From: a virus
Strand: one strand, 5' to 3'
IMG/VR virus record: IMGVR_UViG_3300017523_000058
Coordinates: 1-27,809 of that record
DNA length: 27,809 nt
The notes below the pieces were generated by a model. It saw only the letters and a program-made list of their open reading frames with translations. It searched no databases and was not told the origin of the DNA. The position numbers and the translations under genes are program-made. Shown in pieces: positions 1 to 27,809 of this stretch. Positions within the stretch are counted from its first letter, which is position 1; each line of letters begins with the position of its first letter.

Positions 1-25
1 CACTATATGTGTAGAAAGGTAACAA

Positions 26-535
26 ATGCCCCGTAAATATCGCGGCCAGACGGTCGGAAAGCGCGAGATCGCCCAAATTTTCGGGGTCGCTGAAACGACA
101 GTGAACGAATGGGTGCGCCGTGGATGCCCTGTTATGCAGCGCGGCGGCAAGGGCGTCGCCTGGCAGGTCAACACCGCCGACGTTTCCGAGTGGCTGAAAC
201 AGCGAGCGGTCGAGGATGTCGCCGGCGACACCCTGGCGGACGAGTCTGAGCTTAAGCGCCGGAAGCTGGCTGCGGATACAGCCAAGGCCGAGCTGGAGCT
301 GGCGAAGGTGAAGGGCGAAGTCGTGCCGCTAAAGCAGCTAGAGCGGGCGCTTGCGAACACGTTTGCCGAGGTCAAGACGAACATCCGCAACGTCCCGAGC
401 CGGGTCAGTACCACGCTGCTCGGCGAGGACAGCGAGACGCGCATCAAGGAGGTCATTCTCGGCGAGATCGACCTGGCCCTGGAGGCGATGGACGAGTTTG
501 ATATCCACGATGACGAGGTTTCGGAGGATGGCTGA
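26..535 (+). CDS. terS: Terminase small subunit (Nu1-like)
   Basis: This is the DNA-recognition subunit of the packaging motor, which binds the packaging site and recruits the large subunit. The 169-residue protein opens with a helix-turn-helix of the Nu1/excisionase-like type (about residues 10-57: KREIAQIFGVAETTVNEWVRRG, then a W-x-V wing region and VSEWLKQR). A long charged helix follows (about 70-105, KLAADTAKAELELAKVKGEVV) of the sort used for oligomerisation. The order small subunit, large subunit, gpW-like protein, portal is the lambda order. The start is preceded by an AAAGG stretch. The 3' end overlaps the large-subunit start by 8 bases, which suggests translational coupling. Function is inferred from fold and position; confidence is high. 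Confidence 0.88.
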   Translation: MPRKYRGQTVGKREIAQIFGVAETTVNEWVRRGCPVMQRGGKGVAWQVNTADVSEWLKQRAVEDVAGDTLADESELKRRKLAADTAKAELELAKVKGEVVPLKQLERALANTFAEVKTNIRNVPSRVSTTLLGEDSETRIKEVILGEIDLALEAMDEFDIHDDEVSEDG

Positions 536-2384
536 CCAGGTTATTGATAAGTTCCGAAACACAGAGGGCCTTCGCAAGGCCATCAACAGCGCGGCGCATC
601 ATCTCCAGCCGCCGCCTAACCTAAAGCCGTCCGAGTGGGCCGAGCAGAATATCCGCATCCCGATCGGGAACGCGGTGCCTGGCCTGATCCGTTTCGATCA
701 TGCGCCCTATCAGCGGGAGCCGCTCGACATGACAGCCGACCCGCTATGCAATCGCATAACGCTGATGTGGTCGGCTCAGGTCGGCAAGACGACGCTGGCG
801 CTATGTGCCCAGGCATTCAAGATTGGCCAGGACCCGCAATCGCAGATCATGATGCAGCCAAGTCAAGGCGATCTAGGCACCTGGCTGGAGACCAAGTTCA
901 ACCCGCTGGTCGCGTCCAATGACGAGCTTGAGCGTCTGATCGCGAAGCCGAGGGCTCGCGAGGGGGTCAACAACCAGCGGATGAAAAGCTATCCCGGCGG
1001 GTTCCTTATGTTTTCTTGGTCGGGATCAGCCAAGACGATGCGCGGTCGGTCGGCCCCGTTCATCGTATGCGACGAGGTGGACGGCTATGACAAGTCGACC
1101 GAGGGGCACCCCGTTTCGCTGCTATGGCAGCGGGCGGCGACTTTCGGTGACCGGCGCAAGCTGTTGGAGATCAGCACGCCGACGATCAAGAACGCGAGCT
1201 GGATTGAGTCAGCGTTCGAGGCCGGTGACCGGCGGTATTTCCACGTTCCCTGCCCGCATTGCGGCGACAGCCAGACCCTTCGCTGGTCCAATGTGATTTG
1301 GGATGAGGGGAAACCAGAGACGGCGCGTTATGCGTGCGAGTCTTGCGGCGCTTTGTGGAATGATGGCGAGCGGATTTCCGCGATCCGAAAAGGCGAATGG
1401 GTTGCGAGCGATTCATTCACAGGTCACGCGAGCTATCATCTCAATGAGATGTATTCTTGCTTCCGAAAGCTAGGCGATATTGCCCAGAGCTTTCTGGAGA
1501 AAAAGCACACGAACGATCTCCAGACATTCGTAAACGTCAGCCTGGCTGAGACTTGGGAAGAACAGGGAGAAGGAGTCGAGGAACATGTTATCAAGCAACG
1601 CGCTGAGGACTGGGGCGATAAGGTGCCTGAACAAGTTGCGGTTCTGGTGGCTGGTGTGGACGTCCAGGATGATCGTCTGGAGGTTGAGGTTTTGGGTGTG
1701 GGCCGCGACCTGGAGCAGTGGAGTGTCGACTATCAGACGCTCCAGGGCGACCCATCGAGCCCGGCCGTCTGGGAGCACTTAGACTCGATACTGTTTGCCG
1801 AGTATGAAACTCATGACGGGCGGCTTCTCAACATCCGGTCGACTGCCGTCGACACCGGCGGCCATCACACCCAGGCGACTTATCGCTACATTAAGGGCCG
1901 AGAAGGTCGCCGGGTTTTCGGCGTGAAGGGTGTCGGCGGCGAGGGCAAGCCGCTGGTGGGCCGCCCGTCCAGGAACAATATCGGGAAAATTCACTTGTTC
2001 CCTGTCGGGTCGGACACGGCGAAGGAAGCTGTTTTCGGCCACCTTCGCATCGCCGATCCGGGCCCAGGTTATTGCCATTTTCCGGCGGACCGACCGGATG
2101 AGTATTTCGAGCAGCTAACCGCGGAGCGGCGGGTCACTCGATATGTTCGCGGACACGCCAAGCGGCAGTGGACCAAGAAGCGGGCTAGAAACGAGGCCTT
2201 GGACGTTCGATGTTATGCTTTGGCCGCCCTGTCGATATCTGGTATCAATGTCAATACAATAGCCGATAAAATGCTGGCACAGGCAAAGACCGAGAATGTC
2301 GAGAGTACGGAAACGGTGCCGGATGCCCGGCGCAGGATGCAGCGAAAGCGCCCTGGCGGTTTTGTAAACAACTGGAGAGCTTAA
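528..2384 (+). CDS. terL: Terminase large subunit (lambda gpA family)
   Basis: This is the packaging ATPase/nuclease that translocates and cuts phage DNA at the portal. I chose ATG at 528 (MADQVIDK), giving 618 residues. The frame is open further upstream to 351, but that part lies inside the small-subunit gene and reads as shadow. Visible motifs are a Walker A-like SAQVGKTT (about 82-89), Walker B FIVCDEVDGYD (about 178-187), a CPHC...CESC zinc-finger-like pair (about 242-273), and the nuclease-domain strand AGVDVQDDRLEVEV (about 375-388) with an acidic residue typical of gpA nucleases. Length and motif order fit the GpA family (lambda gpA is about 640 residues). Such enzymes usually make cohesive ends, but no cos site can be identified here. 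The stop overlaps the next start by one base (TAATG). Confidence 0.93.
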   Translation: MADQVIDKFRNTEGLRKAINSAAHHLQPPPNLKPSEWAEQNIRIPIGNAVPGLIRFDHAPYQREPLDMTADPLCNRITLMWSAQVGKTTLALCAQAFKIGQDPQSQIMMQPSQGDLGTWLETKFNPLVASNDELERLIAKPRAREGVNNQRMKSYPGGFLMFSWSGSAKTMRGRSAPFIVCDEVDGYDKSTEGHPVSLLWQRAATFGDRRKLLEISTPTIKNASWIESAFEAGDRRYFHVPCPHCGDSQTLRWSNVIWDEGKPETARYACESCGALWNDGERISAIRKGEWVASDSFTGHASYHLNEMYSCFRKLGDIAQSFLEKKHTNDLQTFVNVSLAETWEEQGEGVEEHVIKQRAEDWGDKVPEQVAVLVAGVDVQDDRLEVEVLGVGRDLEQWSVDYQTLQGDPSSPAVWEHLDSILFAEYETHDGRLLNIRSTAVDTGGHHTQATYRYIKGREGRRVFGVKGVGGEGKPLVGRPSRNNIGKIHLFPVGSDTAKEAVFGHLRIADPGPGYCHFPADRPDEYFEQLTAERRVTRYVRGHAKRQWTKKRARNEALDVRCYALAALSISGINVNTIADKMLAQAKTENVESTETVPDARRRMQRKRPGGFVNNWRA

Positions 2385-2980
2385 TGGCGAACCGATTTGA
2401 CCCGGTATCCGCGCCCCAGGGCGAGCCGACCGAAATTATCGCGGGCGATCTGGTTATCTGGCGGCGGGACGATCTCGCCGTCGAATATCCGACCGATTCC
2501 TACTCACTTTCTTATTCTTTCCAGTCGATAAAGCAGTCATCGACGTCTGGAAACAATTTCGAGATCACCGCCAGCGAGGACGATGCCGGCTACTATGCTG
2601 AGATTGATTCGGCCACGGCGCTGGCGCTTACCGATTTCGGTGATTACGGCTGGCAGGCATATATCACGCGAACCAGCGACTCGGCGCGAATCACGGTCGG
2701 CCAGGGGCGGCTGACGATCAAGACTGATTTTGATTCTCTTAATCAGGACCCGCGCAGCCATGCCGAGATCATGCTGGCGAAAATTGAGTCGATACTTGAG
2801 GGTAGGGCCGATTCAGACGTGGCCAATTACTCGATTCAGGGCAGATCACTCGTGAAAATAGCCATCGAGGACCTGATGAAATGGCGCGATTATTATCGGT
2901 CTGAGGTGACCAGGCTCAAGCGCGAGGAAGATATCAAGCTCGGGCGATCGGTCCCGTCCACGATCAAGGTGAGATTCTGA
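2384..2980 (+). CDS. gpW-like head-tail joining protein with an extra N-terminal domain
   Basis: The 198-residue protein lies between the large terminase and the portal, where lambda has gpW. The C-terminal ~60 residues (about 140-198: YSIQGRSLVKIAIEDLMKWRD and the following lysine/glutamate-rich helix, ending IKVRF) resemble the gpW-type head-tail joining domain, with two helices and a short hairpin. The N-terminal ~130 residues are a predicted beta-rich domain with no counterpart in lambda gpW (alternating polar/hydrophobic strands, no cysteines). Its role is unknown; a capsid- or neck-exposed domain is a guess. The start overlaps the terminase stop by one base. Identification rests on the C-terminal pattern and synteny. 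Confidence 0.65.
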   Translation: MANRFDPVSAPQGEPTEIIAGDLVIWRRDDLAVEYPTDSYSLSYSFQSIKQSSTSGNNFEITASEDDAGYYAEIDSATALALTDFGDYGWQAYITRTSDSARITVGQGRLTIKTDFDSLNQDPRSHAEIMLAKIESILEGRADSDVANYSIQGRSLVKIAIEDLMKWRDYYRSEVTRLKREEDIKLGRSVPSTIKVRF

Positions 2981-2981
2981 T

Positions 2982-4493
2982 ATGGGCATTCTGGATATCT
3001 TCAAACGCGATCAAAAGCAGATCAAAAAGCGCGGATATGACGGCGTTAATGCCGGTCGTTTGTTTTCGGACTTTGTGACGTCGCAGAAGTCGGCTGATGC
3101 CGAGCTTCGCTATAGTCTCCGAGCGCTGCGCGATCGCTGTCGCGAGCTGTCGCGGAACAACGAGTACGCCCGACGGTATATCAACCTTCTCAAGACCAAC
3201 GTGGTCGGCGAGCGCGGGGCCCAGCTCCAGGTCAAGGCCGTGAATACTGACGGCAGCATGGACCAGATCGCGAACCGAATCATCGAACAGGAATGGAAGC
3301 GGTGGGGCCGGACCGGAAACTGCACGGTCGATGGGCGCTTTTCGTTCGCTGACGCGCAGGCCATGGTAATTGAGTCGCTGGCGCGGGACGGGGAGTGCAT
3401 CGTCCGCCTGGTGAACTATCCGGGAAACCGGGATCGTTTCGCCCTAGAGTTCCTTGAGCCCGATGTAGTGTATGAGGAGAAGAACGAGAAGCTCGCCAAC
3501 GGCAACCAGATTCGCATGGGCGTCGAAATGGATCCGTACCGTCGCCCGATCGCCTATCACGTCCTGACCGAGCACCCTGGCGACGTGACGTATAGCACCT
3601 ATGCGCGACGCACCCAGCGCATCCCGGCGGAGCAGATCCTGCATCTCTATCTACCGGAGCGAGCCCAGCAGACCCGTGGCGTGCCGTGGATGAGCACAGC
3701 GATCAACGCGCTGAAGATGCTGCATGGATACCGAGAGGCGGAGCTGGTCGCGGCTCGAACAGCGGCCTCGAAAATGGGGTTTTTTACGTCCCGTGCTGGC
3801 GACGGGTTCCAGGCCGACGACCTCCAGGGCGATATTCCGATCATGGAGGCCGAGCCGGGCAGTTTTCACCAGCTACCGCAGGGCGTCGACTTCCAGCAGT
3901 TCGATCCCCAGCACCCGACCTCGGCTTTCTCGGATTTCGAGAAGTCTATTCTCCGAGGGATCGCTTCGGGCCTTGGAATTTCTTATCACTCGCTGGCGAA
4001 TGATCTGACTCAGACTTCATATTCGTCGATCCGGCAGGGCACGATCGAGGACCGCGACTTCTACCGCTATCTCCAACATTTCATGATCGAGCACTTCATG
4101 CTGCCTGTCTATCGCCAGTGGCTGTCGCAGGCCATGACTATCGGCGTGGTCAATCTCCCGATCGGCAAGTTCGACAAGTTCGCGGACGCGGCGATGTTCC
4201 GGCCGCGGGGCTTTCAGTGGGTCGACCCGCAGAAGGAGATCAGCGCGAATGTCATCGCGCTCAATAACGGCATCATTTCGCTCCAGGATATCGCCAACAA
4301 CTACGGCCGAGATCTGGATGACATGATGGCAACGATCGCGAGAGACAAGCAGACCGCCGAGAAGTATGGATTGCAGTTCGCTCATGAGCCCTTCGGCGGC
4401 GGGCAGGGCCCATACGGCCCGGCGAAGGTTAATTTGCAGTCAGGTGAGCCATTCAACGATATGGCGCCAGAGGAGCCCGATGATGGCGACTGA
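2982..4493 (+). CDS. Portal protein (lambda gpB family)
   Basis: This is the dodecameric portal vertex protein through which DNA is packaged and to which the neck attaches. The 503-residue protein shows the lambda-type portal pattern: NNEYARRYINLLKTNVVG (about 58-75), RDGECIVRLV (about 136-145), FLEPD, then IPAEQILHLYLPERAQQTRG (about 214-233) followed by a long helix with alanines, and the conserved ISYHSLANDLTQTSYSSIRQG segment (about 337-357). Length matches the family (about 500). An AAGGTGAG ribosome-binding site lies nine bases before the ATG. The 3' end overlaps the capsid polyprotein start by 11 bases. The portal is of lambda type while the capsid/protease is of HK97 type, which is a mosaic combination. 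Confidence 0.93.
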   Translation: MGILDIFKRDQKQIKKRGYDGVNAGRLFSDFVTSQKSADAELRYSLRALRDRCRELSRNNEYARRYINLLKTNVVGERGAQLQVKAVNTDGSMDQIANRIIEQEWKRWGRTGNCTVDGRFSFADAQAMVIESLARDGECIVRLVNYPGNRDRFALEFLEPDVVYEEKNEKLANGNQIRMGVEMDPYRRPIAYHVLTEHPGDVTYSTYARRTQRIPAEQILHLYLPERAQQTRGVPWMSTAINALKMLHGYREAELVAARTAASKMGFFTSRAGDGFQADDLQGDIPIMEAEPGSFHQLPQGVDFQQFDPQHPTSAFSDFEKSILRGIASGLGISYHSLANDLTQTSYSSIRQGTIEDRDFYRYLQHFMIEHFMLPVYRQWLSQAMTIGVVNLPIGKFDKFADAAMFRPRGFQWVDPQKEISANVIALNNGIISLQDIANNYGRDLDDMMATIARDKQTAEKYGLQFAHEPFGGGQGPYGPAKVNLQSGEPFNDMAPEEPDDGD

Positions 4494-7400
4494 TTTCCCC
4501 AACCAGGGCGACGATTTCAAGATCACGCTGCGGAACAGTGAATACCCGCAGTTCGGCCGCGACTTTGCCGAGAACATCCAGGAGTTCAATCCGGAAATCT
4601 GGTCGGCTGGCGGGAACATCCGCGGGAACGAGGCGTTTGAGCTTTGGGGTCAGGCCCGCGACGGCTCCGAGGACCCCGAGGTCCTGGACTGGATCAAAGA
4701 ACGAGAGGCCTGGGCGGCTCGGCATTTCGACAACGGCAGCCAGTTTGCCAACGGTGACCTGGAGCCCAACATGTCGAATGTGGCCGGAGTGGTCGCTCAG
4801 ATGAAATGGGGCGTTATCGGGGCGATTGGCGAACAGGGGATGAAGGACGTCATTCTGGAGCTGGTAAAGAAGCTAGAGGGCAAAAAAGAGAACCGCCAGC
4901 TATCTGATGAAGTCGAAGAAGGCCTTGCAAACAAGCGCGACGAGCATAACGAGGAGGTCGGTGACGACGAGCTGCGCCGGGCAACGCTGCCGATGCTCCG
5001 TCAGGTTTTCGAGCGCGGCGTCGGTGCTTATGAGAACAATCCCGCGTCAGTGCGTCCGGGCGTATCCGGCCCCGAGCAGTGGGCATATGCGCGAGTAAAT
5101 TCTTTCCTTTTCGCGTTGAAAAACGATCGCTTCCAGGGAGGTGAGCATGACACCGATCTGTTCCCGGACGGGCACCCGCTGGCGGGCGATGAGCGCGGTA
5201 ACTACAAGGACGAGCGTCCGTATCCAAACGAGCACGCCGCTAGGATCAACGATCCTGACAAATACGACACATTCCGGCGCGACGCGAATGCTGGCGGCGA
5301 TGGTATAGATTTCATCTATGGTATATTCAGTCGAAATGATGAACGCGTTTCGGAAATCCAGAGTGTGAGATTCGACGCGGATCGGTACACTCGGCAAGAA
5401 TCTATGGATTGGTTGGCGGATCACAATATGGAACCGATAAAGTTTGAAGAAGCGGTGGTAGAGCGATCCGAACGGGATGCGGAAATGCCTTGCCCGCCGG
5501 CCACCCAGAATCTCGAGCTCAACACCCAAAACCGTGACCGCGCCATCCGCATGTTCAATTACGGGCCTCTCAATGTGGACGAGCCAGGCGATTACTGGGA
5601 AAACGTCGCTGAGTATTGGGATACAACGGTCGAGGCCGCTCGGGCGTCAAAATGCGCTAATTGCGTCGCTTTCGACATCTCCCAGCGGATGAAAAACTGC
5701 ATGCCTGGCGAAACGTCAAATGATGATGGCGAACTTGGCTACTGTTGGATGCACCATTTCAAATGTCACTCGGCTCGGACTTGCCACACTTGGGCGAAAG
5801 GTGGTCCGATTCAGTCTGACGAAACATCCTATGAGTGGCAGGCAAACGCCTTCGGGGGCAGCGAAGAAAGTCAGGAGTCGGGCGATATGGGCATTGAGAT
5901 GGGTGAAAATCGGCACATTGTCGAGATCACTGAGGATGAAGAATCCATCCTGGTCAAGTTTGCAAAGGGCGCTGAGTTCGAGGGCATTAACATCATGCCG
6001 GAAGAAGTACAGGATGCCGAAGAAGAATCTGGCAGCGAGATCGAGGTCGAGCGGTTTTCAAAAACTGAGACCCTGCATCGCGCCGAAACAATGGACCCCG
6101 AGACGATCGACGATCGCCGGGTTCGCATGGCGGTGAGTTCTGAGATGGCGGTTGAGCGTGGCTATGGTAAGGAGGTTCTGGACCATAGCCGCGGGAGCGT
6201 CGATCTCGACTTCATGAATTCTGGCCGAGCGCCGCTTCTCCTGGATCACGATCCAGAGCGGCAGATTGGCGTTGTCGAATCGGTAGACCTTGACGAGCAG
6301 GCCGGCCGTCTCCGAGCTGTTGCGCGTTTTAGTCGGAACGCGCTCGCGAGCGAGGTCTATGACGATGTGGTGGATGGTATCCGTGGGAATGTTTCCATCG
6401 GCTACCGTGTCACCAAAATGGCCCGCGATGAAGGGAACATGGACGTGTTCCGCGCGACTTCATGGCAGCCGCTCGAAGTCTCGATCGTTTCCATCCCAGC
6501 CGACCAGTCAGTCGGTGTGGGGCGTGCGCACGAGAGTTCACCTGCAACCGAAACCGAAAGTTCAGTTCCTACCGTGGAGGTAAACGAAATGGAACAGTCT
6601 AACGATGCGGTGCGCCAGGAAGCACTTTCTGCGTACCAGAAGGAAGTCGGCGAGATCATTGATCTCGGCGTCCGTCACAACCGTCGTGACCTGGCTGACG
6701 ATGCTATCCGTAAGGGTATGGGTCTGACGCAGTTCCGTGGCCTTCTCCTAGACAAGATTGCGGACAAGCCGCTCGATGCCCCGGAGATTGACATGAACGC
6801 GAAGGAGCAGCGTCAGTATTCGCTGATGAATGCCATCCGTTCTGCCGCGAATGGTCGCCTGGACGGGTTTGAGGCGGAGGTCTCCCAGGATCTTGCTCGC
6901 CATTATGGCAAGGAAGCCCGCGGGTTTTTCGTCCCGACCTCGATCTTCAAGCGTGACATTCTGACCACCAGCCCGGCCAACGGCTCCAACCTGGTGCCCG
7001 AGGATCACCTGGCGGGGGAGTTCATCGACGCGCTGCGTGCCAACCTGGTGATTTCCGGCCTTGGTGCCCGCATGATGCAGGGTCTCAAGGGCGACGTCGC
7101 CATTCCGGCGCTCAATAGCAAGACGACCGTCGGCTTTGTCAGCGAAAACGCTGCGCCTGGTTCCGAGGGGGCGCCTGATTTCCGCCAGGTGACCATGACG
7201 CCCAAGGAGATGCGCCAGCACGTTGATATCAGCCGTAAGCTGATGATGCAGTCCGATCCTTCGGTGGAGCAGATCATTCGTGACGACTTGACCCGTCAGT
7301 TCGCTGCGAAGATCGACGAGGTTGCCATCGAGGGCGGCGGCTCGGGTGAGCCGACCGGCATCCTGGAGACCAACGGCATTGGGTCGGTGGCTCTGGGCAC

Positions 7401-7842
7401 CAACGGCGGGCCGATCACTTATGCATCGCTGGTCGATCTGGAGCGAGAAGTCGCTGTCGACAACGCACTGGCTGGCAGCCTGGCCTATCTGACCAACCCC
7501 AAGGTGGTTGGCGATATGCGTCAGACGCCTCGTCAGACGAGCGGCGTCGAGGGGAACTTCATCCTTAACGACACCAACCGCGTCCTGGGTTACGACGTCG
7601 CGAGCAGCACGCTTGTCCCGTCTGACCTCACCAAGGGCACCACGTCGAACTCTTGCAGTGCCGTTATCTTCGGCAACTTCTCCGATCTGATGATCGGCAT
7701 GTTCGGCGGCCTGGACGTCCTGGTCGATCCCTACACCGGCTCCGACAAGGGTGCCACCCGGATCGCCATGTATCAGGATGTTGACGTTGCCGTTCGGCAC
7801 GCGGAGAGCTTCGCCGCGATCAAGGACGTCACCACCGCGTGA
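4483..7842 (+). CDS. Capsid polyprotein: N-terminal modules, HK97-type protease, major capsid protein
   Basis: A single open frame of 1119 codons encodes the head shell and its maturation protease. AGGAG at 4471-4475 lies seven bases before ATG 4483 (an ATG at 4480 is also possible). From N to C: (1) about 1-210, an unknown module seen in marine phages with a segment like SNVAGVVAQMKWGVIG and a GVGAYxxNPxSVRPG...WAYARVNSF motif at about 179-210; (2) about 247-325, a PNEHAARI-type domain common in phage head proteins; (3) 391-441, a compact six-cysteine region ending TWAKGGP; (4) about 550-690, HK97-type (U35) prohead protease with candidate catalytic His589 (LLLDHD) and Ser638 (NVSIGY) and the WQPLEVSIVSIPAD signature; (5) 703-1119, HK97-fold major capsid protein with an N-terminal delta-like scaffold helix region. 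Protease-capsid fusions are known; this extended N-terminus is unusual. No stop separates the parts. Confidence 0.9.
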   Translation: MATDFPNQGDDFKITLRNSEYPQFGRDFAENIQEFNPEIWSAGGNIRGNEAFELWGQARDGSEDPEVLDWIKEREAWAARHFDNGSQFANGDLEPNMSNVAGVVAQMKWGVIGAIGEQGMKDVILELVKKLEGKKENRQLSDEVEEGLANKRDEHNEEVGDDELRRATLPMLRQVFERGVGAYENNPASVRPGVSGPEQWAYARVNSFLFALKNDRFQGGEHDTDLFPDGHPLAGDERGNYKDERPYPNEHAARINDPDKYDTFRRDANAGGDGIDFIYGIFSRNDERVSEIQSVRFDADRYTRQESMDWLADHNMEPIKFEEAVVERSERDAEMPCPPATQNLELNTQNRDRAIRMFNYGPLNVDEPGDYWENVAEYWDTTVEAARASKCANCVAFDISQRMKNCMPGETSNDDGELGYCWMHHFKCHSARTCHTWAKGGPIQSDETSYEWQANAFGGSEESQESGDMGIEMGENRHIVEITEDEESILVKFAKGAEFEGINIMPEEVQDAEEESGSEIEVERFSKTETLHRAETMDPETIDDRRVRMAVSSEMAVERGYGKEVLDHSRGSVDLDFMNSGRAPLLLDHDPERQIGVVESVDLDEQAGRLRAVARFSRNALASEVYDDVVDGIRGNVSIGYRVTKMARDEGNMDVFRATSWQPLEVSIVSIPADQSVGVGRAHESSPATETESSVPTVEVNEMEQSNDAVRQEALSAYQKEVGEIIDLGVRHNRRDLADDAIRKGMGLTQFRGLLLDKIADKPLDAPEIDMNAKEQRQYSLMNAIRSAANGRLDGFEAEVSQDLARHYGKEARGFFVPTSIFKRDILTTSPANGSNLVPEDHLAGEFIDALRANLVISGLGARMMQGLKGDVAIPALNSKTTVGFVSENAAPGSEGAPDFRQVTMTPKEMRQHVDISRKLMMQSDPSVEQIIRDDLTRQFAAKIDEVAIEGGGSGEPTGILETNGIGSVALGTNGGPITYASLVDLEREVAVDNALAGSLAYLTNPKVVGDMRQTPRQTSGVEGNFILNDTNRVLGYDVASSTLVPSDLTKGTTSNSCSAVIFGNFSDLMIGMFGGLDVLVDPYTGSDKGATRIAMYQDVDVAVRHAESFAAIKDVTTA
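5873..5889 (+). promoter_or_regulatory. Possible internal ribosome-binding site and ATG ahead of the protease domain
   Basis: AGGAG at 5873-5877 is followed after nine bases by an in-frame ATG at 5887 (MGIEMGEN...), just after the cysteine-rich region. A protein starting here would carry about 234 residues before the capsid start at 6589, which is close to the length of free HK97-type proteases (about 225). Without a stop it would still run into the capsid protein. The site is seen in the sequence; its use is inference. Confidence 0.35.
6576..6591 (+). promoter_or_regulatory. Strong internal ribosome-binding site for the major capsid protein
   Basis: GGAGG at 6576-6580 is followed after eight bases by the in-frame ATG at 6589, exactly at the boundary between the protease domain and the capsid scaffold/delta region. 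It is as good as or better than the sites ahead of most separate genes in the window, and the codon usage changes towards CGT arginine codons immediately downstream. This strongly suggests a separately initiated capsid protein. Confidence 0.7.
6589..7842 (+). CDS. Major capsid protein as a nested in-frame product
   Basis: Translation from the internal ATG gives a 417-residue protein, the normal length of an HK97-family major capsid protein with its delta domain. Residues about 1-75 are charged and helical (QEALSAYQKEVGEIIDLGVR...), as expected for the scaffold region removed by the protease. The shell domain follows (about 100-417: TTSPANGSNLVPEDHLAGEF, FVSENAAPGSEGAP, RQHVDISRKLMMQSDPSVEQ, GGGSGEPTGILE, MYQDVDVAVRHAESFAAIKD), which are the classical features of this family. 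CGT arginine codons are frequent here but rare in the upstream half of the frame, consistent with high expression. A capsid needs hundreds of shell subunits per protease, so a nested start would solve the stoichiometry problem of the fusion. Existence of the separate product is inferred. Confidence 0.68.
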   Translation: MEQSNDAVRQEALSAYQKEVGEIIDLGVRHNRRDLADDAIRKGMGLTQFRGLLLDKIADKPLDAPEIDMNAKEQRQYSLMNAIRSAANGRLDGFEAEVSQDLARHYGKEARGFFVPTSIFKRDILTTSPANGSNLVPEDHLAGEFIDALRANLVISGLGARMMQGLKGDVAIPALNSKTTVGFVSENAAPGSEGAPDFRQVTMTPKEMRQHVDISRKLMMQSDPSVEQIIRDDLTRQFAAKIDEVAIEGGGSGEPTGILETNGIGSVALGTNGGPITYASLVDLEREVAVDNALAGSLAYLTNPKVVGDMRQTPRQTSGVEGNFILNDTNRVLGYDVASSTLVPSDLTKGTTSNSCSAVIFGNFSDLMIGMFGGLDVLVDPYTGSDKGATRIAMYQDVDVAVRHAESFAAIKDVTTA

Positions 7843-7852
7843 TGGCCTGATG

Positions 7853-7880
7853 AAGGGGGCCTTCGGGCCCCCTTTTTTTT
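7853..7880 (+). terminator. Rho-independent terminator after the capsid gene
   Basis: A GGGGGCC / GGCCCCC stem (7855-7861 with 7866-7872), extendable by two A:T pairs, closes on a TTCG tetraloop at 7862-7865 and is followed by eight T (7873-7880). This is a textbook intrinsic terminator. The T run ends directly at the ATG of the next gene. Confidence 0.93.
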
Positions 7881-8420
7881 ATGCCCAAGATTCAGGAATT
7901 CAAAGATCATCACCAAGGCGAAACCGTCGCAATTTGTGGCGGTGGCGTTTCGTTGCCGCAAGACCTTCGCAGAATTGAACCGGTCGATAGACTGATCGGC
8001 GTCAATCAGCACGCGCTGATTCTGCCCCTAGACTACCTAGTATTCCTCGACCGTCACATGTGGCCGCTGGTCCAGGATTTCCGGGACATGATACTGGTCA
8101 CCAAACTTTCCAAATTCGCTTACGCTGGCGAGCACGTTATCCATGCAGACTTGGCACCGGCGGTTCGTTATAGCGGAATGCTTGCGATCTGGCTGGCGGA
8201 TTTTCTAGGCTTCGGTCAGGTTCGCGTTTGTGGGATGGATCAGTACGAGGGGCGGAAAGATGGTCGCGAGTATTGGTGGCAGGGCCCTCAAACGGGTAGG
8301 CTTGAAAAACACAAGCAGACAGATCACGATCTGAACCTAATGACGCGGTTTATAGAACAACTACGCAACCCTGATCGCATTTCGTTCGCGTCGGGAAAAT
8401 TCAAAAGGATGCACCAATGA
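7881..8420 (+). CDS. Rossmann-like protein of the DUF115/MptE type, unknown role
   Basis: The 179-residue protein begins GETVAICGGGVSLP (about 13-26), a glycine-rich nucleotide-binding-like loop after a first strand, followed by LIGVNQHALILPLDYLVFLD (about 38-57) and a second half VRVCGMDQYEG (about 113-123). This pattern is like the DUF115/6-hydroxymethylpterin pyrophosphokinase MptE-like or glycosyltransferase-like Rossmann proteins carried by many phages. The substrate is unknown; modification of a sugar, capsid or host component is a guess. The ATG abuts the T run of the capsid terminator, so there is no Shine-Dalgarno sequence, yet no better start exists before the conserved GETVAICGGG. 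It overlaps the next gene by ATGA. It sits between capsid and head-tail genes as an apparent insertion in the structural cluster. Confidence 0.72.
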   Translation: MPKIQEFKDHHQGETVAICGGGVSLPQDLRRIEPVDRLIGVNQHALILPLDYLVFLDRHMWPLVQDFRDMILVTKLSKFAYAGEHVIHADLAPAVRYSGMLAIWLADFLGFGQVRVCGMDQYEGRKDGREYWWQGPQTGRLEKHKQTDHDLNLMTRFIEQLRNPDRISFASGKFKRMHQ

Positions 8421-8656
8421 AAATAGAATTGAAATCGCCGATCCTTTGGGAGGGACAGCATCAGGCCGCCGGGTCGATTCTGGACGTCTCAGAAACACAT
8501 GCCTACAACCTTATTGGTCGCGGCCGAGCCGTAAAGTTCGCCGAGCCAGCGCCGAAGCCAACGAGCACCGATCGATCGGTCGGGCTGGATACTTCGGACG
8601 GCCAGAAGGATGTGGTCAAGCGGGCGTATAAGCGCAAGACAAAGGCCAGCGAATAA
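8417..8656 (+). CDS. Small head/neck-cluster protein, unknown function
   Basis: The 79-residue protein has an N-terminal half that looks like a small beta domain: a strand, a glycine (W-E-G), a PG-like turn (AAGSILDVSETHAYNLIGRGRAVKF, positions about 17-41) and a lysine-rich tail (KRAYKRKTKAS). Small proteins with the pattern x-G-x4-LDV-x-A-x2-LI-x-x-G-x-A are common next to head-tail genes in phages, but the role is not established. An AAAAGGA ribosome-binding site (8403-8409) lies seven bases before the ATG, which overlaps the previous stop by four bases and suggests coupling. The end overlaps the next start (TAATG). Confidence 0.6.
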   Translation: MKIELKSPILWEGQHQAAGSILDVSETHAYNLIGRGRAVKFAEPAPKPTSTDRSVGLDTSDGQKDVVKRAYKRKTKASE

Positions 8657-8967
8657 TGACGGTTGAGACGGATATCGAGCGGTCGATTTTTTTCGGTGCT
8701 GACGACTTTGGCACTGCGGCGGTTTATACGCCGACTGGCGGCTCGGCCGTGACCGTCACGGGTATTTTCGACAATGACCATGAGGAAGTCGATGCCGGCG
8801 GCGGCGTTCCGTTTTCGGTCCGAACGCCGCGGTTCCACACGCGCACCGCTGATGTCCCTGCCGCCGAAGAAGGCGACACATTGGAGATTGATGGGGTGAT
8901 TTACACAATCCGCGTGGTCATGCCAGATGGAACCGGCCTGACGATGTTGCAGCTAGAGGCCCCCTGA
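8656..8967 (+). CDS. Head-tail joining protein (lambda gpFII-like)
   Basis: The 103-residue protein resembles lambda gpFII, which caps the head-completion ring and docks the tail. The central VTGIFDNDHEEVD aligns in pattern with gpFII's VRGVFDDPE region, RFHTRTADVPAAEEGDTLEID with its SLFVRTDEVRQLRRGDTLTI, and the end IYTIRVVMPDGTGLTMLQL with its final strands. Length (gpFII is 117 residues) and position, two genes after the capsid and just before a U-like tail protein, agree. No cysteines, all beta. One-base overlaps flank it on both sides, so it is in a translationally coupled run. The assignment is from remembered family pattern and synteny. Confidence 0.75.
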   Translation: MTVETDIERSIFFGADDFGTAAVYTPTGGSAVTVTGIFDNDHEEVDAGGGVPFSVRTPRFHTRTADVPAAEEGDTLEIDGVIYTIRVVMPDGTGLTMLQLEAP

Positions 8968-9410
8968 TGACGCATGCACGGCAAAGTATCAGAGACGATA
9001 TCGTCACCACGCTGACTGGTTTGGCGACCACCGGCTCCAGGGTTTTTCGCAACCGTGTCTACCCAATCGCCGAGGGTAAGCTGCCTGGGCTTTTGATTTT
9101 CACTGACGCGGAGGAGATCGAGCCATCGACGGTCACGCCTCCGCGTACACAAATTCGTCGGCTGACCGTGGTTGTTGAAGCGTATGTCAAGGCCGTGTCG
9201 AACTACGATCAGACACTTGATACAATTTCCGAGCAGGTAGAGGAGGCATTGGCCGCTGACGTGACTCGAAACGGGCTGGCGAAAGACACGCGGATCACGG
9301 CATTCGAGTCGGAATTTTCTGGCGAAGGAGATCAGCCCGTCGCCATTGGGAGGACCAGCATTGAAATCGTCTATGTGACGAAAGAAGATGCTGTCAATCA
9401 GAGCGTCTAG
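8967..9410 (+). CDS. Tail terminator protein (lambda gpU-like)
   Basis: The 147-residue protein opens with a helix RQSIRDDIVTTLTGLATTGSRVFRNRVYPI and a strand LPGLLIFTDAEEIE (about 40-53). It then has a beta strand RRLTVVVEAYVK (about 63-74), a helix with YDQTLDTISEQVEEALAAD and a C-terminal strand RTSIEIVYVTKED. This alpha/beta order is that of the gpU family, the ring that stops tail-tube growth and forms the tail side of the head-tail joint. Its position directly after the FII-like gene and before the tail tube gene matches lambda synteny (FII, Z, U, V) except that Z is missing here. A Z-like gene lies at 27037. The stop is followed immediately by GGAGG for the next gene. Confidence 0.75.
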   Translation: MTHARQSIRDDIVTTLTGLATTGSRVFRNRVYPIAEGKLPGLLIFTDAEEIEPSTVTPPRTQIRRLTVVVEAYVKAVSNYDQTLDTISEQVEEALAADVTRNGLAKDTRITAFESEFSGEGDQPVAIGRTSIEIVYVTKEDAVNQSV

Positions 9411-9420
9411 GGAGGCTATA

Positions 9421-9636
9421 ATGCCAAAAAGAGTTAAGGTTTGGCCGCCGACAGGCGGTCTGCCGATCGAAATCTGGGAATCGGACAAAGGCCGTTTCCT
9501 GGGGAATGGGTGGTTGGAGTCTGATCCGACTGCCGTTGTTGCACCGGCGGCAGAGACCGCAACCATTTCTGATATAGAGGAAATTGAAAATGGCGACGAT
9601 TACCGGAAACGGCGGAACCGTAAAAGTCGGCACTGA
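9421..9636 (+). CDS. Small tail-cluster protein, unknown function
   Basis: I chose ATG 9421 because GGAGG (9411-9415) precedes it by five bases; the frame is open a little further upstream inside the U-like gene. The product is 71 residues: a short N-terminal segment KRVKVWPPTGGLPIEIWESDKGRFLGNGW that looks like a small beta domain, then an acidic linker and a very basic end (DDYRKRRNRKSRH). The last 47 bases overlap the tail tube gene in another frame, which is a larger overlap than usual here, so the basic tail may be a by-product of that overlap. I do not recognise a family. Position suggests a tail or neck accessory protein. Confidence 0.55.
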   Translation: MPKRVKVWPPTGGLPIEIWESDKGRFLGNGWLESDPTAVVAPAAETATISDIEEIENGDDYRKRRNRKSRH

Positions 9637-9985
9637 TGCCATCGCTGAGATTCGTTCGTTCAGCGTGGATGAAACGATGGACACCATCGAGGATTCTGCA
9701 ATGGGCGACACCTATCGCACTTTCAAGACTTCGCTTCGCTCCTGGAACGGCAGCGTCGATGTGTTTTTTGATGATACCGACACAGCCGGGCAGGGCGCCT
9801 TGGCTGTTGGCTCGTCTGTAAGCATCAACTTCCAGGTCGAGGGCGATGAAAGCGGCGATCATCTTCTTTCCGGCACGGCCCTGGTCACTGGTCGCACGAT
9901 CAATTCGTCATTCGACGGAATGGTCGAGGCCTCGCTGACGCTCCAGGGCAGCGGCGAACTTACCGAAACGACTGTAGGGGCTTAA
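9590..9985 (+). CDS. Major tail tube protein
   Basis: The 131-residue protein is predicted to be the stacked-ring subunit of the tail tube. It is all beta, rich in G/S/T/D, with the tube-protein pattern: an N-terminal strand TITGNGGTVKVGTDAIAEI, then SFSVDETMDTIEDSAMGD and TYRTFKTSLRSWNGSVDVFFD (about 28-62), and a final pair of strands (SFDGMVEASLTLQGSGELT). These resemble the gpV-like/TP901-type tube families in which an 'E-D-S-x-M-G-D ... W-x-G-S-V' stretch is conserved. There is no C-terminal Ig-like domain as in lambda gpV. I chose ATG 9590 (GAGG nine bases upstream); a TTG six bases earlier is in frame. It sits between the U-like protein and the G/GT chaperone genes, as expected. Confidence 0.82.
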   Translation: MATITGNGGTVKVGTDAIAEIRSFSVDETMDTIEDSAMGDTYRTFKTSLRSWNGSVDVFFDDTDTAGQGALAVGSSVSINFQVEGDESGDHLLSGTALVTGRTINSSFDGMVEASLTLQGSGELTETTVGA

Positions 9986-9987
9986 TT

Positions 9988-10344
9988 ATGCCTGCGAAGA
10001 AGTCGGGCGCGTCCATCATTGGGCGCGCCACGAATCACTACAAGGAAAAGCCGCTCAAGCGAATCGAGATTCCTGAGTGGGGCGATGATGAAGGCCCGCT
10101 GGTAGTTTATTCGGAGCCGTTTACGCTCCGTGACCAGGGCAAGATCGCGACGGTGACCAAGAACCAGCCCGAGTCGGAGGTTCTGGCCGAGCTGCTCGTC
10201 ATGAAGCTCATCGACGAGGATGGCAACAAGGTTTTTACCGTCGAGGATAAGGCGGCGCTTCGGACGTCTGTTGATGCCCAGGTGGTTGCCCGAGTGGCAA
10301 CCGAGATCATGGGCGTCAATGAGGGAGAGCTCGAAAAAAACTAA
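9988..10344 (+). CDS. Tail assembly chaperone (gpG-like)
   Basis: The 118-residue protein ends just before the tape measure region and corresponds to lambda gpG, the chaperone that coats the tape measure protein while the tube polymerises. Residues about 30-60 (WGDDEGPLVVYSEPFTLRDQGKI) and the helical C-terminal half (ESEVLAELLVMKLIDEDGNKVFT...AQVVARVATEIMG) follow the usual pattern of a short beta part and then helices. The last codons GAA AAA AAC before the TAA contain a perfect -1 slippery heptamer, so a fraction of ribosomes should continue into the downstream T frame. Three bases separate it from the tube gene stop. Confidence 0.82.
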   Translation: MPAKKSGASIIGRATNHYKEKPLKRIEIPEWGDDEGPLVVYSEPFTLRDQGKIATVTKNQPESEVLAELLVMKLIDEDGNKVFTVEDKAALRTSVDAQVVARVATEIMGVNEGELEKN

Positions 10345-10616
10345 GGGAATCGGCTGACAGACGATTCAAGTTCATGCTGGCTGAAAAGCTAAGTATGACG
10401 GTCGAGAGGCTAGAGCTTGAAATGTCAGTCGATGAGTTTATCGAGTGGTCGATTTACCTGACCATCCAGTCCGAAGAACAAGAGAAGCAGCGAAAGGCGG
10501 CAGGCAATAATGGCACAAGGTCGAATCCAGTACGAAATAACGGCAAAGGATCGGTCGGCCGCCGCGCTCAAAGCAGTCCGCGGAAACCTGGGGCAGGTTC
10601 AAACCGCAGTCGGTAG
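9988..10616 (+). CDS. Tail assembly chaperone frameshift product (gpGT-like)
   Basis: A -1 shift at A AAA AAC (10335-10341) bypasses the TAA at 10342-10344 and continues as LRESADRRFKFMLAEKLSMTVERL... to the stop at 10616, giving a protein of about 209 residues. The extension carries the typical T-domain pattern LSMTVERLELEMSVDEFIEWSIYL followed by a glutamine/lysine-rich tail. In lambda-like phages the G:GT ratio set by this shift is needed for tail assembly, the T part binding the tube subunit. The T frame lacks its own ribosome-binding site and overlaps the tape measure gene by about 107 bases. The frameshift is inferred from sequence and is highly likely given the family. Confidence 0.83.
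10335..10341 (+). other. Programmed -1 ribosomal frameshift site
   Basis: The heptamer A AAA AAC is in the correct register (X XXY YYZ) relative to the gpG-like frame, directly before its stop codon. Slippage puts the ribosome into the frame that encodes a T-like domain. Confidence 0.83.
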
Positions 10617-13278
10617 CCTAACGCGTTTGTTAGCGCCGCTGGCTGCGGCTTTTTCTGTTGGGGCCATAGGCTCGAACCTCGTCCGCACCAACCGCGAGTT
10701 CCAATCACTCAAGGCTTCTCTTATCACCTTCACCGGGTCAGTCGAAAATGCTGACCGCGCGTTTAACATCATTCGACGTTTCGCCGCGGACACGCCGTTC
10801 GCGGTTTCCGATGTTGTGGGCTCATTCACCACCCTTATCGCACGAGGCATCGACCCAACGGTCGAGCAGTTGCGGGCGTTCGGGGACATCGCAGCGGGGT
10901 CGGGGAAGTCGTTTCGTCAGCTCGCCGAGGCCGTGGCGGATGCGGCCGTTGGCGAATTCGAGCGGCTTAAAGAGTTTGGCATCAAGGCCCGAAAAGAGAA
11001 TGACAAGATCACTCTGTCAATCGGGAACACGACCAAAACCGTCACCAATGATGCGGCTTCCATCACCGCCGCTCTGACCGAGATCGCTGGGGTTCAGTTT
11101 GCTGGCGCGACAGAACGCCAGGCCGCTACGCTGAACGGCGCGTTTTCTAACCTCGGCGATGCAGTCGATAACCTGTTTTTCGCGATCGGCGAGGCAGGCC
11201 TTTCGGCAGAGATCGCGAGGGTCACGCGAAGAATCACAGACAGCATTGGCGAGACCGATAGCTTCGCCCGCACCATCGCGGGCGTTCTGGTCGGTTCCAT
11301 AAGGACGGCCGAGAGGGCTTTCGAGCTTCTAAGCGATAACATCGACAAGATCATTCTGGGATTTGGTGTGATCTTTGGCGCCAAGCTGATTCGCAACGTG
11401 GGGCGAACAATCTCGGCGATTGTTGGTTTTACCAAGGCGGTCGCAACGGCCCAGGTAACAACGACGGTGCTTTCCAGCGTCTCAAAGTTGCTTGGAAAGA
11501 ATTTGCTTGTGACGGCGGCAACACTCGGAACCGCAACGACCGCCGCTGTCATCTTCCGAGAAGATATCCAAAACCTGATCGACCGATTCACTGACAATAT
11601 CGACGTCAGCAAGGCTGTCGACAGCGTATTAGAGACACTAGGTTTCACGATTAATGACACCAGCGGCGAGGTTCAGTCATTGGCCGATGAGGCCGAGGAG
11701 CTTGGAACCACCATTGGCGGGACCGAAAATGTGACCGAGGGCCTGACTAGAGCCCAAAAGCGCCTTCTCGACGAGATTAAGGGACTCCAGCCGGAAACCG
11801 TCAGCCTGTCCGATAAAATCGAAACGCTGGACTCGCTCATCGTTAATCAGCGCATTTCGAGCGATCGACTTTCCGATATAACGCAACAGCTCGCCCTGGA
11901 TTACACCGGACTCAAGAACCCTGTCGAGAGCTCGCGTTCAGAACTTGAAAGGGTCGAGGAGGCGATCAGGCTTGTGACCGCCGCTGGCGGAGATAATGCC
12001 GAAACCCTGCGGATTCTGCGTGATAGGCAGATTGATCTTAAGGCTCAGACCGAAAAGACTTTCGGGGCCGGTGCGATCAAGGGGGTCAAGGACTTCTACA
12101 ACTCGATTTCCGACAACGCGAAGAATGCCGAGAGGTTCGTGAAGGATTCGCTGGGTTCTTTGACCGATACACTCAGCCAGTTTTTCCAGACAGGCAAGGT
12201 CGACTTCGAGAGCTTCAAGAACACGCTCATCAGGGGGCTGGCCGACTTGGCGGCGAAGAACGTCATCTCGGCCGGCATCAATTTCCTTGGCGACGTTTTC
12301 CCGAATATCGGGTTCAAGGATGGCGGCTACGTTGAAGGGTATGCGACTGGCGGATTCGTAAGCGGACCAGGCGGCCCCCGCGACGACAGCATCCTTGCCC
12401 GCCTTTCGGACGGTGAGTTCGTTATGAACGCGAACGCCGTTCAGAAGTTCGGGCCGGATTTCTTCGACGCCCTCAACACCGGGCAGGTGCCGGGTCGGGC
12501 GTCGATAGATGAGGGGCTGTTCGAGGGCGTGCCTGGATTTTTTCTCGGAGGCATCGTTGATTCAATCGGCGATGTTTTTAGCGATGCGGCAGACGCTGTT
12601 AAAAGCGCCGTCGACAGTGTTGTCGATGCGGTTGGAGACATTGTTTCAGGCATTGGCGATACGGTCCGAGGGTTGGTCGAGGGCATTCTCGACGGTGACG
12701 TCGCATCCATCGCGTCGGCGGCCCTGCCCTTCATTCTCCCAGGCGTGGGGGCGGGGATTACCGGAGCGCTTGGTCAGTTCGGGTCGGCTGGCGTTGGCGG
12801 CACGTTTGCAAACATCGGCTCGGCGATCAGCAACTCGTTCGCCCAGGGCGTTTTCGGCGCGGGGTCGACCAGCGCGATCGCCAAGTCTGTTGCGACAAGT
12901 CTGGCGGCTGACACCTTTACCGATGAGCTTGCCGGTAGGATTTCTGAAAAACTGACCGATGGGCTTGGCTTGATGAAAGATGCCAAGACTTCATTCAATC
13001 AAAACCGCGCTGACGCCTTCGCCCAATTGGTGAACGGCGCCTCCCCGTTTTTGGAAAAGCGGGCGATGGGTGGGCCGCTGTCAGGCGGTCAGGCGGCTAT
13101 TGTGGGCGAGAACGGTCCCGAGGTATTCATCCCCAATCGAAACGGCACTGTGTCGGCTGTAAAAGGCTCTGGCGGCGATCTTATTGGCGCGGTAAATGAG
13201 GTGAAGGATGAGATCGCTGATCTGCGCCGCCAGTTCAGCCGGGCGCTTGCCGGTCAGGCATTGGTCGGGGCGAGGTAA
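10510..13278 (+). CDS. Tape measure protein
   Basis: The 922-residue protein sets tail length and is probably ejected with DNA. It begins with QYEITAKDRSAAALKAVRGNLGQVQTAVGSL, a typical tape measure start, and has the family segment ADTPFAVSDVVGSFTTLIARGI and GEFERLKEFGIKARKEND (about 90-165). Hydrophobic stretches around 285-360 could be transmembrane. It continues through helical regions to a C-terminal part with LADLAAKNVISAGINFLGD, a glycine-rich KDGGYVEGYATGGFVSGPGG (about 610-630) and GPLSGGQAAIVGENGPEVFIP (about 855-880), both characteristic of lambda-type tape measures. At about 1.5 angstrom per residue the tail would be near 140 nm; this is an estimate. No peptidoglycan hydrolase domain is evident. 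It starts inside the T frame and overlaps the next gene by one base. Confidence 0.93.
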   Translation: MAQGRIQYEITAKDRSAAALKAVRGNLGQVQTAVGSLTRLLAPLAAAFSVGAIGSNLVRTNREFQSLKASLITFTGSVENADRAFNIIRRFAADTPFAVSDVVGSFTTLIARGIDPTVEQLRAFGDIAAGSGKSFRQLAEAVADAAVGEFERLKEFGIKARKENDKITLSIGNTTKTVTNDAASITAALTEIAGVQFAGATERQAATLNGAFSNLGDAVDNLFFAIGEAGLSAEIARVTRRITDSIGETDSFARTIAGVLVGSIRTAERAFELLSDNIDKIILGFGVIFGAKLIRNVGRTISAIVGFTKAVATAQVTTTVLSSVSKLLGKNLLVTAATLGTATTAAVIFREDIQNLIDRFTDNIDVSKAVDSVLETLGFTINDTSGEVQSLADEAEELGTTIGGTENVTEGLTRAQKRLLDEIKGLQPETVSLSDKIETLDSLIVNQRISSDRLSDITQQLALDYTGLKNPVESSRSELERVEEAIRLVTAAGGDNAETLRILRDRQIDLKAQTEKTFGAGAIKGVKDFYNSISDNAKNAERFVKDSLGSLTDTLSQFFQTGKVDFESFKNTLIRGLADLAAKNVISAGINFLGDVFPNIGFKDGGYVEGYATGGFVSGPGGPRDDSILARLSDGEFVMNANAVQKFGPDFFDALNTGQVPGRASIDEGLFEGVPGFFLGGIVDSIGDVFSDAADAVKSAVDSVVDAVGDIVSGIGDTVRGLVEGILDGDVASIASAALPFILPGVGAGITGALGQFGSAGVGGTFANIGSAISNSFAQGVFGAGSTSAIAKSVATSLAADTFTDELAGRISEKLTDGLGLMKDAKTSFNQNRADAFAQLVNGASPFLEKRAMGGPLSGGQAAIVGENGPEVFIPNRNGTVSAVKGSGGDLIGAVNEVKDEIADLRRQFSRALAGQALVGAR

Positions 13279-14762
13279 TGGTAGCCACGACGCTCGCCGA
13301 ACTTGTCGCCAACCCATATGCGGCGAAAAGCTATCTCGTCATCTTGAGCCCGTTTGACGGAAGCCAGGTCATCGAGGTGTACCTCTCCGACCGCGGTTAT
13401 GTGTCCGGGCCTAGCGAGACGCCTGCGAACACATATTTTGCTCCGAGAGTGATTGAGGCGCTCAACTTTCAGCGCTCTATGTTCCAGTCCGGCCGCGTTG
13501 GCGGAGAGTCGATCCCGTCTTTCGGCACGATTATTCTGTCGAACGCCGATGGCGGCCTTGACGACTTTGCGACGTATGCCTGGGACAATCGAGACGTCGA
13601 GGTCCTGGTGGGCGAGAAAGGCGCGAACATTTCCCAGCACTTCACGATCTTTAAGGGCAAGACCAAGGCTGTCGAGTTCAACGACCTAGAGCTCCAGGTC
13701 ATTATCCGGGACGGCCAGGACAGTTTTACTCGGACTTTTCCGCCCAATGTGTACGGCGGCACCGGCGGGAACGATGGCAGTTCGATCATGGCGGGCACAC
13801 CGAAACCGCTATGCTTTGGCCAGGTATTCAACATCAGCCCGGTGCTGGTCGATGAATCGACCAACCTTTACCAGGTGCATGACGGTCCCATCGAGTCGAT
13901 TGATGCCGTGTATGAGAACGGCGCGGAGATCACCGGTTTTTCTACCGACCTGGCGAATGGGCGCCTGACTCTTTCCAGCGCCCCCGATGGCGTTATCACC
14001 TGCGACGTGAAAGGCGCGAAGCCGAGCGGCAGCTATAAGCAGACCGTCGCGGATATTATCCGATTCATTGCTGCGGAATACGCAGGTTTTTCGGACCCGG
14101 CCGACTTTGATGTGACCAGTTTCACCGACCTCAACACTGACAACAGCGAGACGGTCGGGGTCTACATTGATCGGTTCACGAACATTCTCGACGTGTTCGA
14201 TCAACTCGCTAATTCTATCGGCGCGTTTTTCGGATTTAATCGTGATGGCGAGCTGAACGTGGGGCGACTGACCGCGCCAACCGGATCGCCGCTGCTAGAG
14301 CTGGACACCACGAACATCATCGAGCTTCAAAGGCTGCCGACGTCGATTCCAAATCATCGCGTCAACATTAAGTACAAAAAGAACTTCACCGTTCTCGATG
14401 AGGACACTCTGGCGGCGTCGGCGACGGATAGGGATTTTCTGATTCGAGAGTCGGCGGTGGCGACGGCCTCGTCCGCTGGAACGCTGTCGGTCTATCCGAA
14501 CAGTGAAACGCTAGAGATCGACTCCCGTCTGATCGACTCGTCGGCGGCTTCGGCCGAGGCCACACGCCAGATTGGGCTTTATGGTGACCAGCGCGACGTC
14601 TATCGAATCCGGGTCAAGACTCAGCCGTTCACGGTCAAGCTGAACGATCTGATCAGAATCACGTTCCCTAGATATGACCTATCAGGTGGTAAACTTTTCC
14701 GCGTGATTTCTCTTTTCGAGGATGCTGCGATCAATGAGGTCGAGCTGGAGCTTTGGGGCTGA
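13278..14762 (+). CDS. Tail-tip (hub/baseplate-like) protein
   Basis: The 494-residue protein follows the tape measure and is likely a tail-tip hub component. The N-terminal ~150 residues are beta-rich (LVILSPFDGSQVIEVYLSDRGY, GTIILSNADGGLDDFATYAWDNRDVEVLVG). A middle segment PKPLCFGQVFNISPVLVDES (about 175-194) and a C-terminal half (VGVYIDRFTNILDVFDQLANS..., NHRVNIKYKKNF, then strands to the end) recall hub proteins that occupy the place of lambda gpL/gpJ N-terminal regions. No cysteine-rich iron-sulfur domain as in gpL is seen. Lambda-type M, L, K, I genes are absent, so the tail tip is of a different type. Start ATG overlaps the tape measure stop (TAATG). The assignment is by position and fold impression. 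Confidence 0.65.
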   Translation: MVATTLAELVANPYAAKSYLVILSPFDGSQVIEVYLSDRGYVSGPSETPANTYFAPRVIEALNFQRSMFQSGRVGGESIPSFGTIILSNADGGLDDFATYAWDNRDVEVLVGEKGANISQHFTIFKGKTKAVEFNDLELQVIIRDGQDSFTRTFPPNVYGGTGGNDGSSIMAGTPKPLCFGQVFNISPVLVDESTNLYQVHDGPIESIDAVYENGAEITGFSTDLANGRLTLSSAPDGVITCDVKGAKPSGSYKQTVADIIRFIAAEYAGFSDPADFDVTSFTDLNTDNSETVGVYIDRFTNILDVFDQLANSIGAFFGFNRDGELNVGRLTAPTGSPLLELDTTNIIELQRLPTSIPNHRVNIKYKKNFTVLDEDTLAASATDRDFLIRESAVATASSAGTLSVYPNSETLEIDSRLIDSSAASAEATRQIGLYGDQRDVYRIRVKTQPFTVKLNDLIRITFPRYDLSGGKLFRVISLFEDAAINEVELELWG

Positions 14763-14765
14763 TCC

Positions 14766-15620
14766 ATGTCGAACATGATTATCTCGTCAACTAATTATTC
14801 GGATCAGGCGACCAGCATCACCGCCAGCAGCGAGGTCGCGAGCCTGCCAGTGGAGAACTTGCAGGACCGCCAGCTCGTCAAGGTGTATCGCTCCGATGGC
14901 GCCACCGACATTGCCATCGATGTCGATTTCGGACAGGGCCGGATCATCGACTTTGTGGCGCTTGTGCGGCACAACATTACTCAGACTGGACAGATTCGAT
15001 GGCGGCTCTCCAATGTGGCCGACTTTTCAACTACTCAGCACGATTCCGGATTCGTCGATGCTTGGCCGGTCGTCGAGGAGTTCGGTACTTTGCCCTGGGG
15101 CGTATTTTCCTGGGGCGGCCGGATTAACCCGGAGGTCGCTGCGGAGTATCAGATCAGTTCGTTCGTGGTCCTCGATGCGCCTGTCCAGGCCCGCTACCTG
15201 CGGATTGATATATCAGACGCCGACCAGGACGAGGGGTACATTGAGGCCGGGCGATTGATCGCTGGCCCGGCCTTTCGGCCGTCGACGAACTACGGGTTCG
15301 GCGTCGAAATTCAATTTGTCGACGAGTCGAGGATCGTGAAGTCTCGCGGCGGACAGACATTCGTCGATGAGGTCGAGCGTTTCCGGCGGATTCGTTTTGA
15401 ATTGCAGAACCTGCCGGAGGCTGAAATCTTCGGCAATGTGTTCAATAATATCGACCGACTGCGCGGCGTCGCAAAAGACATTCTGGTGATACCGCAACCG
15501 GATGATCCAAAAACGTGGCCGACCCAAAACATATACGGGCGGCTGGTAAGAACTGAACCGATCATTAACAGCACGCTCGAATTTTACGGGCGCACGATCG
15601 AGATAGAGGAATTGATCTGA
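14766..15620 (+). CDS. Tail-tip protein with a discoidin-like (carbohydrate-binding) domain
   Basis: The 284-residue protein has an N-terminal region with the pattern of a galactose-binding (F5/8 type C, discoidin-like) fold: SSEVASLPVENLQDRQLVKVYRS, a strand DIAIDVDFGQGRIIDFVALVRHN (about 48-70), then tryptophan-rich WRLSNVADFSTT and PWGVFSWGG, and VQARYLRIDISDADQDEGYIEAGRL (about 141-165). The C-terminal ~110 residues (VEIQFVDESRIVKSRGGQTFVDE...YGRLVRTEPIINS) look like a tail attachment domain. Such proteins sit at the tail tip and may bind host glycans or attach fibres. It follows the hub-like gene by three bases and overlaps the fibre gene by one base. Function is inferred. Confidence 0.6.
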   Translation: MSNMIISSTNYSDQATSITASSEVASLPVENLQDRQLVKVYRSDGATDIAIDVDFGQGRIIDFVALVRHNITQTGQIRWRLSNVADFSTTQHDSGFVDAWPVVEEFGTLPWGVFSWGGRINPEVAAEYQISSFVVLDAPVQARYLRIDISDADQDEGYIEAGRLIAGPAFRPSTNYGFGVEIQFVDESRIVKSRGGQTFVDEVERFRRIRFELQNLPEAEIFGNVFNNIDRLRGVAKDILVIPQPDDPKTWPTQNIYGRLVRTEPIINSTLEFYGRTIEIEELI

Positions 15621-17215
15621 TGGCATTTCCAGTTACTTTGAACGGCCGCACTTACACCTTGGCGGACTTCGAGGGCACGAATTACGTCGACGGATTCCCA
15701 GATGCTCTAGAAGATTTTGTCACCCAGGCGGGCGATATCTACAACGACACGTCCTCGACGTCCGAGGCCATCGGCACCGGATCGAAAACCTTTACGGTTT
15801 CAGAAGGCAAACCTTACCAGGAAGGCACGCCGCTTCGCATCGCCGATGCGAGTTCGCCTGAGATCAATTTCCTCGATTGTGTGGTCACCAGCTATTCGGG
15901 AACGTCGCTGACTGTAAACGCTTTCGGCTTCGCTGGCAGCGGCACTTATTCGTCCTGGACAATCAACATTGGCGGCGCAAAGACCGTCGATGGCACGCTG
16001 GCGGTGAATCAGGGCGGGACCGGTTCAACATCGGCCTCCGGCGCGCGGACGAATCTCGGCCTCGGATCAATCGCTACGCAGGATGCCGACAACGTCAATC
16101 TGGAAGGCGGCTCAATCACCGGCACCGATATTGATATCTCGGGCGCGACATTCACGGTTGCTAACAATCAGATTTCCGGCGATGCGATCAACGGCGGCAC
16201 TATCAGCGGCACGAATGTTGACGTCTCCGGATCCACGTTCACCGTCGCGAATGGCCAGGTCAGCGGATCGGCTCTGCAAGACAACAGCGTCTCCGGCAAT
16301 AAGATTATTTCCGTCAACTATGACAACTCGACCTCAGGCCTGGAGGCGACAAATGTCCAAGGGGCGATTGACGAGGCAGTCGAGAGCTTTGTCGGGCGTA
16401 AAGAACAGATTGCCCAGGGCTTTATCCAGCGCGAGGGCACGCGGGGGGATCTTGATGTCGACCTGGCCGTTGCCATTGAGCTCAACCTGCTCGGCGCGCC
16501 AGTCGCTGGCGGCTTTTATGCGGGGTTGATTGACACAATCGCTGGCACAATCGACAGTCAAGATGACTACCAGACCGGGCTTCGCTACGCGCTCATTGTC
16601 GCGCCGAAGTCACTCGAGGGAGGCCGTGGATCGGCGCCAGCTTCGGGGCTTCCGACAGGCGATCTAGAATGGGACACGCAATCTCGCGGCGGCGAGGCTG
16701 GATGCTTTACCCGCTGGAATGGCCTTGAGGCAACAAACGTCATCATCGGCAAAGGTGACTCATCTTATGAAGTGCATGACTTCATCGAGGCTTGCCGCCT
16801 TCAGTATCCGGCGGTTTCAACGCCTGGCGGTAGTGCGTGGTATCTCCCCGCCATGGACGAGCTGGAGCTTCTTTACAGGAACTTCAAGCCCAACAATGCG
16901 GACAACCGCGACGACACGCGCAACCGAAACTTCCCCGGCACACAGGTGGTCGGCACCAACCCGTCATCGGCCATTGAGGGCTTTCAGTACGAGAACAGCC
17001 CACGCATTCCTGATGTGACCTATCTGGACCTGTTTAAGGAAAACGCCGCGCAATCCCTAGATCAGCTCCGTTACTGGTCAACGACCGACGCCGATGAAGG
17101 GGGCCGTGCCTGGGTCCAGGGCTTCACGAATTCTGGCAATGAGGGCATCCAGTTTGCCGTCAGCAAGGACAACAGCAGCAACAGTGTGCGTCCTGTCCGG
17201 CGCGTCGTCCTTTAA
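15620..17215 (+). CDS. Tail fibre with a C-terminal lectin-like (DGR-type variable) domain
   Basis: The 531-residue receptor-binding protein has an N-terminal attachment part (1-120), a fibre motif NQGGTGSTSASGARTNLGLG (about 130-149) common in phage fibres, two 29-residue repeats (about 163-220), a GLEATNVQGAIDEAVESF segment (about 234-251) and a C-terminal globular domain (about 285-531). That last domain contains GGSAWYLPAMDELELLYRN (about 402-420) and ends YWSTT...AWVQGF...VRPVRRV. This is the DUF1566/formylglycine-enzyme-like C-type lectin fold used by DGR target proteins, where the last ~45 residues form the variable surface. GAGGA nine bases upstream supports the start. Direct neighbours are the tail-tip genes upstream and an Avd-like gene downstream. 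Confidence 0.85.
   Translation: MAFPVTLNGRTYTLADFEGTNYVDGFPDALEDFVTQAGDIYNDTSSTSEAIGTGSKTFTVSEGKPYQEGTPLRIADASSPEINFLDCVVTSYSGTSLTVNAFGFAGSGTYSSWTINIGGAKTVDGTLAVNQGGTGSTSASGARTNLGLGSIATQDADNVNLEGGSITGTDIDISGATFTVANNQISGDAINGGTISGTNVDVSGSTFTVANGQVSGSALQDNSVSGNKIISVNYDNSTSGLEATNVQGAIDEAVESFVGRKEQIAQGFIQREGTRGDLDVDLAVAIELNLLGAPVAGGFYAGLIDTIAGTIDSQDDYQTGLRYALIVAPKSLEGGRGSAPASGLPTGDLEWDTQSRGGEAGCFTRWNGLEATNVIIGKGDSSYEVHDFIEACRLQYPAVSTPGGSAWYLPAMDELELLYRNFKPNNADNRDDTRNRNFPGTQVVGTNPSSAIEGFQYENSPRIPDVTYLDLFKENAAQSLDQLRYWSTTDADEGGRAWVQGFTNSGNEGIQFAVSKDNSSNSVRPVRRVVL
16106..16279 (+). repeat. Two 29-codon tandem repeats in the fibre shaft
   Basis: 16106-16192 and 16193-16279 encode two copies of a pattern GG(S/T)I(S/T)GT(D/N)(I/V)D(I/V)SG(A/S)TFTVAN(N/G)Q(I/V)SG. 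The protein is well conserved between copies while the third codon positions differ, so this is an old duplication under selection, as expected for a beta-helical shaft. Confidence 0.75.
17069..17215 (+). other. Candidate DGR variable region (VR) at the fibre C-terminus
   Basis: The last 48 codons begin RYWSTT, pass AW and GF...GN positions and end VRPVRRVVL, exactly the frame of DGR variable regions, in which codons between these fixed positions derive from adenine-rich template codons. The stretch just before VRPVRR still has AAC and AGC codons in a row (KDNSSNS). The DNA end is GC-rich, as initiation sites of mutagenic homing are. No matching template repeat is visible in this window. Confidence 0.6.
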
Positions 17216-17235
17216 CCTTTGCCCTTTGAACTTTG

Positions 17236-18066
17236 ATGGCAAAGTCGAAAAGCCTACCCGCCTATAAAGAGGCGCAGCGGCTTGTTAGCACGCTGCATGA
17301 GACGACGCGCAAGTCTCCAAAGGAGTTACGACTGACCCTTGTTCAAAGGCTGCTATCAGAGTCGGTGGAGGTGATCGTTGACATCGACACGGCCAACCGG
17401 CTCCAGAGCCATGCGAGGGCCAATCAAATTGAACGGGCCAAGCGCCGCAGCGCTCGCCTGGACGTCTTGCTGTTTGTTGCGATGGAGCAGCGATGCTTAT
17501 CCAAAGGCGCGCCGGACTTATCTCAGGCGGCGGACAGCACAAAAGGGCAGCCGAGCTATGAAACAGCTATCGCACAATCTTCACAAAGGCGAAACGCTGA
17601 CGTCATATATGGCTCTCGCCCGGCATTGCAACGCTTATCGTTTGCGGAAACAATGGGCGATAGAGGCATCACAGCATGGGGTGGTCACCATGCGAAATCT
17701 GACAAAAGCGAGGGCAGTCGCATGACAATGGCAAAGGTCGAAAATGGCAAAGTCACCCTGGTCGGCTTGCCGATCAATCTCAGATCATTTAATCGCGCCG
17801 AATTGAAGCGCATGGGGTGGCATAAAATCGTTGGCACTGAGAAGCCTGCCGAGACTCCTGAGCCAGCGCACCAGTGGAATTACGGGGCCGACTGGTCAGC
17901 CGAGGATGGCGTCGTCTACGGCACCTGGTCGCAGCAGCAGCGCCCGCAGCCGTATCCGAGCTGGTCATGGGTCGAAGGAGAAGGATGGGTTCCTCCTGTC
18001 GCGCAGCCAAAAGGCGATTACTACTGGGACGAAGAAGCCCAGGAATGGAAGGAAGAGGTCCTTTGA
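17236..18066 (+). CDS. avd: Avd-like four-helix protein, open in frame into the next gene
   Basis: The frame opens at ATG 17236 (a TTG precedes it) 20 bases after the fibre stop, with no clear Shine-Dalgarno. Residues about 1-105 resemble DGR accessory variability proteins: SLPAYKEAQRLVSTLHETTRKSPKELRLTLVQRLL, an I..AN...SHARANQIERAKRRSARLDVLLFVAMEQRCLS segment, and LSQAADSTKGQ, matching the family's helical pattern (fPRExRyTLGQRL, AN, LDxL, LSxA, IGKQ). Family members are about 110-130 residues and end soon after that motif. Here the frame instead runs on without a stop through unrelated sequence (about 110-162) and into the 17722 gene, giving 276 codons. A deletion that removed the original end is the simplest reading. 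In cells, Avd binds the reverse transcriptase and template RNA; here it has no partner in view. Whether a 276-residue fusion is made is unknown. Confidence 0.55.
   Translation: MAKSKSLPAYKEAQRLVSTLHETTRKSPKELRLTLVQRLLSESVEVIVDIDTANRLQSHARANQIERAKRRSARLDVLLFVAMEQRCLSKGAPDLSQAADSTKGQPSYETAIAQSSQRRNADVIYGSRPALQRLSFAETMGDRGITAWGGHHAKSDKSEGSRMTMAKVENGKVTLVGLPINLRSFNRAELKRMGWHKIVGTEKPAETPEPAHQWNYGADWSAEDGVVYGTWSQQQRPQPYPSWSWVEGEGWVPPVAQPKGDYYWDEEAQEWKEEVL
17558..17725 (+). pseudogene. Remnant of a DGR reverse transcriptase C-terminus
   Basis: A 55-codon frame, different from that of the Avd-like gene, encodes LHKGETLTSYMALARHCNAY followed by RLRKQWAIEASQHG. The SY-x4-RHCNAYRLRK pattern resembles the terminal domain of DGR and related reverse transcriptases (SYxGxxKHCxSY, or SYLGHxxHANxYRLR). 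Its stop overlaps the ATG of the 17722 gene as ATGA, the usual join of intact neighbouring genes here, so this is probably the authentic 3' end of a once full gene of about 350 codons. The catalytic palm motifs (YADD-like) are absent. An AAGGG lies ten bases before ATG 17558, so a 55-residue peptide could still be made. The identification is from remembered family pattern, without any search. Confidence 0.48.
17722..18066 (+). CDS. Aromatic-rich small virion-type protein
   Basis: The 114-residue protein starts at ATG 17722 (AGGG seven bases before it) or at ATG 17728, whose MAKVENGKVTLVGLP is a characteristic beginning for small proteins following phage fibre genes. After a short domain (LRSFNRAELKRMGWHKIVG), there are repeated Trp/Tyr motifs: HQWNYGADWSAEDGVVYGTW, YPSWSWVEGEGWVPP and YYWDEEAQEWKE. 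These resemble short repeats in fibre-associated or fibre-assembly proteins. The function is not established. It overlaps the reverse-transcriptase remnant by ATGA and is in frame with the Avd-like gene upstream. GAGG near its end serves the following gene. Confidence 0.68.
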   Translation: MTMAKVENGKVTLVGLPINLRSFNRAELKRMGWHKIVGTEKPAETPEPAHQWNYGADWSAEDGVVYGTWSQQQRPQPYPSWSWVEGEGWVPPVAQPKGDYYWDEEAQEWKEEVL

Positions 18067-18067
18067 A

Positions 18068-18322
18068 ATGGATTTCCAGACGCTATTCAACGCTGCCATC
18101 GGCGGGGTCATGCTTCTGGCTGGCTGGTTTATGCGCGTGATGTGGGATTCTATTCAGAAGCTACATCAAGACGATAGAGAGCTCTCAGACAAGGTGAGCC
18201 GCATCGAGGTACTGGTCGCTGGTGAGTACGTCAAGCGCGACGAGTTTGATCGGTCGATGGAGCGACTTTTCGACAAGCTCGATCATATCGAGATGAAAAT
18301 CGACTCGAAGGCCGACAAATAA
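18068..18322 (+). CDS. Membrane-anchored coiled-coil protein
   Basis: ATG 18068 is preceded by GAGG nine bases upstream; the longer open frame is a shadow. The 84-residue product has an N-terminal membrane segment (about 7-24, LFNAAIGGVMLLAGWFMR) and a charged helical remainder with a heptad-like run (LHQDDRELSDKVSRIEVLVAGEYVKRDEFDRSMERLFDKLDHIEMKIDSK). Phages often have such one-pass proteins beside the lysis genes. It could be an accessory to the holin or a spanin-like element, but there is no lipobox partner visible, so the role is open. It lies two bases after the preceding gene and just before a virion-type gene and the holin/endolysin pair. Confidence 0.7.
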   Translation: MDFQTLFNAAIGGVMLLAGWFMRVMWDSIQKLHQDDRELSDKVSRIEVLVAGEYVKRDEFDRSMERLFDKLDHIEMKIDSKADK

Positions 18323-18331
18323 GGAATCGCC

Positions 18332-19048
18332 ATGGCAATTCGCGACCTAAAAGCCACATCCAGCCGAGACGCTTTTTTTGACGTCGCTCGCGGCCTTCGA
18401 CCTGATTGCGAGACTGTCCACCTTTTCGGAATCAACAACGCAGTCGGGACGTCGTTTGAGACCATTTTCGATGACGGCGGCGTCTACCCATTCCCGGAGA
18501 CGGCCCAGACGCTCGGAGTAGTGTCCGATGATTCTGGCGACACAATGGACATTCTCATCACGGGCCTAGATAGCGATTACAACCAAATCACTGAAACCGT
18601 CACGCTCACCGGCCAAACCCAGGCGACTACAAGCCAAAAGTTTCTGCGCGTAAACGACGCCCGGATCGCCAGTGGCGAGAACGTCGGCGATATTACAATA
18701 TCGAGCGGCAGTGACGTGGTGGCGATTATCAAAGCAGGCGATGGCGTGCACCAGGCGATCGTTTATTCCGTCCCGGCCGGACGCTCTCTTTTTATCAAAA
18801 AGGTTCTGTTGGACGGAACGATGAGCGGCGATAAAGTTTTCCGATTCAGGGCCGCTCTGCATGACCCGGTGGCAGACAATCTGATTCTTCGATTCTGGGA
18901 GTCTATAACGTCAACTTCGATGGACTTCAACCTGGACATTCCATTCCTGGTCCCTGAGAAAAAAGACTTTTGCATCGAGGCGCGAGCGGAAAACACCTCC
19001 GGTCCAGTGGCCGCCTACGTCTCGGCGTTGCTTATAAAGGAGCCGTGA
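18332..19048 (+). CDS. Probable virion structural protein
   Basis: The 238-residue, mostly beta protein has the pattern seen in virion proteins of marine phages: a start AFFDVARGLRPDCETVHLFGINNAVGTSFETIFDDGG (about 14-50) and a central domain with DILITGLDSDYNQITETVTLTGQT (about 72-95). Then come FLRVNDARIAS and a C-terminal half with IVYSVPAGRSLFIKKVLLDG (about 147-166). No enzymatic motif is seen. AAGGA precedes the ATG by six bases. Its location between fibre-associated genes and lysis genes suggests a tail or capsid decoration role, but I cannot decide which. Confidence 0.62.
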   Translation: MAIRDLKATSSRDAFFDVARGLRPDCETVHLFGINNAVGTSFETIFDDGGVYPFPETAQTLGVVSDDSGDTMDILITGLDSDYNQITETVTLTGQTQATTSQKFLRVNDARIASGENVGDITISSGSDVVAIIKAGDGVHQAIVYSVPAGRSLFIKKVLLDGTMSGDKVFRFRAALHDPVADNLILRFWESITSTSMDFNLDIPFLVPEKKDFCIEARAENTSGPVAAYVSALLIKEP

Positions 19049-19050
19049 CC

Positions 19051-19434
19051 ATGTGGCAGGCACTCATCAAGCCGATCGCCGATCTCGCTGGCGGGTGGAT
19101 AAAGGGCAAGATTGAGGAGAAAAAGGCCATTCAGGAGGCCCGTATCCAGCGCATCAAGACCGATGCGGACTGGGAGGCCAGGATGGCAGAGGCTAGCGGA
19201 CGATCTTGGAAAGACGAATACCTGATTATCATTCTGACCCTGCCGGTAATCTTCATCGGGTACGGGATCGCGGTGGACGACCCTCATATCATTGAGCGGG
19301 TGCGCTCAGGCTTTGAAACATTGTCGTCATTGCCCGAGTGGTATCAGTACCTTCTGTTCATTGGCGTGAGCGCGAGCTTTGGCCTTAAATCCGCCGACAA
19401 GCTGATGGCGCTCAGAAACAAGCGGGGTGATTGA
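19051..19434 (+). CDS. Holin (GTA-type, three-segment class)
   Basis: ATG 19051 follows AAAGGAG by eight bases, the best site in the lysis cluster. The 127-residue protein has a charged helical N-terminus (GGWIKGKIEEKKAIQEARIQRIKTDADWEARM), then WKDEYLIIILTLPVIFIGYGIAV (about 54-76) and SLPEWYQYLLFIGVSASFGLKSADKLM (about 94-120), two strong membrane segments. The W-x2-EY ... PEWY...SFG pattern is that of phage and gene-transfer-agent holins of the three-transmembrane class. It permeabilises the inner membrane to release the endolysin, whose gene overlaps its stop by one base (TGATG). Confidence 0.82.
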   Translation: MWQALIKPIADLAGGWIKGKIEEKKAIQEARIQRIKTDADWEARMAEASGRSWKDEYLIIILTLPVIFIGYGIAVDDPHIIERVRSGFETLSSLPEWYQYLLFIGVSASFGLKSADKLMALRNKRGD

Positions 19435-19865
19435 TGGCGATCAATATGAAGGAAATGACCAAGCAGCTAGAGCTCCATGAGGGGGTCAGGCTCAAACCGT
19501 ACTATGACACAGTGGGAAAGCTGACTATCGGAATCGGTCGCAACCTGGAAGATAATGGAATCACCAAGGCCGAAGCGACCTTCATGCTCCAGAACGACCT
19601 GGTGCGCATCATCGAGGAACTGGATGCAAGCATCCCCTGGTGGAGAGAACTTTCCGAGGTCCGTCGGCGCATTCTGGTCGATATGGCATTTAACCTGGGC
19701 ACATTCGGCCTCACAAAGTTCAAAAACATGCTGTCGGCGGCGCAATCGGGTGATTTCGATAAAGCGGCTGAGGAGATGCTCGACAGCCGGTGGTCCGAGC
19801 AGGTCGGTCAGCGGGCCAAACGGCTGGCGACGGCCATGCGTAAGGACGAAATCGAACTGTCATGA
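19434..19865 (+). CDS. Endolysin, T4-type lysozyme (GH24)
   Basis: The 143-residue muramidase has the full GH24 catalytic pattern E-x8-D-x5-T: Glu16, Asp25 and Thr31 in HEGVRLKPYYDTVGKLTIGIG. The family segment FNLGTFGLTKFKNML follows (about 85-99), then RWSEQVGQRAKRLATAMR near the end. There is no signal peptide or signal-anchor, so it depends on the holin for export. I chose ATG 19434 over the TTG at 19431; it overlaps the holin stop. The stop overlaps the HNH gene start as ATGA. Recognition is certain at family level. Confidence 0.93.
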   Translation: MAINMKEMTKQLELHEGVRLKPYYDTVGKLTIGIGRNLEDNGITKAEATFMLQNDLVRIIEELDASIPWWRELSEVRRRILVDMAFNLGTFGLTKFKNMLSAAQSGDFDKAAEEMLDSRWSEQVGQRAKRLATAMRKDEIELS

Positions 19866-20506
19866 TCTCCAGCATCCAGGATGCCAGGGCGCATTCTGCG
19901 ATCTACTACTACACTGGCAGGCCCTGCAAATACGGACATTTCTCGCCAAGGTTTACGGCCAATCGCGCTTGCGTAATTTGCGACGCCATCGGCAAGCGTC
20001 TGGCAACGCCAGATCAAAGAGAAAGACGTCGAGCACTTCAGAAGAAATACGATGAAAAGCGGAAGGCGCGGAAAAGACGGGCTGCGAAAAAATCCTACGA
20101 AAAAAGAAAAGAAATCGTAACCCTTCGCCAACAGGCGAACCCTAACTTCTCCCGGACGAGACGCGCAGCAAGCCGTCAGTACCGGTCCGCACTTCGCAAG
20201 GGGATGGTCTGGCGCGACCAGATAGACATTCAAGACCGGATCGACCAAATATACGAAAAAGCCAAGCGGCTGCGTCGCGAAGGGCATGACATGGTGGTCG
20301 ACCATATCATTCCGATCAGCAACGATCTGGTTTGCGGCCTGCACGTCCCTTGGAACATGCAAATCCTGACCCGCGTTGAGAACAGCGCCAAGAACAACAA
20401 GTTCGATCCGGCAGATTTCGAGTGGTCAAAAAAAAGCCGCCAGAAGGCGGCCAAGGAGGAGGAGGAATCAATGAACTCCCCTCCAGAATGCCCTAAAACC
20501 GCCTGA
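19862..20506 (+). CDS. HNH endonuclease
   Basis: The 214-residue protein has an N-terminal zinc-binding type segment GRPCKYGH...CVIC (about 19-40), a long, very basic helical linker (about 52-90), and a C-terminal HNH core VVDHIIPISNDLVCGLHVPWNMQILTRVENSAKNNKF (about 145-181). Asp147/His148, Asn165 and the downstream Asn/His positions are where the ββα-metal motif requires them. Phage HNH proteins may be free-standing homing nucleases or may help terminase. The position at the end of the late run after the endolysin, and the coupling (ATGA) to it, do not decide between these. Its last codons contain the terminator of the opposing gene, and its 3' end overlaps that gene tail-to-tail by 14 bases. 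Confidence 0.8.
   Translation: MISSIQDARAHSAIYYYTGRPCKYGHFSPRFTANRACVICDAIGKRLATPDQRERRRALQKKYDEKRKARKRRAAKKSYEKRKEIVTLRQQANPNFSRTRRAASRQYRSALRKGMVWRDQIDIQDRIDQIYEKAKRLRREGHDMVVDHIIPISNDLVCGLHVPWNMQILTRVENSAKNNKFDPADFEWSKKSRQKAAKEEEESMNSPPECPKTA
20428..20451 (-). terminator. Intrinsic terminator for the minus-strand exonuclease gene
   Basis: On the minus strand GCCGCC (20451-20446) pairs with GGCGGC (20441-20436) across a four-base loop and is followed by eight T (20435-20428 complement). It lies 42 bases past the stop of the minus-strand gene and inside the coding sequence of the HNH gene on the plus strand. On the plus strand there is no T run after the stem, so it acts in the minus direction. 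Confidence 0.82.
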
Positions 20507-21431
20507 TCTGCAATGATTTGAGCCGGACTGAACGAGCATCCTTAGCCGGCGTTACGCGCTCTGGCTGGGCCTTGTAATGCCGGACCGGCCACCGCACCAG
20601 GTACTCACCACAGGTTGCCGTCTCCGCATCCTGCATTTCATTCATAATGGCGGTCTGGAGCGAGTCGATATCGTCCTGGGTTTCCTTCAGATCGCTTCGC
20701 AGCAGCTCCAAACGTTCCACCTTCTCGGACAAGCCCGGCAGATCGACAGCGCCCTCGGCTGAATGATGAGTCTGCGCCGCATCGTCAACGCTGACAGGGC
20801 GATAGAACTGCTCGTTCTCAACCCGCTCGGCGAAGTCGCGGCAAAGCTGCTCGATCGGCTGCTGGATCTCAGGCTTCGCCCGGTAGATTTTGACTTGGCG
20901 CTCGATGCCTCGGTAAAGCGTGATGATGATTCCGAAGTCGGCCCCGGCCGCCATCATTTGCGCCTGGAGCTGAATCGGGCCTCGGAACAGCGGGATCTCG
21001 TCGCGGCGGTAGTCGGAAGTCACCTTGCACTCGATCGGGACAGGACCGGTCAGCGTGATAGACGGCTCGCCGCCGTCGATTTCAACCAAGTCGCTGGCGA
21101 ACACCGTTACCGGATCGTCACAAACAGCCAGGCCGTCCAGGCTCGCTTGGAATAGTCCATCTCCATGCTTCATCAAAGGCGGGTTTGTGTCGGGGATCGA
21201 GATCCCTGTTATATCGGATACCGAGCGGACTAGTGCGGGCTCCAGCAAATTACCAACTTCGCCCGGCTCACCAATATCACTGCGTTCGTATTCGCCATGT
21301 TTAGCGGCGATTGAGCGACGAAGCTCGTCATTAGGCGTCGAATAAGGGTGCCCATCGCCATGCGCCCAGAGGTACAAGACCGGGATGCGTGACCCCGACA
21401 TAATCCGGTCGTCGGAAAGTTTGCCTACCAT
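20493..21431 (-). CDS. YqaJ-like recombination exonuclease
   Basis: The start is ATG at 21431, five bases after AGGAGG on the minus strand; the frame is open further upstream but lacks a site. The 312-residue protein has the PD-(D/E)XK pattern of YqaJ/lambda exonuclease type: EVGNLLEPALV (Glu64), FQASLDGLAV (Asp99), PIECKVTSD (Glu134-x-Lys136) and PIQLQAQMMAAGADFGIIITLYRG (Gln154-Arg174). A C-terminal coiled-coil stretch (about 225-265, SEKVERLELLRSDLKETQDDIDSLQTAI) follows. Such enzymes resect DNA ends for annealase-mediated recombination; the Sak4-like ATPase and SSB-like protein on the other strand are likely partners. It is the only gene on the minus strand and converges with the late genes. 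Confidence 0.82.
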   Translation of the reverse strand: MVGKLSDDRIMSGSRIPVLYLWAHGDGHPYSTPNDELRRSIAAKHGEYERSDIGEPGEVGNLLEPALVRSVSDITGISIPDTNPPLMKHGDGLFQASLDGLAVCDDPVTVFASDLVEIDGGEPSITLTGPVPIECKVTSDYRRDEIPLFRGPIQLQAQMMAAGADFGIIITLYRGIERQVKIYRAKPEIQQPIEQLCRDFAERVENEQFYRPVSVDDAAQTHHSAEGAVDLPGLSEKVERLELLRSDLKETQDDIDSLQTAIMNEMQDAETATCGEYLVRWPVRHYKAQPERVTPAKDARSVRLKSLQIRRF

Positions 21432-21444
21432 TGGTTCCTCCTGA

Positions 21445-21463
21445 GTGTAAAAAAACTTGACAC
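21445..21463. promoter_or_regulatory. Operator-like dyad in the divergent early region, copy 1
   Basis: A near-perfect inverted repeat GTGTAAA-N5-TTGACAC with one mismatch lies between the minus-strand exonuclease and the Cro-like gene. Its right arm contains TTGACA (21457-21462), a perfect sigma70 -35 hexamer facing the Cro-like gene, though the -10 at 16-17 bases is weak. It is likely the binding site of the adjacent regulator, controlling both directions. A second copy is at 26078-26094. Confidence 0.6.
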
Positions 21464-21506
21464 CCGAATCATGGCCGTTCAGCATCCGGCTGTAAAGGAG
21501 TCAGGC

Positions 21507-21668
21507 ATGGATATCGAGACGATCATCGAAGAATTTGGCGGCCCGACGCGCATGGCTAAAGCCCTCGGCGTCACTCGGCAGTCCATCTACTACTGGCGCA
21601 AACGGGGCAAGCTGCCCGCCATCCGGCAGATGCAGGCCGAGATGGCGATCAAGGAGGCATCGCAATGA
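21507..21668 (+). CDS. Cro/YdaS-like transcriptional regulator
   Basis: ATG 21507 is preceded by AAAGGAG with a six-base spacer. The 53-residue protein is a bare helix-turn-helix: IEEFGGPTRMAKALGVTRQSIYYWRKRGKLPAIRQMQAEMAI. The AKALGVTRQSIYYWRKRGKLP core is the Cro/YdaS antitoxin type, in which the second helix reads the operator. It is probably the switch protein for the early region; it sits immediately beside an operator-like dyad. There is no CI-like partner in the window. The next gene overlaps its stop as ATGA, so they are co-transcribed. Confidence 0.82.
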   Translation: MDIETIIEEFGGPTRMAKALGVTRQSIYYWRKRGKLPAIRQMQAEMAIKEASQ

Positions 21669-21928
21669 GGCTATTCATCACCGGTCTCGCACTGATCTTC
21701 ATCGCGCTCAAGCTGACCGGCGACATTCTATGGTCCTGGTGGGTAGTTCTCTCGCCCCTTTGGGGGCCGGCCGCACTAATCGTAACGATCTGCGTGATTC
21801 TGGCGATCTTCTCCAAAAGGTTCCGCCAAGGGTTCAAGGAGTCGTTCCGCAAGTATGAGGCGCACCGCAAGGCGAGAAAGACGCTTGAAACTTTCATGAA
21901 CCGTCAGGATGACGACTTCGAGGCCTGA
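21665..21928 (+). CDS. Small two-pass membrane protein
   Basis: The 87-residue protein has two membrane segments (about 4-19, FITGLALIFIALKLTG; and about 36-50, AALIVTICVILAIFS) separated by a tryptophan-rich turn DILWSWWVVLSPLWGP. A basic and then acidic cytoplasmic tail follows. The pattern LKLTG...WSWWWVLxPLW is seen in small phage membrane proteins often annotated as 'transmembrane Fragile-X-F-like', whose function is unknown. It is coupled to the Cro-like gene by ATGA and precedes the resolvase-like gene by one base. Superinfection exclusion or membrane docking of replication are possibilities but unsupported. Confidence 0.68.
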   Translation: MRLFITGLALIFIALKLTGDILWSWWVVLSPLWGPAALIVTICVILAIFSKRFRQGFKESFRKYEAHRKARKTLETFMNRQDDDFEA

Positions 21929-21929
21929 C

Positions 21930-22331
21930 ATGCCGATCAATAGCCGCAACAAAGGCGCAAGCGCCGAGCGCCAGCTCATCAAGGAAATCTATGAGTGGAC
22001 GGGCATGGAGCTGACGCGCAATTTCAGCCAGGCATCGGTTGGCGGGCATGACCTGATCGGGCTCGACTTCTGGGCCATCGAGTGCAAGCGGTATGCGGTT
22101 GCAAAAGAGCATGACAAGAAATTGTGGTGGCAACAGGCCGTGAACCAGGCGCGGCGTGTTGGAAAGAAGCCGGTCGTCTGCTACCGCGAGGACAGGCGGC
22201 CGTGGCGGTGCATTCTTCCCTATCCCGACACCACGATATTCGGGGTGGAAGATTACCGATGCACCGCCGAAGTAGACCTGGAGCTTTTCTGCGGGATTAT
22301 CCGCGAAGAAATATCAGACCTGACGAGGTAA
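21930..22331 (+). CDS. Holliday-junction resolvase-like nuclease
   Basis: ATG 21930 (MPINSRNKGASAERQLIKEI) is used; an earlier in-frame ATG at 21909 is possible but overlaps the preceding gene. The 133-residue protein has a PD-(D/E)XK nuclease pattern: SAERQLIKEI (Glu13), GGHDLIGLDFWAIECKRY (Asp41, Glu51-x-Lys53) and WWQQAVNQARRVGKKPVVCYREDRR. The length and the order E, D, ExK, Q suit the archaeal-Hjc-like/phage resolvase family that trims branched DNA before packaging. It neighbours other recombination genes. Its precise specificity cannot be seen. Confidence 0.72.
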   Translation: MPINSRNKGASAERQLIKEIYEWTGMELTRNFSQASVGGHDLIGLDFWAIECKRYAVAKEHDKKLWWQQAVNQARRVGKKPVVCYREDRRPWRCILPYPDTTIFGVEDYRCTAEVDLELFCGIIREEISDLTR

Positions 22332-22334
22332 CCA

Positions 22335-23072
22335 ATGAAACTCACTGATATCGCACGGGGCGGAAAAATGAAGCCGCCCAGGGTGCTGGTTCACGGCCCT
22401 GCCGGGATCGGCAAAACAACCTTCGGGGCGAAAGCGCCAGCGCCGATATTCCTACCGGTCGAGGACGGCCTTGGTAGACTGGAAAACGACGCATTTCCGA
22501 CGCCCAAGAATTACACCGAGGCCAGGTCGGCGCTCGACGCCCTGGTAAATGATGATCACCAATACCGGACAGTCATCGTCGACTCGATGGACTGGCTGGA
22601 GCCGCTGATCTGGAAACACACCTGCGAGAAGAACGGTTGGACGTCGATCGAGCAGCCAGGATTCGGCAAGGGCTACGTCGAGGCGCTGCGCTACTGGCGA
22701 GAGTTCCTGGACCGGCTCAACTACCTCCGCGACCAGAAAAAGATGGCCGTGGTCTTGTGCTGCCACACGGCGGTCAAACGGTTTGAGGCACCGGACTCCG
22801 AGGGGTATGACCGGTACGTCCTGAAGCTGCAAACCAAAGCGGCCGATCTAATCTCAGAGAATTGCGACTGCATATTCTTCGCAAAATGGGAGGCGTCGAC
22901 CGTCAAGACCGAGGAGAAGGGACGCCCCAGGACCCGCGGCGTGGGGCATGGCAATAGGGTTATGCACACCGAAGAGCGCCCAGCCTGGATCGCGAAAAAC
23001 CGATACGGTCTGCCGGAAGAAATGCCCTTCGACTGGTCAGAATTTATGAAAGCACTGAAAGGAGCGAACTGA
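22335..23072 (+). CDS. Sak4-like recombinase ATPase (AAA_24 family)
   Basis: The 245-residue P-loop ATPase has Walker A GPAGIGKTT (about 21-29), a Walker B VIVDSMDW (about 80-87) and a sensor-like VVLCCHTAV (about 140-148). There is a basic C-terminal part (RPRTRGVGHGNRVMHTEERPAWIAKNRYGLP). This is the compact RecA-core layout of phage AAA_24/Sak4 proteins, which anneal or exchange single strands with help from an SSB. The next gene encodes an SSB-like DUF669 protein, and a YqaJ exonuclease lies nearby on the other strand: a full phage recombination set. Start ATG 22335 has GAGG six bases before it. A one-base overlap joins it to the SSB-like gene. Confidence 0.75.
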   Translation: MKLTDIARGGKMKPPRVLVHGPAGIGKTTFGAKAPAPIFLPVEDGLGRLENDAFPTPKNYTEARSALDALVNDDHQYRTVIVDSMDWLEPLIWKHTCEKNGWTSIEQPGFGKGYVEALRYWREFLDRLNYLRDQKKMAVVLCCHTAVKRFEAPDSEGYDRYVLKLQTKAADLISENCDCIFFAKWEASTVKTEEKGRPRTRGVGHGNRVMHTEERPAWIAKNRYGLPEEMPFDWSEFMKALKGAN

Positions 23073-23530
23073 TGTTTGATGCCGAGAAGATTCTCAACGA
23101 GACCCCCGAAAAGTCGTTCGGCCCCCTGCCGGCTGGCTGGTATGAGGCAACGATTAACGGGTTCCTGATGAAAACATCCAAAACAGGCCAGGAGTATCTC
23201 AACGTTGAGATGCAGACTGACAAGGGAAAGGTCTGGTACAACCTGAACATCCTTCATGAGAAAGAGCAGGTGCGGAACATCGCCGCCGAGCAGCTCGCCA
23301 GGCTTTGCATGGCGGCTGGGTTCCGGTCCATTAAGAACCCGCAGAACCCGGAGGAGCTGATCGGTTCCAAGGTAAGCGTCCTGGTCGAGGTAGACGGGAA
23401 CTTTAACCGCATCAAGTCGGTGGAGGGCATTGAGAAGAAGCAGGCCCCCGCCGAGCAGCTATATTCCACCAAGAGCGAGCCAGCGCCTTCGGCCGCGAGC
23501 TCGGACTTTGACGACGACATTCCGTTCTGA
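23072..23530 (+). CDS. SSB-like DUF669 protein
   Basis: The 152-residue protein starts MFDAEKILNETPEKSFGPLPAGWYEATINGFLM, has beta strands QEYLNVEMQTDKGKVWYNLNI and VSVLVEVDG typical of DUF669 single-stranded-DNA-binding-like proteins, and ends DFDDDIPF, the acidic tip used by bacterial SSBs to recruit partners. It likely coats single strands for the Sak4-like ATPase just upstream. A linker rich in A/S/P (about 120-145) separates fold and tip, as in SSB. The gene overlaps both neighbours by one base, so the recombinase, this protein and dUTPase are one coupled run. Confidence 0.8.
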   Translation: MFDAEKILNETPEKSFGPLPAGWYEATINGFLMKTSKTGQEYLNVEMQTDKGKVWYNLNILHEKEQVRNIAAEQLARLCMAAGFRSIKNPQNPEELIGSKVSVLVEVDGNFNRIKSVEGIEKKQAPAEQLYSTKSEPAPSAASSDFDDDIPF

Positions 23531-23952
23531 TGAATATCCAGATCCAACTACTACTCGCGGAGGCAATCGTGCCCACCCGATCGACGCCCGGCGCTGCCGG
23601 GCTCGATCTCTATGCCGCCGAGGACGCGTGGCTATGGCCTGGCGACTATCGGACGGTTGAGACCGGCGTCGCGGTGTCGCTGCCGGTCGATCACGTTGGC
23701 CTGGTCTGGCCGCGATCAGGGTGGGCGGCTAAGTTCGGAATCGACACACTGGCGGGCGTTATCGACTGCGACTATCGCGGCGGAATCGGCGTGGTGCTCG
23801 TCAATCACGGTGAGGAACCGTTCGAGGTTTCTATCGGTGACCGGATCGCGCAGCTAGTCGTGCAACGGTATACGGACGCCACCCTTATGGTAGTCAGCGA
23901 GCTCGGCCGGACTCATCGAGACGTCCGCGGCTTCGGCAGCACCGGTGACTAG
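23530..23952 (+). CDS. dut: dUTPase
   Basis: The 140-residue trimeric-type dUTP pyrophosphatase has all five motifs: STPGAAGLDLYA (19-29), PRSG (61-64), GVIDCDYRGG (76-85), GDRIAQLV (103-110) and the C-terminal arm RGFGSTG (133-139), whose phenylalanine stacks on the uracil. It hydrolyses dUTP to dUMP and keeps uracil out of phage DNA. The length is typical for the enzyme (about 140-150). It is coupled to the SSB-like gene by a one-base overlap. No other nucleotide-metabolism enzyme is obvious in the window except the DUF3310 protein. Confidence 0.95.
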   Translation: MNIQIQLLLAEAIVPTRSTPGAAGLDLYAAEDAWLWPGDYRTVETGVAVSLPVDHVGLVWPRSGWAAKFGIDTLAGVIDCDYRGGIGVVLVNHGEEPFEVSIGDRIAQLVVQRYTDATLMVVSELGRTHRDVRGFGSTGD

Positions 23953-23955
23953 CCG

Positions 23956-24126
23956 ATGCACCTCCGGAACAAGCGTGTTCAAGAATCCATCGCTGCACTA
24001 AGGCAGACTGGACATTTCGTCCTGGTTCTTAAACCGGGCCAGCTCGAAGGCCTGCCGAGGGATGCTGTTGAGCAGCGTTTGCAACAGACAATCGAGGAGA
24101 TGAAGAACGAACGATCAACCGAATGA
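23956..24126 (+). CDS. Small protein of unknown function
   Basis: A 56-residue frame begins at ATG 23956, four bases after the dUTPase stop: a basic N-terminus (MHLRNKRVQESIAALRQTG), a hydrophobic strand HFVLVLKPGQ and an acidic/polar helix LPRDAVEQRLQQTIEEMKNE. It fills the gap between dUTPase and the zinc protein with no other candidate, and its amino-acid make-up looks coding, but no ribosome-binding site is evident and I recognise no family. Confidence 0.52.
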   Translation: MHLRNKRVQESIAALRQTGHFVLVLKPGQLEGLPRDAVEQRLQQTIEEMKNERSTE

Positions 24127-24168
24127 AGGCAAACTTCATCGCCAAACTATAAAGAATCGAGGAATCTC

Positions 24169-24576
24169 ATGGACGTTAAAGCAATCGCCGAAGCTCTCGG
24201 GCTTAAGAGGGCTGGCAGCGAATACAAGGGTCCTTGTCCGTTATGTGGCGGGCATGACCGATTTCACATTAAGCAGGGCCAGTCGGCCGACCTCATCCTT
24301 CTCTGCCGCTACGGCTGTCGATACGCCGATATCATGCGCGAGCTTGAGAATCGTGGCCTGGTGCCGAAGGGGGACTTCAAGCCGACGCAATATCGCCAGT
24401 CGGATTTGAGCTATTGCGACGTCCTGATGATGGTCGCCGAGGGTAATCTCCGGACGGACCTGACATTCAAGCCAGCAGATATCCTGGCGGTCGCTCGGAT
24501 GATGGGTCGGGTTGATCCTGAGCGCCAGGAGAGGCTCCAGAAGATCATGGATCAGATGCGCGGGAGGTTGCAGTGA
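24169..24576 (+). CDS. Primase-type zinc-ribbon protein
   Basis: The 135-residue protein begins with a DnaG/P4-type zinc-binding domain: YKGPCPLCGGHDRFHIKQGQ...LLCRYGCRYADIM, with Cys23, Cys26, Cys46 and Cys50 (or His29) as metal ligands. Only the zinc ribbon and a helical C-terminal half (about 80-135) are present; no TOPRIM or archaeo-eukaryotic primase catalytic domain is in this gene. It probably recognises template for priming or replication initiation in company with the helicase next door, to which it is coupled by GTGA. GAGG at about 24157 precedes the ATG by eight bases. Confidence 0.78.
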   Translation: MDVKAIAEALGLKRAGSEYKGPCPLCGGHDRFHIKQGQSADLILLCRYGCRYADIMRELENRGLVPKGDFKPTQYRQSDLSYCDVLMMVAEGNLRTDLTFKPADILAVARMMGRVDPERQERLQKIMDQMRGRLQ

Positions 24577-25655
24577 ACGACTACGAGGCATTCCTGGAGC
24601 GCTTCGAGAATTCCGCCTTCGGCCAGCTCGGGACAAGCGAATGGGATGAGCAAGTCACCCAGCCCGAGTGGATGCTCGACCGACTGATCCCGGCCGGGTC
24701 CATCGGGATGCTGTTCGGCCCAAACAACTCCGGCAAGAGTCACCTGATATGCGACCTGGTGGTGCACATGCGCAACGGCATGACCGAATGGCACGGACAT
24801 AAACTCTGCCCAGGGCCGGTGGTGATGTTCTCCGAGTCACATGGGCACATAAAAGCGCGTCTGAAAGCGTATATAAACCATTCTGAGGGCCAAAAGAGTC
24901 ACCCCCTGTACACCCACCCCACCATGAGCATAGAAACGGCTGAGATCGAATTTCTCGCGGCCTGGATGAATCTTTTGCCGCAGAAACCGATGATGCTGGT
25001 GTTCGATACCCTGAGTACGTCGTTCCAGCTAGAGGAAAACGACAACAAGGAGGCCGCCCGGCTCATGAAGATGATGGAGAAGTTCATCATCCCCGCTCTC
25101 GACCCGAGGGGCTGTATCTTCATCGTCCATCACACCAGCAAGATATCGGAAGGCAGGTCCGCTAGAGGCGCATCGGCGCTGATTGACAACATCGACTTCT
25201 CGATTAACGTCCAATGGGACAAAGAGATCGAGCGGACCGTCGCCAAATGGGAGAAGGATCGCTGGCGGCTGATCGATCATTCCCCCCAGTGGGCCGGCGA
25301 GCCATACAAGGTTCCAGTCGAGTTCACGAACGGGCAGGCCGACATGATGGTCCTGGAGTGGTCCGAGCACTCCGAGGAGGCCCGAGACATGGCGAAGGAA
25401 ATGCAGCGAGATATCCAGGTAAATCAGTGGAAGGGGATGATAAGAGACGCACTTACCGATCTGCCGGCTTACATACACACCAGTCGACATCGGGTTCCTG
25501 ACGGTCGGGTGCCGTGGAAGTTCCCAGCCGGAATACCGGATCGAGAGGTCAAGATGCTAAAGGAGTGGATGCGCTCTGAGATGACCACCGAGACGGTGTT
25601 CACCAGGACCGGCAAAGAGGCCGGGTTTTTTGTTGTCACCACCGCCGCCCCCTAA
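24573..25655 (+). CDS. RepA-like replicative helicase
   Basis: The GTG start (24573) overlaps the zinc gene stop and is preceded by GGAGG five bases away. The 360-residue protein has Walker A GPNNSGKS (49-56), a linker VVMFSESHGH (about 83-92), Walker B MMLVFDTLS (140-148), and a polar CIFIVHHTSK (about 181-190) with RSARGASALIDNIDFSINV. This is the RecA-like AAA_25/RepA hexameric helicase arrangement found in plasmids and phages, loaded at an origin and paired with a primase. The C-terminal ~120 residues include W-rich and basic segments typical of phage variants. A hairpin and structured region follow it, which could be an origin. Confidence 0.82.
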   Translation: MNDYEAFLERFENSAFGQLGTSEWDEQVTQPEWMLDRLIPAGSIGMLFGPNNSGKSHLICDLVVHMRNGMTEWHGHKLCPGPVVMFSESHGHIKARLKAYINHSEGQKSHPLYTHPTMSIETAEIEFLAAWMNLLPQKPMMLVFDTLSTSFQLEENDNKEAARLMKMMEKFIIPALDPRGCIFIVHHTSKISEGRSARGASALIDNIDFSINVQWDKEIERTVAKWEKDRWRLIDHSPQWAGEPYKVPVEFTNGQADMMVLEWSEHSEEARDMAKEMQRDIQVNQWKGMIRDALTDLPAYIHTSRHRVPDGRVPWKFPAGIPDREVKMLKEWMRSEMTTETVFTRTGKEAGFFVVTTAAP

Positions 25656-25685
25656 TAGAAAACCGGTGGTGACAACACAATTTTT
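25631..25685 (+). terminator. Hairpin terminator after the helicase
   Basis: TGTTGTCACCACCG (25631-25644) and CGGTGGTGACAACA (25664-25677) form a perfect 14-bp stem with a 19-base loop that contains the helicase stop codon, followed by CAATTTTT. It reads like an intrinsic terminator in the plus direction, although the loop is larger than usual; it may also act as a cruciform. Confidence 0.6.
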
Positions 25686-25696
25686 GAGAACATCAT

Positions 25697-25800
25697 AAGG
25701 GGCTCTAAGGGGGTATCAGTATCCACCAGGGTCGGCGTTAGCCGACCCCCTGGTGGGGGCTTCGCCCTGGTAGATACATCCAACCCCCAAGAGCCCCTAA
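25697..25800 (+). repeat. Long imperfect palindrome; candidate replication origin or structured RNA
   Basis: GGGGCTCT (25699-25706) pairs with AGAGCCCC (25790-25797) and GGGGG (25709-25713) with CCCCC (25784-25788). Inside, GTCGGC pairs with GCCGAC (25731-25736 with 25741-25746) over a GTTA loop. CCACCAGGG can pair either with the CCTGGTGG just downstream (25749-25756) or with CCCTGGTAG (25765-25773), and GGGC-TTC-GCCC forms a small hairpin (25757-25767). The alternative pairings suggest a switchable or multi-arm structure. It follows the helicase gene in a 157-base gap without a gene, a plausible place for an origin. Its function is not shown by the sequence. Confidence 0.5.
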
Positions 25801-25812
25801 TGCGAGAGCGAG

Positions 25813-26082
25813 ATGAGGCGATCTGATTACGACACCCCGGCGGTAGCAATGGTTGAGGCGTTGAACGCGTGTGTCGGTAGATGTGTTCACATGGCCTATC
25901 TGAGGGATGAGTTCAGATTCCGCCTTGGCGGGGAGCCTAAGATGGGCCAGTTCGCGTTCTGGCTGTTCAAGGTTTTGAGCGTGCCGGAGGTGGCCGAGTC
26001 GGCCGAGATCGTTAACATCAAGCGCCCTGGTCAGCACATCGACGTTTGGATCAAGGTTGCAAACCCGATCACGCTGGTGTAA
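25813..26082 (+). CDS. Hypothetical protein
   Basis: The 89-residue protein begins MRRSDYDTPAVAMVEALNACVGRCVHMAYLRDEFRFRL; a helical N-terminal half with two cysteines is followed by GQFAFWLFKVLSVPEVAESAEIV and a strand-like C-terminus HIDVWIKVANPITLV. No catalytic motif is visible and no family is recognised. The start follows the structured region; only a weak GAGCGAG precedes it. The stop codon lies inside the second copy of the operator-like dyad. It may be regulated with or terminated by that site. Confidence 0.6.
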   Translation: MRRSDYDTPAVAMVEALNACVGRCVHMAYLRDEFRFRLGGEPKMGQFAFWLFKVLSVPEVAESAEIVNIKRPGQHIDVWIKVANPITLV

Positions 26083-26094
26083 AAAAACTTTACA
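26078..26094. promoter_or_regulatory. Operator-like dyad, copy 2
   Basis: TGTAAA-N5-TTTACA is a perfect inverted repeat sharing 17 of 18 bases with copy 1 (GTGTAAAAAAACTTkACA). TTTACA could act as a -35 with TAGAAC (26111-26116) as a weak -10 sixteen bases later, then AAGGAGG and the next ATG. It is likely a second target of the Cro-like regulator. Confidence 0.6.
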
Positions 26095-26129
26095 GGCAGT
26101 GAGGACTGCCTAGAACCAAGGAGGCGATC

Positions 26130-26303
26130 ATGAACTGGAAGATCATTGCTGGGTTCGTCGCGTTCACGGCGATCTATGGCTGGGTTGGGACGATGGATAT
26201 GAAAGAGGAGCAGCGACAGGCCGAGCACTACGCTGAAATGGTATGTGCTGGCGCATGGCCTGATTACGATGACCGTAACCCAAACTGCGAGGATCAGGGA
26301 TGA
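26130..26303 (+). CDS. Small one-pass membrane protein
   Basis: AAGGAGG (26118-26124) five bases before ATG 26130 is the best ribosome-binding site in this part of the window. The 57-residue product has an N-terminal hydrophobic segment (about 4-20, KIIAGFVAFTAIYGWVG), then a polar domain with MVCAGAWPDYDDRNPNC, a 'C...WPDY...C' pattern found in small phage membrane proteins of unknown function. It overlaps the next gene as ATGA. Its own dyad/promoter region upstream suggests that it begins a small early operon. Confidence 0.72.
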   Translation: MNWKIIAGFVAFTAIYGWVGTMDMKEEQRQAEHYAEMVCAGAWPDYDDRNPNCEDQG

Positions 26304-26518
26304 ACGACATGGCAAAACTGACGCCCGAGGAAGAAGAAGCCTGGAAGCTCCATGAGCGTATGATCGCCAATCGCCAGGCCAGCGTTGGGCCACCGACTCA
26401 GGATGATGTTGAGTCGCTGCTGACAAGGATTCGCACGGGAATGACGACCGATTATGATGCGGAACTTGTTAGGTGCTGGATCATGGCCGTCGACAAGGAG
26501 AAAGGCGAGCGTGTTTGA
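26300..26518 (+). CDS. Hypothetical small protein
   Basis: The 72-residue protein starts with ATGA overlap to the previous gene. It is helical and acidic: LTPEEEEAWKLHERMIANRQ, then DDVESLLTRIRTGMTTDYDAELVRCWIMAVDKEK. No family is recognised. It is the second gene of the small early operon and overlaps the next one by eight bases. Confidence 0.62.
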   Translation: MNDMAKLTPEEEEAWKLHERMIANRQASVGPPTQDDVESLLTRIRTGMTTDYDAELVRCWIMAVDKEKGERV

Positions 26519-26735
26519 GCTAGAGATTCAAGGTGACGAGGGAATGCTTCACGTCGAGGTTCTGCATTATGACCCGGGCAGGCCGATGGTCGTCACCGGC
26601 TGGGGCTTTGGCGATGCCGAGCCGCCGGACCCCGAGGAAATGGACTATGTAGTCACTATGGACGGCGAGGATTATGAGCCGAACCTTAGCGAGGAACGGC
26701 GGATCGAAGAAGCGATAAGGGAGTGGCGGCCATGA
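26511..26735 (+). CDS. Hypothetical small acidic protein
   Basis: I chose GTG 26511, giving 74 residues that begin (V)FELEIQGDEGMLHVEVLHYD. The frame is open to 26454 but that part lies in the previous gene. The product has two short beta regions and an acidic, proline-containing middle (GDAEPPDPEEMDYVVTMDGEDYEP), ending in a helix RRIEEAIREWRP. No family is recognised. It overlaps the DUF3310 gene start as ATGA. Confidence 0.58.
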   Translation: MFELEIQGDEGMLHVEVLHYDPGRPMVVTGWGFGDAEPPDPEEMDYVVTMDGEDYEPNLSEERRIEEAIREWRP

Positions 26736-27028
26736 GCGACCCGGTGAACAATCCAGCGCACTACAAAGGCCATAATGGCGTCGACTGCATCACGGCGATG
26801 GAGGCGATGGTTGGCCCCGAGGTTTTTGCTGGTCACCTCCGTTGCCAGGTACTTAAGTACCTTTGGCGGTATCAGGAGAAAGGCACTCCGGTGCAGGACT
26901 TGAACAAAGCCCGGTTCTATCTCGACAGGCTCATCGAGCTTTCTGAGGATGACGGCGAACATGTAAGCATCTCTGATGAGTTGCGCCAGGCATACGCGAT
27001 GGCGGCACTGCACTCGGCGGACTGCTAG
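26732..27028 (+). CDS. DUF3310 protein (phage nucleotide-kinase-like)
   Basis: ATG 26732 (MSDPVNNPAHYKG) overlaps the previous stop; an upstream GTG is less likely. The 98-residue protein has the DUF3310 pattern: DPVNNPAHYKGHNGVDCITAMEAMVG, FAGHLRCQVLKYLWRYQEKG and DLNKARFYLDRLIEL. The family includes a staphylococcal phage protein described as nucleotide-kinase-like; the biochemical role in most phages is unproven. It is near other DNA-metabolism genes. Confidence 0.85.
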   Translation: MSDPVNNPAHYKGHNGVDCITAMEAMVGPEVFAGHLRCQVLKYLWRYQEKGTPVQDLNKARFYLDRLIELSEDDGEHVSISDELRQAYAMAALHSADC

Positions 27029-27036
27029 GCGGTCGC

Positions 27037-27708
27037 ATGCCAGCCAAGATTACCGTCCGGTCGAACCTTCGCCAGTTTACGCGCAAGCTGCCGCCTTTCC
27101 TTAAGCGGCAGGTGCCGTTCGCGACGTCAGTTGCGCTCAATGAAACCGCGAAGAAGGCGGCGAAGGCGCAGCGGGCACAAGCACAGCGAATTTTTGACCG
27201 CCCCACCCCCTTCCTCCTCAACGGCATTTACTCGCCAAGGGGTAGGGGGGCATTCCGCGGGCGTCGGTCGACGAAGCGCGATCTCTCGGCGGTACTGATC
27301 CCTGGTCTCAAAGGCCGCAACCGATTCGACGAGGCTTCGGCGCGAATAAACGAAGTCATCCGAATTCAGACTCAGGGGGGCACTCGGCTTCCGAAAAAGC
27401 GGGCCCTGGTGGTGCCCACCAGTAGCGCCCGTTTGAACAAGTACGGCAACCTCACCCGGAACAGGGTTCAGACTTTGCTCGCCAGGAGCGATGTTTTTTC
27501 AGCCGGAAGGGCCCAGGGCCTTCCTCCTGGAATTTATCAGCGAAAGAGGGGCGGGGGGTTAAAAATGCTGATTGCTTATGAGCCAGATGCCCGCTACTCA
27601 AAGACTTTCCCGTACTACCGTATCGCCAAGGGCGTAGTTCGGTCTCAGTTCGACAAGGAGTTCCGAAAGGCCTTCAAGAGGGCTGTCAGCACGGCGAAGA
27701 TCAGATGA
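27037..27708 (+). CDS. Minor tail protein (gpZ-like)
   Basis: The 223-residue basic protein starts KITVRSNLRQFTRKLPPFLKRQVPFATSVALNETAKKAAKAQRAQ, then RIFDRPTPFLLNGIY (about 51-65). This is the beginning shared by lambda gpZ-like and related phage virion proteins, which complete the tail or neck. The remainder has basic segments (SAVLIPGLKGRNRF, KKRALVVPTSSARLNKYGNL) and a C-terminal RIAKGVVRSQFDKEFRKAFKRAV typical of the group. It is separated from the other tail genes by the entire early region, but would precede the terminase if the ends join. The assignment is from pattern memory. Confidence 0.66.
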   Translation: MPAKITVRSNLRQFTRKLPPFLKRQVPFATSVALNETAKKAAKAQRAQAQRIFDRPTPFLLNGIYSPRGRGAFRGRRSTKRDLSAVLIPGLKGRNRFDEASARINEVIRIQTQGGTRLPKKRALVVPTSSARLNKYGNLTRNRVQTLLARSDVFSAGRAQGLPPGIYQRKRGGGLKMLIAYEPDARYSKTFPYYRIAKGVVRSQFDKEFRKAFKRAVSTAKIR

Positions 27709-27809
27709 GATCGCCTCACGGAGAAGATCGGATGAAGCCGCAGAGTTTCGAGGATCAGGCGAGATCGAAGGAGATGCCGGCATATACCCCCCGGGCTTTA
27801 GGTACTTTG
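27705..27809 (+). CDS. Partial open frame at the right edge
   Basis: A frame begins at ATG 27705 (ATGA overlap with the gpZ-like stop) or, more likely, at ATG 27732, which has GGAG eight bases before it. It stays open to the end of the window (MKPQSFEDQARSKEMP...). No family is recognised from 26-35 residues. If the ends of the window are joined, the frame closes with TAA at 34-36, overlapping the terminase small-subunit start by 11 bases. Confidence 0.45.
   Translation, partial: MRSPHGEDRMKPQSFEDQARSKEMPAYTPRALGTL

Follow-up and report, generated by a model that had tools for sequence, protein, structure and literature searches.

The diversity-generating retroelement (DGR) of Bordetella phage BPP-1 is arranged in the order mtd-avd-TR-brt, with the C-type-lectin-like tip of the tail fibre as its target. 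Catalogues of DGRs are usually built by finding the reverse transcriptase (RT), and phages that have lost theirs are therefore invisible to such surveys. Inactivation of DGRs is already known from bacteria: the DiGReF survey describes elements disrupted by a nonsense mutation in Ruminococcus gnavus, an IS insertion in Acaryochloris and a frameshift in Bacteroides (PMC3521204), and isolates of Treponema denticola harbor remnant target genes with neither RT nor TR (PMC4891356). A survey of hypermutation targets reports both active and inactive DGRs, in passages that make no mention of deletions (PMC8144416).

The window analysed here is a stretch of 27,809 nt from a virus (IMG/VR record IMGVR_UViG_3300017523_000058), and probably represents about three quarters of a genome (27.8 kb versus about 38 kb). 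Its intact relatives resemble BPP-1 both in the order target/VR - avd - TR - RT and in having a lectin-like tip as the target, whereas the window has neither a template repeat (TR) nor an RT core, and its Avd is missing the tail. The window very likely contains a dead DGR remnant, created by one deletion in a former fibre/VR - avd - TR - RT cassette. The features concerned are as follows:

15620 to 17215, plus strand: tail-fibre gene, 531 aa, with a C-type-lectin-like (Lcl_C/DUF1566) tip; one-time DGR target
17102 to 17200, plus strand: variable region (VR), 99 nt, GGCCGTGCCTGG...GTGCGTCCTGTCCGG; its 3' terminus is the conserved IMH-like end
17236 to 17508, plus strand: avd remnant, cut after codon 91 of 131 and so without its C-terminal 40 codons
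17508 to 17511, plus strand: deletion junction, a 4-bp overlap, CGCG, with exact matching of both flanks to the intact relative L001
17510 to 17725, plus strand: RT remnant, codons 297-367 plus stop, in a frame different from that of avd
17236 to 18066, plus strand: fortuitous 276-codon open frame that runs from Avd 1-91 through about 70 codons out of frame into the downstream gene
17722 to 18066, plus strand: gene after the RT, 114 aa, whose ATG shares bases with the RT stop, an arrangement also found in intact relatives
17211 to 18602, plus strand: L001-like tract, 93-100% identity (mostly 96-100%) by sliding identity

A first-pass annotation of the letters alone had proposed a DGR remnant beside the tail fibre, and all three of its parts are present, well above chance. 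The fibre gene matches the PHROG tail fibre in a profile search (E=5e-6), and the C-type-lectin-like architecture proposed for it is borne out by a match of the tip to Lcl_C (PF07603; E=3.6e-5, under the gathering score) and by 52-90% identity to the fibres of DGR-bearing relatives. The VR, located at the end of the fibre gene, aligns without gaps to the TRs of related phages, and both it and its 3' end are intact. As the annotation had also stated, the TR and the RT catalytic core are absent: within the window the VR is single copy, with no second VR-like copy or TR found, and no RVT_1 match was obtained.

The avd frame matches phrog_3206, 'Avd protein of DGR' (E=1.9e-9), and NF033474, DivGenRetAVD (E=1.1e-4), while remaining under the curated Pfam and NCBIfam cut-offs, as expected of a truncated copy. 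The proposal of an Avd-like gene therefore stands, with its end moved from 17560 to 17508. A search of solved structures with the Avd sequence gave no match, so that which structural element was lost can be read only from the alignment. Of the profile searches that had been suggested as a check, those with Avd were thus positive, while generic RT profiles run on the short RT fragment alone returned nothing significant (phrog_1423, E=0.07) because the catalytic core is gone. Comparison with close intact relatives was decisive for this fragment, which matches the C-terminus of the intact L001 RT at 92% over 75 aa (E=1e-45) and that of L005 at 71% over 73 aa (E=5e-34). The fragment is accordingly the RT C-terminus it had been taken for, beginning near 17510 (71 codons) and not at the internal ATG at 17558.

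L001 (IMGVR_UViG_3300028383_000043), retrieved by Avd search, carries an intact element of fibre, VR, Avd, TR and RT at the same site, and is the relative that had been predicted, with Avd, TR and RT lying before the counterpart of the 17722 gene and with a shared RT end. Its cassette comprises the following:

L001 862-1257: Avd, 131 aa
L001 1364-1462: TR
L001 1471-2574: RT, 367 aa, with motifs GLPIGNLTSQ and RYVDD

The L001 RT matches the phage RT family (E=3e-82) and the solved RT 8ub7 (E=3e-34), and its stop codon shares bases with the start codon of the gene behind it, precisely the arrangement seen at window positions 17722-17725; that gene (L001 2571-2912) is 96% identical to its window counterpart and has the same ATGA overlap. 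Relative to L001, the window lacks exactly 1,223 bp (L001 1138-2360), a correction to the roughly 1 kb first estimated for what does appear to be a deletion. The missing segment consists of the Avd tail, the whole TR and RT codons 1-296 with the SQ and YVDD motifs, and CGCG is found at both L001 breakpoints (1134-1137 and 2357-2360). The window thus has no RT with YxDD and (I/V/L)GxxxSQ motifs, no TR near an RT and no complete Avd, the latter being truncated after codon 91; what it does have is a pair of stumps homologous to both ends of the intact element in a syntenic relative.

Avd and RT also occupy the same position in L007, which is more distantly related, so that presence of the DGR is probably the older state. 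Searches of named phages gave no match by DNA and, with the RT protein, only distant DGR phages at about 40% identity or less; the RT was not found in scans of bacterial and archaeal genomes. The contig carrying L002 and L005 (IMGVR_UViG_3300026094_000001; 37,974 bp) has both ends in or beside the TR, the two overlapping one another; it is thus probably a whole genome, either circular or terminally redundant, that was split at the TR.

Taken together, these comparisons suggest that the ancestral lineage would have carried a standard fibre/VR - avd - TR - RT cassette, from which one deletion via the 4-bp CGCG overlap would have taken everything from the avd 3' end through the TR to RT codon 296. 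The remaining parts would yield no mutagenic cDNA in cis, a loss of activity inferred from the missing parts, and the fibre tip would stay fixed at its last rewritten state, barring help in trans. Microhomology is the putative route of the deletion, with the qualification that 4 bp may coincide by chance in GC-rich DNA. Judging by the stumps, the event is recent: compared with the intact copy, that of avd has 99% identity and that of the RT 96%, and neither contains a stop or a frameshift. Specifically, the window Avd is 99% identical to that of L001, the avd stump differing by 8 synonymous and 1 nonsynonymous codons, and the RT stump differs by 1 synonymous and 3 nonsynonymous codons; two of the three window residues concerned equal those of L005, and so give no sign of decay.

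It is very improbable that the junction is instead an assembly artefact, in which the contig of a phage with an intact DGR was wrongly joined. The sequence is a metagenome contig, the junction was found in no other viral contig and is thus known from one assembled contig, and near-repeats such as VR and TR do break assemblies, the 26094_000001 contig ending inside its own TR. Against this, the join lies within avd and RT and not in VR or TR, at a 4-bp overlap much shorter than an assembly word, and other deletions of the same element occur on independent contigs.

Evidence of former activity comes from the VR. Both repeats are available for five intact relatives: L001, L005 (the fibre half of which is L002), L046, L047 and L054. 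In every one of them the differences between the VR and its cognate TR fall on A alone, with 9-20 of 28-33 A sites changed and 0 of the 66-71 others. The window's own TR is gone; measured against the nearest TR, that of L046, its VR is changed at 10 of 30 A and 3 of 69 non-A sites (Fisher p=2.8e-4). Third codon positions differ between window and L046 at only 2/33 sites in the VR, compared with 96/204 (47%) elsewhere in the tip (p=2e-6), while codon positions 1 and 2 are over-diverged in the VR (17/66 vs 27/408 outside; p=1.4e-5). Such a pattern is the trace expected of a VR copied again and again from a shared template that itself changes slowly.

The history of the locus also seems to be mosaic. 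Identity to L001, high across 17211-18602, falls to 60-80% on both sides, which points to a recent recombination between phages that begins right behind the VR; more near-identical patches shared by window and L001 lie beyond this tract, up to about 22200. The fibre and VR of the window side with L046 and not with L001, so that an L001-type template probably never rewrote this VR, which fits an L046-type template. The stump region, for its part, appears to have come from, or to have been common to, an L001-like phage, and an exchange with such a phage would be a further step in the proposed history. No intact relative is nearest to the window across fibre and cassette together, and the pre-deletion sequence is therefore a reconstruction from two relatives. 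These observations bear on a less probable, though still conceivable, course of events in which an already deleted piece was received from an L001-like donor and the deletion took place outside this lineage. Both the abrupt edges of the near-identical tract and the mismatches of the VR to the L001 TR (7/70 at non-A sites) would fit such a transfer, but the DGR-made appearance of the VR against the L046 TR suggests that the lineage itself once had an active element. Moreover, a deletion in the donor would be the same event in another genome, so that only the order of events is at issue.

Sister phages, retrieved by searching with the fibre tip and with the gene that follows the RT, fall into four states. 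The element is intact in L001, L005, L046 and L047 as well as in L054, in which avd is frameshifted; half-deleted in the window and in L051; nearly erased in L058 and L084; and without trace in L048/L049, L050 and L053, which have the same fibre tip without the element. In L051 (IMGVR_UViG_3300017502_000006, 4782-5456), as in the window, the 5' part of avd is joined to the 3' part of the RT and the TR is lost; unlike in the window, the breakpoints lie near Avd codon 80 and RT codon 222, the fusion is in frame, and RYVDD is kept while the SQ motif is lost. In L058 (6705-6746), 14 avd codons remain between the fibre and the next gene, and no RT was found in its 36-kb record. About 6 avd codons are left in L084 (4932-4947), where 13/15 bases match the start of L047 avd; this scar is at the expected place, with no other such site in 5.7 kb. 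No two of the window, L051 and L058 have breakpoints in common. Furthermore, the states are interspersed in the fibre-tip tree, whose well-supported branches force at least three changes of the intact label. At least three DGR losses are thus independent, and loss is a repeated event in this phage group, something that the letters of the window alone could not reveal. L054 was not counted as a loss: its TR and VR differ at A sites only, and the avd frameshift (4859-5208, near codon 39) may reflect a pseudogene or a sequencing error. Also excluded as losses were L014-L040, found via the gene upstream of the fibre, whose fibre tips are of other kinds and come with neither Avd nor RT; these phages share the pre-fibre gene and the fibre N-terminus, the tip, with or without a DGR, being a swapped module.

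The L051 fusion and the window's own open frame raise the question of whether the stumps have been put to new use, with the 17236-18066 frame or the Avd-RT fusion yielding a functional protein. Both frames are open, that of the window running from Avd to 18066 and entering the downstream gene in frame, while its L001 counterpart is closed by the stop of avd itself; in L051, Avd 1-80 and the RT from about 222 are joined in frame. The two fusions are, however, unlike in make-up, frame and breakpoints, in the window Avd and the RT stump occupy different frames, and about 70 stop-free codons in GC-rich DNA together with a 1-in-3 frame agreement require no selection. Reuse of this kind is hardly credible.

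The trace-free phages present a different question. Some of them may belong to lineages in which the element was never present, although the VRs of the trace-free phages, too, show an excess of changes at A sites. L048 and L053 have an identical short sequence between the fibre and the next gene, and their shared lack of a DGR probably reflects one loss. Between these two phages, codon positions 1 and 2 differ at 21/66 sites in the VR vs 24/288 outside, and third positions at 2/33 vs 36/144. This difference could be due to rewriting in trans, to import of a VR allele through recombination or to selection acting on exposed residues. For the window, continued rewriting of the VR by the RT and TR of a co-resident phage, or of a part of the genome beyond the contig, the dependence on a DGR elsewhere that the first-pass annotation had offered as an alternative, is unlikely. 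Such rewriting would be consistent with the intact VR and VR 3' end, with the DGR-like manner in which the L048 and L053 VRs differ behind the same DGR-less junction, and with the recovery of intact and lost elements from the same datasets (3300026094, 3300026105). The window VR, like each VR without a DGR in cis, nevertheless has at least three non-A differences from every TR compared, while non-A differences are absent wherever a VR is accompanied by a cis DGR; the 36-kb L058 record is without an RT; and allele recombination or selection fits L048 and L053 equally well. For the group as a whole, the idea that DGR-deleted phages stay subject to rewriting in trans, by DGRs that co-resident phages carry, is a degree more doubtful still. 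Were it true, DGR-less phages would keep the VR and its 3' homing signal while avoiding the cost of the machinery, and the difference between L048 and L053 would be a first sign of trans rewriting.

The preferred reading of the window, a remnant left by one deletion, places it in a series of close fibres in which the DGR ranges from intact through half-deleted and nearly erased to absent, and which shows that loss is repeated. The series allows one to ask when a phage abandons targeted diversification, and whether phages left with a VR alone are still open to diversification by others. Among the open papers searched, none described a graded series of repeated deletions within a single phage group. 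In the bacterial cases of the DiGReF survey, as in the window, the RT was broken recently and the VR keeps its A pattern; there, the TR was kept and only the RT was lost, by point change or insertion, whereas in the window TR, Avd end and RT core went in one deletion, in a phage (PMC3521204). In the T. denticola remnants the target has likewise outlasted the cassette (PMC4891356); in the window, by contrast, stumps and junction are preserved, and an intact copy gives the exact missing segment. What is new relative to these systems is the dissected junction and the graded, repeated loss within one phage group.
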